Origin: Methylobacterium sp.
GTDB lineage: Bacteria > Pseudomonadota > Alphaproteobacteria > Rhizobiales > Beijerinckiaceae
Length of the DNA stretch: 64,000 nt
Direction: 5' to 3'
Assembly: GCA_013823325.1 (NCBI GenBank)
Contig: PNLY01000012.1
Coordinates: forward strand, 23,441 to 87,440
Position numbers and translations under genes: made by a program. This document shows, one piece after another, positions 1 through 64,000 of this stretch. Positions within the stretch are counted from its first letter, which is position 1. Each line of letters opens with the position of its first letter. The notes below the pieces were generated by a model, which had not been told where the DNA came from, searched no databases, and worked only from the letters and a program-made list of their open reading frames with translations.

Positions 1-161
1 ATCGCAAGGTCTATCTCGCCTATTCGACCGAGCGGCCGATGACGGCGGCGGCTCGCGCCATCGGCCAGCTCTCCTGGGAGATTCTGCGTGGCCTCGTCGC
101 CGACGAGCGCTGGACCGCGACGCTCGGCGACGAGACCGATCCACCCGCCTTATACGGTTGA
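1..161 (+). CDS. LysR-family transcriptional regulator, C-terminal end (partial)
   Basis: An open frame enters from the left edge (codons in phase with base 3) and stops at a TGA at 159-161. About 52 residues remain. The stretch around residues 1-30 (Arg-Lys-Val-Tyr-Leu-Ala-Tyr-Ser, then an Arg-Pro-Met-Thr segment and a Leu/Trp-rich helix) resembles the last strand and helix of the substrate-binding domain of LysR-type regulators, where 'RPLSPAARAF'-like sequence is common. The DNA-binding domain lies outside the window, so the assignment rests on a short tail. It reads toward the alcohol dehydrogenase, 73 bases downstream. Confidence 0.5.
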   Translation, partial: RKVYLAYSTERPMTAAARAIGQLSWEILRGLVADERWTATLGDETDPPALYG

Positions 162-234
162 TCGGGATTTCGTCTTTGACAGGCGATGGGTCGGGGTCGA
201 ACACTCCGGGCAGATCAGCTCACGAGGACACGCC

Positions 235-1359
235 TTGAAGACCCGCGCCGCCGTGCTGCACGCCAGCCCCGTCACCGCGCCCTATGCGCAGTCGAAGCCG
301 CTCCGGATCGAGGAGGTCGAGCTCGCTCCACCGGCGATGGGCGAAGTGCTGGTCAGGGTCCGCGCCGCGGGCCTCTGCCATTCCGACCTCTCGGTGATCG
401 ACGGCAACAGGCCCCGGCCGGTGCCGATGGTGCTCGGCCATGAGGCGGCCGGCGAGGTCGAGGAGGTCGGCCCCGGCGTCGCCGACCTCGAGAAGGGCGA
501 CCGCGTCGTCATGGTCTTCGTGCCCTCCTGCGGCCATTGCGCGCCGTGCAGCGAGGGGCGCCCTGCCTTGTGCGAGCCAGGCAATGCCGCCAATGGCGTT
601 GGCGAGTTGATGGCGGGCGGGCGCCGGCTGTCGCAGAACGGCAAGCCGGTCAATCACCATGTCGGCGTCTCCGCCTTCGCCGAGCACACGGTGATGTCGC
701 GCCATTCGCTGGTGAAGATCGAGGCCGAGATCCCGCACGAGATCGCCGCGCTGTTCGGCTGCGCCGTGCTGACCGGCGTCGGCGCGGCCGTGAACACCGC
801 CAAGGTCCGCGCCGGCGAGACGGCTGCGGTGGTCGGGCTCGGCGGCGTCGGCCTCTCCGCCCTGCTCGGCGCCGTCGCCTGCGGCGCCTCGCGCGTGATC
901 GCCGTCGATCTCTCGGACGAGAAGCTCAGGGTCGCCCGCGAGCTCGGCGCGACCGACACCTTCAATGCCGGCGCGCCCGATGTCGTCGAGGCGATCCGCG
1001 CGACGACCAAGGGTGGCGTCGACCACGGGCTGGAGATGGCTGGCTCGGTGAAGGCGCTGGAGCTCGCCTACCAGATCACGCGGCGCGGCGGCACGACCAC
1101 CACGGCTGGCCTCGCCAATCCCTCGCATACCATGGCCCTGGCGCCGGTCCGGCTCGTCGGCGAGGAACGGACGCTGAAGGGCTCCTATGTCGGCTCCTGC
1201 ATCCCGGTGCGCGACATTCCCCGCTTCATCGACCTCTATCAGCGCGGCCGGCTGCCGGTCGACAAGCTCTGGACCAGCTCGAGCCCGCTCCACGGTATCA
1301 ACGAAGGCTTCGACGCGCTCAACGAAGGCCGGACGATCCGGCACGTCATCCAGATGTGA
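235..1359 (+). CDS. zinc-dependent alcohol dehydrogenase (MDR family)
   Basis: A 374-residue medium-chain dehydrogenase that should oxidise an alcohol with NAD(P)+ in the cytoplasm. Catalytic zinc ligands are visible as Cys48 (GLCHSDL) and His69-Glu70 (LGHEAAGEV), with a third Cys in the FGCAVLTG segment. Four structural-zinc cysteines sit at 99, 102, 105 and 113 (CGHCAPC...LC). The Rossmann fold begins at GLGGVGLSAL. The frame is open upstream to base 88, but homology begins at the TTG at 235 (M-K-T-R-A-A-V-L), which follows a GAGGA ribosome site, so TTG is chosen. Four structural cysteines put it near the class III/benzyl-alcohol-type branch; the substrate is not evident. Confidence 0.88.
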   Translation: MKTRAAVLHASPVTAPYAQSKPLRIEEVELAPPAMGEVLVRVRAAGLCHSDLSVIDGNRPRPVPMVLGHEAAGEVEEVGPGVADLEKGDRVVMVFVPSCGHCAPCSEGRPALCEPGNAANGVGELMAGGRRLSQNGKPVNHHVGVSAFAEHTVMSRHSLVKIEAEIPHEIAALFGCAVLTGVGAAVNTAKVRAGETAAVVGLGGVGLSALLGAVACGASRVIAVDLSDEKLRVARELGATDTFNAGAPDVVEAIRATTKGGVDHGLEMAGSVKALELAYQITRRGGTTTTAGLANPSHTMALAPVRLVGEERTLKGSYVGSCIPVRDIPRFIDLYQRGRLPVDKLWTSSSPLHGINEGFDALNEGRTIRHVIQM

Positions 1360-1361
1360 AA

Positions 1362-1507
1362 CGTCATTCCGGGGCGCCGCGAAGCGGCGAGCCTGGAACC
1401 CAGAACCGATGCCGTCTCCGAAAGAGGCTGGGCATCTCCAGTGCTATCGAGAACCCGCATCGGTTCTGGGTTCCGGGCTCAGGCCTGCGGCCTGCCCCGG
1501 AATGACG
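1362..1507. repeat. palindromic intergenic repeat, family A (146 bp)
   Basis: A long imperfect inverted repeat. The outer arms CGTCATTCCGGGG (1362-1374) and CCCCGGAATGACG (1495-1507) are perfect complements over 13 bp. An inner pair, GGAACCCAGAACCGATGC near 1395-1412 and its complement near 1458-1475, is perfect over 18 bp. The element lies between the convergent alcohol dehydrogenase and MFS genes and could fold into a long hairpin acting as a two-way terminator. The right arm also encodes the last ~21 codons of the MFS gene. A partial copy of this family recurs at 60262-60317. Confidence 0.85.
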
Positions 1508-2670
1508 GAGCGCGTCGCCAGCGCTGCGGCAAGGGCCGCGACCAGCATCAGCGCGACCGCGAGCCCGGCAAGCGCCGGGAAGCCGGCACGCGCATAGAGC
1601 GGCCCGAAGCCCGTCGTCCCGGCGAAGAGCGCGAGATAGGTGACGCCGCTGTTGAGGCCCATGATCGCGCCGCGGCGGCTGGGATCGAGCGAAGCCAGCC
1701 GCAGGATCAGCACATTCAACGCCGCGTGGTTGGCCATGCCCCAGAAGAAAACGACGGCGAGCAGCGCCAGGTAGGAAGCCGAAGCGACCGTCATCACCAG
1801 ATAGACGCCACCGACAATCGTGAAGAACAGCGGCAGCAGGCGGGCGGGGCCGAGGCGGTCGATCCAGCGGTCGAGGAAGGTCGTCGCGCCGAAGCCGAGA
1901 CCGTAGCAGAGCGCGAGCAGGCCGCCGGCACTGACCGGCAGGCCGAGCCCACGATGCAGGTGGTCGCCGACATAGGCGTAGACGCCATAGAACGAGGCCA
2001 TGAAGGCGGCGCAGGCGAGCAGCAGCGGCGCAATGCCGGGAACGCGCAGGGCCGAGAGCGGAGACGGCGCCCCACGCCCGGTCGCGTTGCCAGCCGCGGT
2101 CAGCTTCGTGGTTCCTGCCATGGCGGCGAGACCGGCGACGACGACGATGGCGTAGACCATGCGCCAGCCCAGGAGATCGGCGATCACCGCCGAGAGCGAG
2201 ACGCCGGCGACCATGCTAAGCGTCCAACCGAACAGGACGATGCCGAGCGTGTCGCTTTCGCGGCCGGCAGGCGCCGCCAGCGCGGCAAGCGTGTAGATCG
2301 CCGGCAATGCGAGGCCGGCTGCGAGCCCGGCCAGCAATTGCGCGCCGACGAAGGCCGGCAGGACCGGCGCCGCTCCGCTCGCCGCAAGCGCGGCCAGGAA
2401 GGCCAGCAGCGCATAGCGCAAGACCCGCCCCGCGCCGAAGCGGTCGATCAGCCCGGCGAGCAGCAGGGCGCTCGCCGCAGTGCCGATCCCGAAAGCGGCC
2501 GAGGCCGTCATCACCGCCGGCACGCCGCTGGCGAAACTCTCAGCGACGCGCGGCGCGATCGGCCCCAGGGCCAGCGAGTTGGCGCCGACGAGGCCGATGC
2601 ACAGGCAGAGCGCATAGGCTGCCGCGGGGATGCGATGTACTTCCGAGGTTGTTTGATTTTCATTCGACAT
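1444..2670 (-). CDS. MFS transporter
   Basis: A 408-residue, strongly hydrophobic protein with about twelve predicted membrane segments, typical of the major facilitator superfamily. Early motifs fit this: a short polar N-terminus, a helix with GLVGANSLALGP, then a PxxMTASAAFGIGTAASALLLAGLIDRFG segment (split by the helix 2-3 loop) matching MFS motif A. Likely an inner-membrane exporter of a small molecule. It is divergent from an Lrp/AsnC regulator 48 bases away, suggesting control by that regulator, as seen for amino-acid exporters. The last ~21 codons lie in the palindromic repeat at 1362-1507, so the natural C-terminus was probably replaced when the repeat inserted. Confidence 0.85.
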   Translation of the reverse strand: MSNENQTTSEVHRIPAAAYALCLCIGLVGANSLALGPIAPRVAESFASGVPAVMTASAAFGIGTAASALLLAGLIDRFGAGRVLRYALLAFLAALAASGAAPVLPAFVGAQLLAGLAAGLALPAIYTLAALAAPAGRESDTLGIVLFGWTLSMVAGVSLSAVIADLLGWRMVYAIVVVAGLAAMAGTTKLTAAGNATGRGAPSPLSALRVPGIAPLLLACAAFMASFYGVYAYVGDHLHRGLGLPVSAGGLLALCYGLGFGATTFLDRWIDRLGPARLLPLFFTIVGGVYLVMTVASASYLALLAVVFFWGMANHAALNVLILRLASLDPSRRGAIMGLNSGVTYLALFAGTTGFGPLYARAGFPALAGLAVALMLVAALAAALATRSVIPGQAAGLSPEPRTDAGSR

Positions 2671-2693
2671 TTCGACAGAATGACCGAATGAAA
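2658..2693. promoter_or_regulatory. inverted repeat between MFS and Lrp genes, candidate operator
   Basis: TTTCATTCG (2658-2666) and its exact complement CGAATGAAA (2685-2693) form a 9-bp dyad with an 18-bp spacer. It spans the MFS start codon (2668-2670) and ends 25 bases before the regulator start. The AT-rich arms in an otherwise G+C-rich setting and the divergent layout fit an autoregulatory Lrp/AsnC site. Inference from position and symmetry only. Confidence 0.45.
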
Positions 2694-2718
2694 TTCTGGA
2701 TCAATCGAGGATCAACGA

Positions 2719-3273
2719 ATGCTCGAAAAAACAGATGGGGTTCGGCGCAGCCGCGGAGCCGAGCGCGAACTCGATGCGATGGACCGAAAGCTGTTAGGCA
2801 TCCTGGTTGAGGATGCGACGATCAGCTACGCCGATCTCGGCGAGCGCGTCGGCCTGTCGCCGCCGGCGGCGCATGAGCGGGTCAAGAGGCTGCGGCGCTC
2901 AGGCGTCATCAAGCGGGTCGCGGCGCTGATCGAGCCCGAGGCGACCGGCAAGACGCTGCTCGCTTTCGTCCATGTCGATACCACCGGCTGGGGCAAGACC
3001 ACGACGCTCTTGGCGATCGAGGCACATCCGGAGGTCGAGGAGATCCATTCGGTCGCCGGCGACACCTGCATGATGCTAAAAGTGCGGACCGAGAGCACGC
3101 ATGCGCTCGAAGGCCTGCTGGCGAAGATCTACGACGTGCCCGGCGTCACCGCGACGCGCAGCTATGTCGTGCTCTCGACCTATTTGGAGCGGCCGGTCCA
3201 GCCCGGCATCACCGGCGAATGGCCGGGGCGGGTGAAGGATCCCCGGCTGCCGGCCCCAGCCGGCGCGGGCTGA
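2719..3273 (+). CDS. Lrp/AsnC-family transcriptional regulator
   Basis: A 184-residue regulator. The N-terminal helix-turn-helix (about residues 20-75: LDAMDRKLLGILVEDA, LGERVGLSPPAAHERVKRL) is the classical AsnC-type HTH, and the C-terminal half (about 85-165) is the RAM ligand-binding domain with the typical VAGDTCMMLKV strand. Members usually sense amino acids and form octamers. A GAGG ribosome site lies 8 bases before the ATG at 2719; a later ATG at 2779 would still leave the HTH nearly complete. The divergent MFS gene is the obvious target. The final ~20 residues (Pro/Gly-rich) look like a non-conserved tail. Confidence 0.92.
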   Translation: MLEKTDGVRRSRGAERELDAMDRKLLGILVEDATISYADLGERVGLSPPAAHERVKRLRRSGVIKRVAALIEPEATGKTLLAFVHVDTTGWGKTTTLLAIEAHPEVEEIHSVAGDTCMMLKVRTESTHALEGLLAKIYDVPGVTATRSYVVLSTYLERPVQPGITGEWPGRVKDPRLPAPAGAG

Positions 3274-3276
3274 ACC

Positions 3277-4005
3277 TCAGCCGTACATGGCGGAGGTTCC
3301 CGCCGGCTTCGCCGCGAACGGCACCTTGAGATGATGCAGCCGCAGCGGCTGGTGCAGGACATAGCCGCCCTTGTCGTGATCCGACAGTGCCTCGAAGCGC
3401 GCGAGCAGCTTGCCGCGCGCTGCCTGCGCCCGCTCCTCGCGAGCGGGATCGATCACGACGGCACGCTCCAGGAAGGCCTCGGCATCGCGAAACGTTTCGA
3501 TGCGGTCGTATTCGATCTGCCTGATCTCGCTGACGATGCCGAGGCGCCTCGCCCTGACGATCGCATCCTGTGCGGCCTGCCGGACCTCGGTCTCATCCTC
3601 GATCAGTCGCAGCGCATCGAAGAACGATCCTTCCGACAGGGATTCGACGACGATGACGCTGCCACCCTTGCCGACGACGCGCGCGGCCTCCTCCAGCGCC
3701 AGCAGCATGTCGGGGATGGGGATATGGTGCAGGCTGTTGAGGAAGATCGCGGCGTGCATGCTGGCATCGCCGAAGGGCAGGAGCTGGGCGCAGCCCTGCT
3801 TCAGCGCGGCCTTCGGCACGAGCGTCTGCGCGACCTCCAGCATCGCCTCGTCCGGATCGAGCCCGGCAACACTGGCGCCTCGCTCGGCCAGCGCCTGCAG
3901 CAGATTGCCCCGGCCGCAGCCGATATCGAGGATGCGCCGGCCCTGCAGGGGCGCAAGTAATCCTCCCAGGATCTCGACGGTATCGCCTGCCGGCAGCATC
4001 CACAT
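3277..4005 (-). CDS. class I SAM-dependent methyltransferase
   Basis: A 242-residue cytoplasmic methyltransferase. Motif I, RILDIGCGRGNLLQAL, lies near residues 23-38, followed by an acidic strand end (VAGLDPDEAMLEVA) that binds the SAM ribose, and the FLNSLHHIP strand of motif post-II. The arrangement is that of the Methyltransf_11/25 families. The substrate is unknown. It ends three bases from the convergent Lrp-type gene, and no terminator is visible between the two. No convincing ribosome site precedes the ATG at 4005; an internal ATG at 3999 is equally possible. Confidence 0.82.
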   Translation of the reverse strand: MWMLPAGDTVEILGGLLAPLQGRRILDIGCGRGNLLQALAERGASVAGLDPDEAMLEVAQTLVPKAALKQGCAQLLPFGDASMHAAIFLNSLHHIPIPDMLLALEEAARVVGKGGSVIVVESLSEGSFFDALRLIEDETEVRQAAQDAIVRARRLGIVSEIRQIEYDRIETFRDAEAFLERAVVIDPAREERAQAARGKLLARFEALSDHDKGGYVLHQPLRLHHLKVPFAAKPAGTSAMYG

Positions 4006-4112
4006 GGGTCAATCAATGCTTGCGCCCGCAAGGGGGCGCAAGACCTGTTCGCTTGCGATCCCAAGCTACTCCCTATGGATGAACAACCTGGCCGCGATCT
4101 ACTGGTTCCGCC

Positions 4113-5546
4113 TCACCCGTGCTTATGCACGATGGTCTTGGCGACGGCGAACTCCTCCAGCGCCATGAAGCCCTTCTCGCGGCCATGGCCGCTCCTGCCG
4201 GTTCCGCCGAAGGGCAATTCGATGCCGCCGCCGGCGCCATAGCCGTTGATGAAGACCTGACCGGCCCGGACGCGCTTGGCGACGCGCTGCTGGCGCCCGC
4301 CATTATTGGTCCAGACGCCGGCGACGAGACCGTACGGCGTGGCGTTGGCGAGCTTCACCGCATCCTCCTCGTCGTCGAAGGAGAAGGCTGCGAGCACGGG
4401 CCCGAAGACCTCCTCCTGCTCCAGCCGGTTGCCGCGCGGCACCTGACCGAACAGGGTCGGGGTGACGTAGAAGCCGCCATTGGGCACGCCCTGGGCGATC
4501 GCGCCCTCGGCGAGGACCGGGATGCCCTGCTCGCGAGCCTGGTCGACGAAGCTCTGCACCCGGCCGCGCTGCTTGGCGTTGATCACCGGGCCGCAATCGA
4601 GATCCATCTCGGGCGTGCCGGCGCGCAGCTTGGAGAACTGCCTGGCGACGGCGCCGACGAAGTCGTCATAGACGGTCTTCTGCACCAGCACGCGGCTGCC
4701 GGCCGAGCAGGTCTGGCCGGTGTTCTGGACGATCGCCTTGCAGACGATCGGCACGGCGGCATCGAAATCGGCATCGTCGAAGACGATCTGGGGCGACTTG
4801 CCGCCGAGTTCGAGCGTGCAGGTGATGAAGTTGTCGGCGCAGGCCTTCTGGATGATCTGGCCGACCTGCGGCGAACCGGTGAAGGAGATGAAACCGACGC
4901 CGGGATTGCGGCAGAGCGCCTCGCCTGCCTCATGGCCGCGGCCGGTGACGATATTGATCGCGCCGTCCGGAAAGCCGACCTCCGTAGCGAGCTCGGCGAG
5001 GCGAAGCGCGGTCTGGCAGGCATCCTCGGCCGGCTTCAGCACCACCGCATTGCCCATGGCGAGCGAAGCGGTCAGCGAGCGGCCGAACATCTGCGCCGGA
5101 TAGTTCCAGGGCAGGATATGGCCGGTGACGCCATAGGGCTCGTGCACGACGCTGACATTGTAGCCGTTGAGGAACGGAATGATGTGGCCGTGGACCTTGT
5201 CGGCCGCGCCGCCATAGAACTCGAAATAGCGCACGGTCGCCTCGATATCGGCGCGCGCCTGCGCCATCGGCTTGCCGGTGTCCTGCGCCTCGATTCGCGC
5301 CAGTTCGTCGAAATGGTCCTGGACCTTGAGCGCGAGCTTGGAGATCAGCCGGCCGCGCTCGGCCGCCGTCAATTTGCCCCAGGCGCCCTCATAGGCGGCG
5401 CGGGCAGCGCGCACCGCATCGTCGATGTCATCGGCGTTGCCGCAGGCGATGCGGGTGAATTCCTCGCCGGTCGCCGGCGCGAGCACCGCCATGGTCTCGC
5501 CGGTGCGGCCGGCGACGTGCCGGCCGTTGATGAAATGCTGGGTCAT
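4113..5546 (-). CDS. aldehyde dehydrogenase family protein
   Basis: A full-length (477-residue) NAD(P)+-dependent aldehyde dehydrogenase. The coenzyme-binding segment GHILPWNYPAQM and the VLKPAED strand are present, the general-base Glu lies in TLELGGKSP, and the catalytic Cys in NTGQTCSAGSR. The C-terminal GGIELPFGGTGRSGHGREKG segment is typical of the betaine/4-aminobutyraldehyde-like branch, but the substrate cannot be fixed from sequence. The gene follows livF by 38 bases on the same strand and probably belongs to the transporter operon, so it likely oxidises an aldehyde derived from the imported compound. Confidence 0.9.
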   Translation of the reverse strand: MTQHFINGRHVAGRTGETMAVLAPATGEEFTRIACGNADDIDDAVRAARAAYEGAWGKLTAAERGRLISKLALKVQDHFDELARIEAQDTGKPMAQARADIEATVRYFEFYGGAADKVHGHIIPFLNGYNVSVVHEPYGVTGHILPWNYPAQMFGRSLTASLAMGNAVVLKPAEDACQTALRLAELATEVGFPDGAINIVTGRGHEAGEALCRNPGVGFISFTGSPQVGQIIQKACADNFITCTLELGGKSPQIVFDDADFDAAVPIVCKAIVQNTGQTCSAGSRVLVQKTVYDDFVGAVARQFSKLRAGTPEMDLDCGPVINAKQRGRVQSFVDQAREQGIPVLAEGAIAQGVPNGGFYVTPTLFGQVPRGNRLEQEEVFGPVLAAFSFDDEEDAVKLANATPYGLVAGVWTNNGGRQQRVAKRVRAGQVFINGYGAGGGIELPFGGTGRSGHGREKGFMALEEFAVAKTIVHKHG

Positions 5547-5584
5547 GATGGTCTCCGTCTACGGCGATGCCGTCTCGTATCGTC

Positions 5585-6280
5585 TCAATGCAATCCGGCG
5601 GCAGCAAGCGAGCTTTCGGCCAATTGCGTTTCGCTGACCTCGCCGCGCTCGATCGCATAAGCGCGGCCTGCGAAGTTGCGCAGCAGACTGGGGTTGGATT
5701 CGGTGATCAGCAAGGCGATGTCGGGATGGCTGTCGCGCAGAGCGCGCAGGGCGGCCGCGTAGCGATTGGCCAAGACCGGAGCGAGGCCCTGGAAGGGCTC
5801 GTCGAGCAGGATGACGCGGCTGCCGACCATCAGCGCCCGGGCGAGCGCCGCCATCTTGCCCTGCCCGCCGGAGAGCCCCGCCGCCGGCCTCTGGCGCAGA
5901 TCGGCGAGCTCGGGCAGTACCGCATAGATGCGCTCCAGCCTTCTTACGATCTCCGCCTCGCCGAGCTTCATCACCTCGGCCGGCAGGCGGATATTTTCCT
6001 CGATGGTGAAGGTCGAGAACAGCCGGCGATCCTCGGGCGCATAGCCGATGCCAAGGCGCGGCCGCTCATGCGCCTTCACGCTGTCGAGCGGCTTGCCATC
6101 GAAGCTGATCGCGCCGCCGGTCACCGTCATGAAGCCCATGATCGCGCGCAGCAGGCTGGTCTTGCCGGCGCCGTTGCGGCCGATGAGGGCGACGGTCGCG
6201 CCCTCCTCCAGCGACAGCGAGGCCCGGCGCAGCACCTGCACGCCTTCGATCTCAGCCGAGAGCTCCTTGATCTCCAGCAT
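5585..6280 (-). CDS. livF: ABC transporter ATP-binding protein, LivF type
   Basis: A 231-residue ATPase of a branched-chain amino acid/amide-type (HAAT) importer. Walker A is GRNGAGKTS (near residue 36), the signature is LSGGQGKMAAL and Walker B is VILLDEPFQGLAP. Length and the early EIEGVQVLRRASL strand fit LivF rather than the longer LivG. It sits last among the transporter genes, one base after livG, so translation is probably coupled. With LivG it should form the cytoplasmic ATPase pair under LivH/LivM. The family imports amino acids but also amides, urea and aromatic acids, so the symbol denotes subunit type, not proven substrate. Confidence 0.9.
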   Translation of the reverse strand: MLEIKELSAEIEGVQVLRRASLSLEEGATVALIGRNGAGKTSLLRAIMGFMTVTGGAISFDGKPLDSVKAHERPRLGIGYAPEDRRLFSTFTIEENIRLPAEVMKLGEAEIVRRLERIYAVLPELADLRQRPAAGLSGGQGKMAALARALMVGSRVILLDEPFQGLAPVLANRYAAALRALRDSHPDIALLITESNPSLLRNFAGRAYAIERGEVSETQLAESSLAAAGLH

Positions 6281-6281
6281 C

Positions 6282-7031
6282 TCAGACCCCCACCCCGATC
6301 ACGGTCTCGCGCACCTCCGGATGGCTGAGGATCTCCTCCGGCGTGCCCTGATGGGCGATGCGCCCGCCGGTCCAGACCGCGACGCGATTGGCGTAGCGGG
6401 CGACCACGTCCATGTCGTGCTCGACGAAGACCGCCGTGGTGGCGCGGGCGTCGAGTACGCGGGTCAACGTGTCCATCACCTGGAACTTCTCGGTCGAGGA
6501 CACCCCGCTGGTCGGCTCATCCATGAAGATCAGCTTCGGTTCGAGCGCGAGCGCGACGGCGATGTCGATCAGCTTGCGCATGCCCTCCGGCAGTTCGCGG
6601 ACAATGCGGTTGCCGGTCTCCTTCAGGCCGACCAGATCAAGCAGCGCCCACATCTCCTCGGCTTTGGGGTGGCGCTGCATGGCGAGGAAGGGCGACCAGG
6701 AGCCTTCGCGCGCCGAGAGCGCCAGCAACAGGTTCTCGATAACGGTGTTGTCGAGGAAGAGCTGCGGGATCTGGAAGGAACGGCCGATGCCGAGGCGGGT
6801 GATCGCCTGCGGCGAGAGGCGCGTCACATCCTCCCCATTGAAGACCACGCGGCCGGATTGCGGCTTGAGATAGCCGGTGCAGAGATTGATGAAGGTGGTC
6901 TTGCCGGCGCCGTTCGGGCCGATGATGGCGATGCGCTCGTTCGCCATGACCTTGAGCGAGGCGCCGTTCGCCGCCTGCACGCCGCCGAAGCGCAGGCTGA
7001 GGTCGTCCGCCTCGAGGATGACGCCGCTCAT
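6282..7031 (-). CDS. livG: ABC transporter ATP-binding protein, LivG type
   Basis: A 249-residue ATPase partner of LivF. Walker A is GPNGAGKTTF (near residue 38), Walker B LIFMDEPTSGVSS, and the switch His lies in FVEHDMDVV. The C-loop is unusual: where most ABC ATPases have LS(G/Y)GQ, this reads ELPEGMRKLIDIA, lacking the Ser-Gly-Gly-Gln core. I recall similar 'LPHGMRK'-like loops in a LivG subgroup, so it is probably functional but asymmetric. The start overlaps the livM stop as ATGA (7028-7031), indicating translational coupling. Confidence 0.9.
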   Translation of the reverse strand: MSGVILEADDLSLRFGGVQAANGASLKVMANERIAIIGPNGAGKTTFINLCTGYLKPQSGRVVFNGEDVTRLSPQAITRLGIGRSFQIPQLFLDNTVIENLLLALSAREGSWSPFLAMQRHPKAEEMWALLDLVGLKETGNRIVRELPEGMRKLIDIAVALALEPKLIFMDEPTSGVSSTEKFQVMDTLTRVLDARATTAVFVEHDMDVVARYANRVAVWTGGRIAHQGTPEEILSHPEVRETVIGVGV

Positions 7032-7981
7032 CGCCCGCCCTCCTCGCGCTGCGGTTTCGCACCCTTGCCCGCGACGATGCCGTAGAGGCCCGCTGGGGCG
7101 AAGAAGATGATGACCAGCAGCATGACGCCGAGCACCGCGTGCCAGGTCTCGGGCGCATAGACCGCCGCATAGCCGCGGATGATCTGGAACATCAGCGCGC
7201 CGAGGAAGGGCCCGGCGACGCCGCCGATGCCGCCCAAAATCGCGATGAAGACGAACTCACCGGAGCGGACCCAGTAGGCCAGCTCGGGCGTGACGTGGCC
7301 GGAAACCAGCGCGATGATCGCGCCGCCCAGTCCGGCCAGCAGGCCGGAGAGCAGATAGGCGCCGTAGAGCACCTTGCGCGGCGAGACGCCGAGATATTCT
7401 AGCCGCGTCTCGTTCGACTTGATCGCCTCCAGCGCCTTGCCGCCGGGCGAGAGCAGGTAGCGCCCGACGAAGAGCGCAGCGACGATGCAGAGCACCAGCG
7501 TGACGTAGAAGGTCGCGAGCTCGAACTGCTCGCGACCGAATTCGAGGCCGGCGAAGGTCGGCCGCGGCACGCGCTTGCCGTCGGCGCCCCCGGTGATCGG
7601 GAAGAGCTTCTCCAGCAGCGAAAAGAATACCATCGAGATGGCGAGGTTGAGCATGCCGAAGAAGATCGCGCGGTAGCGCACGACGAAGAGACCGACGATC
7701 GCGGCGAGCAGGCCCGAGGCCGCCATGCCGACCGGGATCAGGATCAACGCCTCGTGGCCGACCTTGGCCGCGGCCAGGAAAGCGACGGCATAGGCGCTGA
7801 ATGAGAAGAACAGGCCATGGCCGAATGAGACCTGGCCGGCGCGCAGCAGCACCATGATGCCGAGCGCTGCCAATCCCTCGCACAAGGCCACGGTCAGGAT
7901 CACCGTCGACCAGGGCGAGAACAGCGGGAAGACCGCGAGCGCTGCGATCAGCGCGAGGCCGAAGACGAGCTGGCGCGCCAT
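7028..7981 (-). CDS. livM: branched-chain amino acid/amide ABC transporter permease, LivM type
   Basis: A 317-residue integral membrane permease with eight or more hydrophobic segments. The central GLSGLLAGLGGAIIAL-like helix region and the conserved SGEFVFIAILGGIGGVAGPFLG block near residues 230-250 are the LivM/LivH transmembrane signature. The frame also opens with a GTG one codon upstream (7984), but the ATG at 7981 has an AGGAAGG ribosome site at good spacing and overlaps the livH stop as TGATG, so it is preferred. It forms the translocation pore with LivH. Confidence 0.9.
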   Translation of the reverse strand: MARQLVFGLALIAALAVFPLFSPWSTVILTVALCEGLAALGIMVLLRAGQVSFGHGLFFSFSAYAVAFLAAAKVGHEALILIPVGMAASGLLAAIVGLFVVRYRAIFFGMLNLAISMVFFSLLEKLFPITGGADGKRVPRPTFAGLEFGREQFELATFYVTLVLCIVAALFVGRYLLSPGGKALEAIKSNETRLEYLGVSPRKVLYGAYLLSGLLAGLGGAIIALVSGHVTPELAYWVRSGEFVFIAILGGIGGVAGPFLGALMFQIIRGYAAVYAPETWHAVLGVMLLVIIFFAPAGLYGIVAGKGAKPQREEGGR

Positions 7982-8886
7982 CACACCTTCCTCGTCTGCA
8001 CGGTCGAGAACAGGCCCTGCGGACGGACCAGCAGCACGAGCATCATGATGAGATAGGGGATCAGCACGTCGAATTCCGGCGCGAAATAGACCGCGGCCGA
8101 ACGGCCGAGCCCGATCAAGAGCGCCGCCACCGCCGCACCCTCGATCCGGCCGAGCCCGGCCGTCGCCGCCACGGCGAAGGAGAGGACGAGCGTGCCGGCG
8201 CCGATGCCGGGGGTGAGCGAGGTCGTGGCCGAGGCGAGCGCGCCGCCGAGCGCCGCCAGCGATGCCCCGATGATGAAGGTGATCAGGTAGACCCGCGCCG
8301 CATCGATGCCCATCGCGGTCGCGGCCTCGCGATCCTGCGTCACCGCGACGATGGCGCGGCCGAAGCTGGTCCGGCGCAGGAAGAAGCGCAGGCCGAGCAG
8401 TACCGCAGCTGCGACCAGCGGCATCAGGATGAGCTGGTAAGTCGTGTAGAAGATGCCGAAGACCTCGACCGTGCCGAGCCAGTTCATCGGCGCGTTGGCA
8501 AAATAGGGCTGCACGCCGAAGACGACCTTCTGCGCGTCTTCCAGGATCATGAAGACGGCGAAGGTGACGATCAGCTGCAGCACCTCCTCCTTGCCGTAGA
8601 CGCGGCGCAGCAAGGCGATCTCGACGAGGCCGCCGACGAGGATGCCGACCAGCGCAGCCGCGATCAGTAGCGTCGGGAAGGCGAGCCAGGTCGGCAATCC
8701 GGCCGCGCCGATGGCGAGCACGCCGGCCGCCGCGACATAAGCGCCGATCGCATAGAACGAGCCATGGGCGACGTTGACGATGCCGAGCACGCCAAAAATC
8801 AGCGACAGCCCGACCGCGACCAGGAAGATCAGCGAGCCATAGGCCAGGCCGTCGAGCGCGGCGAGGAGGAGCATTTCAGGAGGCAT
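7981..8886 (-). CDS. livH: branched-chain amino acid/amide ABC transporter permease, LivH type
   Basis: A 301-residue inner-membrane permease. The N-terminal AALDGLAYGSLIFLVAVGLS and the following GVLGIVNVAHGSFYAIGAY segment are diagnostic for LivH-type subunits, and the end contains the ALLIGLGRSAAV and PYLIMMLVLLVRPQGLF motifs. It is first of the two permease genes and is separated from the binding-protein gene by about 140 bases holding a palindromic repeat (8924-9006), a common place for an mRNA-stabilising hairpin that lowers expression downstream of the abundant binding protein. No strong ribosome site is visible before the ATG at 8886. Confidence 0.9.
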   Translation of the reverse strand: MPPEMLLLAALDGLAYGSLIFLVAVGLSLIFGVLGIVNVAHGSFYAIGAYVAAAGVLAIGAAGLPTWLAFPTLLIAAALVGILVGGLVEIALLRRVYGKEEVLQLIVTFAVFMILEDAQKVVFGVQPYFANAPMNWLGTVEVFGIFYTTYQLILMPLVAAAVLLGLRFFLRRTSFGRAIVAVTQDREAATAMGIDAARVYLITFIIGASLAALGGALASATTSLTPGIGAGTLVLSFAVAATAGLGRIEGAAVAALLIGLGRSAAVYFAPEFDVLIPYLIMMLVLLVRPQGLFSTVQTRKV

Positions 8887-8923
8887 GCGGTCCGTTCTTC
8901 AGATCTTGCCCGAGGCGCCTCAC

Positions 8924-9006
8924 CGTCATTGCGAGGAGGCGAAGCCGACGAAGCAATCCAGGGCGGCAGGAGCGCTGCTGGATTGCTTCGCTGCGCTCGC
9001 AATGAC
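8924..9006. repeat. palindromic intergenic repeat, family B (83 bp)
   Basis: The outer arms GTCATTGCGAG (8925-8935) and CTCGCAATGAC (8996-9006) are exact complements. The inner arms CGAAGCAATCCAG (8949-8961) and CTGGATTGCTTCG (8978-8990) are also exact. The RNA would fold into a long two-part hairpin. It lies between the binding-protein and permease genes of one operon, where such elements often stabilise the upstream transcript. Confidence 0.85.
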
Positions 9007-9026
9007 AACGAGCACCGGCTGGTCAC

Positions 9027-10322
9027 TCACTTCGCGTAGTCGAAGGTCTCGATCGACTTGTCGGTCACGAGGTCCGGCTTCACCTTGGCGAACCAGTCGA
9101 GCGACTTCTCGCCGAGCGGCGTGGTGACCAGCTTGCCGGGATAGAGCGCCATCTTGTCGTAGACCGCGAAGGGAAACTCCGGCACGCGCTTGGTCGTGCC
9201 AAGCAACTGGTCCTCCAGCCCCTGGTGGTCTTGGCGGATGGTGATCGTGCCGGTCAGCGACTTGAACTCCAGCCCCTCGAAGGCGGCGATGACCTCTTCC
9301 TTGCTCGGCCATTTGCCGCCGGCGCCGGCCTTCTCATAGGCCTTCACCAGGCCGGTCAGGGCCTGCTGCATGTGGAAGGTCGGGTAGATCGGGTAGACGC
9401 CAGTCTTGTCCTTGTACGCCTTGACGAAGGCCTGCATCTCCGGCGTGTCCTTGTGCTTGGGATGGCGCCAGTAATGATCGCCGCGCGAGCCGACGATCAC
9501 GCCTTCCGGCAGGACATTGCCGAGCCGCTCCAGCGAGCTTTCGGCCAGAGGCAGCACGAAGGTCGACTGCTTCAGCAGGCCGCGCGCCGCCGCCTGCTGG
9601 ACGAAGGTGTCGAGATCGCCACCCCAGGAGGTCGAGATCACCACATCGGGCCGCAGTGCCGAGAGGCGAGTGATCTCGGTCGAGAAATCAGGCGCGCCGA
9701 ACTTAGGGAAGAGCTCGGCGACGACCTTGACGTCCGGCTTCAGCGCTTTCAGGCCGGCCTGCAGCAGCGCCCAGGATTCACGGCCCCAGGCATAGTCCTG
9801 GTTGACCACGGCGACCGATTTGAAGTCAGGCTTCACCTTCATCAGGTAGAGCAGCGTCGCCATCATCTCGGCGCCGGCATGAGCCTGCGTCCGGACAGAA
9901 TATTTCCACTTGCCGTCCTCGAAGATGGTCTGCGTGCCGCAATCCCACATCACGTTGACGACCTTGAGGTCCTCGGCGACGGGTGCGAGCGCATTGCAGG
10001 AGCCCGAGGAGATCGCCCCCAGCATCACCTGCGCGCCCTGCTCCTGCACGACGCGGCGATATTCGGAGAGGAGCTGGTTGGTGCCGGCGCCCTCGTCGAC
10101 ATAGACCGGCTTCAGGGGCACGCCGAGTACGCCGCCCTTGGCGTTGATCTCTGCGATCAGCAGGTCGGCGGCATTGCGGCCAGGCACGCCGAAGACCGAG
10201 GCCGGGCCCGACAGGAAGGTGGCGATGCCGACCACCAGTTCCTTCGGCTTGTCCTGCGCAAACGCGTGCCCTGCGAGCAGCGTGCCGGCCAATGCGGCAA
10301 CCACCAGTTTCATCGTCTTCAT
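9027..10322 (-). CDS. ABC transporter periplasmic substrate-binding protein (LivK/Peripla_BP_6 type)
   Basis: A 431-residue exported binding protein that captures the substrate and delivers it to LivHM. A classical signal peptide (M-K-T-M-K-L, hydrophobic core, cut near AHAFAQ) is followed by the type I binding-protein fold: VVGIATFLSGPASVFG, then EINAKGGVLGVPLKPVYVD, and the YAWGRESW hinge. The frame is open eight codons further upstream, but the ATG at 10322 has a GGGAGGACG ribosome site and begins the signal peptide directly. Clade members often bind aromatic or short-chain acids; the ligand is not predictable here. It is first in the leftward operon and divergent from the CoA-transferase gene. 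Confidence 0.9.
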   Translation of the reverse strand: MKTMKLVVAALAGTLLAGHAFAQDKPKELVVGIATFLSGPASVFGVPGRNAADLLIAEINAKGGVLGVPLKPVYVDEGAGTNQLLSEYRRVVQEQGAQVMLGAISSGSCNALAPVAEDLKVVNVMWDCGTQTIFEDGKWKYSVRTQAHAGAEMMATLLYLMKVKPDFKSVAVVNQDYAWGRESWALLQAGLKALKPDVKVVAELFPKFGAPDFSTEITRLSALRPDVVISTSWGGDLDTFVQQAAARGLLKQSTFVLPLAESSLERLGNVLPEGVIVGSRGDHYWRHPKHKDTPEMQAFVKAYKDKTGVYPIYPTFHMQQALTGLVKAYEKAGAGGKWPSKEEVIAAFEGLEFKSLTGTITIRQDHQGLEDQLLGTTKRVPEFPFAVYDKMALYPGKLVTTPLGEKSLDWFAKVKPDLVTDKSIETFDYAK

Positions 10323-10434
10323 GAGCGTCCTCCCTGAACCTCGCATGACATCGGGCGCTCTTGAGCGGCGCCTCGTCCGGCGAAAAGGGGCGCATAGAGC
10401 CAGCAGTCGGACAAGAAGGATAAAGCGATGAAGG

Positions 10435-10467
10435 CCATAGGGTTTTTCTATGGAGCTGGCGCTATGG
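10435..10467. promoter_or_regulatory. LysR-like dyad in the divergent Liv/CoA-transferase promoter region
   Basis: CCATAG (10435-10440) and CTATGG (10448-10453) form an exact inverted repeat with a 7-base spacer, and T10438 and A10450 give the T-N11-A arrangement of LysR-type sites. A second CTATGG follows as a direct repeat at 10462-10467, 14 bases on. The site is in the 224-base gap between the divergent livK-type and CoA-transferase genes, so one regulator could control both operons. No regulator gene adjoins it; the LysR fragment at the left edge is a possible but unproven partner. Confidence 0.45.
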
Positions 10468-10546
10468 CGGCCATCGCGAAACGCTATTTGACTTCATCGG
10501 GCTGACAGCGATCTCTCGCGCGGAACGGAAGGCGCGTGACTGACTG

Positions 10547-11689
10547 ATGACCAACGCTCTCGAGGGAGTCCTGGTGGTGGCGCTGGAGCAGGCCGTGGCC
10601 GCTCCGCTGGCGAGCTGCCGGCTCGCCGACGCCGGCGCCCGCGTCATCAAGCTGGAGCGGGAGGAAGGCGACTTCTCGCGCGGCTATGACGATTACGCCG
10701 GGGGCCTGTCCTCCTATTTCGTCTGGATCAACCGCGGCAAAGAATCCTGCCGGGTCGATCTCAAGGACAAGACGGACCTCGCTCTGGTCGAAGCGATGCT
10801 GGCGCAGGCCGACGTCTTCATCCAGAATTTCGCCCCCGGCGCGACCGACCGGCTCGGCATCGGCAGCGAGGCGCTGCGCCGGCGCCATCCCAGGCTGATC
10901 ACCTGCGACATCTCGGGCTATGCGCCGGGCACGCCGCACTACACCAAGAAGGCCTATGACCTCCTGATCCAGGCGGAAGCCGGCCTCGCCGCCGTCACGG
11001 GCAGCCCCGACTCAGGTCCGACGCGGATCGGCATCTCGATCGCCGACATCGCCACCGGCAACGCCGCCTATGCCGCGATCCTGGAGGCGCTGATCCGGCG
11101 CGGGCGCACTGGCGAGGGCTCACGCATCCAGCTCTCGCTGTTCGACACCATCGCCGATCTGATGAACGTCCCCTATCTGACGCGGCGCTACGGCGGCATC
11201 GAGCCGCCGCGGCTCGGCCTCGCTCACCCCTCGATCGCGCCCTATGGCGTCTTCCGCCTCGCCGATGCCGAGGTTCTGATCTCGATCCAGAGCGAGCGCG
11301 AATGGCAGATTTTGGCGCGCGACGTGCTCGCCGATGCCGGCCTCCTCGAAGATCCGCGCTTTGCCAATAATGTGCTGCGCGTGCGCAACCGCCCTGCCCT
11401 CGATGCCGCGATCCAGGCGATCCTTGCTACCCGCTCCTACGCCGAGACGGCGGCCGGGCTCGATGCCGCCCGTATCGCCTATGGCACGGTCTCGACCATG
11501 GCCGACCTGATCGACCATCCGGCCGCGACGGCGCTGCCCGTCCCGACGCCGAACGGCCCGATCGAGGTACTGGCGCCGCCGGTGCTGGTCGACGGCAAGC
11601 GGGTGCCGATGCGGGCGCCGCCTGGCCTCGGCGAGCATGACGAAGCGTTGCGCCGCGAATTCGCGGCGACGGCGGCGCGATCAGCCTGA
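10547..11689 (+). CDS. CaiB/BaiF family CoA-transferase
   Basis: A 380-residue class III CoA-transferase that should move CoA from a donor thioester to a carboxylic acid, activating it for degradation. The N-terminal VLVVALEQAVAAPLASCRLADAG block and RVIKLEREEGDFSRG are typical of the family. The following SYFVWINRGKESCRVDLK and the YDLLIQAEAGL segment contain the helix with the expected catalytic acidic residue (Asp in KKAYDLLIQAE). It opens a rightward operon with an acyl-CoA dehydrogenase (one-base gap) and a hydratase-like gene. Only a weak GAAGG ribosome site is visible. Confidence 0.9.
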   Translation: MTNALEGVLVVALEQAVAAPLASCRLADAGARVIKLEREEGDFSRGYDDYAGGLSSYFVWINRGKESCRVDLKDKTDLALVEAMLAQADVFIQNFAPGATDRLGIGSEALRRRHPRLITCDISGYAPGTPHYTKKAYDLLIQAEAGLAAVTGSPDSGPTRIGISIADIATGNAAYAAILEALIRRGRTGEGSRIQLSLFDTIADLMNVPYLTRRYGGIEPPRLGLAHPSIAPYGVFRLADAEVLISIQSEREWQILARDVLADAGLLEDPRFANNVLRVRNRPALDAAIQAILATRSYAETAAGLDAARIAYGTVSTMADLIDHPAATALPVPTPNGPIEVLAPPVLVDGKRVPMRAPPGLGEHDEALRREFAATAARSA

Positions 11690-11690
11690 G

Positions 11691-12854
11691 ATGAGCATGA
11701 CGACAGCCAACGATCACACCGACATCCGCGAGGCGGTGGCGAAGCTCTGTGCCGACTTCCCCGGCGAGTACTGGCGCAAGCTTGACCGCGAGATGGCCTA
11801 TCCCAGCGAGTTCGTCACGGCACTGACGCAGAGTGGCTTCCTCTCGGCACTGATCCCAGAGGAGTACGGCGGCGCGGGACTCACGCTCTCGGCCGCGGCG
11901 GCGATCATGGAGGAGATCCAGCGCCAGGGCTGCAACGGCGGCGCCTGCCATGCCCAGATGTATGTGATGGGCACGGTGCTGCGCCATGGCAACGCCGAGC
12001 AGAAGCAGCGCTATCTGCCCAAGATCGCCTCGGGCGAGCTCCGCCTGCAGGCCTTCGGCGTCACCGAACCGACCAGTGGCACCGATACCACCGCGCTGCG
12101 GACGACAGCGCGCCGCGAGGGCGACCATTACGTCGTCAACGGCCAGAAGATCTGGACCAGCCGCGCCGCGCAGTCCGACCTGATGCTGCTGCTCGCCCGG
12201 ACCACGCCGCGCGACCAGGTTGCGAAACGCACCGACGGACTCTCGGTCTTCATCCTCGACATGCGCGAAGCGCTTCAGGCCGGCCTCACCATCCGGCCGA
12301 TCCGGACGATGATGAACCACGCCACCACCGAGGTCTTCTTCGACAATGTCAGGGTGCCCGCCGCCAACCTCGTCGGCGAGGAGGGCAAGGGCTTCCGCTA
12401 CATCCTCTCCGGCATGAACGCCGAGCGCATCCTGATCGCGGCCGAATGCGTCGGCGATGCCAAATGGTTCATCGACAAGGCGTCGAGCTATGCGAAAGAG
12501 CGCCAGGTCTTTGGCCGCCCGATCGGTCAGAACCAGGGCATCCAGTTCCCGATCGCCAGGGCCTACGCCAATATGCGCGCCGCCGAATTGATGGTGCGCG
12601 AGGCGATCTCCCTCTACGAGGCCGGCGCCAATCCGGGCGCCGAGGCCAACATGGCCAAGATGCTGGCGGCGGACGCCTCGTTCGAGGCGGCCAATGCCTG
12701 TATCCAGACCCATGGCGGCTTCGGCTTCGCCGAGGAATACGATGTCGAGCGCAAGTTCAGGGAGACGCGGCTCTACCAGGTCGCGCCGATCTCGACGAAC
12801 CTGATCCTGTCCTATCTCGCCGAGCATGTCCTCGGCATGCCGAGAAGCTATTGA
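11691..12854 (+). CDS. acyl-CoA dehydrogenase family protein
   Basis: A 387-residue FAD flavoprotein that inserts an alpha,beta double bond into an acyl-CoA. Visible features are the PEEYGGAGLTL segment, the LQAFGVTEPTSGTDTTAL flavin/substrate loop, VNGQKIWTSRA, and the C-terminal QTHGGFGFAEEYDVER region. The catalytic Glu of the medium-chain type is expected just after QTHGG and is not in the canonical place (Gly/Phe there), so the base may lie elsewhere, as in isovaleryl-CoA-like enzymes. The start ATG at 11691 lies one base after the CoA-transferase stop; the ATG at 11697 is an alternative. Confidence 0.9.
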   Translation: MSMTTANDHTDIREAVAKLCADFPGEYWRKLDREMAYPSEFVTALTQSGFLSALIPEEYGGAGLTLSAAAAIMEEIQRQGCNGGACHAQMYVMGTVLRHGNAEQKQRYLPKIASGELRLQAFGVTEPTSGTDTTALRTTARREGDHYVVNGQKIWTSRAAQSDLMLLLARTTPRDQVAKRTDGLSVFILDMREALQAGLTIRPIRTMMNHATTEVFFDNVRVPAANLVGEEGKGFRYILSGMNAERILIAAECVGDAKWFIDKASSYAKERQVFGRPIGQNQGIQFPIARAYANMRAAELMVREAISLYEAGANPGAEANMAKMLAADASFEAANACIQTHGGFGFAEEYDVERKFRETRLYQVAPISTNLILSYLAEHVLGMPRSY

Positions 12855-12859
12855 GCCTG

Positions 12860-13699
12860 ATGACCATCGACCATCTGAAATCCTGGATCGGCAAGACCGA
12901 AGAGGCCTCCGACCTGATCACACCGCGGCTCGTCGCAAGCTACGAGGCGATCTTCGCGCCGCATCTGGCGCCCTATGCCCAAGGCGAGGCGCCGCTCGCT
13001 CTGCACTGGTGCCTCGCGCCGCCGATCTCGCCGATGGCGGCGCTCGGCCGGGATGGGCATGCGGCCAAGGGCGAGTTCCTGCCCCCGGTTGCGCTGCCGC
13101 GGCGGATGTGGGCCGGCGGGCGGATCGAGACGATCGCGCCCTTGCGGACCGGCGACGAGGTCACCCGCCATTCGACCATCGGCGACGTCACCTGGAAGGA
13201 CGGCCGCAGCGGCCCGCTTTGCTTCGTCGCGGTCGACCATGAGCTGGTGACGGCACGCGGAGTCGCGCTGCGCGAGCGCCACAACATCGTTTACCGCGAA
13301 GCGGCCAAGCCGGGCGCCGAGCCACCATCTGCTCCAGCCCCAGCCGAGCCGCGCCCGGCCGACCTGGCCTGGACGGTCGAGGCCGATCCGGTGCTGCTGT
13401 TCCGCTATTCGGCGATCACCTTCAACAGCCACCGCATCCATTACGACCAGCCCTATGTCACCGGCATCGAGGGCTATGCCGGGCTCGTGGTGCACGGGCC
13501 GATTCAGGCGACACTGATCATGAACATCATCGCGACGCTGTCCGGCGGCGAGCCGATCCGGCTCGACTATCGCGGGCTCGCGCCGCTGATCGCGGGCGAG
13601 GCCTTCCAGGTGAAGGCGAAGCGGCTGGACGACGGGGCGATCGCGGCCTGGACGGAAGGTGCCGACGGGCGCGTGCGGATGGAGGGCGTGAGCCGGTAG
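12860..13699 (+). CDS. MaoC/HTD2-like hotdog-fold dehydratase (hydroxyacyl-CoA type)
   Basis: A 279-residue double-hotdog protein of the FAS1-type dehydratase N-terminal/HTD2 group that includes mesaconyl-C4-CoA hydratase. The first hotdog contains PRRMWAGGRIETIAPL and the second ITFNSHRIHYDQPYV, where Asn-Ser-His-x5-Asp is the catalytic signature of R-hydratases. A GLVVHGPIQATLI helix follows, as in MaoC enzymes. It should add water to the enoyl-CoA made by the preceding dehydrogenase. The ATG at 12860 lies six bases after that gene's stop; a TTG at 12851 is in frame. The neighbours suggest activation, desaturation and hydration of an imported acid. Confidence 0.88.
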   Translation: MTIDHLKSWIGKTEEASDLITPRLVASYEAIFAPHLAPYAQGEAPLALHWCLAPPISPMAALGRDGHAAKGEFLPPVALPRRMWAGGRIETIAPLRTGDEVTRHSTIGDVTWKDGRSGPLCFVAVDHELVTARGVALRERHNIVYREAAKPGAEPPSAPAPAEPRPADLAWTVEADPVLLFRYSAITFNSHRIHYDQPYVTGIEGYAGLVVHGPIQATLIMNIIATLSGGEPIRLDYRGLAPLIAGEAFQVKAKRLDDGAIAAWTEGADGRVRMEGVSR

Positions 13700-13772
13700 T
13701 ACCATCTTCCCCCGTGTCACGGTCCTGCCATGGTGCTAGCGTCTCTGCCAACACCTCGCTCAGGAGCCGATG

Positions 13773-15728
13773 ATGGACCGCGCCCTCCGTTTCAGCCGCC
13801 GTGACACGCTCAAGGCCGGGGCCGCCATCGCCGCAGCAGGAGCGCTGGCCACACCACTGGCGGCGCAGGCGCCGGCCAAGCTCAAACTGCGGTTGCTGGA
13901 GACCAGCGACCTCCACGTCAACGTCGTGCCCTATGACTATTTCCGCGACGCGCCCGATGACACGGTCGGCCTCGCCAAGACAGCGAACCTGATCAAGGCA
14001 GCGCAGGCGGAAGCGAAGAACAGCCTTCTCTTCGACAATGGCGACTTCCTGCAGGGCTCCTCGCTCGGCGATTTCGTCGCCTACAAGAAGGGGCTCAAGG
14101 CCGGCGAGACCCATCCGATGATCGCCGCGATGAATGCCCTGCCCTATCAGTGCGGCACGCTCGGCAACCACGAGTTCAACTACGGGCTCGACTTCCTCGA
14201 GCACGGCCTCGCCCGCGCCGAGTTCCCGATCGTCTGCGCCAATGTCGATAAGGTCGGTGGCGGCACGCTGATCGAGCCCTGGCGCATCTTCGAGCAGAGC
14301 TTCGAGGACGAGGCCGGCGCGAAGCATGTCCTCAACATCGCGGTGATTGGCTTCGTGCCGCCGCAGATCATGCAATGGGACAAGGGCAATCTCGACCGCA
14401 AGGTGACCGCGACCGACATCGTCGATGCCGCGCAGAAATACTTGCCGGAGATCGCTCAGGCCCATCCCGACCTCACCATCGCGCTCTGCCATTCCGGCAT
14501 CGCCGGCGGCGAGCGCAAGGGCGGCGAGGAGAATGCGGCGCTGCACCTCGCCAAGCTCGACGGCATCGACGTCGTGCTGACCGGCCACCAGCACCTCGTC
14601 TTCCCGGGCGGCAAGGCCTTCGACGGCATCGAGGGCGTCGACAACAAGAAGGGCTCGCTGCATGGCAAGCCGGCCTGCCAGCCCGGCTTCTGGGGCTCGC
14701 ATGTCGGCATCGTCGACCTCGAGCTGGAAAAGCGCGACGGGCGCTGGCGCATCGCCGATTTCAAGGTCGATCCCAAGCCGATCTATGAGCGCACGCCCGA
14801 CCGAAAGATCGTGTCGAAGGCCGAGGTCGAGGCCGCCGTGCTGGCGACAGTGAAGGCCGATCATGAAGCGACGCTGAGCTATATGCGCGAGCCTGTCGGC
14901 ACCACGACGGCGCCGATCAACAGCTATTTCGCCCTCGTCGCCGACGACCCGTCGGTGCAGATCGTGGCCGAGGCGCAGATCGCCTATGCCAAGCCGCTGA
15001 TGGCGCAGACGCCGTACAAGGATTTGCCGATCCTCTCGGCCGCAGCGCCGTTCAAATCGGGCGGGCGGGCCGGGCCGGCCTTCTTCACCGACATCCCGGC
15101 CGGGCCGATCGCGATCAAGAACGTCGCCGACATCTATCTCTACCCGAACACGGTGCAGGTCGTGAAAGTCACCGGCGCGCAGATCCGCGAATGGCTAGAG
15201 CGTTCGGCCGGCATCTTCAACCAGATCGACGTCGCCAAGACCGAGGAGCAGCCGCTGATCAACCCGGGCTTCCCGGCCTTCAATTTCGACGTGATCGACG
15301 GCGTCAGCTACCAGATCGACGTGACGCAAGCCTCGCGCTATGACGGCGACGGCAAGCTGGTCGCGCCGGACGCGCACCGCATCGTCGACCTCGCCTTCCA
15401 GGGCAAGCCGATCGACGAGAAGGCGGAGTTCATCATCGTCACCAACAATTACCGCGCCTCCGGCGGCGGCAATTTCCCGGGCACCAAGACGACGCTGGTG
15501 CTGGAGGCACCCGACCTCAACCGCGACGTGATCGTGCGCTACATCATCGAGAAGAAGACGATCAATCCGGCGGCCGACAACAACTGGTCGTTGAAGCCGC
15601 TGCCCGCGACCGTCAACGTCACCTTCCCGACCTCCCCTGCCGCCGTGAGCAAGAAGCCGGAGACACTGAAGGCGCAGCCGGTCGGCGATGCCGGCGAGGG
15701 GTTCGTGAAATATCGGCTGGGCGGATAA
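13773..15728 (+). CDS. 5'-nucleotidase/2',3'-cyclic phosphodiesterase-like metallophosphoesterase, Tat-exported
   Basis: A ~651-residue periplasmic enzyme of the CpdB/UshA family. A twin-arginine signal (FSRRDTLKAGAAIAA, cut near PLAAQA) opens the protein. The metallophosphoesterase domain (about 30-330) shows all metal-binding motifs: ETSDLHVNV, FDNGDFLQGS, LGNHEFNYGLDF, a CHSGI strand and LTGHQHLVFPG. The C-terminal domain (about 370-600) is the nucleotide-binding half with NNYRASGGGNFPG. Of two adjacent ATGs the second (13773) is better spaced from AGGAG at 13762-13766. Best call is 2',3'-cyclic-nucleotide 2'-phosphodiesterase/3'-nucleotidase (CpdB), scavenging phosphate and nucleosides. 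Confidence 0.9.
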   Translation: MDRALRFSRRDTLKAGAAIAAAGALATPLAAQAPAKLKLRLLETSDLHVNVVPYDYFRDAPDDTVGLAKTANLIKAAQAEAKNSLLFDNGDFLQGSSLGDFVAYKKGLKAGETHPMIAAMNALPYQCGTLGNHEFNYGLDFLEHGLARAEFPIVCANVDKVGGGTLIEPWRIFEQSFEDEAGAKHVLNIAVIGFVPPQIMQWDKGNLDRKVTATDIVDAAQKYLPEIAQAHPDLTIALCHSGIAGGERKGGEENAALHLAKLDGIDVVLTGHQHLVFPGGKAFDGIEGVDNKKGSLHGKPACQPGFWGSHVGIVDLELEKRDGRWRIADFKVDPKPIYERTPDRKIVSKAEVEAAVLATVKADHEATLSYMREPVGTTTAPINSYFALVADDPSVQIVAEAQIAYAKPLMAQTPYKDLPILSAAAPFKSGGRAGPAFFTDIPAGPIAIKNVADIYLYPNTVQVVKVTGAQIREWLERSAGIFNQIDVAKTEEQPLINPGFPAFNFDVIDGVSYQIDVTQASRYDGDGKLVAPDAHRIVDLAFQGKPIDEKAEFIIVTNNYRASGGGNFPGTKTTLVLEAPDLNRDVIVRYIIEKKTINPAADNNWSLKPLPATVNVTFPTSPAAVSKKPETLKAQPVGDAGEGFVKYRLGG

Positions 15729-15732
15729 CCGC

Positions 15733-16005
15733 TCAGGACCTGTTCTTGGTCGCCCAGCAGGCCGAGCCGCTCTGGACGCTGCGCCAGACACCGTTCGCCT
15801 TGCAGCCTTCGAGCGGCTGGCTGCAAACGCGGGCGATGCAGGCGGACGCGTTGTTGCTGACCTTGTTGCAATTCTGCTCGCAGCTTTTGAACATTGCAGA
15901 GCAGGAGCTGGTGACCTGCTTGCAACCATCCTGTGCGGATGCCGGACCGCCGGCAAGCATGGCGCACGACGCCAGCGCAGCAGCAATGGACACCAGTCTG
16001 ACCAC
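15733..16005 (-). CDS. small secreted cysteine-rich protein, function unknown
   Basis: A 90-residue protein with a signal peptide (cut near GPASAQ) and a ~66-residue mature part with eight cysteines in a regular layout (GCK, SSC, KSC, QNC, SAC, RVC, EGC, SAC), suggesting four disulfides in the periplasm. I recognise no family. The start is a GTG at 16003-16005 with GGAGGGG just upstream; no ATG in frame would keep the signal peptide. It is convergent with the CpdB-like gene, ending five bases from its stop. Confidence 0.7.
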   Translation of the reverse strand: MVRLVSIAAALASCAMLAGGPASAQDGCKQVTSSCSAMFKSCEQNCNKVSNNASACIARVCSQPLEGCKANGVWRSVQSGSACWATKNRS

Positions 16006-16176
16006 GGCCCGCCCCTCCGAAAGGAGCCGATCGTGACCTCCGTCCCGCGCACGTCAACAAAGCAAGATTGGTACCTCCGTCGCACCGCCTCGCTCGATCG
16101 CCGCAATGCAACCCGTGCGTGACGCTCCGTACCTCGCGCTCTGACCGGCACCTCGCCAATATGCTAACAGGCCGCC

Positions 16177-17901
<1,725 letters not shown>

Positions 17902-17907
17902 CGCCGC

Positions 17908-18345
17908 TCAATCCGCCGTCTGCTTGCGGGCCGCGGACAGCATGCCTTCCGCCGCCTGCACGGTTTGCTCGAGCGACAACTGCTCATCCTCCTGCGGATC
18001 GAAGCAGATGCCCTTGCAAGCCGAGATCAGTGCCGCAGCAACGGCATAGGCAAAGGCGCCCTCGACGAAACTCGCACCCCAATAGAAGGCGACGACCCGC
18101 GCGATGCCCTCCGCATTCGGGCCGAATAGCTCCACCAGATCATCGACCTCCGTTCGATCGGAGACGCTGATTTCGATGCCGGCCTGCATCTGCGCCAGCC
18201 TGCCCGGCTGAAATCCGTCGACGTCGTCGAGCGAAAAACCCTTGTCGAACGAGAGCGTGAGGCCGAGACGCGCGGCTTCGGCCGCGATCGCCCCGCCCGT
18301 GGTCGTCATTCCGGCCGGCAAGCCGACAAGCAACTCCATCGACAT
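17908..18345 (-). CDS. unrecognised 145-residue protein under a predicted LexA-controlled promoter
   Basis: I do not recognise the family. The protein is 145 residues with no signal peptide. A Gly-rich start is followed by a charged middle and a hydrophobic helix region near 85-110 containing VVAFYWGASFVEGAFAYAVA, and an acidic segment FDPQEDEQ. It could be soluble or weakly membrane-associated. A GGGGGGA ribosome site lies five bases before the ATG at 18345. Just upstream is a near-consensus promoter whose -10 element lies inside GTTC-N7-GTTC, the alphaproteobacterial LexA box (see 18380-18394). This suggests induction by DNA damage. It is convergent with the ABC exporter. Confidence 0.75.
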   Translation of the reverse strand: MSMELLVGLPAGMTTTGGAIAAEAARLGLTLSFDKGFSLDDVDGFQPGRLAQMQAGIEISVSDRTEVDDLVELFGPNAEGIARVVAFYWGASFVEGAFAYAVAAALISACKGICFDPQEDEQLSLEQTVQAAEGMLSAARKQTAD

Positions 18346-18379
18346 CGTATTCCCCCCGTTTGCTCGGCCTCAGCCATTT

Positions 18380-18394
18380 GTTCACTATTTGTTC
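18380..18394 (-). promoter_or_regulatory. LexA (SOS) box, GTTC-N7-GTTC
   Basis: GTTC at 18380-18383 and GTTC at 18391-18394 are separated by seven AT-rich bases; on the minus strand this reads GAACAAATAGTGAAC. This is the known LexA-site form of alphaproteobacteria. It overlaps the predicted -10 of the minus-strand gene starting at 18345, 34 bases downstream, so bound LexA would block the promoter. No plus-strand gene starts nearby. Confidence 0.7.
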
Positions 18395-18411
18395 TGTATG
18401 GCCGCTGTCAA
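18384..18411 (-). promoter_or_regulatory. sigma-70 type promoter for the LexA-box gene
   Basis: On the minus strand a perfect -35 TTGACA (18406-18411) is followed after 16 bases by AATAGT (18384-18389) as -10. The -10 lies inside the LexA box. The start codon is 39 bases downstream of the -10, leaving a short leader with a strong ribosome site. Confidence 0.5.
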
Positions 18412-18462
18412 GTGGTATCGACACGCTCTGGTTGCAGATTCCGTAGAGCGCTGTGGTCACCT

Positions 18463-18494
18463 CGGAGACAGCGGCCAGGACCGCACTGTCTCCG
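18463..18494. terminator. hairpin downstream of leuB, possible terminator
   Basis: CGGAGACAG (18463-18471) and CTGTCTCCG (18486-18494) are exact complements with a 14-base loop. A second short hairpin (TCCCGA/TCGGGA, 18535-18552) precedes it directly after the leuB stop. Neither has a clear T-run, so termination is an inference from position. Confidence 0.35.
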
Positions 18495-18552
18495 GGGAAG
18501 CCTTCATCTCCCGCCCGCCGCCACCCGCTTCCTGTCCCGATGGCGGTCGGGA

Positions 18553-19662
18553 TCACCCCCGCGCTTCGAGCGCCTTGACGATGGCGTCGCCCATCTCGGT
18601 GGTCGAGACGGCGTTGGCGCCGGGGGCGGCGATGTCCTTGGTGCGGGTGCCGGCGCCCAGCACGTCGGCGATCGCGCCTTCGAGCCGATCGGCCGCTTCG
18701 CCGGCGCCAAACGAATAGCGCAGCGCCATGGCGAAGGAGCCGATCATCGCGATCGGGTTGGCGAGGCCCTTGCCGGCGATGTCGGGCGCCGAGCCATGGA
18801 CGGGCTCGTAGAGCGCCTTGCGCTTGCCGGTCGCCGGGTCCTCGGCGCCGAGCGAGGCGGAGGGCAGCATGCCGAGCGAGCCGGTCAGCATCGCCGCGAC
18901 GTCAGAGAGGATGTCGCCGAAGAGGTTGTCGCAGACGATGACGTCGTACTGCTTGGGCCAGCGCACCAGCTGCATGGCGCAGTTGTCGGCCAGCACATGC
19001 TCGAGCTCGACGTCCTTATAGCTCTTGGCGTGCAGGGCTGTGACCGTCTGCTTCCAGAGCACGCCGGTCTTCATGACGTTGTGCTTCTCGGCCGAGGAGA
19101 CCTTGTTGCGGCGGGTGCGCGCCAGCTCGAAGGCGACGGCGCAGATGCGCTCGATCTCGCCGGTGGTGTAGAGCTGGGTGTCGACGCCGCGCTTGGAGCC
19201 GTCCTCCAGGGTGACGATCTCCTTCGGCTCACCGAAATAGACGCCGCCGGTGAGCTCGCGCACGATCAGGATGTCGAGGCCCTCGACCACTTCCGGCTTC
19301 AGCGACGAGGCCGAGGCCAGCGCCGGATAGCAGATCGCCGGGCGCAGATTGGCGAACAGGCCGAGATCCTTGCGCAGGCGCAGCAGGCCGGCCTCAGGAC
19401 GATGTTGGTACGGCACATCGGCCCATTTCGGGCCGCCGACTGCGCCGAAGAGCACGGCGTCGGCCTCCTGGGCGAGCTTCATGTCGCCTTCCGAGATCGC
19501 CGCCTTGTGCGTGTCGTAGGCTATGCCGCCGACGAGGCCGCGCTCGAGCGAGAACGAGCCGAGGCCCTGCTTCTCGAACCAGGAGACGATCTTCTCGACC
19601 TGCCCCATCACCTCGGGGCCGATGCCATCGCCGGGGAGCAGCAGGAGCTTGTGGTTCGCCAT
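18553..19662 (-). CDS. leuB: 3-isopropylmalate dehydrogenase
   Basis: A 369-residue enzyme of leucine biosynthesis that oxidises and decarboxylates (2R,3S)-3-isopropylmalate to 2-oxoisocaproate with NAD+. The N-terminal [13 protein letters not shown], substrate-binding [15 protein letters not shown], the TGGVYFG loop and the C-terminal [18 protein letters not shown] coenzyme loop are all diagnostic. Length is full. The enzyme works downstream of LeuCD; leuC lies 42 kb away on the opposite strand (61138-62556) and leuD begins at the right edge. It follows the transglycosylase gene on the same strand after a 78-base gap. Confidence 0.97.
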
Positions 19663-19740
19663 GGGTCAGCCTCGCGCAACAGAATGCGCTGGCTGCTTAC
19701 GGGGCGCAGCGTTCGTGTGCAAGCACGGGAAGGCTGCGCC

Positions 19741-20922
19741 TCAGACGCGCCCGCCCTTCAGCGCGCGCAGGACCTTCTCGCCGGGGCGTCCGGTCTGCGG
19801 CATGCCGATCTTGCCTTCGATCTCCTTGATCGCCGCCCGCGTCAGCGCGCCGACGGCGCCATCGGGCTCGCCGACATTGTAGCCGCGCTGGATCAGGAGG
19901 CGCTGCAGTTCGCGGCGCTGTTCGCGCGAGAGCGGCAGGTCGTCGGTCGGCCATTCGCCCTGCACGCCCGGCCGGCCGCGCAGGCGGTCGGAGAGCAACG
20001 AGATCGCAAGGGCGTACGAGTCCGCACCGTTATAGCTGTAGGCGGCATCGTAGTTCTTGAAGACGAGGAAGGCGGGGCCATTGCGGCCGGCCGGCATCAA
20101 TAGGCCGGCATTGCCGGAACCGGAGAGCGCGGAGCCGTCGAACTTGGTGATGCCGCGCGCCGCCCAGGACGAGACCGGCTGCTTCGGATTGCGGCCCGTC
20201 CCGCCGGAATAGCCATCGGGCACGCGAACCTCGTAGCCCCAGCTTGCGCCGGTGACCCAGCCGGCCTTGGCCATGAAGTTGGCGGTGGAATGCAATGCGT
20301 CGGGGATGGAATCGACGAGATCGCGCCTTCCGTCGCCATCGCCGTCGACCGCGAGCCTGAGGTAAGTCGAGGGAATGAACTGAGTGTGGCCGAAGGCACC
20401 GGCCCAGGAACCGAACAATCGCTCGGGGCGGACGTCGCCGCGCTGGATGATCTGCAGGGTGGCGATCAATTCGCCCTTGAAGAAAGCGTTGCGGCGCGGC
20501 GCCAGGCAGGCGCCGGTCGAGAGCGCCTGGACCAGCGGCATCTTCCCCCGCGCCTTGCCGAAATCGCTTTCCACGCCCCAGACCGCCGCGATGGTATGGC
20601 GATCGACGCCGAAGCGCTGCTCGGCGGCGGCTAGCGTCGAGGCGTGCTGGCGCATCATCGAGCGCCCTTCGGCGACCTTCTCGTCGTCGACCAGCGTGCC
20701 GAGATAGTCCCAGATCGGCGTCTTGAACTCCGGCTGGTTGTTCATCGCCTCGATCACCTTCATGTCGGGCGTGACGCCCGCCATGGCGCGATCGAAGGTG
20801 GCGCCGGAGACGCCCTTGGCCGCGGCCGCCGAGCGCAGCCCGGCGACGCAGGAATCGAAATCGGCCCGCGCGCCGGTCGCGGCGAGGAGCAGGAAAGGCA
20901 GGGCCAGGATCGAAGCGCGCAT
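19741..20922 (-). CDS. lytic murein transglycosylase, MltB family
   Basis: A 393-residue periplasmic enzyme that cleaves peptidoglycan glycan strands to 1,6-anhydro products. A signal peptide (cut near TGARAD) is followed by the SLT_2 catalytic domain (about 25-315), with the catalytic Glu in AAVWGVESDFG and the AFGHTQFIPSTYL and DSIPDALHSTANFM motifs. A peptidoglycan-binding domain (LQRLLIQRGYNVGEPDGAVG) occupies the last ~60 residues. The architecture matches MltB-type enzymes of rhizobia. No lipobox Cys is visible after the signal, so the protein is probably soluble. Confidence 0.9.
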   Translation of the reverse strand: MRASILALPFLLLAATGARADFDSCVAGLRSAAAAKGVSGATFDRAMAGVTPDMKVIEAMNNQPEFKTPIWDYLGTLVDDEKVAEGRSMMRQHASTLAAAEQRFGVDRHTIAAVWGVESDFGKARGKMPLVQALSTGACLAPRRNAFFKGELIATLQIIQRGDVRPERLFGSWAGAFGHTQFIPSTYLRLAVDGDGDGRRDLVDSIPDALHSTANFMAKAGWVTGASWGYEVRVPDGYSGGTGRNPKQPVSSWAARGITKFDGSALSGSGNAGLLMPAGRNGPAFLVFKNYDAAYSYNGADSYALAISLLSDRLRGRPGVQGEWPTDDLPLSREQRRELQRLLIQRGYNVGEPDGAVGALTRAAIKEIEGKIGMPQTGRPGEKVLRALKGGRV

Positions 20923-21067
20923 GGGTCCACCGAATCGCAGGATTGACGCAAAACTAGGGCGCTGCGGTTAACGGAGGTTAACCATGCGACGCCTGCCGAG
21001 CACGAAGCGCCGAAACCGGTTATGTCTTACGCGTTCCCGTTTTCCGCGCGAATCGCCGCAGGCCCGC

Positions 21068-21328
21068 ATGTCCACCGCCGCCATCGAAGCGCTCGGCTTC
21101 TGCGCCGCGCTGCTCACCACCTTCTGCTGGTTGCCGCAGGCCTGGCAGACGATCAAGACGCGCGACACCAGCGGCATCTCTTTGTGGACGCAGGCACTGT
21201 TCGCCACCGGCATCGTGCTTTGGCTGGCCTATGGCGTGCTGATCGCCTCCTGGCCGCTGATCGGCGCCAATACGGTGACGCTCGCGCTGGTGTTGATCAT
21301 CCTGACGATGAAACTGCGCTACGGCTGA
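21068..21328 (+). CDS. SemiSWEET sugar transporter (PQ-loop)
   Basis: An 86-residue membrane protein with three helices. The first contains ALLTTFCWLPQAWQ with the Pro-Gln pair that defines PQ-loop proteins, followed by TIKTRDTSGISLWTQ, the conserved loop of SemiSWEETs. The protein dimerises to form a sugar uniporter. The frame is open further upstream, but family homology starts at the ATG at 21068 (M-S-T-A-A-I). No strong ribosome site is visible. A second small membrane-protein gene follows on the same strand. Confidence 0.88.
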   Translation: MSTAAIEALGFCAALLTTFCWLPQAWQTIKTRDTSGISLWTQALFATGIVLWLAYGVLIASWPLIGANTVTLALVLIILTMKLRYG

Positions 21329-21368
21329 GCCGTTTCTCCCACCCCACCGCACGATCCCGGACCCTGCC

Positions 21369-21725
21369 ATGCCAGCTCTCAGCACCGCCCATCTCTTGCC
21401 GATCGGCATGCTGATCGCCTCGAACGTCTTCATGACCTTCGCCTGGTACGGCCACCTCTCCTACAAGAGCACGGCGATCTGGCTGGCGATCATGGTGAGC
21501 TGGATGATCGCGCTGCCGGAATACATGCTCGCCGTGCCGGCCAACCGTATCGGCTCCGGCGTCTATTCGGCGGCTGAGCTGAAGACTATGCAGGAGGTGA
21601 TCACGCTCTGCGTCTTCGCCGGCTTCTCGGTGTTGTGGCTGAAGGAGCAATTGACCTGGAACCATGCCATCGGCTTCGCACTGATCGCCGCCGGCGCCTT
21701 CTTCATCTTCCACGCCAAGGGCTGA
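21369..21725 (+). CDS. DMT-family protein (DUF486)
   Basis: A 118-residue protein with four hydrophobic segments. The AWYGHL and WMIALPEYMLAVPANRIG segments and the later AELKTMQEVITL match the DUF486 family of the drug/metabolite transporter group. Transport activity has not, to my knowledge, been assigned. It lies 40 bases after the SemiSWEET gene and 4 before a methyltransferase gene, so the three may be co-transcribed. Confidence 0.85.
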   Translation: MPALSTAHLLPIGMLIASNVFMTFAWYGHLSYKSTAIWLAIMVSWMIALPEYMLAVPANRIGSGVYSAAELKTMQEVITLCVFAGFSVLWLKEQLTWNHAIGFALIAAGAFFIFHAKG

Positions 21726-21729
21726 GGCT

Positions 21730-22491
21730 ATGGCGCCGATCCCGAACTCCGGCCATCCCGCGGTCGAGGCCTATCTCGCGGAGGGCTATGACAGCGTCGT
21801 CGGCATGTCCTCGCGCTTTGCGGCAGCGATCTGTGCGCGGCTGCTGCGGCTGCAGACGCAGGAAGGCATCAGGGGGCCGATCGCCGAGATCGGCGCCTTC
21901 GAGGGCCGCTTCTTCGTCGCGCTGGCCCATGCGCTCGAACCCGGCGAGATCGCGCTGGGCATCGACATCTTCGAATGGCCCAATCCCGAGGTGAAGGACC
22001 GGTTCGAGGCGAACTGCCTGAAGCACGGCATCACGCCCGAGCGCCGCGTCACCATCAAGGCCGATGCCGGCGCAATGTCGCCGGCCGAGCTGATCGGCCA
22101 TGCCGGCGGGGAGAAGCTGCGCTTCATCCATATCGACGGCGAACATTCGCGTGCGGCGCTGAGCAAGGACCTTGCGCTCGCCACCGCCTGCCTTGCCGAG
22201 GGCGGGCTGATCGTGCTCGACGACATGCTGCACCCCGGCTACCCGACATTGATGGTCGCGGTGCAGGAGTATCTCGCCGCCACTCCCGGCATCGTTCCGC
22301 TGTGCATCATCGACCGGGAGACCATTGTCGGCGCGACCAAGTTCGTGCTTTGCCAGCGCCACTGGTTCGAGCGCTATCAGGCGGTCATGCTGACGATCTT
22401 CAACGAGCAGGTCTGGCCGCTCGGAGCCGATTTCGAGCCACATTGGTGCCTCGTTCTGTCGCTCGATACGCGGCTCGCCGCGATCACCTGA
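21730..22491 (+). CDS. class I SAM-dependent methyltransferase (Methyltransf_24 type)
   Basis: A 253-residue protein. The SAM-binding strand is GPIAEIGAFEGRFFVALA (near 49-66), followed by IALGIDIFEWPNP and later FIHIDGEHSRAALSKDL and GGLIVLDDMLHPGYP. The IDGxH and DD motifs are typical of Methyltransf_24/O-methyltransferases acting on sugars or lipids. The substrate is unknown. It starts four bases after the DUF486 gene. The last ~70 residues have no obvious motif. Confidence 0.8.
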   Translation: MAPIPNSGHPAVEAYLAEGYDSVVGMSSRFAAAICARLLRLQTQEGIRGPIAEIGAFEGRFFVALAHALEPGEIALGIDIFEWPNPEVKDRFEANCLKHGITPERRVTIKADAGAMSPAELIGHAGGEKLRFIHIDGEHSRAALSKDLALATACLAEGGLIVLDDMLHPGYPTLMVAVQEYLAATPGIVPLCIIDRETIVGATKFVLCQRHWFERYQAVMLTIFNEQVWPLGADFEPHWCLVLSLDTRLAAIT

Positions 22492-22513
22492 TTCTGCTCG
22501 GACTGCCCGAAGG

Positions 22514-22825
22514 ATGCCTGCCTTGCTCAAGCCGATGACGCTCGCCCTTTGCCTCGCCGCTCTGTCGAGTGCCGCCCTTGCCGGACCGACCTGCTCGCCA
22601 AGCGACGAGCGCGCCCGCATCCTCGCCTCGGCCTCGCCGGGCAATCTCCATCGCGACTGGAAGGCCGGAAACCGGGTCGGCTATGGCTGGTCGCTGCAGG
22701 TCGACCGCAGCGTGCGCGACGCTGCTGGCACCGAATACTATGTCGGCGACCTCTACGACACGAACGGGCACCTTGCGACCCGCAAGGTCTTCGTCGTCGA
22801 GCGCGAATGGGATTGCGGGCCGTGA
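22514..22825 (+). CDS. small secreted protein, function unknown
   Basis: A 103-residue protein with a signal peptide (cut near ALAGPT). The mature part is ~80 residues with two cysteines, one near each end (PTCSPSD and WDCGP), possibly joined by a disulfide. No family is recognised. It begins 22 bases after the methyltransferase gene and ends four bases from the convergent sugar dehydrogenase. An internal ATG at 22535 would shorten the signal peptide; the first ATG is kept. Confidence 0.65.
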   Translation: MPALLKPMTLALCLAALSSAALAGPTCSPSDERARILASASPGNLHRDWKAGNRVGYGWSLQVDRSVRDAAGTEYYVGDLYDTNGHLATRKVFVVEREWDCGP

Positions 22826-22828
22826 GCC

Positions 22829-23956
22829 TCAGCGCGCTGCGGGTCTGACCCGCAGAAGCTTCCCGCTTGAATCGTCGGTGAGCAGATAGAGGAAGCCGTC
22901 CGGCCCCTGCCGGACGTCGCGGATGCGTTCGCCGAGCGTAGTGAGCAGGCGCTCCTCGCCGGTGACCTTCTCGCCATCGGTCGAAAGCCGCGCCAGCAGC
23001 TGGCCGGCAAGCGCGCCGACGAAGAGCGAGTTCTTCCAGGCCGGCCACTTGTCGCCGGTGTAGAAGGCGGCGCCCGAGGGCGCGATCGACGGGTCCCAGT
23101 AGAACAGCGGCTGCTCCATGCCGGGCTTTGAGGTGCCCTCGCCGATCTTTACGCCGGAATAGTCGATGCCGTAGGTGATGACCGGCCAGCCATAGTTGAG
23201 GCCGGCCTTGGGCGTGTTGATCTCGTCGCCGCCGCGCGCGCCATGCTCGGCCGTCCAGAGCTGGCCGGTCTGCGGGTGGAGCGCGGCGCCCTGCACGTTG
23301 CGGTGCCCGATCGACCAGATCTCCGGCGCCCAGCCCGGTTTCTTCGGGTTGCCGTCAGCCGCGCCGCCTTCAGGCTTGATGCGCAGCACCTTGCCGAGAT
23401 GGTTTTCCGGGTTCTGCGCCTGGTCACGTTGGCTGTAGCGGTCGCCGACGGTGACGAAGAGCGCGCCGGTCCGGTCGAAGACCAGCCGCGAGCCGAAATG
23501 CATGTTGCTGGCGATCGTCGGCATCTGCCGGAAGATCACGGTCAGGCTCTCCAGCGCAGTGCCGTTGGCGCTCAACCTCGCACGGGCAACACTGGTGCCG
23601 TTGCCATTGGCGCGCGGCTCGGCGAAGGAGAGGTAGATATTGCGGTTCTGGGTAAAATTCGGGTCGAGCACGACGTCGAGCAGGCCGCCCTGCCCGCGCG
23701 CCACGACATTGGGCACGCCTGAGATCGGGCCCGAGAGCTTGCCGTCGCTGCCGACCAGCCGCATGCGGCCGGGCCGCTCGGTCACCAGCATGCGTCCGTC
23801 AGGCAGGAAAGCGAGGCCCCAGGGGTTCTCCAACCCGCTCGCCACCGTCTCGACCGCAAGCTCGCCGGCGCTGGACGGATAGCGCTGCTGCGCGACGGCA
23901 GGCGAAGCCAGCGATGCGACGAACAGAAGGGCGGCGAAGCAATAGAACCGGCGCAT
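22829..23956 (-). CDS. PQQ-dependent sugar dehydrogenase (glucose/sorbosone dehydrogenase family)
   Basis: A 375-residue periplasmic quinoprotein with a six-bladed beta-propeller. After a signal peptide (cut near AVAQQR), family motifs are clear: LENPWGLAFLPDGRMLVTER, GGLLDVVLDP, WSIGHRNVQGAALHP, LWTAEHGARGGDEIN, GLNYGWP and FLYLLTDDSSGKLLRV. The two Arg of the PQQ site lie in RNVQG and in the late RIRDVRQGPDG strand. It resembles soluble aldose dehydrogenases such as E. coli YliI. A GTG at 23965 is in frame, but the ATG at 23956 begins the signal peptide directly. Confidence 0.9.
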   Translation of the reverse strand: MRRFYCFAALLFVASLASPAVAQQRYPSSAGELAVETVASGLENPWGLAFLPDGRMLVTERPGRMRLVGSDGKLSGPISGVPNVVARGQGGLLDVVLDPNFTQNRNIYLSFAEPRANGNGTSVARARLSANGTALESLTVIFRQMPTIASNMHFGSRLVFDRTGALFVTVGDRYSQRDQAQNPENHLGKVLRIKPEGGAADGNPKKPGWAPEIWSIGHRNVQGAALHPQTGQLWTAEHGARGGDEINTPKAGLNYGWPVITYGIDYSGVKIGEGTSKPGMEQPLFYWDPSIAPSGAAFYTGDKWPAWKNSLFVGALAGQLLARLSTDGEKVTGEERLLTTLGERIRDVRQGPDGFLYLLTDDSSGKLLRVRPAAR

Positions 23957-24062
23957 GATTCCCACTCTGAAAAAGGCGGCGCGATCCCTGAGGTTAATGC
24001 CGGCAGGCGACGGCGCCAGCCTCAGGCTTCAAGGGGAACGCGGCTACAGCCGGCAATGGTCT

Positions 24063-25043
24063 TCACGATGCAGTGGGCTGCCCTATCGGAAGCTGCCCCT
24101 CTCCAGACCGCATCGCGGAATCGGCCGGCACGAGCAGACGGCGCGCAAGAAGATAACTCCCTGCCGCCACCGACAGCCCGCCCAGCACATCGCTGAAATA
24201 GTGACCGCCATCGATCGGGGTGGCGACGATCATCAGGATGTTGACGAGGAAAAACGGCCAGCGCAGCCAGCGGTTGGACCATGCCCCCAGCAGCGCCAGC
24301 AATCCCAGCGCCGCATGATAGGATGGGAAGGTGATGATGCCGTAGGCCTTCGTCAGGTCGAGATGCAATGGCCGCCCGGAATGGGCCGCCAGCAAATCCG
24401 GCAGATGGATGAAGGCTGCAGCCGGGCGGAGATGCGGGTAATCGGCGAGATCGACGCCGTAATGGGCAAAAGTCGAGAGCGCCGGGACGAGGCCCGAGAT
24501 CGCGATGGTGACGATGCCCGCGACGATCATGGCGAAAACGGTGACCCGCGCCGCCTGGGCCTGTCCCATGAAGGGAAGGACGACCAGCAGGAGTATGATC
24601 TGCGGCATGAAGCTCGAATAGGCGGCGCTCAGGATGCGGGCGAACCAGGCATGGCCGTCCAGCCAGCGCAGATAGCCGAGCCAGTCGAGTCCGAGCAGGC
24701 GATCAGCCGCGTCCAGGGCTGCATCGCGCATCGGCAGCCCCGGTGTCACGACAAGATAGGAAAACAGCGCCCCGAGGACCATGAAGGCGGTCATCTGGCC
24801 GACCAGATCGAGAGCGTCCGCCAAGCGCGTCTCCTGCCGCCGGACGCGGTAGTAGACGGCGAGCAGCGCAGCCCCGACGCCGATGGCGAGAGGGCCGACG
24901 AGCGACAGCGGCACGACGGAAATCGCAGTCTGCGACATCCAGACGAGATCGAGCAGCAGCAGCGCGCCGATCGTAGCCCAAGCAAAGCGGTTCGATCGCT
25001 GCGTAACGTCCACTGGCTCCGCCATCTCACCGGGTTGAGGCAT
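24063..25043 (-). CDS. PAP2-superfamily membrane phosphatase (Aur1/inositolphosphotransferase-like)
   Basis: A 326-residue membrane protein with about seven hydrophobic helices. The catalytic histidines lie in ITFPSYHAALGLLAL and in TPIDGGHYFSDVLGG, the PAP2 signature 2 and 3 motifs. The long spacing and the membrane layout fit the PAP2_3 branch (Aur1/Ipt1-like), which handles lipid phosphates. Probable role: lipid-phosphate hydrolysis or head-group transfer in the inner membrane. An internal ATG at 25025 has a GGTGAG site and is an alternative start. Confidence 0.85.
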   Translation of the reverse strand: MPQPGEMAEPVDVTQRSNRFAWATIGALLLLDLVWMSQTAISVVPLSLVGPLAIGVGAALLAVYYRVRRQETRLADALDLVGQMTAFMVLGALFSYLVVTPGLPMRDAALDAADRLLGLDWLGYLRWLDGHAWFARILSAAYSSFMPQIILLLVVLPFMGQAQAARVTVFAMIVAGIVTIAISGLVPALSTFAHYGVDLADYPHLRPAAAFIHLPDLLAAHSGRPLHLDLTKAYGIITFPSYHAALGLLALLGAWSNRWLRWPFFLVNILMIVATPIDGGHYFSDVLGGLSVAAGSYLLARRLLVPADSAMRSGEGQLPIGQPTAS

Positions 25044-25092
25044 AGCCCGGCACCATGCGGGATGGCGTTTAAGACGACCTCAAGATGATTGG

Positions 25093-26391
25093 TTAAAGTT
25101 CGAGAAGCTCACGGCGCAGCGCGACGATCGGCTGGCTTTCGTCGAGCACTACATCCGCTTCCGTCACCGGCTGTCCGGCGGCGACATCACTCTTGAGCCT
25201 GATACCGTGCGCGAGCCCGATCGGCAGTGCCTTCGCCGCGCGGCTGGCGGCAGCCGGCATCAGTCTGCCGTAGACGGTGTAGCCGCCCTCCCCGTCCAGC
25301 ATCTCGCCGGCCTTGAGGTTGCGCTTGGCGGTCGCGACTGCATCGCCGCGCCAGCTCCTGGTCGTGCCGGTCGGCTCGCCGCGCAGCACGGCATTTAGCA
25401 CCGAGATCGAGAGTTCGAGCCCGATCAGGTGGAAGGGCTTGTACATCGCCGCATAGAGGCCGGTGGAATCGGTCGGTAGCCCATATTGCTTGAAGCAGGC
25501 GGCGGCGTAGGGATTCGGCGCCTTCAGCACGACATAGACGCCCCAGCGCAGGTCGCGGAAGACCGGCCGCCCGTCGCGCTCCAGCGAGGAGACGACTTCG
25601 ACCATGCCGTCATGATCGAGCTGGCCGCCGACCGCTTTCGGTCGCAGGACATGCGCGAGGTCATCGACGCCGCAGGGCGGGAAGGCGAGGCCGTCGGCCG
25701 GCACGTCGAGCCCGGTCGCATTGGCGATCGCTGCCATCTCGATCGCCGATTTGGTGCCGTCGAGAAAGGAGTTGAACATTTGCGGGTTCATGCCGGCGGC
25801 TTTCGCCGCTTCCGGCGTCAAACCGTAATGGCTCCAGACCTCGTCGGGCGCGACACGGTGATAGGCCGGGAGGTACTTCGTGCCCTTGCCGGCGGCTGCG
25901 ACGGTGAAGCCGGTCGCACGAGCCCAGTCGACCATCTCGGCGACGAGCGCAGGCTGGTCGCCATAGGCCATCGAATAGACCACGCCCGCCGCCCTGGCCA
26001 TGGCTGCGAGGACGGGACCGACCAGCACATCGGCCTCGACATTGACCATGACGACATGGCGCCCGGCCGTGATCGCGGCGAGTGCATGGCGGGCGCCGGC
26101 GGCCGGATGGCCGGTCGCCTCGATCACCACCTCGACGCCGTCCAGCTCCGCCGCGGCGACGCCGCTGTCGACGAAGCGCGTGGCGGCGATACGGCTCTCG
26201 TCCCAGCCGACGGTGCGGCAGGCCTGGCGCGCCCGCTCGGGATCGAGATCGGCGATCGCCGCGACCTCCAGCCCCGCGATATGCGGCACCTGCGCCAGGA
26301 ACATCGAGCCGAACTTGCCGGCGCCGATCAAAGCGCAGCGGACGGGACGGCCGGCCTCGGCGCGGGCGGCGAGCTTGGGCATCAGGTTCAT
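25093..26391 (-). CDS. NAD(P)-dependent oxidoreductase with C-terminal SAF domain
   Basis: A 432-residue protein. The N-terminal Rossmann fold opens with RCALIGAGKFGSMFLAQV, followed by the homoserine-dehydrogenase-like VVIEATGHPAAGARHALA and HVVMVNVEADVLVGPVL. The C-terminal ~70 residues (KALPIGLAHGIRLKSDVAAGQPV) form an SAF/FlgA-like domain, giving the common but misleading name 'flagellar biosynthesis protein FlgA'. The catalytic role is not established; members often sit with sugar-acid or carboxylate uptake genes. Downstream of the neighbouring Bug-type binding-protein gene on the same strand but separated by a palindromic repeat. Confidence 0.85.
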   Translation of the reverse strand: MNLMPKLAARAEAGRPVRCALIGAGKFGSMFLAQVPHIAGLEVAAIADLDPERARQACRTVGWDESRIAATRFVDSGVAAAELDGVEVVIEATGHPAAGARHALAAITAGRHVVMVNVEADVLVGPVLAAMARAAGVVYSMAYGDQPALVAEMVDWARATGFTVAAAGKGTKYLPAYHRVAPDEVWSHYGLTPEAAKAAGMNPQMFNSFLDGTKSAIEMAAIANATGLDVPADGLAFPPCGVDDLAHVLRPKAVGGQLDHDGMVEVVSSLERDGRPVFRDLRWGVYVVLKAPNPYAAACFKQYGLPTDSTGLYAAMYKPFHLIGLELSISVLNAVLRGEPTGTTRSWRGDAVATAKRNLKAGEMLDGEGGYTVYGRLMPAAASRAAKALPIGLAHGIRLKSDVAAGQPVTEADVVLDESQPIVALRRELLEL

Positions 26392-26416
26392 GGGGAAGGC
26401 TCCGGCTTGTCGAGGT

Positions 26417-26515
26417 CGTCATGGTCGGCCGTGAGCCGACCATCTCAGGACGAGAAGGCGCTCTGGCATTTCCGAGATTCTCGGATATTCGCTTCGCTAC
26501 GTCCGAGAATGACGG
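26417..26515. repeat. composite palindromic repeat, family C (reverse copy)
   Basis: Two hairpins joined by a spacer: a GTCATGGTCGG/CCGACCAT stem on the left and a CCGAGATTCTCGG/CCGAGAATGACGG stem on the right. The element is an inverted copy of the one at 27593-27701: both read, in one orientation, CGTCATTCTCGGACG, AGCGAAGCG, ATCCGAGAATCTC, GAGAAGGC, CCTGAGATG and a closing CATGACG. The pair brackets one gene. Confidence 0.8.
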
Positions 26516-26525
26516 TCGCCCGGGC

Positions 26526-27500
26526 TCACTCCGGCTTCACGCCGGCTTCCTTGATGATCTTCTCCCAGGTCGCGATTTCCTGCTGGTGATAGGGCCGGAA
26601 GGCGGCGGGATCACGGACCTTGAGGGTGAAGCCGAGCTTGAGGATCTGCTCGCTGATCGCCGGCTTGGCGATCGAGGCCAGCACGGCCTTGGAGAGCGCG
26701 TCGAGGATCGGCGCCGGCGTCGCGGCGGGGGCGAAGAAGGCGGCCCAGCTGTCGGCGTCGGCATCGCTCACGCCCTGCTCGCGCAGGGTCGGGATGTCCT
26801 TGGCGCGCGGGTTGCGCTCAGGGCTCGCGAGCGCGATCGCCCTGAGCGTGCCGGCATTGATCTGCTCCAGCACGGACGGCAGCGTCGAATTGGCGATGTC
26901 GATGCGCCCGCCGATGATCTCCTGCACCAGCGGCGCCGCGCCCCGGAACGGCACATGCGTCATCTTGATGCCAGTGCGCTGCATGAACAGCTCCATGGCG
27001 AGATGCGAGCCGGAGCCGACGCCGGTCGAGCCGTAATTGAGCTTGCCGGGATCGGCCTTGGCGAGCGCGATCAGTTCCTTGATGTCCTTGGCCGGCAGGT
27101 CGTTGCGGACGACGAAGGCGTGCTCGAAGGCGCCGACGCCGGCGACCGGCGCGAAATCCTTGACCGCGTCATAGCCAGGATCTTTCAGCAGGAACATGTT
27201 GTTCCCATGCGTCTGGTTGTTGCCAAAGACGAAGGTGTGCCCGTCGGGCGCGGCATGAGCGACGGCGCGGGTGCCGACCGCGCCCGAAGCCCCGGCACGG
27301 TTGTCGACGATGACGTTCTGGCCGATCGAGGTCGAGAGGTCCTGCGCGACGAAGCGCGCGATCGCGTCGGTCGGCCCGCCCGCCGGGTAAGGCACGACCA
27401 GGGTGATCGGCTTCGACGGATAGCTCTGCGCCCGGGCGATGGCCGGAGCAAAGACGGCGCCGGCAACGAGGCCGAGCGTGGAACGGCGGGTCAGCGACAT
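26526..27500 (-). CDS. tripartite tricarboxylate transporter substrate-binding protein (Bug family)
   Basis: A 324-residue exported binding protein. A twin-arginine-like start (SLTRRSTLGLVAGAVF) leads to a cut near AIARAQ, then the Bug fold: KPITLVVPYPAGGPTDAIAR, NRAGASGAVGTRAVA, the GSTGVGSGSHLAMELF loop and VPFRGAAPLVQEIIGG. These proteins trap carboxylates in the periplasm for TctAB or act in sensing. No TctA/TctB genes are in the window, so it is an orphan, as is common in this group. Palindromic repeats lie on both sides. Confidence 0.92.
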   Translation of the reverse strand: MSLTRRSTLGLVAGAVFAPAIARAQSYPSKPITLVVPYPAGGPTDAIARFVAQDLSTSIGQNVIVDNRAGASGAVGTRAVAHAAPDGHTFVFGNNQTHGNNMFLLKDPGYDAVKDFAPVAGVGAFEHAFVVRNDLPAKDIKELIALAKADPGKLNYGSTGVGSGSHLAMELFMQRTGIKMTHVPFRGAAPLVQEIIGGRIDIANSTLPSVLEQINAGTLRAIALASPERNPRAKDIPTLREQGVSDADADSWAAFFAPAATPAPILDALSKAVLASIAKPAISEQILKLGFTLKVRDPAAFRPYHQQEIATWEKIIKEAGVKPE

Positions 27501-27592
27501 GGATTTCCTCCCGGGAGCCCGTTTGAGAGGCGGGCTTTCGCGGCAGAATTAGGGGCAAAGAGATTTTTCGTCCAGCAGCCGGCTACCGCCGC

Positions 27593-27701
27593 CGTCATTC
27601 TCGGACGGAGCGAAGCGCAGATCCGAGAATCTCGTGACGAGAAGGCACTCATCGGAGCCTCCTCCGTCCTGAGATGCTCGGGTCAAGCCCGAGCATGACG
27701 G
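27593..27701. repeat. composite palindromic repeat, family C (forward copy)
   Basis: Forward copy of the element at 26417-26515. It begins CGTCATTCTCGGACG with the complementary segment ATCCGAGAATCTC about 20 bases on, and ends with a TGCTCGGGTC/GCCCGAGCATGACG stem. It lies between the Bug-type gene and the YaiI-family gene, upstream of the first and immediately after the second's stop (27705). Confidence 0.8.
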
Positions 27702-27704
27702 GCG

Positions 27705-28184
27705 TTACGCCGCAAACCCCGCCCGCTTCAGGCGCTGCACCGCGACGTCGAGCGCCTGCAGGAAGGCGGAGCGATCCTTCTGCGAGAACGGCTTCGGGCC
27801 ACCGCCGACGCTGCCCATGGCGCGCAGGTCCTCCATCATGTCGCGCGTCGCCAGCGCCATGCCGATCGAGGCTTCGGTGAAGGGCTTGCCGGTCGGGCCG
27901 ATCACATCGGCCCCGGCCTTGATGCAGCGGTCGGCGAGCGGGATGTCGGCTGTGATCACGATCGCGCCGCGGCTGGCGCGCTCGGCGATCCAGTCATCGG
28001 CGGCATCGAAATTGCCGGGCACGACGACGCGCTCGATCCAGGGCTCGCGCGGCACCTGCATGAAGCTGTTGGCGACGACGAACACCTTGAGCCCATGCCG
28101 CTCGGCGACGCGATAGACCTCCGGCTTCACCGGGCAGGCATCGGCGTCGATATAGATCGCGATGGTGTTCGAGGGAGCGTTCAT
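27705..28184 (-). CDS. YaiI/YqxD family protein (DUF188)
   Basis: A 159-residue protein of the UPF0178 family. The N-terminal [20 protein letters not shown], the central FVVANSFM and [19 protein letters not shown], and the C-terminal [20 protein letters not shown] are diagnostic. Acidic residues in the DADACP and DIPLAD motifs recall PIN-like nucleases, but no activity is established. The start ATG at 28184 opens the conserved region after seven residues. Confidence 0.92.
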
Positions 28185-28310
28185 CGCGCCGGCATCGCAG
28201 CCGGGACGCCCCGGCGCAAGACTTTATGCGGACCTTATGAGCGCGAGCACCTTCCGCATGGCGGCCTTATCGGGGCCGGACCTACATCATCGGCATCGAT
28301 GGAGGTCGAT

Positions 28311-28496
28311 ATGTCGATGAACACCACCCTGTTCCGCACCAGCCAGCAGCGCCGCGCCCGCGCCGTCTATGACAGCGTCGCCAGCCGCCGCCCGGTCGTC
28401 GGAATCCTTTGTGCCGAGATGGTCGCGCTCGCCGTGTTCGCACTGGCAGCCGCCGCCTTCATCGGCCTGCGCGCCTGGTTCGCCTTGCCGAACTGA
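28311..28496 (+). CDS. small single-span membrane protein, function unknown
   Basis: A 61-residue protein with a basic N-terminal half (QQRRARAVYDSVASRR) and one hydrophobic helix (about residues 33-55), then WFALPN. A GGAGG ribosome site at 28301-28305 fixes the ATG at 28311; the frame is open much further upstream. It starts a run of five tiny plus-strand genes. No family is recognised. Confidence 0.65.
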   Translation: MSMNTTLFRTSQQRRARAVYDSVASRRPVVGILCAEMVALAVFALAAAAFIGLRAWFALPN

Positions 28497-28506
28497 GCGC
28501 CACGCC

Positions 28507-28737
28507 ATGGGACAATCCAAGCCGCTGCAGTCGCTCACCGGCGAGAGCCATCTCTTTCTGGTCGGCCAGTCGAGCCACGGCTTCTGGGTCGCGCGCGACC
28601 TCGAAGGCCGCAGCGAAGGCATCTTCCGCAACCAGAAGGAGGCGGTGCGCTTCGCCCTCTCCGAGGGCGGCCACCCCAACGCCGTGCTGATCTCCCCGAA
28701 CGGAGTCGAGCCGAGCTATGGCATGGGCATCCATTGA
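28507..28737 (+). CDS. small conserved-looking protein, function unknown
   Basis: A 76-residue soluble protein with a compact alpha/beta look: HLFLVGQSSHGFWVARD, a GIFRNQKEAVRFALSEGG helix, then AVLISPNGVE. The pattern loosely resembles DUF2188-like proteins (a 'W-x-V' strand, an EA helix, a final strand with Gly), but I would not assign it. It starts ten bases after the small membrane-protein stop; the next gene starts four bases after its end, so the three are probably co-transcribed. Confidence 0.6.
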   Translation: MGQSKPLQSLTGESHLFLVGQSSHGFWVARDLEGRSEGIFRNQKEAVRFALSEGGHPNAVLISPNGVEPSYGMGIH

Positions 28738-28741
28738 GGGC

Positions 28742-28975
28742 ATGCCCAGCGCCGACAAGGCGAGCCGCGACCTCGACAGGGCGCTGCTCGCCATCTTCCT
28801 GGAAGCTGCCGGCGCGCTGATCGATCAGCTCGCCGGCGCCGGCATCACCGATCCCGCCGACATCGCCCGCCGCCTCAACCGGCGCGGCTTCCCCTGCTTC
28901 GGGCGGCCGCGCTGGAACGCCGTCGCGGTCGCGACCGTGCTGCGCCGCCGCGAGCGCCTGCGCGAGGCCGCCTGA
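28742..28975 (+). CDS. small protein with recombinase-domain-like helix segment
   Basis: A 77-residue protein. The N-terminal ~45 residues form an amphipathic helix region (DLDRALLAIFLEAAGALIDQ). The rest, DPADIARRLNRRGFPCFGRP then RWNAVAVATVLRRRERL, resembles the 'IA..LN.RG.......W....V...L.N..Y' core of the recombinase domain of large serine integrases, here detached from any catalytic domain. It may bind DNA. The ATG at 28742 is preferred to 28718, which would overlap the previous gene. Confidence 0.55.
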   Translation: MPSADKASRDLDRALLAIFLEAAGALIDQLAGAGITDPADIARRLNRRGFPCFGRPRWNAVAVATVLRRRERLREAA

Positions 28976-29191
28976 CCGGGCGGCTTCGCAAAGAAAGCGC
29001 GTGCTCTTACCGCGACTCTGCCCTAGGCTCCGCATCTGCTTCGACTTCACGGCCCGATTTCCGCGGGCCGGCCGCGGCAGCCGGAAGCCGGCCGCCATGA
29101 TTTGAGTTCGCAGCCGTCCCGACCATCGCAGGTTTGAGCCGCCTCGCCCCGAAGCGGCGGCGCCTGTTGTTCCGACCGAAGGAGACGAGAC

Positions 29192-29329
29192 ATGGCAAAA
29201 GGTGAACAGCGCGGCAATCGCGAGGCCAAGAAGCCCAAGCAGATCAAGCCGAAGGCGAGCGCGCCCCCTCCGGCAGGCTTCGCCTCGGCCATCGCCAAGG
29301 CCGCGGCGGCGGGGCCGAAGAAGAAATGA
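29192..29329 (+). CDS. small basic Lys/Ala/Pro-rich protein
   Basis: A 45-residue protein, too short for most gene finders. It opens M-A-K-G-E-Q-R-G-N-R-E-A-K-K-P-K, has a Pro/Ala middle and ends G-P-K-K-K. An AGGAG ribosome site lies nine bases upstream, and its stop overlaps the next start as ATGA (29326-29329), good evidence that both are translated. I recall similar short 'MAKGQ.R.NREAKKPK' proteins in Hyphomicrobiales, of unknown function. Highly basic; nucleic-acid contact is possible. Confidence 0.65.
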   Translation: MAKGEQRGNREAKKPKQIKPKASAPPPAGFASAIAKAAAAGPKKK

Positions 29330-29529
29330 TCCGCTTCCGCACGATCGATCCGGCTCAGCCCGAGAAGGCGACGCCGCAGCCGGCCCCCGCGCAAGCCGTG
29401 GCCGCACCGCCGACAGAGCCGATGCTCGAGGAGACGAGCGCTCATGCGGCGAACCGCAAGGGCCTGGTCCGCAAGACGCCTTTGCGGGCGAAGAAAAAGA
29501 CCGAGGCCGCCCCTCTCTTCGACAAGTGA
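29326..29529 (+). CDS. small protein, function unknown
   Basis: A 67-residue, probably disordered protein rich in Pro and Ala in the first half and Lys/Arg in the second (ANRKGLVRKTPLRAKKKT). It is translationally coupled to the upstream 45-residue gene through an ATGA overlap and ends 12 bases from the convergent transglutaminase-like gene. No family recognised. Confidence 0.55.
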   Translation: MIRFRTIDPAQPEKATPQPAPAQAVAAPPTEPMLEETSAHAANRKGLVRKTPLRAKKKTEAAPLFDK

Positions 29530-31785
<2,256 letters not shown>

Positions 31786-31835
31786 GACTGGACAGAGGGC
31801 GGCGGCTTAGGCTGCCGGCTTCGTCCTGATCCGCG

Positions 31836-32435
31836 ATGACACTGGAAGACCAGCGCGCCCTGATGCTGTCAGGGCGCATGTACGACGATCTCACACCCGA
31901 GCTGATCGCGGCGCGGGCGCGGGCCGTCGGCCTGACCGACGCCTATAACCGCAGCCTCGCCCAGCCGCAGGGGGAGCGCGAGGCGCTGCTGCGGGCTTTC
32001 CTGCGCGAGGTCGGCCCCGGCGCCCATTTCGAGCCGAATTTCCGCTGCGAGTTCGGCTTCAACATCAGCATCGGCCGCAGCTTCTACGCCAATTTCGACT
32101 GCGTCATGCTCGATGGCGGCGAGATCACCATCGGCGACCATGTCCTGCTCGGCCCGCGCCTTGGCATCTATACGTCGAACCACGCTATTGACCCGGCCGA
32201 GCGCGTCGCGGGCGGCTGCTATGCCAGGCCGGTGACGATCGGCAACCGGGTCTGGGTCGGCGGCGGCGTCCAGATCATGCAGGGCGTCACGATCGGCGAC
32301 GATGCGATCATCGGCGCCGGCAGCGTCGTGACACGCGATGTTCCCGCCAGGGTGATCGCAGCCGGCGTCCCCTGCAAGGTGCTGCGCGAGATCACCGAGG
32401 CGGACAGGACCGGGTTTCGCTCGACGCGTTCCTGA
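31836..32435 (+). CDS. sugar O-acetyltransferase (maltose acetyltransferase type)
   Basis: A 199-residue hexapeptide-repeat acetyltransferase. The N-terminal Mac domain (LSGRMYDDLTPELIAARARA) is followed by a left-handed beta-helix with isoleucine/valine-rich hexapeptides and the catalytic His in GIYTSNHAIDP. The C-terminal end VVTRDVPARVIAAGVPCKVLREI is typical. It transfers acetyl from acetyl-CoA to a sugar hydroxyl. It follows the aminotransferase by 50 bases on the same strand. Confidence 0.9.
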   Translation: MTLEDQRALMLSGRMYDDLTPELIAARARAVGLTDAYNRSLAQPQGEREALLRAFLREVGPGAHFEPNFRCEFGFNISIGRSFYANFDCVMLDGGEITIGDHVLLGPRLGIYTSNHAIDPAERVAGGCYARPVTIGNRVWVGGGVQIMQGVTIGDDAIIGAGSVVTRDVPARVIAAGVPCKVLREITEADRTGFRSTRS

Positions 32436-32499
32436 GCATGGCCGGTGTTTCCGGCTTCGTGAATTGCAGTGACCCATGCCTTGGGAGTATCGCTCGGGC

Positions 32500-32922
32500 A
32501 TGAACCGCCGTGCGCTTCTGCTGCTCGCCACCTTGTGCTCGCTACCTGTCCGGGCCGAGGCGCAGACGCCTCTGCCCTCGCTCTCGGTCCGCGAAGCGCA
32601 TGAGGCGGCCAAGGCCGGCAAGCTCGTGCTCGTCGACATCCGCACACCCGAGGAATGGGCCGATACCGGCGTGCCTGAGGGCGCGATCAGGCTCGACATG
32701 ACCGGCAGCGCCTTCGAGGTCAGGCTGGCGGGGCTGAAGCTCGACCACCCCGGCAAGCCGATTGCCCTGATCTGCCGGACCGGCAATCGGACCTCGACCT
32801 TGCAGAGGACCCTCGCGGCGCGCGGCTGGAAGGAGCTGGTCGACGTCCGCGGCGGCCTGCTCGGCAATCCCAGAGACAAGGGCTGGCTGGCGGAAGGCCT
32901 GCCGGTGACGAAGTATCCCTGA
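32500..32922 (+). CDS. rhodanese-like domain protein, secreted
   Basis: A ~140-residue periplasmic protein: a signal peptide (RRALLLLATLCSLPVRAEA, cut near AEAQ) and one rhodanese domain with LVLVDIRTPEEWADTGVPEGA and the active-site loop ALICRTGNRTSTL, where Cys carries the persulfide. It may act as a sulfurtransferase or redox protein. The ATG at 32476 is in frame, but the ATG at 32500 begins the signal peptide with its charged start. The palindromic repeat at 32930 follows directly. Confidence 0.82.
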   Translation: MNRRALLLLATLCSLPVRAEAQTPLPSLSVREAHEAAKAGKLVLVDIRTPEEWADTGVPEGAIRLDMTGSAFEVRLAGLKLDHPGKPIALICRTGNRTSTLQRTLAARGWKELVDVRGGLLGNPRDKGWLAEGLPVTKYP

Positions 32923-32929
32923 CACGCCT

Positions 32930-33073
32930 CCTTCTCCCCTCGGGGGAGAAGGTGTCTGCGAAGCAGACGGATGAGGGCGGTCTGACCGGGTGAGACAAAA
33001 AAGGGCCGCTCGCGCGACCCTTCCCTCATCCGTCAGCGCTTCGCGCTGCCACCTTTTCCCCCGAGGGGAGAAG
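32930..33073. repeat. palindromic intergenic repeat, family D (144 bp)
   Basis: A left arm CTTCTCCCCTCGGGGGAGAA (32931-32950), continuing to GACGGATGAGGG (to 32977), pairs with CCCTCATCCGTC (33023-33034) and, after mismatches, CCTTTTCCCCCGAGGGGAGA near 33053-33072. It lies between the convergent rhodanese and trmD genes and extends into the 3' end of trmD, whose stop is at 33033. Confidence 0.85.
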
Positions 33074-33755
33074 AAAGATCGAGCAAATCCGGCCTTCTCT
33101 CCTGCGTGATCTTCTCCGCCTGCTCGCGTCGCCACCTCGCGATGCGGGCATGGTCGCCGGAGAGCAGCGCCTCGGGCAGGCCTCTGCCCTCCCATTCCCG
33201 CGGGCGGGTGTAGTGCGGATATTCGAGCAGGCCGTTCTCGAAGCTCTCCTCGGTGCCGGAGGCTTCCTTGCCCATCACGCCGGGGATCAGGCGCACGCAG
33301 GCGTCGAGCAGCACCATGGCGGCCATCTCGCCGCCGGAGAGGATGTAATCGCCGACCGAGACCTCGGTCAGGCCGCGCCCCTCGATGACGCGCTCATCGA
33401 CGCCCTCGAAGCGGCCGCAGACGATGACAACGCCCTCGCCGGCCACGTAATCGCGAACTATGCGCTGGCTGAGCGGCCGGCCGCGCGGCGACATCAGGAG
33501 GCGCGGCCGGGTATCGTCAGCCGGAACCGCCGCATCGATCGCAGCTGCCAGCACGTCGCAGCGTAGCACCATGCCGGCGCCGCCACCGGCCGGAGTGTCA
33601 TCGACATTCCGATGCCGGCCGATGCCATGCTCGCGGATCTGGTGCGTCTCCAGCGACCAGAGCCCGGTGCGCAGCCCCTCGCCCGCCAGCGAGGCGCCAA
33701 GCGGGCCGGGGAACATCTCGGGGTAGAGGGTCAGGATGCTGGCGCGGAAGGTCAT
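33033..33755 (-). CDS. trmD: tRNA (guanine-N1)-methyltransferase TrmD
   Basis: A 240-residue SPOUT-fold enzyme that methylates G37 of tRNAs using SAM. The [13 protein letters not shown] loop, [13 protein letters not shown], and the knot region [15 protein letters not shown] are all present, followed by [17 protein letters not shown] and the [16 protein letters not shown] tail. The start ATG at 33755 (M-T-F-R-A-S) has GAGG upstream; an ATG at 33770 is in frame. The last ~14 residues ([14 protein letters not shown]) come from the palindromic repeat. It belongs to the ffh-rpsP-rimM-trmD block but is separated from rimM by two genes. Confidence 0.95.
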
Positions 33756-33816
33756 GGCCTCTGCTGGCATGAAATGGCGGCCGCGTCACCAGTCGAGCAC
33801 GGCCGCCTACACAGCC

Positions 33817-34452
33817 TCAGGCCTTGCGGATGCTCTCATTCCAGTAGGCGTGAAGGGCTTCGATCTCGCCGCTGGTCAAGAGCGGCATCGCATCGCGCAG
33901 ATGCTTGTCGCTCCAGTCCCACCAGGCCAGTTCGAGCAAGAGCGCGATCCGCTCCTCGTCGAAGCGCTTGCGGATCACCTTGGCGGGATTGCCGCCGACG
34001 ATGGCATAGGGCTCGACATCGCGGGTGACGAGCGCCCGCGTGCCGATCACTGCGCCATGGCCGATGCTGACGCCGGGCATGACGATCGCCTCCGAGCCGA
34101 TCCAGACATCGTTGCCGATGACCGTGTCGCCGGCCGGGAGATAGCCGTCCCGTGCGCCGGCGAAGTTCGGCTCGTCCGGAACGTAATGGAACGGGAAGGT
34201 GCTGACCCAATCGTTCCGGTGGCCCTGATTGCCGGCCATGATGAAGGCGGCGCCGGAGCCGATCGAGCAGAAGCTGCCGACGATCAGCCGGTCGGCGCCC
34301 TCATGCGGCAGCAGGAAGCGGGCACAATCATCAAAGCCGTGTCCGTGATAGTAGCCGGAATAATAGCTATGGCGCCCGACGACGATATTAGGGTGACGCA
34401 CCTGCTCGGTGAGCGGAATGCCCTTGAAAGGGCTCTCAAAGAAATTGGTCAT
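33817..34452 (-). CDS. CatB-related xenobiotic acetyltransferase (type B chloramphenicol acetyltransferase-like)
   Basis: A 211-residue hexapeptide acetyltransferase closely resembling Cat[15 protein letters not shown] at the start, [39 protein letters not shown] with the catalytic His in [14 protein letters not shown], and [20 protein letters not shown]. It should acetylate chloramphenicol or a related hydroxyl compound; the native substrate is unknown. No integron attC site or insertion sequence is visible beside it, so it looks resident. It lies between HAD and trmD on the same strand. The ATG at 34452 matches the CatB start. Confidence 0.88.
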
Positions 34453-34506
34453 GTTCAGCTCGCAAAGGCTGGCGCTCTTAAGAGGAGCCACCGGCCGAAA
34501 GACACA

Positions 34507-34540
34507 GGAAAACGCGGGCAATCGGCTTTGCCGATGCCCG
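34507..34540 (-). terminator. candidate rho-independent terminator between HAD and CatB-like genes
   Basis: On the minus strand a stem of CGGGCATCGGC, loop AAA and GCCGATTGCCCG (plus positions 34515-34540, one bulge) is followed by a TTTT run (34509-34512). It lies ~95 bases after the HAD stop (34634) and ~55 bases before the CatB-like start, so it could separate the rimM-HAD transcript from the acetyltransferase gene. Confidence 0.45.
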
Positions 34541-34633
34541 TCCGGTCTTGCGTCCCGCGCCTCAGAAGCGCGGAAACGCGATGGAGCTGATACAGTGAGC
34601 CTGCTTCATGGGGCGGACAGCCTAAACCGCCGC

Positions 34634-35305
34634 TCAAGCAAAGCGCAGCGCCGGATTGCCGTTCAGCGCCGCATAATCGTCGACGCTGGCGATGACGTTG
34701 TCGAAGGCGGCGAAGGCCGCGGCCGGCAGCATGGTCAGCACCGCGACCGCACGCATGCCGGCGCGGCGGGCGGCCTCGACGCCGTTCGGCGCATCCTCGA
34801 AGACGATGCAGTCGGCCGGGGCGACGCCCATGCGCTCGGCCGCGGCCAGGAACATGTCGGGATGCGGCTTGCCGGGGTAGCCCTGGCTCGGCGAGACGAT
34901 GGTGGCGAAGCGCTCCCGCAGGGAGAGCGTGTCGAGGATCAGGGCGATGTTCGGCGGCGCGGCGGCGGTGCCGACCGCCATCGGGACGTCATGCTCGCGC
35001 GCCCGGTCGAGCAGGTCGATCAGTCCGCCGAGCGGCTTGACCAGCGGGCCATAGGTCTCGCGGTAGAGCCCTTCCTTCTCCTCGGCGAGCCGGTCGAGCT
35101 CGGCCGCGTCGGCCCCGGGGAAGTGCGGGCCGATGATGTCGGAAATCGCCATGCCGGCCGTGCGCGCCGAGAAGGTCGCGCGCTCGAAGGGCAGACCGTA
35201 TTTGCGGTACCAGACTTCCCAGGCATCGTCATGGTAGCGCATATTGTCGACGATGGTGCCGTCCATGTCGAAGATCAGGCCCTTGGCCGGCGTCTCAGGC
35301 AGCAT
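34634..35305 (-). CDS. HAD-family hydrolase (phosphatase/beta-phosphoglucomutase-like)
   Basis: A 223-residue HAD-superfamily enzyme. Motif I is FDMDGTIVDNM with the nucleophilic Asp, motif II lies at VPMAVGT, and motif III/IV in GKPHPDMFLAAAERM and CIVFEDAPNGVEAARRAGM. The cap is of the beta-phosphoglucomutase/phosphoglycolate type. The substrate is unknown. The start chosen is the ATG at 35305, which overlaps the rimM end by 11 bases and has GAGG six bases upstream; the ATG at 35311 lies directly against GAGG. Its place behind rimM is unusual for the ffh-trmD block. Confidence 0.88.
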   Translation of the reverse strand: MLPETPAKGLIFDMDGTIVDNMRYHDDAWEVWYRKYGLPFERATFSARTAGMAISDIIGPHFPGADAAELDRLAEEKEGLYRETYGPLVKPLGGLIDLLDRAREHDVPMAVGTAAAPPNIALILDTLSLRERFATIVSPSQGYPGKPHPDMFLAAAERMGVAPADCIVFEDAPNGVEAARRAGMRAVAVLTMLPAAAFAAFDNVIASVDDYAALNGNPALRFA

Positions 35306-35822
35306 CGTCATCCTCGAACAGACCGGCGGGAGGCAGGGCCTCGATGCGCTTGGCCGCAATGTCGATGCGCGGCGCATAGGCCTTGGTGAACGGCATCAGC
35401 ACCGAGCGGCCATCTTGCGTCTCGATGTCGAGGAGATCGCCGGCGCCGTAATTGGCGACGGCGGTGACGGTGCCGAGGGTCGCTCCGTCCGGGCCAATGA
35501 CGCTGCAGCCGACGAGATCGGCCTGCAGGAACTCGTCCTCGTCCTCGGGCGCCGGCAGGCGCGCGCGCTCGATATGGAGCTTCACGCCGTTGAGGAGCTC
35601 GGCTCCCTCGCGGCTGGTCACGCCCTTGAGCCGGGCGACGACCACTTCCTTGGCGGGGCGAATGTCGGCGATCTCGAAGCGCCGGCCCTTCTCGTCGACG
35701 AGCGGGCCGTATTCGGCGAGCGCCAGCGGATCGGCCGTGAAGGTCTTGATCCGGACCTCGCCGCGCACGCCATGCGGCGCGCCGACGATGCCGAGCAGGA
35801 CGAGATCGTCGCTATCAGCCAT
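35295..35822 (-). CDS. rimM: 16S rRNA processing protein RimM
   Basis: A 175-residue two-domain protein that binds S19 and aids maturation of the 30S head. The N-terminal VLLGIVGAPHGVRGEVRIKTF and the C-terminal PRC-barrel segment YGAGDLLDIETQDGRSVLMPF are diagnostic, followed by RIDIAAKRIEALPPAGLF. The open frame extends upstream into the palindromic repeat at 35843-35910, but the ATG at 35822 begins the conserved part (M-A-D-S-D-D-L). It ends inside the HAD start region, so the two are translationally coupled. Confidence 0.95.
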   Translation of the reverse strand: MADSDDLVLLGIVGAPHGVRGEVRIKTFTADPLALAEYGPLVDEKGRRFEIADIRPAKEVVVARLKGVTSREGAELLNGVKLHIERARLPAPEDEDEFLQADLVGCSVIGPDGATLGTVTAVANYGAGDLLDIETQDGRSVLMPFTKAYAPRIDIAAKRIEALPPAGLFEDDDAA

Positions 35823-35842
35823 CACGCTTCCAGACCACAGGC

Positions 35843-35910
35843 CGTCATGCTCGGGCTTGACCCGAGCATCTCCGGACAAGAGATTCTCGGGTCAAGCCCG
35901 AGAATGACGG
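35843..35910. repeat. palindromic intergenic repeat, family E (68 bp)
   Basis: Two adjacent stems: TGCTCGGG/CCCGAGCA (from 35848) and TTCTCGGG/CCCGAGAA (to 35905), framed by CGTCATG at 35843 and ATGACGG at 35910. It lies between rpsP and rimM within one operon, so the transcript carries two hairpins between these genes, a likely place to set a difference in expression. Confidence 0.8.
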
Positions 35911-35918
35911 CAGTCCGC

Positions 35919-36272
35919 TCACTCAGCCGCGGCGGCGGCGGCCTTCTCGGCCTTCTTCTCGGCGCGCTCCTTGGCCTTGTCGCCGGGAACAGCCTTGTTC
36001 GGGTTGTTGCGGGCCGGGCGTTTGGCGACGCCGGCGGCGTCAAGGAAGCGCAGGACGCGGTCGGTCGGCTGGGCGCCCTTGGCGATCCAGGCCTTGGCCT
36101 TCTCGAGGTCGAGGACGACGCGCTCCGGCGAGTCCTTGGCCTTCATCGGGTCATAGGCGCCGATCTTCTCGATGAAGCGGCCATCGCGCGGCGAGCGGGC
36201 GTCGGCGACGACGATGCGGTAGTACGGGCGCTTCTTGGCGCCGCCACGGGTCAGGCGGATCTTCAGGGACAT
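35919..36272 (-). CDS. rpsP: 30S ribosomal protein S16
   Basis: A 117-residue ribosomal protein. The S16 core spans the first ~80 residues ([79 protein letters not shown]). The final ~35 residues are a Lys/Ala/Glu-rich extension typical of alphaproteobacterial S16. It follows ffh by 31 bases. Confidence 0.97.
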
Positions 36273-36303
36273 TGCTCTTCTTCCTTTGGTTCGAGCGCTA
36301 GAA

Positions 36304-37869
<1,566 letters not shown>

Positions 37870-38135
37870 GCGGTCCTGCTTTGCCTGGCCTCAAGAAGTC
37901 GACATCACCTGCGCTATCCGCCAAACGGTTTCGCGCCCGAGGGCGCAGACGCGCTGTCGGGCGTTGACCTCCGGGCTCATGGCAGCTCAGCGAGCGGCCC
38001 GGTCGGCGGATGTGGTTTCGGCGATGTCGGCGAAACGAATGGGCGCGTTAAAGCGGACAAATGCGGCGAAAGTCAAGCTGAAGCGCGCAAGCGGCGGCTG
38101 CGCCAGCCGCGCACGATCCTCATCACGGAGATGAC

Positions 38136-38549
38136 ATGAAGCTTCCGGTCCTTGCCACCGCCTTGTTCGCGCTCGGCCTTACCCAGGCGCAGGCCCAGTC
38201 CTGCGAAGGCAATTTCTCCATCGTCGGCACGCCGATGCTGACCGGCCTGACCTACAAGACCTGGGATCTCGTGCCGAAGCGCGCGCCGGCGCGGGTGCTG
38301 AAGGACCTCGGCGCCGCCGTCTCGGCCGAGGGCTTCGCCGACATGCGCATCGACAACGCCACCAGCTCGGTCCTCGCCATCCAGGAAACCTCCGGCTCCG
38401 GCCGACCACAGACCCTGCGCATCACGGCGCGCAAGAGCGGCAGCGGCACGCGGGTCGATGCGGTCTTCGTCGTCCAGCAGGGCCAGGTCGCACCGGAGGC
38501 TTACGTCCGCGACGCGCTCTGCCGCGTGATCTCCGGCGCGCAGGGCTGA
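38136..38549 (+). CDS. secreted protein, paralogue of the gene at 39310
   Basis: A 137-residue exported protein: signal peptide cut near AQAQS, then SCEGNFSIVGTPMLTGLTYK, an ...EGFADMRIDNATSSVLAIQE middle and an ...EAYVRDALCRVISG end. The Cys at the start and near the end of the mature chain probably pair. It shares this pattern with the gene at 39310-39732: same length, same two Cys, same TGxxYK/R, EGF, SGSGR and CRII/CRVI positions. Function unknown. Confidence 0.75.
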   Translation: MKLPVLATALFALGLTQAQAQSCEGNFSIVGTPMLTGLTYKTWDLVPKRAPARVLKDLGAAVSAEGFADMRIDNATSSVLAIQETSGSGRPQTLRITARKSGSGTRVDAVFVVQQGQVAPEAYVRDALCRVISGAQG

Positions 38550-38657
38550 TCCTGCACAAGATGCGGCGTCTCGCTCAGGCGGCGCCGCGACAATCCTGCC
38601 AGAATCCGCCATTAGGCGGAAACGCCAGCCGATGGTGCCTGACAGGATCCCAAATAG

Positions 38658-39245
38658 ATGACGAAGCATTCGGGCGCAGCCCTCCTGATCGCCCTGCTTC
38701 TGGCCGGCTGCGCCGGGGCGCAGCGCGAGACCACGGCGCCGAGCCCGCGCAAGCTCGAGCGTCTCGCCGCGGTGAAGGCCGATCCGGCCGAGGCGGTGCG
38801 CATCCTCAACGCCTATCGCGCCGGCAAGGGCCTCGGCCCGGTCCGGCTCGACTCGACGCTGACCGCGATGGCCCAGCGCCAGTCCGACGCGATGGCGGCC
38901 AGCGACGACCTCTCCCACAGCGCCGCCGGCAGCTTCAATTCCCGCGTCAACGCCGCCGGCCTAGACACGGTGCGCGCCGCCGAGAATCTCGGCGCCGGCT
39001 ACTACTCGACGCTGGAGGCTTTCGACGGCTGGAAGAAGTCGTCCGGCCACGAGGCCAATCTCTCGATGCCGCAGGCGACGCGAATCGGCATCGCCCTCGC
39101 GAAGAACCCGCAGACCCGCTATGGCGCCTGGTGGACGCTGGTGCTCGCCGGCGAGCCGGAAAAGCGGCAAGAAATGTCGGCCGGGCCACTGGTGCCGGTG
39201 CGCGGCAGCGGGACGACAACCTTCCGCTGGGGCCCGCCGCTCTAA
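38658..39245 (+). CDS. CAP-domain lipoprotein
   Basis: A 195-residue protein with a lipobox (ALLLAGCAG, near residue 18) and a CAP/SCP-like domain: ILNAYRAGKGLGPVRLDSTL, MAQRQSDAMAASDDLSHSA and RAAENLGAGYYSTLEAFDGW, where His and Glu of the CAP cavity are present. Anchored in the outer or inner membrane. Bacterial CAP proteins have no fixed role; lipid binding and proteolysis are suggested. It lies between the two paralogous secreted-protein genes, so the three may be one unit. Confidence 0.85.
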   Translation: MTKHSGAALLIALLLAGCAGAQRETTAPSPRKLERLAAVKADPAEAVRILNAYRAGKGLGPVRLDSTLTAMAQRQSDAMAASDDLSHSAAGSFNSRVNAAGLDTVRAAENLGAGYYSTLEAFDGWKKSSGHEANLSMPQATRIGIALAKNPQTRYGAWWTLVLAGEPEKRQEMSAGPLVPVRGSGTTTFRWGPPL

Positions 39246-39309
39246 ACCGGCACAGACCTCGACAAGCGCACGACGCCATCGGCATCGCCGATTCGAGATG
39301 GGATTGAGA

Positions 39310-39732
39310 ATGACGAAGACGACCATTGCCTGCGCCGGAGTTGCGCTCTTCCTGCTGTCCGGCACGGCCGGCGCCCTGGCCCAGAGCTGCGAGAAAACCT
39401 TCGCGGCAGGCGGCGAGCCTTTCCTGACCGGCATCAATTATCGCGCCTCGGGCATCGTCAAGACCGCCCCGGCCAAGGCGCTCAACGGGCTGAAGCGCGG
39501 CATGGCCGCGGAAGGCTTCTCGAATGTCACGATCGACCAGGAGGAAGGGACCGTGACGGGCTTCAAGGACGGCGCCGGTTCGGGCCGGCTGCAGCGCCTT
39601 CAGGGAACCGCGCGCAAGGCCGGGAACGGGAGCATCGTCGAGATTTTCTACCAGCTCCAGAGCGGACAGGTCTCGGACGAAGCCTTCATCCGCACCGCTT
39701 TCTGCCGCATCATCAACGGCGCCGGCCGCTGA
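39310..39732 (+). CDS. secreted protein, paralogue of the gene at 38136
   Basis: A 140-residue exported protein: signal cut near ALAQS, then SCEKTFAAGGEPFLTGINYR, KRGMAAEGFSNVTIDQ, GSGRLQRLQGTARKAGNG and EAFIRTAFCRIINGAGR. It shares pattern and length with the gene at 38136-38549, suggesting a duplication. An ATG at 39298 is in frame; 39310 starts the signal peptide more compactly. Confidence 0.75.
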   Translation: MTKTTIACAGVALFLLSGTAGALAQSCEKTFAAGGEPFLTGINYRASGIVKTAPAKALNGLKRGMAAEGFSNVTIDQEEGTVTGFKDGAGSGRLQRLQGTARKAGNGSIVEIFYQLQSGQVSDEAFIRTAFCRIINGAGR

Positions 39733-39832
39733 AGCGGCCCGATAGTGACGGCGTCCGCGCCCCGCCAAATTTTCCGCTTTACAAGCGACCCGCTCTGGTG
39801 ATGGCTCTGGTTTTTAGCGGAGCCTTCACATC

Positions 39833-40459
39833 ATGACCTTCGAAGCCTGGGCCGCGTTCGCCGCCGCCACCGCCGTCCTCCTCGTCATCCCCGGTCCGAC
39901 GATCCTGCTGGTGATCTCCTATGCGCTCGGCCAGGGCTGGCGCACCGCCCTGCCGATGGCGGTCGGCGTCGCCCTCGGCGACTTCACCGCGATGACCTTG
40001 TCCATGCTTGGCGTCGGCGCGCTGCTTGCGACATCGGCTACCATCTTCACCGCGCTGAAATGGGCGGGCGCGGCCTATCTCATCTATCTCGGCGTCAAGC
40101 TCTTCCGGGCCGGCGGCAGCCTCGATGCCGAGCCGCGCCGGGATGCGAGCTCGGCGCTGAAGATGCTCGGCCATGCCTGGCTGGTGACGGCGCTGAACCC
40201 GAAGAGCATCACCTTCTTCGTCGCCTTCTTGCCGCAGTTCCTCGACCCGAAGGCGGATTTCTGGACGCAGATGCTGATCTTCGAGGCGACCTTCATCACC
40301 CTCGCCTTCGCCAACGCCTTCGGCTACGCGCTGATCGCTTCGCGCGCCCGCACCCTCGTCGGCAATCCCCGCGCCATCGGCCTGTTCAACAAGGCCGGCG
40401 GCACGCTGCTGATCGGAGCCGGCATCGCCACCGTCGCGGTGCGCTCCGGCAGCAACTAA
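39833..40459 (+). CDS. LysE-family translocator
   Basis: A 208-residue inner-membrane exporter with about six hydrophobic helices. The N-terminal ATAVLLVIPGPTILLVISYALGQ helix pair, GVALGDFTAM and the NPKSITFFVAFLPQFL segment are typical of RhtB/LysE amino-acid exporters. The exported compound is unknown. A second member of the family lies at 63292-63924. It starts 100 bases after the secreted-protein gene and is followed closely by a methyltransferase. Confidence 0.9.
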   Translation: MTFEAWAAFAAATAVLLVIPGPTILLVISYALGQGWRTALPMAVGVALGDFTAMTLSMLGVGALLATSATIFTALKWAGAAYLIYLGVKLFRAGGSLDAEPRRDASSALKMLGHAWLVTALNPKSITFFVAFLPQFLDPKADFWTQMLIFEATFITLAFANAFGYALIASRARTLVGNPRAIGLFNKAGGTLLIGAGIATVAVRSGSN

Positions 40460-40469
40460 GGGATCGCGC

Positions 40470-41069
40470 GTGAGCGGACGCGACGCGGACACACTCGGCT
40501 TCTACGGAGCCGAAGCCGAGGTGTATGCCGGACGGGACCGCGAGCTCGGCGAGGCCCGGCTGCGACGCTTCGCTGCACGGCTGCCAGCCGGCGGCCAGGT
40601 GCTCGAACTCGGCTGCGGCGGCGGGCAGGACAGCGAAGCCCTGCTCGCACTCGGCCTCGACGTCACCCCGACCGACGGCTCGCCCGAGCTTGCAGCAGAG
40701 GCGCAGAAGCGCCTGCGCCGGCCGGTCGCGGTCCTGCTGTTCGAGGACCTCATGGCGGATGCAGCCTTCGACGGCGTCTGGGCCAATGCGTGCCTCCTGC
40801 ATGTCCCGCGCACGGCCTTGCCCGGCATCCTCGCCAAGGTGCAGCGGGCCCTGCGGCCGGGCGGCGTCTTCTACGCCAGCTACAAGGCCGGCGAGGCCGA
40901 GGGCCGCGACCGCTTCGGCCGCTTCTTCAACTATCCGGACGCCGCATGGCTGCGCACGGCCTACGGCAAGAACGGCTGGGACTGCATCGAGATCGAGGAG
41001 GATGAAGGCGGCAGCTATGACAAGGAGTCGACACGCTGGCTGCATGCGACAGCGATCAAGTTGTCTTGA
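40470..41069 (+). CDS. class I SAM-dependent methyltransferase
   Basis: A 199-residue methyltransferase. Motif I is VLELGCGGGQDSEALLALG (near residues 47-65), followed by VTPTDGSPELA and WANACLLHVPRTALPGILAK. The Methyltransf_11/25 pattern and YASYKAGEAEGRDRFGRFF suggest action on a small molecule; tellurite-resistance TehB-like members look similar. The start is a GTG at 40470, ten bases after the LysE stop, so the two are probably co-transcribed. Confidence 0.82.
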   Translation: MSGRDADTLGFYGAEAEVYAGRDRELGEARLRRFAARLPAGGQVLELGCGGGQDSEALLALGLDVTPTDGSPELAAEAQKRLRRPVAVLLFEDLMADAAFDGVWANACLLHVPRTALPGILAKVQRALRPGGVFYASYKAGEAEGRDRFGRFFNYPDAAWLRTAYGKNGWDCIEIEEDEGGSYDKESTRWLHATAIKLS

Positions 41070-41122
41070 AACGGACGCCATGGCCTTGACGCTGCGCGGT
41101 CCGCGCACGACCTGACTATGCC

Positions 41123-42181
41123 ATGACCCGACGCAAGCTCCTGCGCCTCCTCGGCATCCCCGCCCTTCTCGGCTCCTCCGGCTTCGCCTGGGCCTCCTAT
41201 GCGCGCTCGCGCAATCCCTATTATCAGGGCCCAGTCAGCGACCATTTCGACGGCTTGGTGTTCACCGACGGCCGGCCGGTCACGAAGGGGCTCGCCGATG
41301 TGCTGCGCTGGCAATTCTCGAAACGCGAGCGCGAGGCCTTCCCGGCGCAATACGAAGCACCGCCGCAGGACAAGCCGCCCACTCGCGTCGAGGGCCTGCG
41401 CGTCGTCCATCTCGGCCACGCCTCCTTCCTTTACCAGGTCGCCGGCCTCAATATCCTGATCGACCCGGTCTTTTCCGAGCGGGCGAGCCCGTTCTCATTC
41501 TTCGGACCGAAGCGGGTGAACGCGCCGGGCGTCGCCTTTGCCAACCTGCCGACGATCGACGTCGTGCTGGTCACGCACAATCATTACGACCATCTCGACG
41601 TCGAGACACTGGCGCAGGTCCATGCCCGCGACAATCCGCGCATGATCATGCCGCTCGGCAACGATGTGATCGCCAAGGCACGCGAAGCGAGCATGCGGGC
41701 CGAGGCGCATGACTGGGGGGCGCGGCTGGAGCTGTCGGACAAGGTCGCGACCACGCTGGTGCCGAGCTATCACTGGTCGGCCCGCGGCGCCTTCGACCGG
41801 CGCATGGCGCTGTGGTGCTCCTTCGTGATCGAGACCCCGGCCGGCAAGCTCTTCCATATCGGCGACACCGGCTATCATGACGGCTCGCTCTATGAGCGGC
41901 TCGGCAGGGAGCATGGCCCGTTCCGGCTGGCGGCGCTGCCGATCGGCGCCTATGAGCCGCGCTGGTTCATGAGCGACAACCACATGAACCCGGAAGAAGC
42001 GGTCAAGGTGATGCGCTCGCTGCGGGCCGAGCAGGCGCTCGGCCACCATTGGGGCACCTTCCAGCTCACCGACGAAGGCGTTAGCCGTCCGCCCGAGGCG
42101 CTCACCATCGCGCTGGAGAAAGCGGGGCTGCCGCAGGAACGCTTCCAGCCGATGCGGCCGGGGCTGGTCTGGGAGGCGTAG
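41123..42181 (+). CDS. MBL-fold metallo-hydrolase, NAPE-PLD-like
   Basis: A 352-residue protein. A short N-terminal hydrophobic segment after M-T-R-R-K may be a membrane anchor or signal. The metallo-beta-lactamase core has VLVTHNHYDHLD, LFHIGDTGYHDG and LGHHWGTFQLTDE, the metal-binding motifs of the N-acylphosphatidylethanolamine phospholipase D branch. It probably hydrolyses a lipid phosphodiester at the membrane; the substrate is unknown. The palindromic repeat at 42192 follows. Confidence 0.85.
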   Translation: MTRRKLLRLLGIPALLGSSGFAWASYARSRNPYYQGPVSDHFDGLVFTDGRPVTKGLADVLRWQFSKREREAFPAQYEAPPQDKPPTRVEGLRVVHLGHASFLYQVAGLNILIDPVFSERASPFSFFGPKRVNAPGVAFANLPTIDVVLVTHNHYDHLDVETLAQVHARDNPRMIMPLGNDVIAKAREASMRAEAHDWGARLELSDKVATTLVPSYHWSARGAFDRRMALWCSFVIETPAGKLFHIGDTGYHDGSLYERLGREHGPFRLAALPIGAYEPRWFMSDNHMNPEEAVKVMRSLRAEQALGHHWGTFQLTDEGVSRPPEALTIALEKAGLPQERFQPMRPGLVWEA

Positions 42182-42191
42182 GCAGCCGCGC

Positions 42192-42284
42192 CGTCATGCT
42201 CGCCCTTGAGGCGAGCAGCCACATCTTGAACACCGGATTGCATCCGGGAACACGAGGATGGTCGGGGCAAGCCCGACCATGACG
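42192..42284. repeat. palindromic intergenic repeat, family F (93 bp, copy 1)
   Basis: The first stem CTCGCCCTTGAGGCGAG at 42199-42215 and a GGTCGGGGCAAGCCCGACC stem at 42260-42278 are framed by CGTCATG (42192-42198) and CATGACG (42278-42284). The middle holds CACATCTTGAACACCG, also present (CACGTCTTGAACACCG) in the copy at 60165-60257. It lies between the convergent MBL and GyrI-like genes. Confidence 0.85.
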
Positions 42285-42298
42285 GGAAAGGCGCTGCC

Positions 42299-43165
42299 TT
42301 ACTTCGGCTGGACGTAGACGTTGATCTCGAGGTTCGGATCGCCAGGATCCTTGAGATCGCTGACATACTCCTCGAGGAAGGCGTCCTTCACCACGATGTT
42401 CTTGGCCTCGAGATAGGCCGTGATCGTCTCATAGGTCGAATCGATATCGTCATAGGGCGCGGTGTGGACGAAGCGCAGGGAGCGACCAACCGGCGACTGG
42501 CCGTTGCGCACCCCGTTCGCCAGCGGCCCGGCCGCCGCCTTGTCGACCGGCAGCATCGCCTCGAACTTGAAGCCGTTGTCGTCGGTCTCGACGAACAGGC
42601 TGAGCGGCCGACCTGCGACCTTTAAACCGGCCTTGTCCGCCTCGGTGCGCAGGAGCGCGATCGTCTCCGCCAGCTTCTGGAAGCCCTGATCCCAGCTTGC
42701 CTGTCCGGCGAACAGCAGCACCGGCTTGGCCGTCAGCTGGATCTCGTCGACATCGGAGGGATCGCCCTTCTTGCCGGCGAGCGTCGCGTTCGAATCGGGC
42801 GTGCCGGTCTGCTGTTGCTGCACGGGCGGGGCCGGCTGCGGGCTGGGCAGCGTCGGCGGCGGCTGGACAGGCTGCGGCTCGGCCGGCGCCGCAGGAGCGG
42901 GCTGGACCGGCTGCGGCGTCACGGGTGATTGCGGCGCCGGCGGCGGTTGCACCGGCTGCGGCTCGGCCTGGGTCGGCTGATTGCCCTGATTCTGGGTCGG
43001 CGCCTGCTGAGCCGGCTGCGCGTTCTGCGCAGGCGTCGCCGTTCCCGGCGGCGCGGCGAGCGGCGTGCTCTCCACGGCGGTCGGCGGTGCGACCCGCGTC
43101 TGCGCGGCGGCCGGATAGGCTAAGGCGAGCGCCAGAAGAAGCGCGCTGAATCTCGACTGCCGCAT
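42299..43165 (-). CDS. secreted protein with Pro/Gln-rich stalk and GyrI-like domain
   Basis: A 288-residue protein in three parts: a signal peptide (RQSRFSALLLALALAYPAAA), a low-complexity linker of ~100 residues made of repeated Pro, Gln, Ala and Thr (many QPVQPPP-like units), and a C-terminal ~150-residue domain with LFAGQASWDQGFQKLAETIA, FKFEAMLPVDKAA, LRFVHTAPYDDIDSTYETI and DLEINVYV-type strands, matching the GyrI/AraC-effector-binding fold. Such domains normally bind small molecules in the cytoplasm; here the signal suggests periplasmic or cell-wall exposure. Start ATG at 43165 fits the signal; the frame is open further up. Confidence 0.82.
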   Translation of the reverse strand: MRQSRFSALLLALALAYPAAAQTRVAPPTAVESTPLAAPPGTATPAQNAQPAQQAPTQNQGNQPTQAEPQPVQPPPAPQSPVTPQPVQPAPAAPAEPQPVQPPPTLPSPQPAPPVQQQQTGTPDSNATLAGKKGDPSDVDEIQLTAKPVLLFAGQASWDQGFQKLAETIALLRTEADKAGLKVAGRPLSLFVETDDNGFKFEAMLPVDKAAAGPLANGVRNGQSPVGRSLRFVHTAPYDDIDSTYETITAYLEAKNIVVKDAFLEEYVSDLKDPGDPNLEINVYVQPK

Positions 43166-43306
43166 ACCCGAATGTCCCGAGCTGACACGACCGATTCGCG
43201 CCGTGCCGCAAACTACGACGATCCCGTTACGGCAGGAAGATCGTGAAGGGTGGCATTTTTTCGACGTCAGGCTCATATACCCGCATCATCAACGACGTGT
43301 GACCCT

Positions 43307-44191
43307 ATGAACGCCCTCGCCAACCGCCGGTTCCTCAAGATGAACGGGCTCGGCAACGAGATCACCGTGCTCGATCTGCGCGGGACGAAGCACATCGTCT
43401 CCGAAGCCGAGGCGCGTGCCATCGCCAGCCGGGAGCGAACCCGCTTCGACCAGTTGATGGTCCTGCACGACGCCAAGGCGGCGGGGACAGACGCCTATGT
43501 CCGCATCTACAACACCGACGGTTCGGAAGCCGGCGCCTGCGGCAACGGCACGCGCTGCGTCGCCTGGGCGATGACCGCCGACCCTGAGATGGGGCAGGCC
43601 GGACGCGACGGCCTCCTGCTGCAGACCAAGGCCGGGCTGCTGCCGGTGGCACGGCTGTCGGAGGCCGTCTTCACCGTCGACATGGGCGCGCCGCGCCTCG
43701 CCTGGGACGAGATCCCGCTGGCCGAACCCTTCGAGGACACCAGCCGCTTCGAACTGCAGATCGGGCCGATCGACGACCCGATCCTGCATACGCCCTGCGC
43801 CGTCAGCATGGGCAATCCGCACGCCGTCTTCTTCGTCGACGATTCCTATCGCTTCAATCTGGAGCAGATCGGCCCGCTGCTGGAGAACCACCCGATCTTC
43901 CCGGACCGCGCCAATATCGGCCTCGCCGCCGTCAAGGCGCCCGATCATATCGTGCTGCGGGTCTGGGAACGCGGCGCCGGCATTACCCGCGCCTGCGGCT
44001 CCGGCGCCTGTGCGGCGCTGGTTGCCGCCGTGCGCCGCGAGCTCACCGAGCGCAAGGCGACCGTCAGCCTGCCCGGCGGCGACCTCGTGATCGAATGGCG
44101 CGAGAGCGACGGCCATGTCCTGATGACCGGCCCGGCCGCGCTCGACTGGGAGGGCGTGCTGGAGCCCGGCCTTTTCGCCGCCGTCGCCTGA
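43307..44191 (+). CDS. dapF: diaminopimelate epimerase
   Basis: A 294-residue epimerase converting LL- to meso-diaminopimelate for lysine and peptidoglycan. The two catalytic cysteines are in [14 protein letters not shown] and [15 protein letters not shown], the first after [16 protein letters not shown]. Full length. The ATG at 43307 begins the conserved N-terminus. Its stop overlaps the mtaB start as TGATG. In related genomes dapF-mtaB is followed by ftsY; here it is not. Confidence 0.96.
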
Positions 44192-45468
44192 TGGGCGTCG
44201 AGCTCGTCACCTTCGGCTGCCGGCTGAACATCGTCGAGAGCGAGGCGATCGAGCGGCAGGCCCGGGCTGCCGGCCTCTCCGACGTCGCAGTGATTAATAC
44301 TTGCGCCGTCACTGCGGAAGCCGTGCGCCAGGCCGGCCAGGCGATCCGCCGGCTTGCCCGCGAGAAGCCGGAGCGTCCCATCGTGGTCACCGGCTGCGCT
44401 GCCCAGATCGAACCGCAGCGCTTCGCCGCCATGCCGGAGGTGGCACGGGTGCTCGGCAACGCCGAGAAGCTCGACGTGGCAAGCTGGCAAGCACTCGCGA
44501 GCTCGAACAGCCTACGTGCCGCAAGCCCAAACGACGACGCGGCCAGCAAGATCGTCGTCGGCGACATCATGCTGGCGCGCGAGTCTGCTCCGCAGCGCAC
44601 GCAGGCGCTGGGCCAGCACACCCGCGGTTTCCTGCAGGTGCAGAACGGCTGCGACCATCGCTGCACCTTCTGCGTCATCCCGCTCGGACGCGGCAATGCG
44701 CGCTCGGCCCCCATCGCCGAGGTCGTCGCGCAGGCGCGTCGCCTCGTCGAGGACGGCGCCAGCGAGATCGTGTTGACCGGAGTCGATCTGACCAGTTACG
44801 GCCGGGAGCACCCGGGCACGCCGACGCTCGGCGCGCTCGTCGGCGCGATCCTCGCCGCACTGCCCGAATTGAAGCGCCTGCGCCTGTCCTCGCTCGACGC
44901 TGTCGAGGTCGACGACGAACTGCGCGCCTTGATCGCCAACGAAGCGCGGCTGATGCCGCATCTGCACCTGTCGCTGCAATCGGGCGACGACCTCGTGCTG
45001 AAGCGGATGAAGCGCCGCCACAGCCGGGCCGAGGCGGTCAATTTCTGCAGAGAGATGCGCGCCTTGCGCCCCGACATCGTCTTCGGCGCCGACCTGATCG
45101 CCGGCTTCCCGACTGAGGACGAGGCGATGTTCTCGCGCACGCTCGCGCTGATCGATGAATGCGGGCTGTCCTATGTCCACGGCTTCCCGTTTTCAGCCCG
45201 GCCCGGTACGCCGGCCGCACGCATGCCGCAGGTCGCCCTCGGCGAGATCAAGGAGCGCGCGGCCCGCCTGCGAGAAGCGGCTGAAGCCGCTCACACCCGG
45301 CACCTTTCCGCCCGGATCGGCCGGCCGCTCTCGGTCCTGACCGAGCGCGGCGATACCGGCCGGGCCGAGGATTTCACCCTGGTGCGCTTCGGCCATGGCG
45401 TCGCGCCGGGCCAGATCCTGCCGGTGACCGCCCATGCCCAGGCCGGCAAATCGCTGCTGGCTGCTTGA
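44191..45468 (+). CDS. mtaB: tRNA t(6)A37 methylthiotransferase MtaB
   Basis: A 425-residue radical-SAM enzyme adding methylthio to t6A37 of tRNA. The N-terminal UPF0004 domain has cysteines in VTFGCRLNIVES, INTCAVT and VVTGCAAQ that hold the auxiliary [4Fe-4S] cluster. The radical-SAM triad is CDHRCTFCVIP, and the end has TRAM-like residues. The start overlaps the dapF stop by one base, showing translational coupling. Confidence 0.95.
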   Translation: MGVELVTFGCRLNIVESEAIERQARAAGLSDVAVINTCAVTAEAVRQAGQAIRRLAREKPERPIVVTGCAAQIEPQRFAAMPEVARVLGNAEKLDVASWQALASSNSLRAASPNDDAASKIVVGDIMLARESAPQRTQALGQHTRGFLQVQNGCDHRCTFCVIPLGRGNARSAPIAEVVAQARRLVEDGASEIVLTGVDLTSYGREHPGTPTLGALVGAILAALPELKRLRLSSLDAVEVDDELRALIANEARLMPHLHLSLQSGDDLVLKRMKRRHSRAEAVNFCREMRALRPDIVFGADLIAGFPTEDEAMFSRTLALIDECGLSYVHGFPFSARPGTPAARMPQVALGEIKERAARLREAAEAAHTRHLSARIGRPLSVLTERGDTGRAEDFTLVRFGHGVAPGQILPVTAHAQAGKSLLAA

Positions 45469-45547
45469 CCCCGCCCCCCTCCCCGGCCATAGCCGGCAGC
45501 ACCTCATCCGTCTCGCTGCCGTCGCAATCCGGAACTAGCCCGTGACC

Positions 45548-46111
45548 ATGACCAGATCGCTTCGCCTGTCCGTCGCCCTCGCCGCAATCCTGTCCGCCGG
45601 CACCGCCGCCGCACAATCCTATGGCGACGCTGCGAGCGGGCTGTCGGTCACGCCGCCTGCAGGCTTCAAGGCGGAAGCCGGCAAGCCGCATCCGCAATTC
45701 GACGTGACGATCGACATCTCGTCGAAGACCGGCACGCCCAAGGCGGTGAACAGCACCGGCCATCTCTGCACGCTCGGCTTCAAGCCCTCGACGCAGAACG
45801 CCCAGCTGACGCGCGACATCGTCAACGAGCAGATGACCAAGCCGGAGTGGCAGCAGCTCTATCGCGAGATGTTCGAGACGATCGGCACCGTGTCCGATTT
45901 CAAGCTGTTCGAGCACCAGGGCTTCACCGGCGTCGAGCTGATCGTGACGCCCAAGGCCGGGCCGAACGCGCAGAATGTGCGCATGTTCACCTCGACCCTG
46001 GAGACGGCCAAGGGCCGCACCGCGCTGATCTGCGCCACCGATCCGGCGAGCCTGGCCGCTGCCTTGCCGCAGTTCAAGGCGCTGCGCGCGACGATTCACG
46101 CGCCGGAATAA
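45548..46111 (+). CDS. secreted protein, function unknown
   Basis: A 187-residue exported protein: signal (SLRLSVALAAILSAGTAAAQ) then a ~165-residue mature domain with TPPAGFKAEAGKPHPQFDVT, a HLCTLGFKP segment and an ALICATDPASLAAALPQF end; two Cys could pair. No family recognised. The frame also has GTG at 45542, but no ribosome site supports either; ATG at 45548 is kept. It follows mtaB in the place usually held by ftsY. Confidence 0.7.
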   Translation: MTRSLRLSVALAAILSAGTAAAQSYGDAASGLSVTPPAGFKAEAGKPHPQFDVTIDISSKTGTPKAVNSTGHLCTLGFKPSTQNAQLTRDIVNEQMTKPEWQQLYREMFETIGTVSDFKLFEHQGFTGVELIVTPKAGPNAQNVRMFTSTLETAKGRTALICATDPASLAAALPQFKALRATIHAPE

Positions 46112-46126
46112 GGCCCGCTCGCTTTG

Positions 46127-46177
46127 AGCCTTCATCCTTCGAGGCGGCCCTGACGCGGTCCCCTCACGATGAAGGCT
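46127..46177. repeat. short palindromic repeat, family G
   Basis: AGCCTTCATC (46127-46136) and GATGAAGGCT (46168-46177) are exact complements with a 31-base spacer. It lies between the convergent secreted-protein and acyl-CoA ligase genes and could act as a two-way terminator. Confidence 0.7.
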
Positions 46178-46183
46178 GCGGGT

Positions 46184-47902
46184 TCAGCCCTTCTGCGCGG
46201 CGACCTCCTCGCGCAATGCACGGCGCAGAACCTTGCCGACATTGGTCTTGGGCAGCGTCTCGCGGAAGATGATCTGCTTGGGCACCTTGTAGCCGGTGAG
46301 GTTCTCCTTGCAGAAGGCGCGCAGTTCCTCGGCCGTGACGGCCGCGTCGCGCTTGACCACGAAGGCGGTCACCGCCTCGCCGGAATGCTCGTCCGGCAGG
46401 CCGATCACGGCCGATTCCAGCACGCCGGGATGCTTGGCGAGCACGTCCTCGACCTCGTTCGGATAGACGTTGAAGCCGGAGACCAGGACCATGTCCTTCA
46501 TCCGGTCGACGACCTTGATCTGCCCGTCCGGCAGGAAGACGCCGACATCGCCGGAGCGGAAATAGCCGTCCGCCGTCATCACCTTGGCGGTCTCGTCGGG
46601 CCGGTTCCAGTAGCCGGCCATCACCTGAGGCCCGCGGATGCAGATCTCGCCGGGCTGGCCGGCCGGCACGTCGTTGCCCTCGGCATCGCGGATAGCGAAA
46701 TCGGTCGAGGGCAGCGGATAGCCGATCGTGCCGGTGAACTCGGTGATGTCGGTGCGGTTGACCGAGGCGACCGGCGAGGTCTCCGACAAGCCGTAACCCT
46801 CGATGATCGGCCGGCCCGTGACCTCCTTCCAGCGTTTGGCGACGGCGGCCTGCGTCGCCATGCCCCCGGCGATGGCGAAGCGCAGCTCCGAGAAGTTCAC
46901 ATCCTTGATCTCGGGATGACTGGCGAGCGCGTTGTAGAGCGTGTTAACGCCGGAGAAGAGCGTGAACCGGCTCGCCTTCAGGATCTTGACGAAGCCGGCG
47001 ATGTCGCGCGGATTGGCGATCAGCAGGCTCTTGGCGCCGATGCGCAGCATGAACATGCAGCAGCATGTCAAGGCGAAGATGTGATAGAGCGGCAGCGCCG
47101 TCACCATGACGTGCTGATAGTCGTCGCGGCCATGCGGCGCCTCGAGCTCCCAGCCGAGCCAGAGCGCGCATTGCGCGACATTGGAGGCGACGTTGCGATG
47201 AGTCAGCGTCGCGCCCTTGGCGACGCCGGTGGTGCCGCCGGTGTATTGCAGGAAGGCGACGTCCTCGGGCGCGATCGCGACCGGGCTCATCTGCGACGGC
47301 GCGGCGAAGATCGATTTCAGCGGCACCGCGCCCGGCAGGTTGTAAGGCTTGACCACCTTCTTGATCTTCCGGGCGACGAAATTGACGATCGTCCCCTTGA
47401 AGCCCATCAGGTCGCCGGCGGTGGCGACGATGATGGCGTCGAGCTTGAGATTCGGCCGCGCCTCCTCGACGACATGGGCGAAGTTCTCGATCACCACCAG
47501 CGCGCGTGCACCGGAATCGTTGAGCTGGTGGGTCAGTTCGCGGGCGGTGTAGAGCGGATTGACATTGACCACGGTGAAGCCGCCGAGCAGCGTGCCGAAG
47601 ATCGTCGCCGGATTGGCGAGGATATTCGGCATCATCAGCGCGATGCGGTCGCCCTTCTTGAAGCCCTGCGCCTGCAGCCAGGCGGCGAAGGCACGCGCCG
47701 CGCGCCCGACCTCGGCGAAGGTGATGGACTTGCCGAAGCTCTCGAAAGCCTGGCGATCGGGGTAGGCCTCGCAGGCGTTGCGGATCAGGTCGGCGAGCGT
47801 GCCGATCCCAGCCTCGTCGATCACCGGCGGCACGGCCGGGGGATAATGCGCCAGCCAGGGGCGCGCATCCGATGCAACCGGAACCGCGGAAAGAGCCGTC
47901 AT
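46184..47902 (-). CDS. fadD: AMP-dependent acyl-CoA ligase (long-chain fatty acid type)
   Basis: A 572-residue adenylate-forming enzyme that activates a fatty acid to its acyl-CoA through an acyl-AMP. The P-loop is FLQYTGGTTGVAKGATLTHRN; further motifs are YGLSETSP, GYFRSGDVGVFLPDG and the hinge VDRMKDMVLVSGFNVYP with the catalytic Lys in the GYKVPKQI end. Length and the HVMVTALPLYHIFALT stretch fit FadD-type ligases. Of two close ATGs the second (47902) has AGGGAGG at the best spacing (the first is 47908). Confidence 0.9.
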   Translation of the reverse strand: MTALSAVPVASDARPWLAHYPPAVPPVIDEAGIGTLADLIRNACEAYPDRQAFESFGKSITFAEVGRAARAFAAWLQAQGFKKGDRIALMMPNILANPATIFGTLLGGFTVVNVNPLYTARELTHQLNDSGARALVVIENFAHVVEEARPNLKLDAIIVATAGDLMGFKGTIVNFVARKIKKVVKPYNLPGAVPLKSIFAAPSQMSPVAIAPEDVAFLQYTGGTTGVAKGATLTHRNVASNVAQCALWLGWELEAPHGRDDYQHVMVTALPLYHIFALTCCCMFMLRIGAKSLLIANPRDIAGFVKILKASRFTLFSGVNTLYNALASHPEIKDVNFSELRFAIAGGMATQAAVAKRWKEVTGRPIIEGYGLSETSPVASVNRTDITEFTGTIGYPLPSTDFAIRDAEGNDVPAGQPGEICIRGPQVMAGYWNRPDETAKVMTADGYFRSGDVGVFLPDGQIKVVDRMKDMVLVSGFNVYPNEVEDVLAKHPGVLESAVIGLPDEHSGEAVTAFVVKRDAAVTAEELRAFCKENLTGYKVPKQIIFRETLPKTNVGKVLRRALREEVAAQKG

Positions 47903-48255
47903 CCTCATCCTCCCTCTGCGGCCCGCCCTGTTGCCGGGCGTCGATGCCGCGCGGCGGACGCCGGCTGCCCGCCGGCATGGTCCGCACCCGATTGTCCCGC
48001 GCTACACTGCGCAAGCCGAAAGGCGGGCGCAAGCACCCGTCGCCAAAAAGGTTTACATATAAACCTTCATACTGCAACTGGGCGATTGCAGTGCTTTACC
48101 CGCTGGCGGGCCAAGCGCCACCCCGAGGCCCCGGACGGAAACCGGCCAGGCCGGAACGGCCTGACCGGCGAATCGTCATCATCTTTTAGTTCATAGACTT
48201 TAGTCTATTTACTCGTCTTCCGGCCAATTGACCTTGCCGGCAGGCTGGATGGACT
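47903..48255. other. gene-free stretch between fadD and the EF-G-like gene
   Basis: About 350 bases without a gene. The left part is the leader of fadD. The right 200 bases are much more AT-rich than their surroundings and contain a dyad, ATAGACT-TT-AGTCTAT (48193-48208). No other feature is seen. Confidence 0.5.
48193..48208. promoter_or_regulatory. 7-bp palindrome in AT-rich DNA upstream of fadD
   Basis: ATAGACT and AGTCTAT flank two T bases. It lies ~48 bases after the EF-G-like stop and ~290 bases before fadD, so it might be an operator for fadD (FadR/TetR-like) or the stem of a weak terminator. Position alone cannot decide. Confidence 0.3.
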
Positions 48256-50334
48256 CTAGCGCGCCTGAGCCATCGCCTGCGCCGCGACCACCGCATCGGC
48301 CGGCTTGCCCGCGAGCTCGGCGAGATGATCGAAGCGGGCACTGAAGGAGCCGACGCCGGCCGTCGCCGAGCGCAGTTCGACGATCAGCCCGGCCATCTCC
48401 GCCTCCGGCATCAGCGCGTTGATCTGGTCCCAGCCGCGCCAGCCGGGCCGCGCATCATAGCCCAGAATCTGGCCGCGCCTGGCCGAGACGATCGCCGAGG
48501 CCCGCGACATCGCGTCCGAAGGGATCACGATCTCGACGGCCAGGATCGGCTCCAGCAGCACGGGCCTGGCCTGCGGGCAGGCCTCGCCCATCGCGATCCG
48601 GGCCGCCTGGCGGAAGGCCATGTCGGAGGAATCGACCGTATGATAGGAGCCGTCGGTCAGCGTCACCTCGATATCGACGAGCGGGAAGCCGAGCGGGCCG
48701 CGCTGGCAATAATCGCGCACCCCGGCCTCGACCGATGAGATGTACTGCTTCGGCACCACGCCGCCGGTGATGCGATCGACGAAGCGGATGCCCTCGCCGC
48801 GCGGCAGCGGCGCGATCTCCAGCACGACATCGCCGAACTGGCCATGGCCGCCGCTCTGCTTGCGATGCCGGCCGCGGGCGCTCGCCTTGCCGCGCAAGGT
48901 CTCGCGATAACCGATCTGCGTCGCGCCGCTGTCGACATTGACGCCATAGCGGCCAGCGAGCCGTTCGAGCGCGACGCGCAAATGCATCTCGCCCTGGCCG
49001 GAGAGACGCATCTCGCCGAACTCCGGATGGTGCTCCAGAGCGAGGGCGGGATCCTCCTCGACCAGCTTGGCGAGGCCGGTGGTGAGCCTGACATCGTCCT
49101 TGCGATCCTTGACGCTGACCGAAAGCGCATGAACCGGCTCGGGCGGCGCCACGGCGCTGACCACATCAGGCCGCACCTTGCCGACCGCGACCGCGTCGCC
49201 GGTACGCACGCCTTCCAGCCGGGCGAAGGCGACGGTTTCGCCCTCCTCCGCTGCCGGGCGTCGCTGCTGCTCGGCGCCCTTGAGTTCGAGTACGCCGGCA
49301 ATGCGGGCTTCGACGCCGCCGGAGGAGGTGATCACGTCGCCTTCCGCCATCCGGCCACGCAGCACACGCGCCAGCGAGAGCTTGCCACCCTGGCCGGACT
49401 GCCAGGTCTTCATGATCAGCGCCAACGGCGCGCCGCTGTCGACGACGCCGATCCGCCCACGCGTCACCTCCAGGGGCGGTGCCTCGTGCCGGAGCGCCTT
49501 GAGCAGGCGGGTCACGCCGTTGCCGCGCTCGGCCGCGCCGATCAGCACCGGCACGACATGGCGCTCCTTCAGCTCGCGGGCCAGATCGTCGAAGACCAGG
49601 TCGCGCGGCGGCTCAATGTCGCCGAGCAGGCCTTCCATCAGTTCATCATCGTAGTCGGCGAGCTTCTCCAGCATCGAGAAGCGGGCGTCACGCTCGCGCT
49701 CGACCTCCTCGGGCGCCAGCGGCACGACTTCGCTCGGCGCGTGCTCGCGATAGATGAAAGCCCGTTCCAGCGCGAGATCGATGAAGCCGACGGCGATGCT
49801 ACCCTGCCAGATCGGGATCTGCCGGAGCAGCAGCGGCGTGCGCGAGGCGCGCTGCAGCAGTCCAAGCGTCTCGCGCACGCGCCGCGAGGCGGTATCGATC
49901 TTGTTCAGGAAGAGGAAGCGCGGGATGTCGGCTTCCTCGAGCTCGCGCAGCACGAGCTCCAGCGCCGGTGCCTTGCGGTCATCGGCCTCGCAGACCACCA
50001 CCGCGGCGTCGACCGCCGGCAGGACATGGCGCATCTCCTGGAGGAACTCGACCGAGCCGGGGCAGTCGATGAAGGTGTAGCGCTCGCCCATGAAGTCGAC
50101 GCTGGCGACATTGGGCTCGGTGCTCATCTGATGCGAGCGCGCCTCGGGCGAGGCGTCGCCGACGCTGTTCTTCGTCTTGACGGAGCCGGCGCGCGAGACG
50201 GCGCCGCAACGCTCCAATATGCTCTCGAACAGGCTCGTCTTGCCGCTCTGGAAGGGACCGACGAGCGCGATGCATCGCGGCCCCCTGCCTCTGACGCCGG
50301 ACGGGTTTCCTCCAGTGCTGGCGCTCGCAGCCAT
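48256..50334 (-). CDS. elongation factor G-like GTPase, divergent paralogue
   Basis: A 692-residue, full-length EF-G fold. The G domain is divergent: G1 is GPFQSGKTSLF (Lys32), G4 is FLNKIDT, but the switch-II motif reads DCPGSVEF, with Ser94 (50053-50055) in place of the catalytic His of DxPGH. Switch I is also altered. Domains II-V follow (domain IV contains GRHRKQSGGHGQFGDVVLEI, V has EPILAVEIVIPSDAMSRASA). Role on the ribosome is unproven. The ATG at 50334 has AAGGAGG; the frame is open further up. Confidence 0.9.
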   Translation of the reverse strand: MAASASTGGNPSGVRGRGPRCIALVGPFQSGKTSLFESILERCGAVSRAGSVKTKNSVGDASPEARSHQMSTEPNVASVDFMGERYTFIDCPGSVEFLQEMRHVLPAVDAAVVVCEADDRKAPALELVLRELEEADIPRFLFLNKIDTASRRVRETLGLLQRASRTPLLLRQIPIWQGSIAVGFIDLALERAFIYREHAPSEVVPLAPEEVERERDARFSMLEKLADYDDELMEGLLGDIEPPRDLVFDDLARELKERHVVPVLIGAAERGNGVTRLLKALRHEAPPLEVTRGRIGVVDSGAPLALIMKTWQSGQGGKLSLARVLRGRMAEGDVITSSGGVEARIAGVLELKGAEQQRRPAAEEGETVAFARLEGVRTGDAVAVGKVRPDVVSAVAPPEPVHALSVSVKDRKDDVRLTTGLAKLVEEDPALALEHHPEFGEMRLSGQGEMHLRVALERLAGRYGVNVDSGATQIGYRETLRGKASARGRHRKQSGGHGQFGDVVLEIAPLPRGEGIRFVDRITGGVVPKQYISSVEAGVRDYCQRGPLGFPLVDIEVTLTDGSYHTVDSSDMAFRQAARIAMGEACPQARPVLLEPILAVEIVIPSDAMSRASAIVSARRGQILGYDARPGWRGWDQINALMPEAEMAGLIVELRSATAGVGSFSARFDHLAELAGKPADAVVAAQAMAQAR

Positions 50335-50704
50335 GTCGTCCTCCTTCGGTTCTGGCCGCACGCGGAGGATGGCCCTGAAGGCTTGCTTCCGAAGCGGCGG
50401 TTGACCGGCGGGAACGGGAATGGAGCGCCCACGCCGGAAAGGCGGCGGTCGCTCGGGCCCGACAGGGTCGGGCGGCCGTCGAAGAGGGATGTCGGAAGGC
50501 AGGTTCGCGCCGTTCCGGAGCCGGCGCAAGCGGAATGTTGCCGCGTCCTGAAACTCTTCTGACGATCCAATAGCCCTCATCCTGAGGAGCCGCGCAGCGG
50601 CGTCTCGAAGGATGCTTCAGGAGGCTCCGGAACCAACTGGAGCATCCTTCGAGACGCGAGCTTTGCTCGCTCCTCAGGATGAGGGCTCGCGAAGGACTGG
50701 CCGT
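50335..50704. other. gene-free stretch upstream of the EF-G-like gene
   Basis: A 370-base gap. Its right third is the palindromic repeat at 50572-50687; the left part should hold the promoter of the EF-G-like gene, but I see no confident -35/-10 pair. No RNA gene is recognised. Confidence 0.5.
50572..50687. repeat. palindromic intergenic repeat, family H (116 bp)
   Basis: AGCCCTCATCCTGAGGAGC (50572-50590) pairs exactly with GCTCCTCAGGATGAGGGCT (50669-50687), and CGTCTCGAAGGATGC (from 50601) pairs with GCATCCTTCGAGACG (50642-50656). A hairpin of more than 30 paired bases. It lies between the start of the EF-G-like gene and the end of the HxlR gene, which read the same way. Confidence 0.85.
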
Positions 50705-51049
50705 TCAGGCCGGCTCGGACCGGCGCGCGCCATGCGCCTGGCCCCACAGCGTCATCGCCTCGAAGATCGGTGCGAGCGCCCAGCCGCGCTCGGTCAGGGC
50801 ATATTCGACCTTGGGCGGCACCGTCTCCTGCACGGTGCGGGAGATGATGCCGTCCTCCTCCAGCGCCCGCAGCTGCAGGGTCATCATCCGCTGGGTCACA
50901 TGCGGCAGCAGCCGGCGCAGCGCGTTGAAGCGGCACGGCCCCTGCGTCAGCTGGAACAGGATCAGCGCCTTCCACTTGCCGCCGATCACGTCGATCGTCG
51001 CCTCCACCGGGCACCAGACATAGGGGATGTCCTTGAGCGAAGGGCGCAT
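50705..51049 (-). CDS. HxlR-family transcriptional regulator
   Basis: A 114-residue winged-helix regulator of the HxlR type: WCPVEATIDVIGGKWKALIL with the characteristic early Cys, RFNALRRLLPHVTQRMMTLQLRALEEDGI recognition helix and the KVEYALTERGWAL wing. Divergent from an NmrA-type oxidoreductase by 90 bases, the classical layout for a redox- or electrophile-sensing HxlR member and its target. The ATG at 51049 has GGAG six to seven bases upstream; an ATG at 51061 is in frame. Confidence 0.92.
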   Translation of the reverse strand: MRPSLKDIPYVWCPVEATIDVIGGKWKALILFQLTQGPCRFNALRRLLPHVTQRMMTLQLRALEEDGIISRTVQETVPPKVEYALTERGWALAPIFEAMTLWGQAHGARRSEPA

Positions 51050-51139
51050 CAGAGACTCCAATCCAGTATAAAAATTGTGCGTACTTATGCTTCGGATACT
51101 GCCCTGTTATGCCCTCCTCGGCAACCGAAGGAGGACATC
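51050..51139. promoter_or_regulatory. HxlR/NmrA divergent promoter region
   Basis: Ninety bases between the divergent starts. The middle is AT-rich (GTATAAAAATTGTGCGTAC near 51065-51084) with GTAT/GTAC and, further on, GATAC half-sites of the kind HxlR proteins recognise. AAGGAGG (about 51128-51134) serves the rightward gene. Operator placement is an inference. Confidence 0.4.
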
Positions 51140-52003
51140 ATGTTGGCGATCATGGGAGCGACGGGACAAACGGGCGGCGCAGCCTTGGCGGCTGCTCTCG
51201 CTGCGGGTCATGCGGTCAGGGCGATCATCCGCGAGCCGAGCCGCGCAACTGCGCTGGCCGACAAAGGCGCGGTCGTGGCCAAGGCCGACCTCGACGATGT
51301 CGAGGCGCTGACGGCCGCCTTTGCCGGCGTCGAGGCAGCCTATGTCCTCAACCCGGTGCCGCATGCCGCAGAGGACGTCTTCGCCACTGCGGCAAAGAAT
51401 GGCGCCGCGATCGCCGAGGCGATCCGCCGCGCCGGCGTGCCGCATGTCGTGGCGCTGTCGTCGAGCGGCGCCCATCGCACGGAAGGGACCGGCATCGTCA
51501 GGGCGCTGCACGATTTCGAGCAGGCGCTGCGCGGGGCAGCGCCGTCGCTGACCTTCATCCGCGCCACCGAGTTCATGGAGAACTGGGGTAGCGTCCTCAC
51601 TGTCGCGGCCGAGCACGGCATCCTGCCGAGCATGCGCCAGCCACTCGACGCCGCCGGCGACACCGTCTCCGCGGTCGATGTCGGCCGTCAGGCCGCGGCC
51701 GAACTCGCCCGCCGGCATGCCGGCGAGCGTATCGTCAATCTGAAAGGGCCGGCGGAGTATTCGCCCGAGGACGCTGCGCAGGCTCTTGGGGAGTTGCTCG
51801 GCAAGCCGGTCATGGCAGTGCCGACGCCGCGCGAGGAGTGGGAACCCGGTCTCGTTGCCGCAGGCTTAAGCGCAAGCCACGCGCGCGAACTCGCCGGGCT
51901 CTACGACGCGATGAACACAGGCCGCGTCAGCTTCGAGGACATCGGTGAGACGCGCCGCGGCAGCGTCACATTGAAGGAAGCGCTGGCCAGGTTGCTGGCC
52001 TAG
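51140..52003 (+). CDS. NmrA/NAD(P)H-binding oxidoreductase-like protein
   Basis: A 287-residue atypical SDR. The Rossmann start is LAIMGATGQTGGAALAAAL, followed by DLDDVEALTAAFAGVEAAYV, HVVALSSSGAHRTEG and a C-terminal domain without the classical YxxxK. The QOR2/NmrA-type group senses or reduces quinones and redox cofactors. It is divergent from an HxlR regulator and has an AAGGAGG site before its ATG. Its stop shares the bases CTAG with the convergent SDR stop. Confidence 0.88.
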   Translation: MLAIMGATGQTGGAALAAALAAGHAVRAIIREPSRATALADKGAVVAKADLDDVEALTAAFAGVEAAYVLNPVPHAAEDVFATAAKNGAAIAEAIRRAGVPHVVALSSSGAHRTEGTGIVRALHDFEQALRGAAPSLTFIRATEFMENWGSVLTVAAEHGILPSMRQPLDAAGDTVSAVDVGRQAAAELARRHAGERIVNLKGPAEYSPEDAAQALGELLGKPVMAVPTPREEWEPGLVAAGLSASHARELAGLYDAMNTGRVSFEDIGETRRGSVTLKEALARLLA

Positions 52004-52788
52004 CGGTTGCGACGCTGGCCACGCAATGTCGGCAGGCCGATGCCGACCGCGTCGAAGCCTCCGTCAACGGCGAGCACCTGGCCGGTGATGTAGCTCGCCT
52101 TGTCGCTGCACAGGAAGAAGATCGCTTCGGCAAGTTCCTCTTCCGCACCATAGCGGGCGAGCGGGATGGCGTCGTGATAGTCGGCGCGGATCTCAGGCGA
52201 ATGCACGGCCTTGGCCATGGCGGTCTCGACCGGTCCCGGCGCCACCGCATTGACGCGGATGCCGAGCCCGGCGAGTTCGGCCGCCTGCTGCTTGGTGAGA
52301 TGGGCCAGCGCCGCCTTGCTGGTGCCGTAGGCGACGCGCAACGTCGAGGCGCGCAGGCCCGAGATCGAGGTGATGTTGACGATGGCGCCGCCGCCATTGT
52401 CGGCCATCACCGGCGCGGCTGCCTGCGTCGTCAGGAACGGCCCGTCGAGATTGACGGCCAGGACGCGCTGCCATTCGGCATAGGTCGTCTCCAGCAGCGG
52501 CTTGAATACCGCAGTGCCGGCATTGTTGACGAGGGCGTCGAGCCGGCCGAAGCGCTCGACCACAGCATCGACCGCCTCGGCCACCTGCGCGGGAATCGCG
52601 ACGTCGCAGCCGATCGACATCGTCGCCGTGGGCGCGTCGAGATCGGCCATCGCTTTGGCGAGTTCCGGCTCGTCGATATCGAGCAGCGCGACGCGCCAGT
52701 TATCGGCGAGGAAGCGCTTGGCCGTGGCAAGCCCGATCCCCCGCGCGGCCCCGGTAACGAGGGCGGTCTTGATCGAACTCTCGGACAT
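52000..52788 (-). CDS. SDR family oxidoreductase
   Basis: A 262-residue classical short-chain dehydrogenase. Coenzyme motif TGAARGIGLATAKRFL, then LVNNAG (NNAG), the catalytic Ser in ITSISGLR and Tyr/Lys in VAYGTSKAALAHL, and DGGFDAVGIG near the end. The substrate is unknown. The last codons overlap the convergent NmrA-type gene: both stops lie in the palindrome CTAG at 52000-52003. Confidence 0.92.
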   Translation of the reverse strand: MSESSIKTALVTGAARGIGLATAKRFLADNWRVALLDIDEPELAKAMADLDAPTATMSIGCDVAIPAQVAEAVDAVVERFGRLDALVNNAGTAVFKPLLETTYAEWQRVLAVNLDGPFLTTQAAAPVMADNGGGAIVNITSISGLRASTLRVAYGTSKAALAHLTKQQAAELAGLGIRVNAVAPGPVETAMAKAVHSPEIRADYHDAIPLARYGAEEELAEAIFFLCSDKASYITGQVLAVDGGFDAVGIGLPTLRGQRRNR

Positions 52789-52853
52789 GATGCTGCTCCG
52801 CTCTCTTGGTACTGATGCCTTGCATACAGCCGAGCGCTCGCAGCCGGAAGCAT

Positions 52854-53597
52854 TCAGCGAAACGCGGCCAGCAGAAGGAACAGGCCGGAGAAAAGCATCA
52901 TCCCGTCGAGCAGGCGCTGGAAGGTGCGCTCGTCCATGCGCCGCACCAGTGCCTTGCCGATGAAGGCGCCGAGCATCAGCGAGGAGCCGACGATGACGCC
53001 CTTGGCGAAGATCGCGAACGGCATCGCGCCGAAGCTGCGGAAGGTCCCGACCTTGGTCAGGTAGATCAGGAGCGAGGTCGCTGCCTCCGTCGAGAGCAGC
53101 GCGCCCTTGCTCAGGCCATAGGCGGCGAAGGCGGGCACGCTGAGCGGCCCGGTCGAAAGCACGAGGCCGGTCAGGAAGCCGATCGCCGCGCCGGCCAACG
53201 CCAATTGCCAGAGGCCGAGCCTGATCTGCCGCGCCGCGAGCCAGTGCCGCCCGGGAATCATCAGCAGGAAGAACAGGCCGAGGCCGATATCGATCGCCGC
53301 CGCCGGCAATTGCAGCAGCGTGCGCGCGCCGAGCATCGCTGCCGGAATGCCGGGCAGCGCATAGGCGAGGAAGGCGCGCCAATCGACCTCGCGCCACCAG
53401 GCGGCGAGCCGCGCCAGATTCGCCATCACCGCGGCGACCGCCATGATCGGCACGGCCTGCTTCGGCCCAAACGACCAGACCAGCACCGGCAGCAGCATGA
53501 TCGAGGAACCGGTCCCGACCACGCCGCCGACGGTGCCGGCGATCAGCCCGACCGCCAGGGTGAACAGCGAGGCATAGGACAGAATCTCGGCCGGCAT
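52854..53597 (-). CDS. TSUP family sulfite exporter-like permease
   Basis: A 247-residue membrane protein with seven to eight helices of the TauE/SafE type: [21 protein letters not shown] is the first repeat and [20 protein letters not shown] the second. Possibly exports sulfite, sulfonates or organic anions. The start ATG at 53597 follows AGGAG; the frame is open another 12 codons. It follows the SDR gene's start by 65 bases on the same strand. Confidence 0.9.
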
Positions 53598-53772
53598 GCT
53601 GAATCTCCTGGCCTTGCCAGCGACATTGCGCAAGGTGAGCAGGAACTGGCCGACGCCGACCGCTGCGACGTCTCGACAAACCCGCCGCCCTGCTGTATGG
53701 CCACGCCCTCAACTGAAAACAGCGAGCCGTAACGCCCGCGCTCCCCGCGCGAACACGGCCATGGAGATAGCC

Positions 53773-54165
53773 ATGAACATCATCGAGCAGCTCGACCAGG
53801 AGCAGATCGCCAAGCTCGCCGCGAGCAAGGAGATCCCGCATTTCCAGCCCGGCGACACCGTGCAGGTCAACGTCAAGGTCAAGGAAGGCGAGCGCAGCCG
53901 CGTCCAGGCCTATGAAGGCGTCGTGATCGCCCGCAACGGCGGCGGCCTCAACGAGAGCTTCACCGTCCGCAAGATTTCCTATGGCGAGGGCGTCGAGCGC
54001 GTCTTCCCGCTGTATTCGCCGAACCTCGACTCGATCAAGGTCGTCCGCAAGGGCAAGGTTCGCCGCGCCAAGCTGTATTACCTGCGCGATCGCCGCGGCA
54101 AGTCGGCCCGTATCGCCGAACGCGTCGATGCCAAGCCGGCCAAGGGCGAGAGCAAGGGCAAGTAA
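53773..54165 (+). CDS. rplS: 50S ribosomal protein L19
   Basis: A 130-residue ribosomal protein at the 30S-50S interface. The N-terminal [13 protein letters not shown], the [21 protein letters not shown] barrel, [20 protein letters not shown] and [20 protein letters not shown] are diagnostic. In most Hyphomicrobiales rplS directly follows trmD; here it is ~20 kb away in opposite orientation. A GGAG site lies six bases before the ATG. A strong terminator follows. Confidence 0.97.
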
Positions 54166-54194
54166 GCCGCTCTTCCTTTTCCAAGGTTTCAGGA

Positions 54195-54219
54195 ACGCGG
54201 CCTTCGGGCCGCGTTTTTT
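54195..54219 (+). terminator. rho-independent terminator of rplS
   Basis: ACGCGGCC (54195-54202), loop TTCG (54203-54206), GGCCGCGT (54207-54214) and a run of T (to 54219) directly after the rplS gene: stem of eight G+C-rich pairs, a tetraloop and a T-tract. Confidence 0.9.
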
Positions 54220-54292
54220 GTTGCCTGCGCCAACGCGATCCGCCGCGCGATTCATTCCCAAAACGCATATCAGATACGAAAATCAGAATTTG

Positions 54293-54313
54293 CAATGCAT
54301 CAATCGCATTGCT
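54293..54313. promoter_or_regulatory. MarR-type operator candidate (7-7-7 palindrome)
   Basis: GCAATGC (54293-54299) and GCATTGC (54307-54313) are exact complements with a 7-base spacer in an AT-rich promoter region just upstream of the MarR-family gene (start 54344). The layout, size and location fit an autoregulatory MarR-family operator controlling the efflux operon. Confidence 0.6.
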
Positions 54314-54343
54314 ATGTCAGCATATCATTAGCAAGCTATTCAA

Positions 54344-54802
54344 ATGGACGCGATGAACTCCCCGGAGCTTCAGGCCGCCTTCACCGCCGAGCTGGCTTCG
54401 GCCAACCGCAAGCTCAGGGCGCTGGTCGACGAGCGTGCCCGCGACATGGGGCTGACGCTGTCGCGGGCCCGCCTGTTGATGCAGCTCGCCAAGGCCGACG
54501 GGCCGATCCAGTCCGATCTCGCCGGGCTGCTCGACATCGAGCAGCCGACGTTGGTGCGCCTGCTCGACGGCCTTGAGCGCACCGGCATGATCGAACGTCG
54601 CGCCGTCGAAGGAGACAGGCGCGCGCGCCGCGTCTTCCTGACACCCACGGCGCGCGCCCAAGCCGAGGACATCCTTGCCTTCCTGACCGAACTGCGCGCC
54701 GATGTGCTCGACGGGATCGACAAGGAGGAGTTGGAGATCGCCCTGCGCGTGCTCTCGCGGATGTCGCGGAACATCGTCGCCAATCGCGGAGCGGCCGGAT
54801 GA
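54344..54802 (+). CDS. MarR-family transcriptional regulator
   Basis: A 152-residue winged-helix regulator: helix pair DMGLTLSRARLLMQLAKAD, GLLDIEQPTLVRLLDGLERTGMI as recognition helix and a RRAVEGDRRARRVFLTP wing. First gene of an operon with an efflux pump, so it is probably a repressor released by the pump's substrates. A second ATG at 54353 is possible. The stop overlaps the permease start as ATGA. Confidence 0.93.
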   Translation: MDAMNSPELQAAFTAELASANRKLRALVDERARDMGLTLSRARLLMQLAKADGPIQSDLAGLLDIEQPTLVRLLDGLERTGMIERRAVEGDRRARRVFLTPTARAQAEDILAFLTELRADVLDGIDKEELEIALRVLSRMSRNIVANRGAAG

Positions 54803-56442
54803 ACGCGCCCTCTCCCGCTCCGCAAGCTGCGCCCTCGCCGCCGCCTCCCGCGACGGCGAGCATGAGCCGGACGCGGGCACTGGCCTACATGCTGGCTGCG
54901 ACGATGCTGGCGATGACGCAGCAGGTCGGCGCCAATCTCATCACGACCAATGTCTACCAGATCCAGGGCGAGCTCGGCGCCACCGTCGCCGAGACCAACT
55001 GGCTGATCGCCGCCTATATGGCGCCGAACGTCTCGCTGTCGATCGCCCTGATCAAGATCAGGATGCAGTACGGCCTGCGCAACTTCGCCGAGATCAGCAT
55101 CGCCGGCTTCGTCATCGCCGCCTTGCTCAACTTCTTCGTGCACGACCTGCAATCGGCGCTGGTGGTGCGCTTCATGAGCGGGATAGCGGCCGCGCCGCTG
55201 TCCTCGCTCGCATTCCTCTACATGATCGAGCCACTGCAGCCGCGCCAGAAGCTCACGGTCGGCCTGTCTCTCGCATTGACCAACACCACGCTCGGCATCC
55301 CCGTCACGCGGCTGCTCTCACCGAGCCTGCTCGAGATCGGCGGCTTCCATGGCTTGACCCTGTTCGAGATGGGGCTGGCGCTGGTCGCATTCGGCCTGGT
55401 CTACGCCCTGCCATTGACGACGCCACCACGGGTCAAGGTCATCGGGCCGCTCGACGGGGTGAGTTATCTCCTGATCGCGCTCGGCTTCGGCGCCATCGCC
55501 GTCGCGCTCTCGCTCGGGCGAATCTACTGGTGGCTGGAGGCGCCCTGGCTCGGCTGGCTCTTCGCCGGCGCGCTCCTCTGCCTGACGCTGGCGGCGGTCA
55601 TCGAGCTGCACCGCCAGAGCCCGCTCATCGACATACGCTGGCTGACCAGCCCGGCGACGCTGCACTACGCTACCGTGCTGCTGCTGTTCCGCATTGTCCT
55701 GGCGGAGCAGACAGTCGGCGCCTCCAATTTCTTCCAGGCGCTCGGCTTCCAGAACGAGCAGACCCTGCCGCTCTATGGCGTGATCCTGGCGGCAATCCTG
55801 GCCGGCGGCTTCACCTGCGCGGCGCTGCTGCGTCCCGGCCGGGAAAATGCCTTCTACGCGGCGGCGCTGATCTGCATCATGGCCGGCGCGATCCTCGACA
55901 GCAGCGCCACCAGCCTGACCCGGCCGGACGACATCCATCTCAGCCAGGCGCTCGTCGCCTATGGCTCGGCCCTGTTCCTGCCCGCGGCCATGGGACAGGG
56001 CCTCGCCCCGGCGCTGGCGCGCGGGCCGGTCTACATCCTCAGCTTCTTCGTGATCTTCCTGTTCACCCAGAGCATTGGCGGCCTGCTCGGCTCGGCGCTG
56101 TTCGGCAGCTTCATCACGCTTCGGACCAGCTTCCACTACAGCCAGCTCGCCGAGCATTTCTCGCTGGCCAACCCGCTCGTCGCCGAGCGCCTCCAGCAGC
56201 TCGGCGGCAGTTACGGCCATATCCTCACCGATCTCGGGCTGACGCGCGCCGAAGGTGTCACCCTGCTCGCCCAGCAAGCGACCCGGGAAGCGACCGTGCT
56301 CGCCTATAACGACGCCTTCCTGCTGATCGCAATGATCGCTGGCAGCGCGCTGATCGGCCTCCTCACCCATCTTGCCGTCCTGCGCCTGCGGGAACGCTTC
56401 GCCGCCCCCGCCGCCCTCCCTGCCCCCACGCCCCAGCCATGA
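54799..56442 (+). CDS. MFS permease of the DHA2/EmrB-like type
   Basis: A 547-residue inner-membrane transporter with about 14 hydrophobic helices. An N-terminal Pro/Ala-rich stretch of ~20 residues is followed by LAYMLAATMLAMTQQVGANLITTNVYQIQGELGATV, split here as the first helix and loop, and TNWLIAAYMAPN, the DHA2 signature region. With the HlyD partner downstream it should form a tripartite efflux pump, exporting a hydrophobic or aromatic acid such as fusaric acid. Its start overlaps the MarR stop by four bases. Confidence 0.88.
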   Translation: MNAPSPAPQAAPSPPPPATASMSRTRALAYMLAATMLAMTQQVGANLITTNVYQIQGELGATVAETNWLIAAYMAPNVSLSIALIKIRMQYGLRNFAEISIAGFVIAALLNFFVHDLQSALVVRFMSGIAAAPLSSLAFLYMIEPLQPRQKLTVGLSLALTNTTLGIPVTRLLSPSLLEIGGFHGLTLFEMGLALVAFGLVYALPLTTPPRVKVIGPLDGVSYLLIALGFGAIAVALSLGRIYWWLEAPWLGWLFAGALLCLTLAAVIELHRQSPLIDIRWLTSPATLHYATVLLLFRIVLAEQTVGASNFFQALGFQNEQTLPLYGVILAAILAGGFTCAALLRPGRENAFYAAALICIMAGAILDSSATSLTRPDDIHLSQALVAYGSALFLPAAMGQGLAPALARGPVYILSFFVIFLFTQSIGGLLGSALFGSFITLRTSFHYSQLAEHFSLANPLVAERLQQLGGSYGHILTDLGLTRAEGVTLLAQQATREATVLAYNDAFLLIAMIAGSALIGLLTHLAVLRLRERFAAPAALPAPTPQP

Positions 56443-57479
56443 CCCGCATCTTCCGCTCCGTCTCGACCTATATCGCGCTCGCCGTCGGCCTCGCCGGCAT
56501 CAGCGTCATCCTCTACGCATGGCGGCTGCCACCCTTCGCCAGCGCGATCGAGACCACCGAGAACGCCTATGTGCGCGGCCAGGTCACCGTGATCGCGCCG
56601 CAACTCGCGGGCTACATCGCCGAGGTCGCCGTTCAGGATTTCGCTACGGTCAAGCAGGGCCAGCTCCTCGTCCGCATCGACGAGCGCATCTTCCAGCAGC
56701 GACTGGACCAGACGCGCGCCAGCCTCGCGGCGCAGCACGCCGCGCTCGCCAATTCCGAGCAGGCCCGCCACGCCGCCGAGGCACGCCAGCGCGCCAGCGA
56801 AGCCAATGTCGCCAGCGCCGAGGCCGCACTGCGCACGGCGGAAGCCAATTGGGGCCGCATCGAGCCGCTGCGTGAGCGTGGCGTCGTCAATCAGACCAAT
56901 GCCGACCAGAGTCTGCAGGCGCTCGACCAGGCCCGCGCCGGGCTGACGGCAAGCAAGGCCGCCGTCGACGTCTCCCGGCAGGACGTGCAGAGCGCCATCG
57001 TCAACAAGGCATCGCTCGAAGCGGCGGTCCAGGGCGCCGAAGCGGCCGTCCACCTGGCCGAGATCGACCTGCAGAACACCCGGATCACCGCGCCGCAGGA
57101 CGGACGCCTCGGCGAGGTCTCGGCCCGGCTCGGGCAATACGTCTCGGCCGGCACGCAATTGATGGCGCTGGTGCCGAGCCAGGTCTGGGTAATCGCCAAT
57201 TTCAAGGAGACCCAGCTCTCCGGCATGCGCATCGGCCAGAAGGTCTCCTTCACCGTCGATGCCCTGCGCCATGCAAGGCTGACCGGCACGATCGAGCGCT
57301 TCTCGCCCGCGGCCGGCTCGGAGTTCAGCGTGATCCGGCCGGAGAACGCGACCGGCAATTTCGTCAAGATCGCCCAGCGCGTGCCGGTGCGGATCGCGAT
57401 CGATCCTGGTCAGAGCCTGGCCGAGCGGCTCTCGCCCGGCATGTCGGTGGTGGTCAGCGTCGACACCGCGCAGCGCTGA
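56439..57479 (+). CDS. HlyD-family efflux periplasmic adaptor (EmrA-like)
   Basis: A 346-residue membrane-fusion protein. One N-terminal membrane helix, then a biotinyl-lipoyl-like domain (NAYVRGQVTVIAPQLAGYIA, VKQGQLLVRIDERIF), a long coiled-coil hairpin (about 85-205) rich in Ala/Glu/Gln, the returning lipoyl half (NTRITAPQDGRLGEV) and beta-barrel (VWVIANFKETQLSGMRIGQK). It joins the permease to an outer-membrane channel not in this window. Start overlaps the permease stop (ATGA, 56439-56442). Confidence 0.93.
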   Translation: MTRIFRSVSTYIALAVGLAGISVILYAWRLPPFASAIETTENAYVRGQVTVIAPQLAGYIAEVAVQDFATVKQGQLLVRIDERIFQQRLDQTRASLAAQHAALANSEQARHAAEARQRASEANVASAEAALRTAEANWGRIEPLRERGVVNQTNADQSLQALDQARAGLTASKAAVDVSRQDVQSAIVNKASLEAAVQGAEAAVHLAEIDLQNTRITAPQDGRLGEVSARLGQYVSAGTQLMALVPSQVWVIANFKETQLSGMRIGQKVSFTVDALRHARLTGTIERFSPAAGSEFSVIRPENATGNFVKIAQRVPVRIAIDPGQSLAERLSPGMSVVVSVDTAQR

Positions 57480-57499
57480 CGATTATTCGATGTCGCCAC

Positions 57500-57913
57500 T
57501 TAATCGGCGATATCGACATCCGTGAGCTGGAAGCCGGCCGATGTCCTGGTGAAGGTGAAGATGCTGCCGCCGCAGGCGATGGCGTAGACCTCGTTCCTGG
57601 CGCCATCGCGGTCATAGACCGGCTTGGTGCGCTGCAGGCAGGCGCGGTTCTTCGCGTTGAAATCGCTCGGCCAGACCTTGGCGCGGAACTGCGCGGCTTC
57701 GGCGATGGAAGCATCGCCCATATAGGGCAGCTTCGTCATGGCGGCGACGGTGGCCGGATCATTCGCCTTCAGCGCTGCCCGGAACTTTGCGATGAAGTCC
57801 TCGAACTCCTTTTGCACGGCCGTGGAAGCCACGGCTTTGCCGGGAGCCTGCGCCAGCGCGGGAGCGAGGGAAGCGAGAACGGCAGCGATCACGAGGCCGG
57901 GCAGCGTCTTCAT
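57500..57913 (-). CDS. secreted protein, function unknown
   Basis: A 137-residue exported protein (signal cut near ALAQAP) with a helical N-terminal half (EFEDFIAKFRAALKANDPAT, VAAMTKLPYM) and a C-terminal beta part with FTFTRTSAGFQLTDV. Two Cys. A NTF2-like or similar small alpha+beta fold is possible. No family recognised. It ends 21 bases from the convergent HlyD gene. Confidence 0.7.
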   Translation of the reverse strand: MKTLPGLVIAAVLASLAPALAQAPGKAVASTAVQKEFEDFIAKFRAALKANDPATVAAMTKLPYMGDASIAEAAQFRAKVWPSDFNAKNRACLQRTKPVYDRDGARNEVYAIACGGSIFTFTRTSAGFQLTDVDIAD

Positions 57914-57969
57914 GCGTCAGCTCCGTCCGTTCGATCGACCAGCACACAATAGCTGATCGGGAGCGGAGC

Positions 57970-59184
57970 CTACCGCAAGGTCAACAGCCGCTCCAGCAGC
58001 AGCTTCACATCGGCTTCCGTCTGGTAGAGCCCGAAACCGACCCGCAGGCGATCACCACGCAGGTCGACGGTGATGCCGGCCTGCTTCAGCTTCTCATGCC
58101 AGAGCGCCGCATCGGCATGGCGGAAGGTCAAGAAATTGCCGCGTGCCGGCTCGTCAGGCGGCACGACCAGATTCTCCAAAGCGAGCGCACCGCAGGGCCG
58201 CCGCGCCAGCCCCTCGGCGAAGATCGCCTGCAAGGCACGGGTGTGGGCGTGGATCGCGGCGACGCCGAGGCACTTGGCATCGAGCCAGTCGAACATCGCG
58301 CCCATACGGTAGAGGCCGGAAGGGTCGAAGGTCGCGCCCATGAAGCGCCAGCCGTTCTGGGCATAGCCGATTTCGCCCTGCGCGCCCGAGAGCGCGCCGA
58401 AGGAGGCGTACCAGCCGGTATCGCGCGGGCGCATCCCGAAGCCGGGTGGGCAGTGCATGAAGCAGGCGCCCTCGCCCGACATGGCGTATTTGTAGCCGCC
58501 GGCGATGTAGAAGGCCTTGTCGGCGATCCCCGAGAGATCGGTCGGCCGCGCCAGGAAGCCGTGATAGCCGTCGATGACGACGAGCCGCCCGGGTGCCGCG
58601 ACTCCGTCGACCAGTGTTTCCAGATCGGTCAGCGCATAGCCTGAGTTGAAATGGACCTGACTGACGAAGACCATGTCGGGGCCGGGACCGTGCTGCGCCG
58701 CCGCGATCAGCCGCTCCGCCAGGCCCGCGAAGGGCTCCGCAGGCACGACCGTCAACTCGATCAGCCCGTCCTCTGCGAGCCGCTCGATCTGGCGCCGGAA
58801 GGAGTGGAACTCGGCATCGCTGGTCAGGACGCGCGGCTTGCGATCGCGCGGCAGGCAGGAGAGCAAGCGGTTGACGAATTCATGGGTGTTGTTGGCCGGA
58901 ACGAGGCCGTCGATCCCAGGCAGGTTCAAGTGCTTGGCCACGCCTTGCGCGACCTTCTGCCAGACCGGCCCCAGCACCTCCTGCCACTTGCCGTCGACGA
59001 GGCGGGCGGCATCGTCCCAGGCGCGCAAATGCGCCTCGCGGGTGGCGTCCGGCCAGAAATGATGGCTATGGGCGGCGAAATGCAGCTTGGCGGGCCAGTT
59101 CTGGCGGAAGCGCGAGAATTCGGCGGCAAGGTCGAATGGCGGAAATCCGAGCCCCGCGGGAGCCGTCGTCACCTGGTCCATCAT
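57970..59184 (-). CDS. aminotransferase class V-fold PLP enzyme, kynureninase-like
   Basis: A ~404-residue PLP enzyme of the class V fold. PLP-binding features include FVSQVHFNSGYAL, VVIDGYHGFLARP and the Schiff-base Lys in YIAGGYKYAMSGEGACF. The N-terminal LHFAAHSHHFWPDATREAHL is unlike classical KynU, so the product is called by fold. Its place divergent from tryptophan 2,3-dioxygenase supports a kynureninase role (kynurenine to anthranilate and alanine). Two adjacent ATGs (59184, 59181) follow GGAG. Confidence 0.82.
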   Translation of the reverse strand: MMDQVTTAPAGLGFPPFDLAAEFSRFRQNWPAKLHFAAHSHHFWPDATREAHLRAWDDAARLVDGKWQEVLGPVWQKVAQGVAKHLNLPGIDGLVPANNTHEFVNRLLSCLPRDRKPRVLTSDAEFHSFRRQIERLAEDGLIELTVVPAEPFAGLAERLIAAAQHGPGPDMVFVSQVHFNSGYALTDLETLVDGVAAPGRLVVIDGYHGFLARPTDLSGIADKAFYIAGGYKYAMSGEGACFMHCPPGFGMRPRDTGWYASFGALSGAQGEIGYAQNGWRFMGATFDPSGLYRMGAMFDWLDAKCLGVAAIHAHTRALQAIFAEGLARRPCGALALENLVVPPDEPARGNFLTFRHADAALWHEKLKQAGITVDLRGDRLRVGFGLYQTEADVKLLLERLLTLR

Positions 59185-59218
59185 CCTGCTCCGTGACCTT
59201 GCCGATCCGGCAAAATAC

Positions 59219-59230
59219 TTTAAGCTTAAA
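59219..59230. promoter_or_regulatory. perfect palindrome TTTAAGCTTAAA in the kyn divergent promoter
   Basis: A 12-bp perfect palindrome in the 97-base gap between the kynureninase-like gene (start 59184) and the dioxygenase gene (start 59282). AT-rich against a G+C-rich background and central, it is a good candidate operator for a regulator of both genes, for example an Lrp- or MarR-type protein. The regulator is not in view. Confidence 0.55.
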
Positions 59231-59281
59231 ATATCTCGCGCCCCTCCCCAGTCAAGGCGCGAGACGAGCGAGGGCGGCATC

Positions 59282-60130
59282 ATGACCAGCGGGACGGGCG
59301 ATCACCAGAGCCGGATCGAGCCGGGCATGCAGACCGATTTCAAGGAGCGGATGGATTACGGCTCCTATCTCGGCCTCGACCTGCTGCTCGCGGCGCAGAA
59401 GCCATTGAGCGATGCGCCCGACGAATTGCTGTTCATCACCATCCACCAGGTCCAGGAACTCTGGCTGAAGCTCGCGGCCCACGAACTCGACGGCGCCATC
59501 GCGGCGATCAGGGCGGATGAACTCCAACCGGCCTTCAAGTCGCTGGCGCGGGTCTCGCGCATCCAGGCGCAGCTCGTCACCGCCTGGGACGTGCTCTCGA
59601 CCATGACCCCATCAGACTATCTCGCCTTTCGTGACGCGCTTGGCCAGTCCTCGGGCTTCCAGTCCTATCAGTATCGCGCGCTGGAATTCCGCCTCGGCGC
59701 CAAGGACCCGCGCATGGTGGCGATGCACAAGCATCACCCGGAGCACCACGCCCATCTGCAGGAATTGCTGCATGCGCCGAGCCTCTATGACGAGGCGCTG
59801 CGGCTGCTCGCCCGCCGCGGCCTGCCGGTTCCGGCCGAGTGCGTCGAACGCGACTGGAGCCAACCGCATGTCGCGAGCGAAGCGGTGAAGGCGGTGTGGC
59901 TCACGATCTATCGCGACACGCATCGCTATTTCGATCTCTATGAGCTCGCCGAGGAGCTGGTCGACGTCGAGGATCAGTTCCAGCAATGGCGCTTCCGCCA
60001 CATGAAGACGGTCGAGCGCATCATCGGCTTCAAGCAGGGCACCGGCGGCTCCAGCGGCGTGAAGTTCCTGAAGACGGCGCTGGAGCGCTCGTTCTTCCCG
60101 GAACTCTGGCAGCTGCGGAGCGAGCTGTAG
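59282..60130 (+). CDS. kynA: tryptophan 2,3-dioxygenase
   Basis: A 282-residue heme dioxygenase opening the indole ring of L-tryptophan to N-formylkynurenine. The DYGSYLGLDLLLAAQKPLS start, FITIHQVQELWLKLAAHEL with a distal His, SGFQSYQYRALEF and WRFRHMKTVERIIGFKQGTG with the proximal heme His are diagnostic. The ATG at 59282 begins the family homology. The frame is open upstream. It heads rightward opposite a kynureninase-like gene; kynurenine formamidase is not in the window. Confidence 0.95.
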   Translation: MTSGTGDHQSRIEPGMQTDFKERMDYGSYLGLDLLLAAQKPLSDAPDELLFITIHQVQELWLKLAAHELDGAIAAIRADELQPAFKSLARVSRIQAQLVTAWDVLSTMTPSDYLAFRDALGQSSGFQSYQYRALEFRLGAKDPRMVAMHKHHPEHHAHLQELLHAPSLYDEALRLLARRGLPVPAECVERDWSQPHVASEAVKAVWLTIYRDTHRYFDLYELAEELVDVEDQFQQWRFRHMKTVERIIGFKQGTGGSSGVKFLKTALERSFFPELWQLRSEL

Positions 60131-60164
60131 CGCTGTCGTCCTTGAGGCGAAGACATCTCTAGTT

Positions 60165-60257
60165 CGTCATGCTCGCCCTTGCGGCGAGCATCCACGTCTT
60201 GAACACCGCATCATTTGAAGGAAGACGCGGATGGTCGGGACAAGCCTGACCATGACG
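60165..60257. repeat. palindromic intergenic repeat, family F (93 bp, copy 2)
   Basis: Second copy of the element at 42192-42284: framed by CGTCATG and CATGACG, with CTCGCCCTTGCGGCGAG at the left, the shared middle CACGTCTTGAACACCGC, and a GGTCGGGACAAGCCTGACC stem at the right. Same orientation and same length. Confidence 0.85.
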
Positions 60258-60261
60258 ATGA

Positions 60262-60317
60262 GACGCGGTGTTCATGGGTTCCGGGCGCAAGCCTGTCGGC
60301 CTGCCCCGGAATGACGG
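60262..60317. repeat. partial palindromic repeat, family A
   Basis: Starts five bases after the family F copy: GGGTTCCGGGC, AAGCCTGTCGGCCTGCCCCGG and ATGACGG match the right arm of the family A element at 1362-1507. The left arm is missing, so this is a truncated copy, abutting the stop of the next gene (60322). Confidence 0.65.
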
Positions 60318-60321
60318 CGAC

Positions 60322-60720
60322 TTACTCGTTATTCCCGAACGTCATATCCCGCCGGGCCGTCAGGATGCTGATCGAATAGCCGGCGATCACGTCGACCAGC
60401 GCCATCAGCGTGATGATCACGAACGTGCCGGTGCCGAAGCCGGGGATGAACAGGAAGATCAGCCCGCAGGCGATGAACACCACCATGGAGAGGCCATGGT
60501 TGAGGATCGAGCTCGACTTGGCGCTGGTCGCGTTCATGATCTCGAAGAACAGCACGATGGTCGAGATCGCGAGCAGCAGCTCGCTGACCGTCAGCACGAA
60601 GGCGGTGCCCGAAGGCAGGCCGATATTGAGCAATTCGCGCGAGAGCGGCACGCCCATGGCCGCGACGGTGACGCCATAGGCGATGACCGCCAGCAGCATG
60701 AAGGGGAAGAAGCGCGCCAT
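60322..60720 (-). CDS. small four-helix membrane protein, function unknown
   Basis: A 132-residue membrane protein with four hydrophobic segments (about residues 6-26, 40-62, 75-95 and 97-118). It ends RRDMTFGNNE. No family recognised with certainty. It could stabilise a partner or transport a small ion. It begins 150 bases from a possible rightward small gene. Confidence 0.7.
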   Translation of the reverse strand: MARFFPFMLLAVIAYGVTVAAMGVPLSRELLNIGLPSGTAFVLTVSELLLAISTIVLFFEIMNATSAKSSSILNHGLSMVVFIACGLIFLFIPGFGTGTFVIITLMALVDVIAGYSISILTARRDMTFGNNE

Positions 60721-60871
60721 CGCATCACCAATCCGTTTGCCGGCGCAGCCACCCTTTCGCAGCGCACCCGGAGCCGCTAGATATCAGCCCTGCACGGAAC
60801 GCGCTACGCGGCTGCCGCTACGACAGTCACACCGCGTTGCCCGTGCAGTTTGGAACTGGTAGAAGCGAGCC

Positions 60872-61048
60872 ATGACGGTGAAGCGGCAGAACAGGGGCGA
60901 AGTCCGGCGCGTGATGCGCCGCACGCTGAACCTGCGCCGTTTTCCGACCACCCAGGGCTTCGCCGCGCTGCATGACCATGCCCGCCTGCCCTGGCGCTTC
61001 TTCGGCCGCTTCACGGCCTCGCTCGCAGCCGGCCTTACGCTCGCCTGA
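60872..61048 (+). CDS. small Arg-rich protein upstream of leuC (58 residues)
   Basis: An open frame of 59 codons not obviously overlapped by a better gene. The product is [17 protein letters not shown], a middle with [18 protein letters not shown] and [10 protein letters not shown]. It is basic and could be a nucleic-acid or membrane contact protein. Only a weak GAAG site precedes the ATG. Real expression is uncertain. Confidence 0.4.
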
Positions 61049-61137
61049 GACCGGCCGTCCGGCCGGCGACAGGCCGTTGCGATGCGCGTTGGCCCTTGAG
61101 GGCCGCACCCGATTTCCATACCGAAGGCGATGAAGCC

Positions 61138-62556
61138 ATGACTGCGACCAAGGCCCCCACCACCCTCTACGACAAGATCTTCGAGGACCACGTCGTCGAC
61201 CGCCAGGACGACGGCACCTGCCTGCTCTATATCGACCGCCATCTCGTGCATGAGGTCACCAGCCCGCAGGCCTTCGAGGGCCTGCGCATGACCGGCCGCA
61301 AGGTCCATGCCCCGCACAAGACGCTGGCCGTGGTCGACCACAACATCCAGACCACCGACCGCTCCAAGGGAATCCAGGAAGAGGAAAGCCGGATCCAGGT
61401 CGAGGCGCTCGCCCAGAACGCCAGGGATTTCGGCGTCGAATACTTCAACGAGCTCGATATCCGCCAGGGCATCGTGCACATCGTCGGCCCCGAGCAGGGC
61501 TTCACCCTGCCCGGCACCACCATCGTCTGCGGCGACAGCCACACCTCGACCCATGGCGCCTTCGGCGCGCTGGCCCATGGCATCGGCACCTCGGAGGTCG
61601 AGCATGTGCTCGCCACCCAGACGCTGATCCAGAAGAAGGCCAAGAACATGCTGGTCCAGGTCGACGGCAAGCCCGCTCCGGGCGTCGGCGCCAAGGACAT
61701 CACCCTCGCCATCATCGGCGAGATCGGCACCGCCGGCGGCACCGGCTCGGTGATCGAATATGCCGGCGAAGCGATCCGCGGCCTCACCATGGAAGGCCGC
61801 ATGACCGTCTGCAACATGTCGATCGAGGGCGGCGCCCGCGCCGGCATGGTCGCCCCGGACGAGAAGGCCTACGCCTATCTCAAAGACCGCCCGAAGGCGC
61901 CGAAGGGCGCCGCCTGGGACGAGGCGCTGCGCTATTGGGAGACGCTGCGCTCCGACGAGGGCGCGCATTTCGACCGGATTGTCAGGCTCGACGCCGCCAA
62001 CCTGCCGCCGATCGTCTCCTGGGGCACCAGCCCCGAGGACGTGATCTCGGTGACCGGCGCCGTGCCGGATCCCGATGAGATCGAGGACGAGGTCAAGCGC
62101 GCCTCGAAGAAGCGCGCGCTCGAATATATGGGCCTTACCGCCGGCACCAAGATGACCGAGATCCCGCTCGACGTGATCTGGATCGGCTCCTGCACCAATG
62201 GCCGCATCGAGGATCTGCGCACCGTCGCCAAGATCGTCGAGGGCAAGAAGATCCATGAGAGCCTGGACTACGGCATGATCGTGCCGGGCTCCGGCCTGGT
62301 GAAGCAGCAGGCCGAAGCCGAGGGCCTCGACAAGATCTTCATCGCCGCCGGCTTCGAATGGCGCGAGCCGGGCTGCTCGATGTGCCTCGGCATGAACCCC
62401 GACCAGCTCAAGCCGGGCCAGCGCGCCGCATCGACCTCGAACCGCAATTTCGAGGGTCGCCAGGGCTATCGCGGCCGTACCCACCTCGTGTCGCCGGCCA
62501 TGGCGGCGGCAGCGGCCCTGACCGGCCACTTCGTCGACGTGCGCACGCTGGGCTGA
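61138..62556 (+). CDS. leuC: 3-isopropylmalate dehydratase large subunit
   Basis: A 472-residue aconitase-family subunit that isomerises 2- to 3-isopropylmalate with LeuD. The [18 protein letters not shown] start, [20 protein letters not shown] and [14 protein letters not shown] hold the first cluster Cys; [10 protein letters not shown] has the other two of the [4Fe-4S] site. The ATG at 61138 follows a GAAGG site. LeuD begins 1.4 kb downstream, after three genes; leuB is 42 kb to the left. Confidence 0.97.
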
Positions 62557-62582
62557 AGCGATCGGGTTCGCGGGAGGACGTC

Positions 62583-62828
62583 ATGAGCACCGATCCCCGC
62601 GAAGCCGCCCGCGCCGACGATGCCAAGGAAGCGCTGGATCGGGTCAAACGCGATTCCGAGAGCTTCCTCGGCTCTTCGATGGGCCGTGCGGCCGACCACT
62701 TCTCCGGCAAGGACGCGCCGGAAGGCGACAACATCGAGCTCTGGGGCCGCAGAATCGGCCGCGGTCTCTCGCTGATCGCCTTCATCGGCCTGTCCTGGTG
62801 GCTTGGGCATCAACTGAAGATCTGGTGA
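62583..62828 (+). CDS. small protein with a C-terminal membrane helix
   Basis: An 81-residue protein: a charged N-terminal half (TDPREAARADDAKEALDRVK) and a hydrophobic end (LSLIAFIGLSWWLGHQ). GGGAGG lies seven bases before the ATG at 62583. Its stop overlaps the next start as TGATG. No family recognised; the coupling to a metallopeptidase-like gene suggests a shared role. Confidence 0.72.
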   Translation: MSTDPREAARADDAKEALDRVKRDSESFLGSSMGRAADHFSGKDAPEGDNIELWGRRIGRGLSLIAFIGLSWWLGHQLKIW

Positions 62829-63286
62829 TGGGCAGCGTTCCGTCGATCAAGGCAGCCGCTTCGGGCGAGGCCTCCCAGGGCCTCGACTGGGACGGCGTGC
62901 GTGCGCCGTCCAGCGCCGAGTTCGAGATCCTGGCGCAGGCGGCCTATGACCGCCTGCCCGAGGATTTCCGCAAGCTCTGCGCCGACCTCGTCATCAACGT
63001 CACCGAGTTCCCCGAGGACGACGTGTTGAAGGAGCTCGAGGCCGAGAGCCCCTTCGACCTGCTCGGCCTGTTTTCGGGGATCGGCCTGCCGCAGCAGGGC
63101 TATGCCCCGCAGACCGGACAGATGCCCAACACCATCCATCTCTACCGCCGGCCGATCCTCGACTACTGGGCCGAGCATGACGAGAGCCTGGGCGCCATCG
63201 TCACCCATGTGCTCGTCCATGAGATCGGCCACCATTTCGGCTTCGACGACGACGACATGGACGCGATCGAGAAGGCGGCGGGATAA
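62828..63286 (+). CDS. metallopeptidase family protein (DUF1025, zincin-like)
   Basis: A 152-residue protein with the zinc motif HEIGHHFGFDDDDMDAIE near residues 133-150 (HExxH). The N-terminal half FEILAQAAYDRLPEDFRKL and the middle LYRRPILDYWAEHDESLGAI fit the DUF1025 metallopeptidase family, which is widespread in alphaproteobacteria with unknown target. It starts inside the previous stop codon (TGATG). A LysE-family gene follows five bases later. Confidence 0.9.
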   Translation: MGSVPSIKAAASGEASQGLDWDGVRAPSSAEFEILAQAAYDRLPEDFRKLCADLVINVTEFPEDDVLKELEAESPFDLLGLFSGIGLPQQGYAPQTGQMPNTIHLYRRPILDYWAEHDESLGAIVTHVLVHEIGHHFGFDDDDMDAIEKAAG

Positions 63287-63291
63287 AGACG

Positions 63292-63924
63292 ATGCTCGAT
63301 GATCTGATCCACCACCTGCCGGACCTGGCTCTGGTCTTCTCGGCCTTCTTCATCGCCGTCGCCAGCCCTGGACCGAGCAATCTCCAGGTGATGGCGACCT
63401 CGATGGAGCATGGCCGCAAGGCCGGGATGACGCTGGCGCTCGGCGTCACCACGGGATCGCTGACCTGGGGCATTCTCGCCGCGGTCGGCGTCACCGCGCT
63501 GATCGTCGCCCATCCCGGCGCGCTCTATGCCATCAAGATCGTCGGCGGGCTCTATCTGCTGTTCCTGGCCTGGCGCTCCGCGCGCTCGGCCATGCAGGCG
63601 GAGATGCCGCCGCCGAAAGCCAGCGGCTCGGGCCGCCGCCTCTATCTGCGCGGCTACCTGATGCACCTCACCAACCCGAAGGCGATCCTGAGCTGGACGG
63701 CGATCATCGCGCTCGGCCTCAGGCCAGAAACGCCGGCGGTGGTGCTCTACGCCATCATCTTGGGATGCCTGACGATCTCGCTCGCGATCAACCAGACCTA
63801 TGCCTGGCTGTTCTCGACGGCGTCGATGGTGGCGGGGTACCGCAGGATCCGCCGCCGGGCGGAAGCCTGCCTCGCCGCCTTCTTCACCTTCGCCAGCTTC
63901 AAGCTCCTGACGGCGCAGCTCTGA
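63292..63924 (+). CDS. LysE-family translocator
   Basis: A 210-residue exporter with about six hydrophobic helices: FSAFFIAVASPGPSNLQVMATSMEHGRKAGM at the start, split as helix and loop, then MHLTNPKAILSWTAIIALGL, typical of RhtB/LysE members. Compare the one at 39833-40459. It starts five bases after the metallopeptidase stop and is followed by leuD. Confidence 0.9.
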   Translation: MLDDLIHHLPDLALVFSAFFIAVASPGPSNLQVMATSMEHGRKAGMTLALGVTTGSLTWGILAAVGVTALIVAHPGALYAIKIVGGLYLLFLAWRSARSAMQAEMPPPKASGSGRRLYLRGYLMHLTNPKAILSWTAIIALGLRPETPAVVLYAIILGCLTISLAINQTYAWLFSTASMVAGYRRIRRRAEACLAAFFTFASFKLLTAQL

Positions 63925-63973
63925 CTGAGCCGTCGCCCCAACCTGACCAGAAAGACCTGCCGGAGTACCCGCC

Positions 63974-64000
63974 ATGCAGCCCTTCACCACCCTGACCTCG
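63974..64000 (+). CDS. leuD: 3-isopropylmalate dehydratase small subunit, 5' end only
   Basis: The last 27 bases encode M-Q-P-F-T-T-L-T-S. LeuD proteins of this order begin M-x-K/P-F-T-T-L-T-G, so the fragment very probably starts leuD. GGAG lies nine bases before the ATG. It should encode the swivelling subunit that joins LeuC. Short evidence, but position two kilobases after leuC supports it. Confidence 0.75.

Follow-up and report, generated by a model that had tools for sequence, protein, structure and literature searches.

The Locus and Its Predicted Promoter

The window, as the whole 64,000-nucleotide stretch of Methylobacterium DNA analysed here is called, carries on its minus strand a small gene with a putative regulatory region directly ahead of it (Table 1). 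The positions given in the first-pass annotation for the box, TTGACA, AATAGT, the G-run and the 145-residue open reading frame, as well as the 16-base spacing, were all found correct on re-reading. The sequence GTTCACTATTTGTTC, which follows the pattern GTTC-N7-GTTC, overlaps a predicted TTGACA-N16-AATAGT promoter oriented toward the gene, as that annotation had claimed for a LexA-type box. The upstream neighbor, which we take to be leuB, has the same orientation and ends approximately 0.2 kb ahead of the gene, leaving the box without another obvious target at the locus.

Table 1. Features of the 145-residue gene and its upstream region (window coordinates).
Feature	Position	Strand	Description	Basis
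145-aa ORF	17908..18345 (ATG at 18345)	-	Solo family member (family unnamed, ~140-160 aa); proposed to be an orphan immunity protein	ORF, homologues, dN/dS, model
LexA-type SOS box (predicted)	18380..18394	-	GAACAAATAGTGAAC on the gene's strand, GTTCACTATTTGTTC on the plus strand	Sequence; kept in orthologues
-10-like element	18384..18389	-	AATAGT, within the box	Sequence and orthologues
-35-like element	18406..18411	-	TTGACA, 16 bases from the -10-like AATAGT	Sequence and orthologues
Ribosome-binding-like G-run	18351..18357	-	GGGGGGA, 5 bases from the ATG	Sequence

The open reading frame looks like a real gene, given pairwise dN/dS values of 0.27 and 0.37 against two orthologues and a structure model that is a confident single domain (pLDDT 91.9). 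The protein had been described as lying outside the usual SOS products, and this is in line with the Pfam, NCBIfam, PADLOC and PHROGs libraries, none of which gave a significant match; the sole NCBIfam row, a beta-lactamase at E 0.066, was taken as noise. A Pfam scan of seven relatives also found nothing, and DARPins at E 0.015 in a PDB sequence search with the family were set aside as noise. In a Foldseek search of the model, the ZipA C-terminal domain was among the top rows, weakly (TM below 0.4), and CdiI of Burkholderia pseudomallei (PDB 4g6v_B) was equally weak (E 2.1), level with ZipA and ribosomal L10. The weak ZipA-like signal would fit an SOS-induced division inhibitor that holds up FtsZ or another part of the divisome, comparable to SidA in Caulobacter, and we consider such a role improbable.

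The Motif Class Across the Genome

The LexA motif of Caulobacter has been published as GTTCN7GTTC, for example GTTCttgttatGTTC (PMC12700426). The bare pattern occurs once in the 64-kb window, against a mean of 1.01 in shuffled sequence, and 114 times genome-wide, against 93 for the reversed control pattern; because roughly one site per window is expected by chance and the genome-wide excess is this small, the bare motif carries no evidential weight. The form with an AT-rich spacer, GTTCNNNWWWTGTTC, is matched by the site in the window and is found at 20 genomic sites vs. 1 in the reversed control. Genes beside these sites include recA, ssb, dnaB and two imuA-like genes. Eight adjoining genes were scanned against protein families with curated cut-offs, with RecA, a single-stranded-DNA-binding protein, DnaB, a radical-SAM DNA repair candidate and a YifB-type ATPase scoring above them, and two ImuA-like proteins and one RmuC-like protein below.

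Several of these sites are of interest in their own right. The two imuA-like genes (L014 on contig C6 and L046 on C73) each have an AT-rich SOS box, which suggests two mutasome cassettes in the one genome. The starts of the radical-SAM DNA repair candidate (TIGR03916; L039, C14) and of the YifB-type ATPase (L016, C6) likewise adjoin AT-rich boxes. Two further loci, L021 (C11) and L048 (C74), carry identical SOS-type sites, GTTCATGATATGTTC, and near the box at L048 lies the start of a 129-aa protein that is presumably DnaA-C-terminal-like.

Orthologues Within the Genus

Loss of the box from orthologues had been named in the first-pass annotation as grounds for rejecting SOS regulation. Orthologues of the gene were found in five of the 67 genomes of the source genus, and an exact 4+4 GTTC motif lies 40-53 bp upstream in four of them, that of the window included. 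In the fifth, L035, a site with one mismatch lies 96 bp upstream instead. Three orthologues show a TTGACA followed, after 17 bases, by AATAGT, AATAGT or AATAAT inside the box, and the DNA flanking the box has diverged among the orthologues while the box itself stays. Two further genomes of the genus, together with a second match in one genome, gave only a weak match, within open frames of 587-619 aa. In these frames (L036, L037 and L038 in genomes G013, G022 and G039), the N-terminal part is family-like and is followed by a long region; a Pfam scan of L037 found nothing.

The Wider Family

At the level of the order, profile searches, which sampled the family rather than exhausting it, recovered relatives in 14 of 397 genomes; the class yielded 2 of 289, the Devosia genus 5 of 75 and one family 62 of 296, and relatives were also found at 12 named loci. 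From the 92 records collected, 14 were dropped before counting, namely L070, which adjoins masked bases, and 13 distant homologues (L141-L153), none of them flagged for a box or a toxin; the remaining 78 represent 66 distinct proteins. The Rhodopseudomonas-like genus g385 and g395 were searched for fresh genomes and yielded no previously unseen family members, and since only already-seen members were returned, these searches are no independent test. Across nine pairs of solo family genes, dN/dS ranged from 0.06 to 0.37.

A GTTCN7GTTC box lies within 250 bp upstream of 22 of the 66 distinct members, the chance of such a box being approximately 0.005 per gene at the genome's motif density. The boxed members comprise 4 from the source genus, 5 from the Devosia genus, 2 Phreatobacter-like, 4 Rhodopseudomonas-like and 7 from four further genera, and thus span 8 genera and 4 families. 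Outside the genus, homologues, boxed ones included, share only ~19-27% identity with the window protein. A box arising by chance, with no SOS regulation of the gene, would be in keeping with the frequency of the bare motif, about one per 64 kb at random, but this is very unlikely in light of the 20-to-1 excess of the AT-rich class and the recurrence of the box throughout the family. Because the site is one of a LexA-type class found across the genome and recurs ahead of both close and distant homologues, the gene is very probably under SOS (LexA) control, as had been predicted from the window alone.

Relatives Linked to a Nuclease-Like Toxin

The family also has members of a second kind. In 29 of the 66, the gene lies directly 3' of a gene whose product ends in a PD-(D/E)XK nuclease-like domain, and in 28 of these 29 the upstream stop is at most 60 bp from the start of the family gene. 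A nuclease gene followed by a family gene is the layout of a toxin-immunity pair. In the partner domain, E, D and D-x-K are invariant and the fold and topology agree with PD-(D/E)XK; Pfam PDDEXK_1 was reached at only E 0.03, in 1 of 14. A PDB sequence search with the nuclease profile returned ribosomal L8 at E 0.002, which was regarded as noise, and one with a single toxin found nothing. In the source genome, a distant cousin of the nuclease (L085/L164, C91; E 3.4e-11) forms the C-terminal end of a longer protein that has NPDQPRVPAGNADGGQWT in its N-terminal part, and a different gene lies downstream; cousins occur in three further genomes of the genus.

The gene in the window and genes in seven other genera have no toxin directly upstream and, instead, a LexA-type box over or near the promoter. 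The window gene is termed an orphan because there is no such nuclease-like toxin ORF next to it at the locus. The first-pass annotation had proposed an unstudied damage-response factor, which implies a role in repair; the surroundings of its relatives point instead to a nuclease-toxin immunity protein placed under SOS control. Some other SOS-regulated function with no tie to immunity, such as a repair accessory or the control of a prophage or mobile element, would agree with the lack of a name from sequence families. We judge it unlikely given that toxin-linked relatives exist and that a relative (L053) has no match in plasmid and phage records. Alternatively, the protein may derive from an immunity protein that was recruited to restrain, on DNA damage, a PD-(D/E)XK nuclease of the host itself, such as a repair nuclease or AddAB through its nuclease domain. 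This reading is comparably doubtful, as the patchy occurrence in the source and Devosia genera (5 of 67 and 5 of 75 genomes) would be odd for the regulator of a core enzyme. For the protein itself, the role of an antidote is somewhat more likely than not.

Box and Toxin Within the Family

Among the 66 distinct members, 29 are toxin-linked, 22 are boxed, none is both and 15 are neither, L035 being one of the 15. With relatedness ignored, this exclusion has a Fisher p of 9e-8. The tree was labeled with 26 toxin, 22 box and 18 neither, three of which were later moved by eye to toxin-linked on the basis of variant D-x-K motifs. On it, the box state changes 8 times, at least 5 of the changes being forced by well-supported branches, vs. 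a mean of 18.8 when states are shuffled. An independent-pairs test of box vs. toxin was not significant (five pairs; none the same way, about one the other way), and the exclusion is weaker once relatedness is counted.

The possibility that the toxin operons are themselves SOS-controlled, as colicins are, was considered and rejected: the 42,221 bp before the 29 toxin-linked genes hold 3 bare sites, with 0.8 expected. One of the three is AT-rich (L127), and it lies at -345, by position inside the upstream nuclease ORF.

The nuclease profile, which detected the toxin in 4 of 4 toxin-linked control genomes, found a close relative in 3 of the 22 genomes with a box and distant cousins in 6, the other 13 giving no match. 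Of the close relatives, one (L172) is an ORF ~0.8 kb upstream of the boxed gene, behind an inverted gene, one (L173) is a fragment at a contig end and one (L174) is an ORF with an internal stop. The inverted gene at L172 (2500-3187, locus reversed), which separates the nuclease ORF from the boxed immunity-like gene, is presumably DUF4304-like, and a gene similar to it adjoins the nuclease of L174. In Phreatobacter, Afipia and Tardiphaga (L073, L074, L075, L077, L079 and L084), solo genes and toxin-linked pairs are found near the same gene, which we take to be thiC, as if this locus held either the solo or the toxin-linked state.

A Possible SOS-Inducible Antidote

Taken together, these observations make it somewhat probable that the window carries an orphan immunity gene inducible by SOS. 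In such a circuit, LexA would hold its expression low until the chromosome is damaged by a nuclease toxin, whether delivered by a neighbor or arriving on incoming DNA. RecA filaments would then trigger LexA self-cleavage and the promoter would open, with the fresh immunity protein binding and blocking the nuclease and the SOS repair genes mending the breaks. The cost of the antidote would be borne only while the cell's DNA is being cut.

Published work on DNase toxins bears on this scheme. PoNe, a PD-(D/E)xK DNase effector, is reported to turn on an SOS reporter (PMC6688995), and attack by a DNase CdiA toxin to induce sulA in target cells (PMC12607911). In the same CdiA system, immunity protein made 5 min after mixing is reported to rescue some cells, with 10 min being too late (PMC12607911). 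From this timing, an SOS-driven antidote would be of use where attack is mild or recurrent and may arrive too late where it is heavy. There is perhaps an even chance that LexA more generally sounds the alarm for an inducible defense against toxins, with orphan DNase-immunity genes having been put under SOS several times. Searches of an open-access library turned up no account of orphan immunity genes under SOS control. If the scheme holds, the SOS response would serve in defense against rival bacteria, beyond DNA repair, and boxed small genes of alphaproteobacterial SOS regulons with no assigned function would be candidates for the same role.

Comparison With Known Systems

The predicted regulation resembles the alphaproteobacterial LexA/SOS regulon known from Caulobacter in its GTTCN7GTTC motif, its AT-rich spacer and its position over or near the promoter, and the source genome has such sites at recA and ssb. 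It differs in its target, an accessory gene whose family is unnamed. Colicin operons with immunity genes are under LexA control and so also tie a LexA box to a toxin-immunity family; there, however, it is the toxin that is SOS-induced, whereas here the box is on immunity-like genes without a toxin. In PoNe/PoNi and RdnE/RdnI, an immunity gene follows that of a PD-(D/E)XK nuclease, a gene layout like that of the toxin-linked relatives with their nuclease-like partners, and DNases of the PoNe and RdnE type are reported to provoke SOS or SOS-like signs. PoNi, unlike the family described here, is defined by DUF1911/DUF1910, which the Pfam scan did not find. The comparison with CdiI of Burkholderia pseudomallei is one of weak Foldseek match.

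A further parallel is with orphan immunity genes, including T6SS orphan immunity, AID islands and orphan colicin immunity, in which a gene of an immunity family likewise stands without a neighboring toxin; SOS control, predicted here, is without report for them in the open-access library searched. LexA is described as able to control toxin-immunity loci, as with the colicin genes, and orphan immunity genes as widespread (PMC12546727). Orphan immunity genes and the triggering of SOS by DNase toxins are thus both known, and the new element would be their wiring together.
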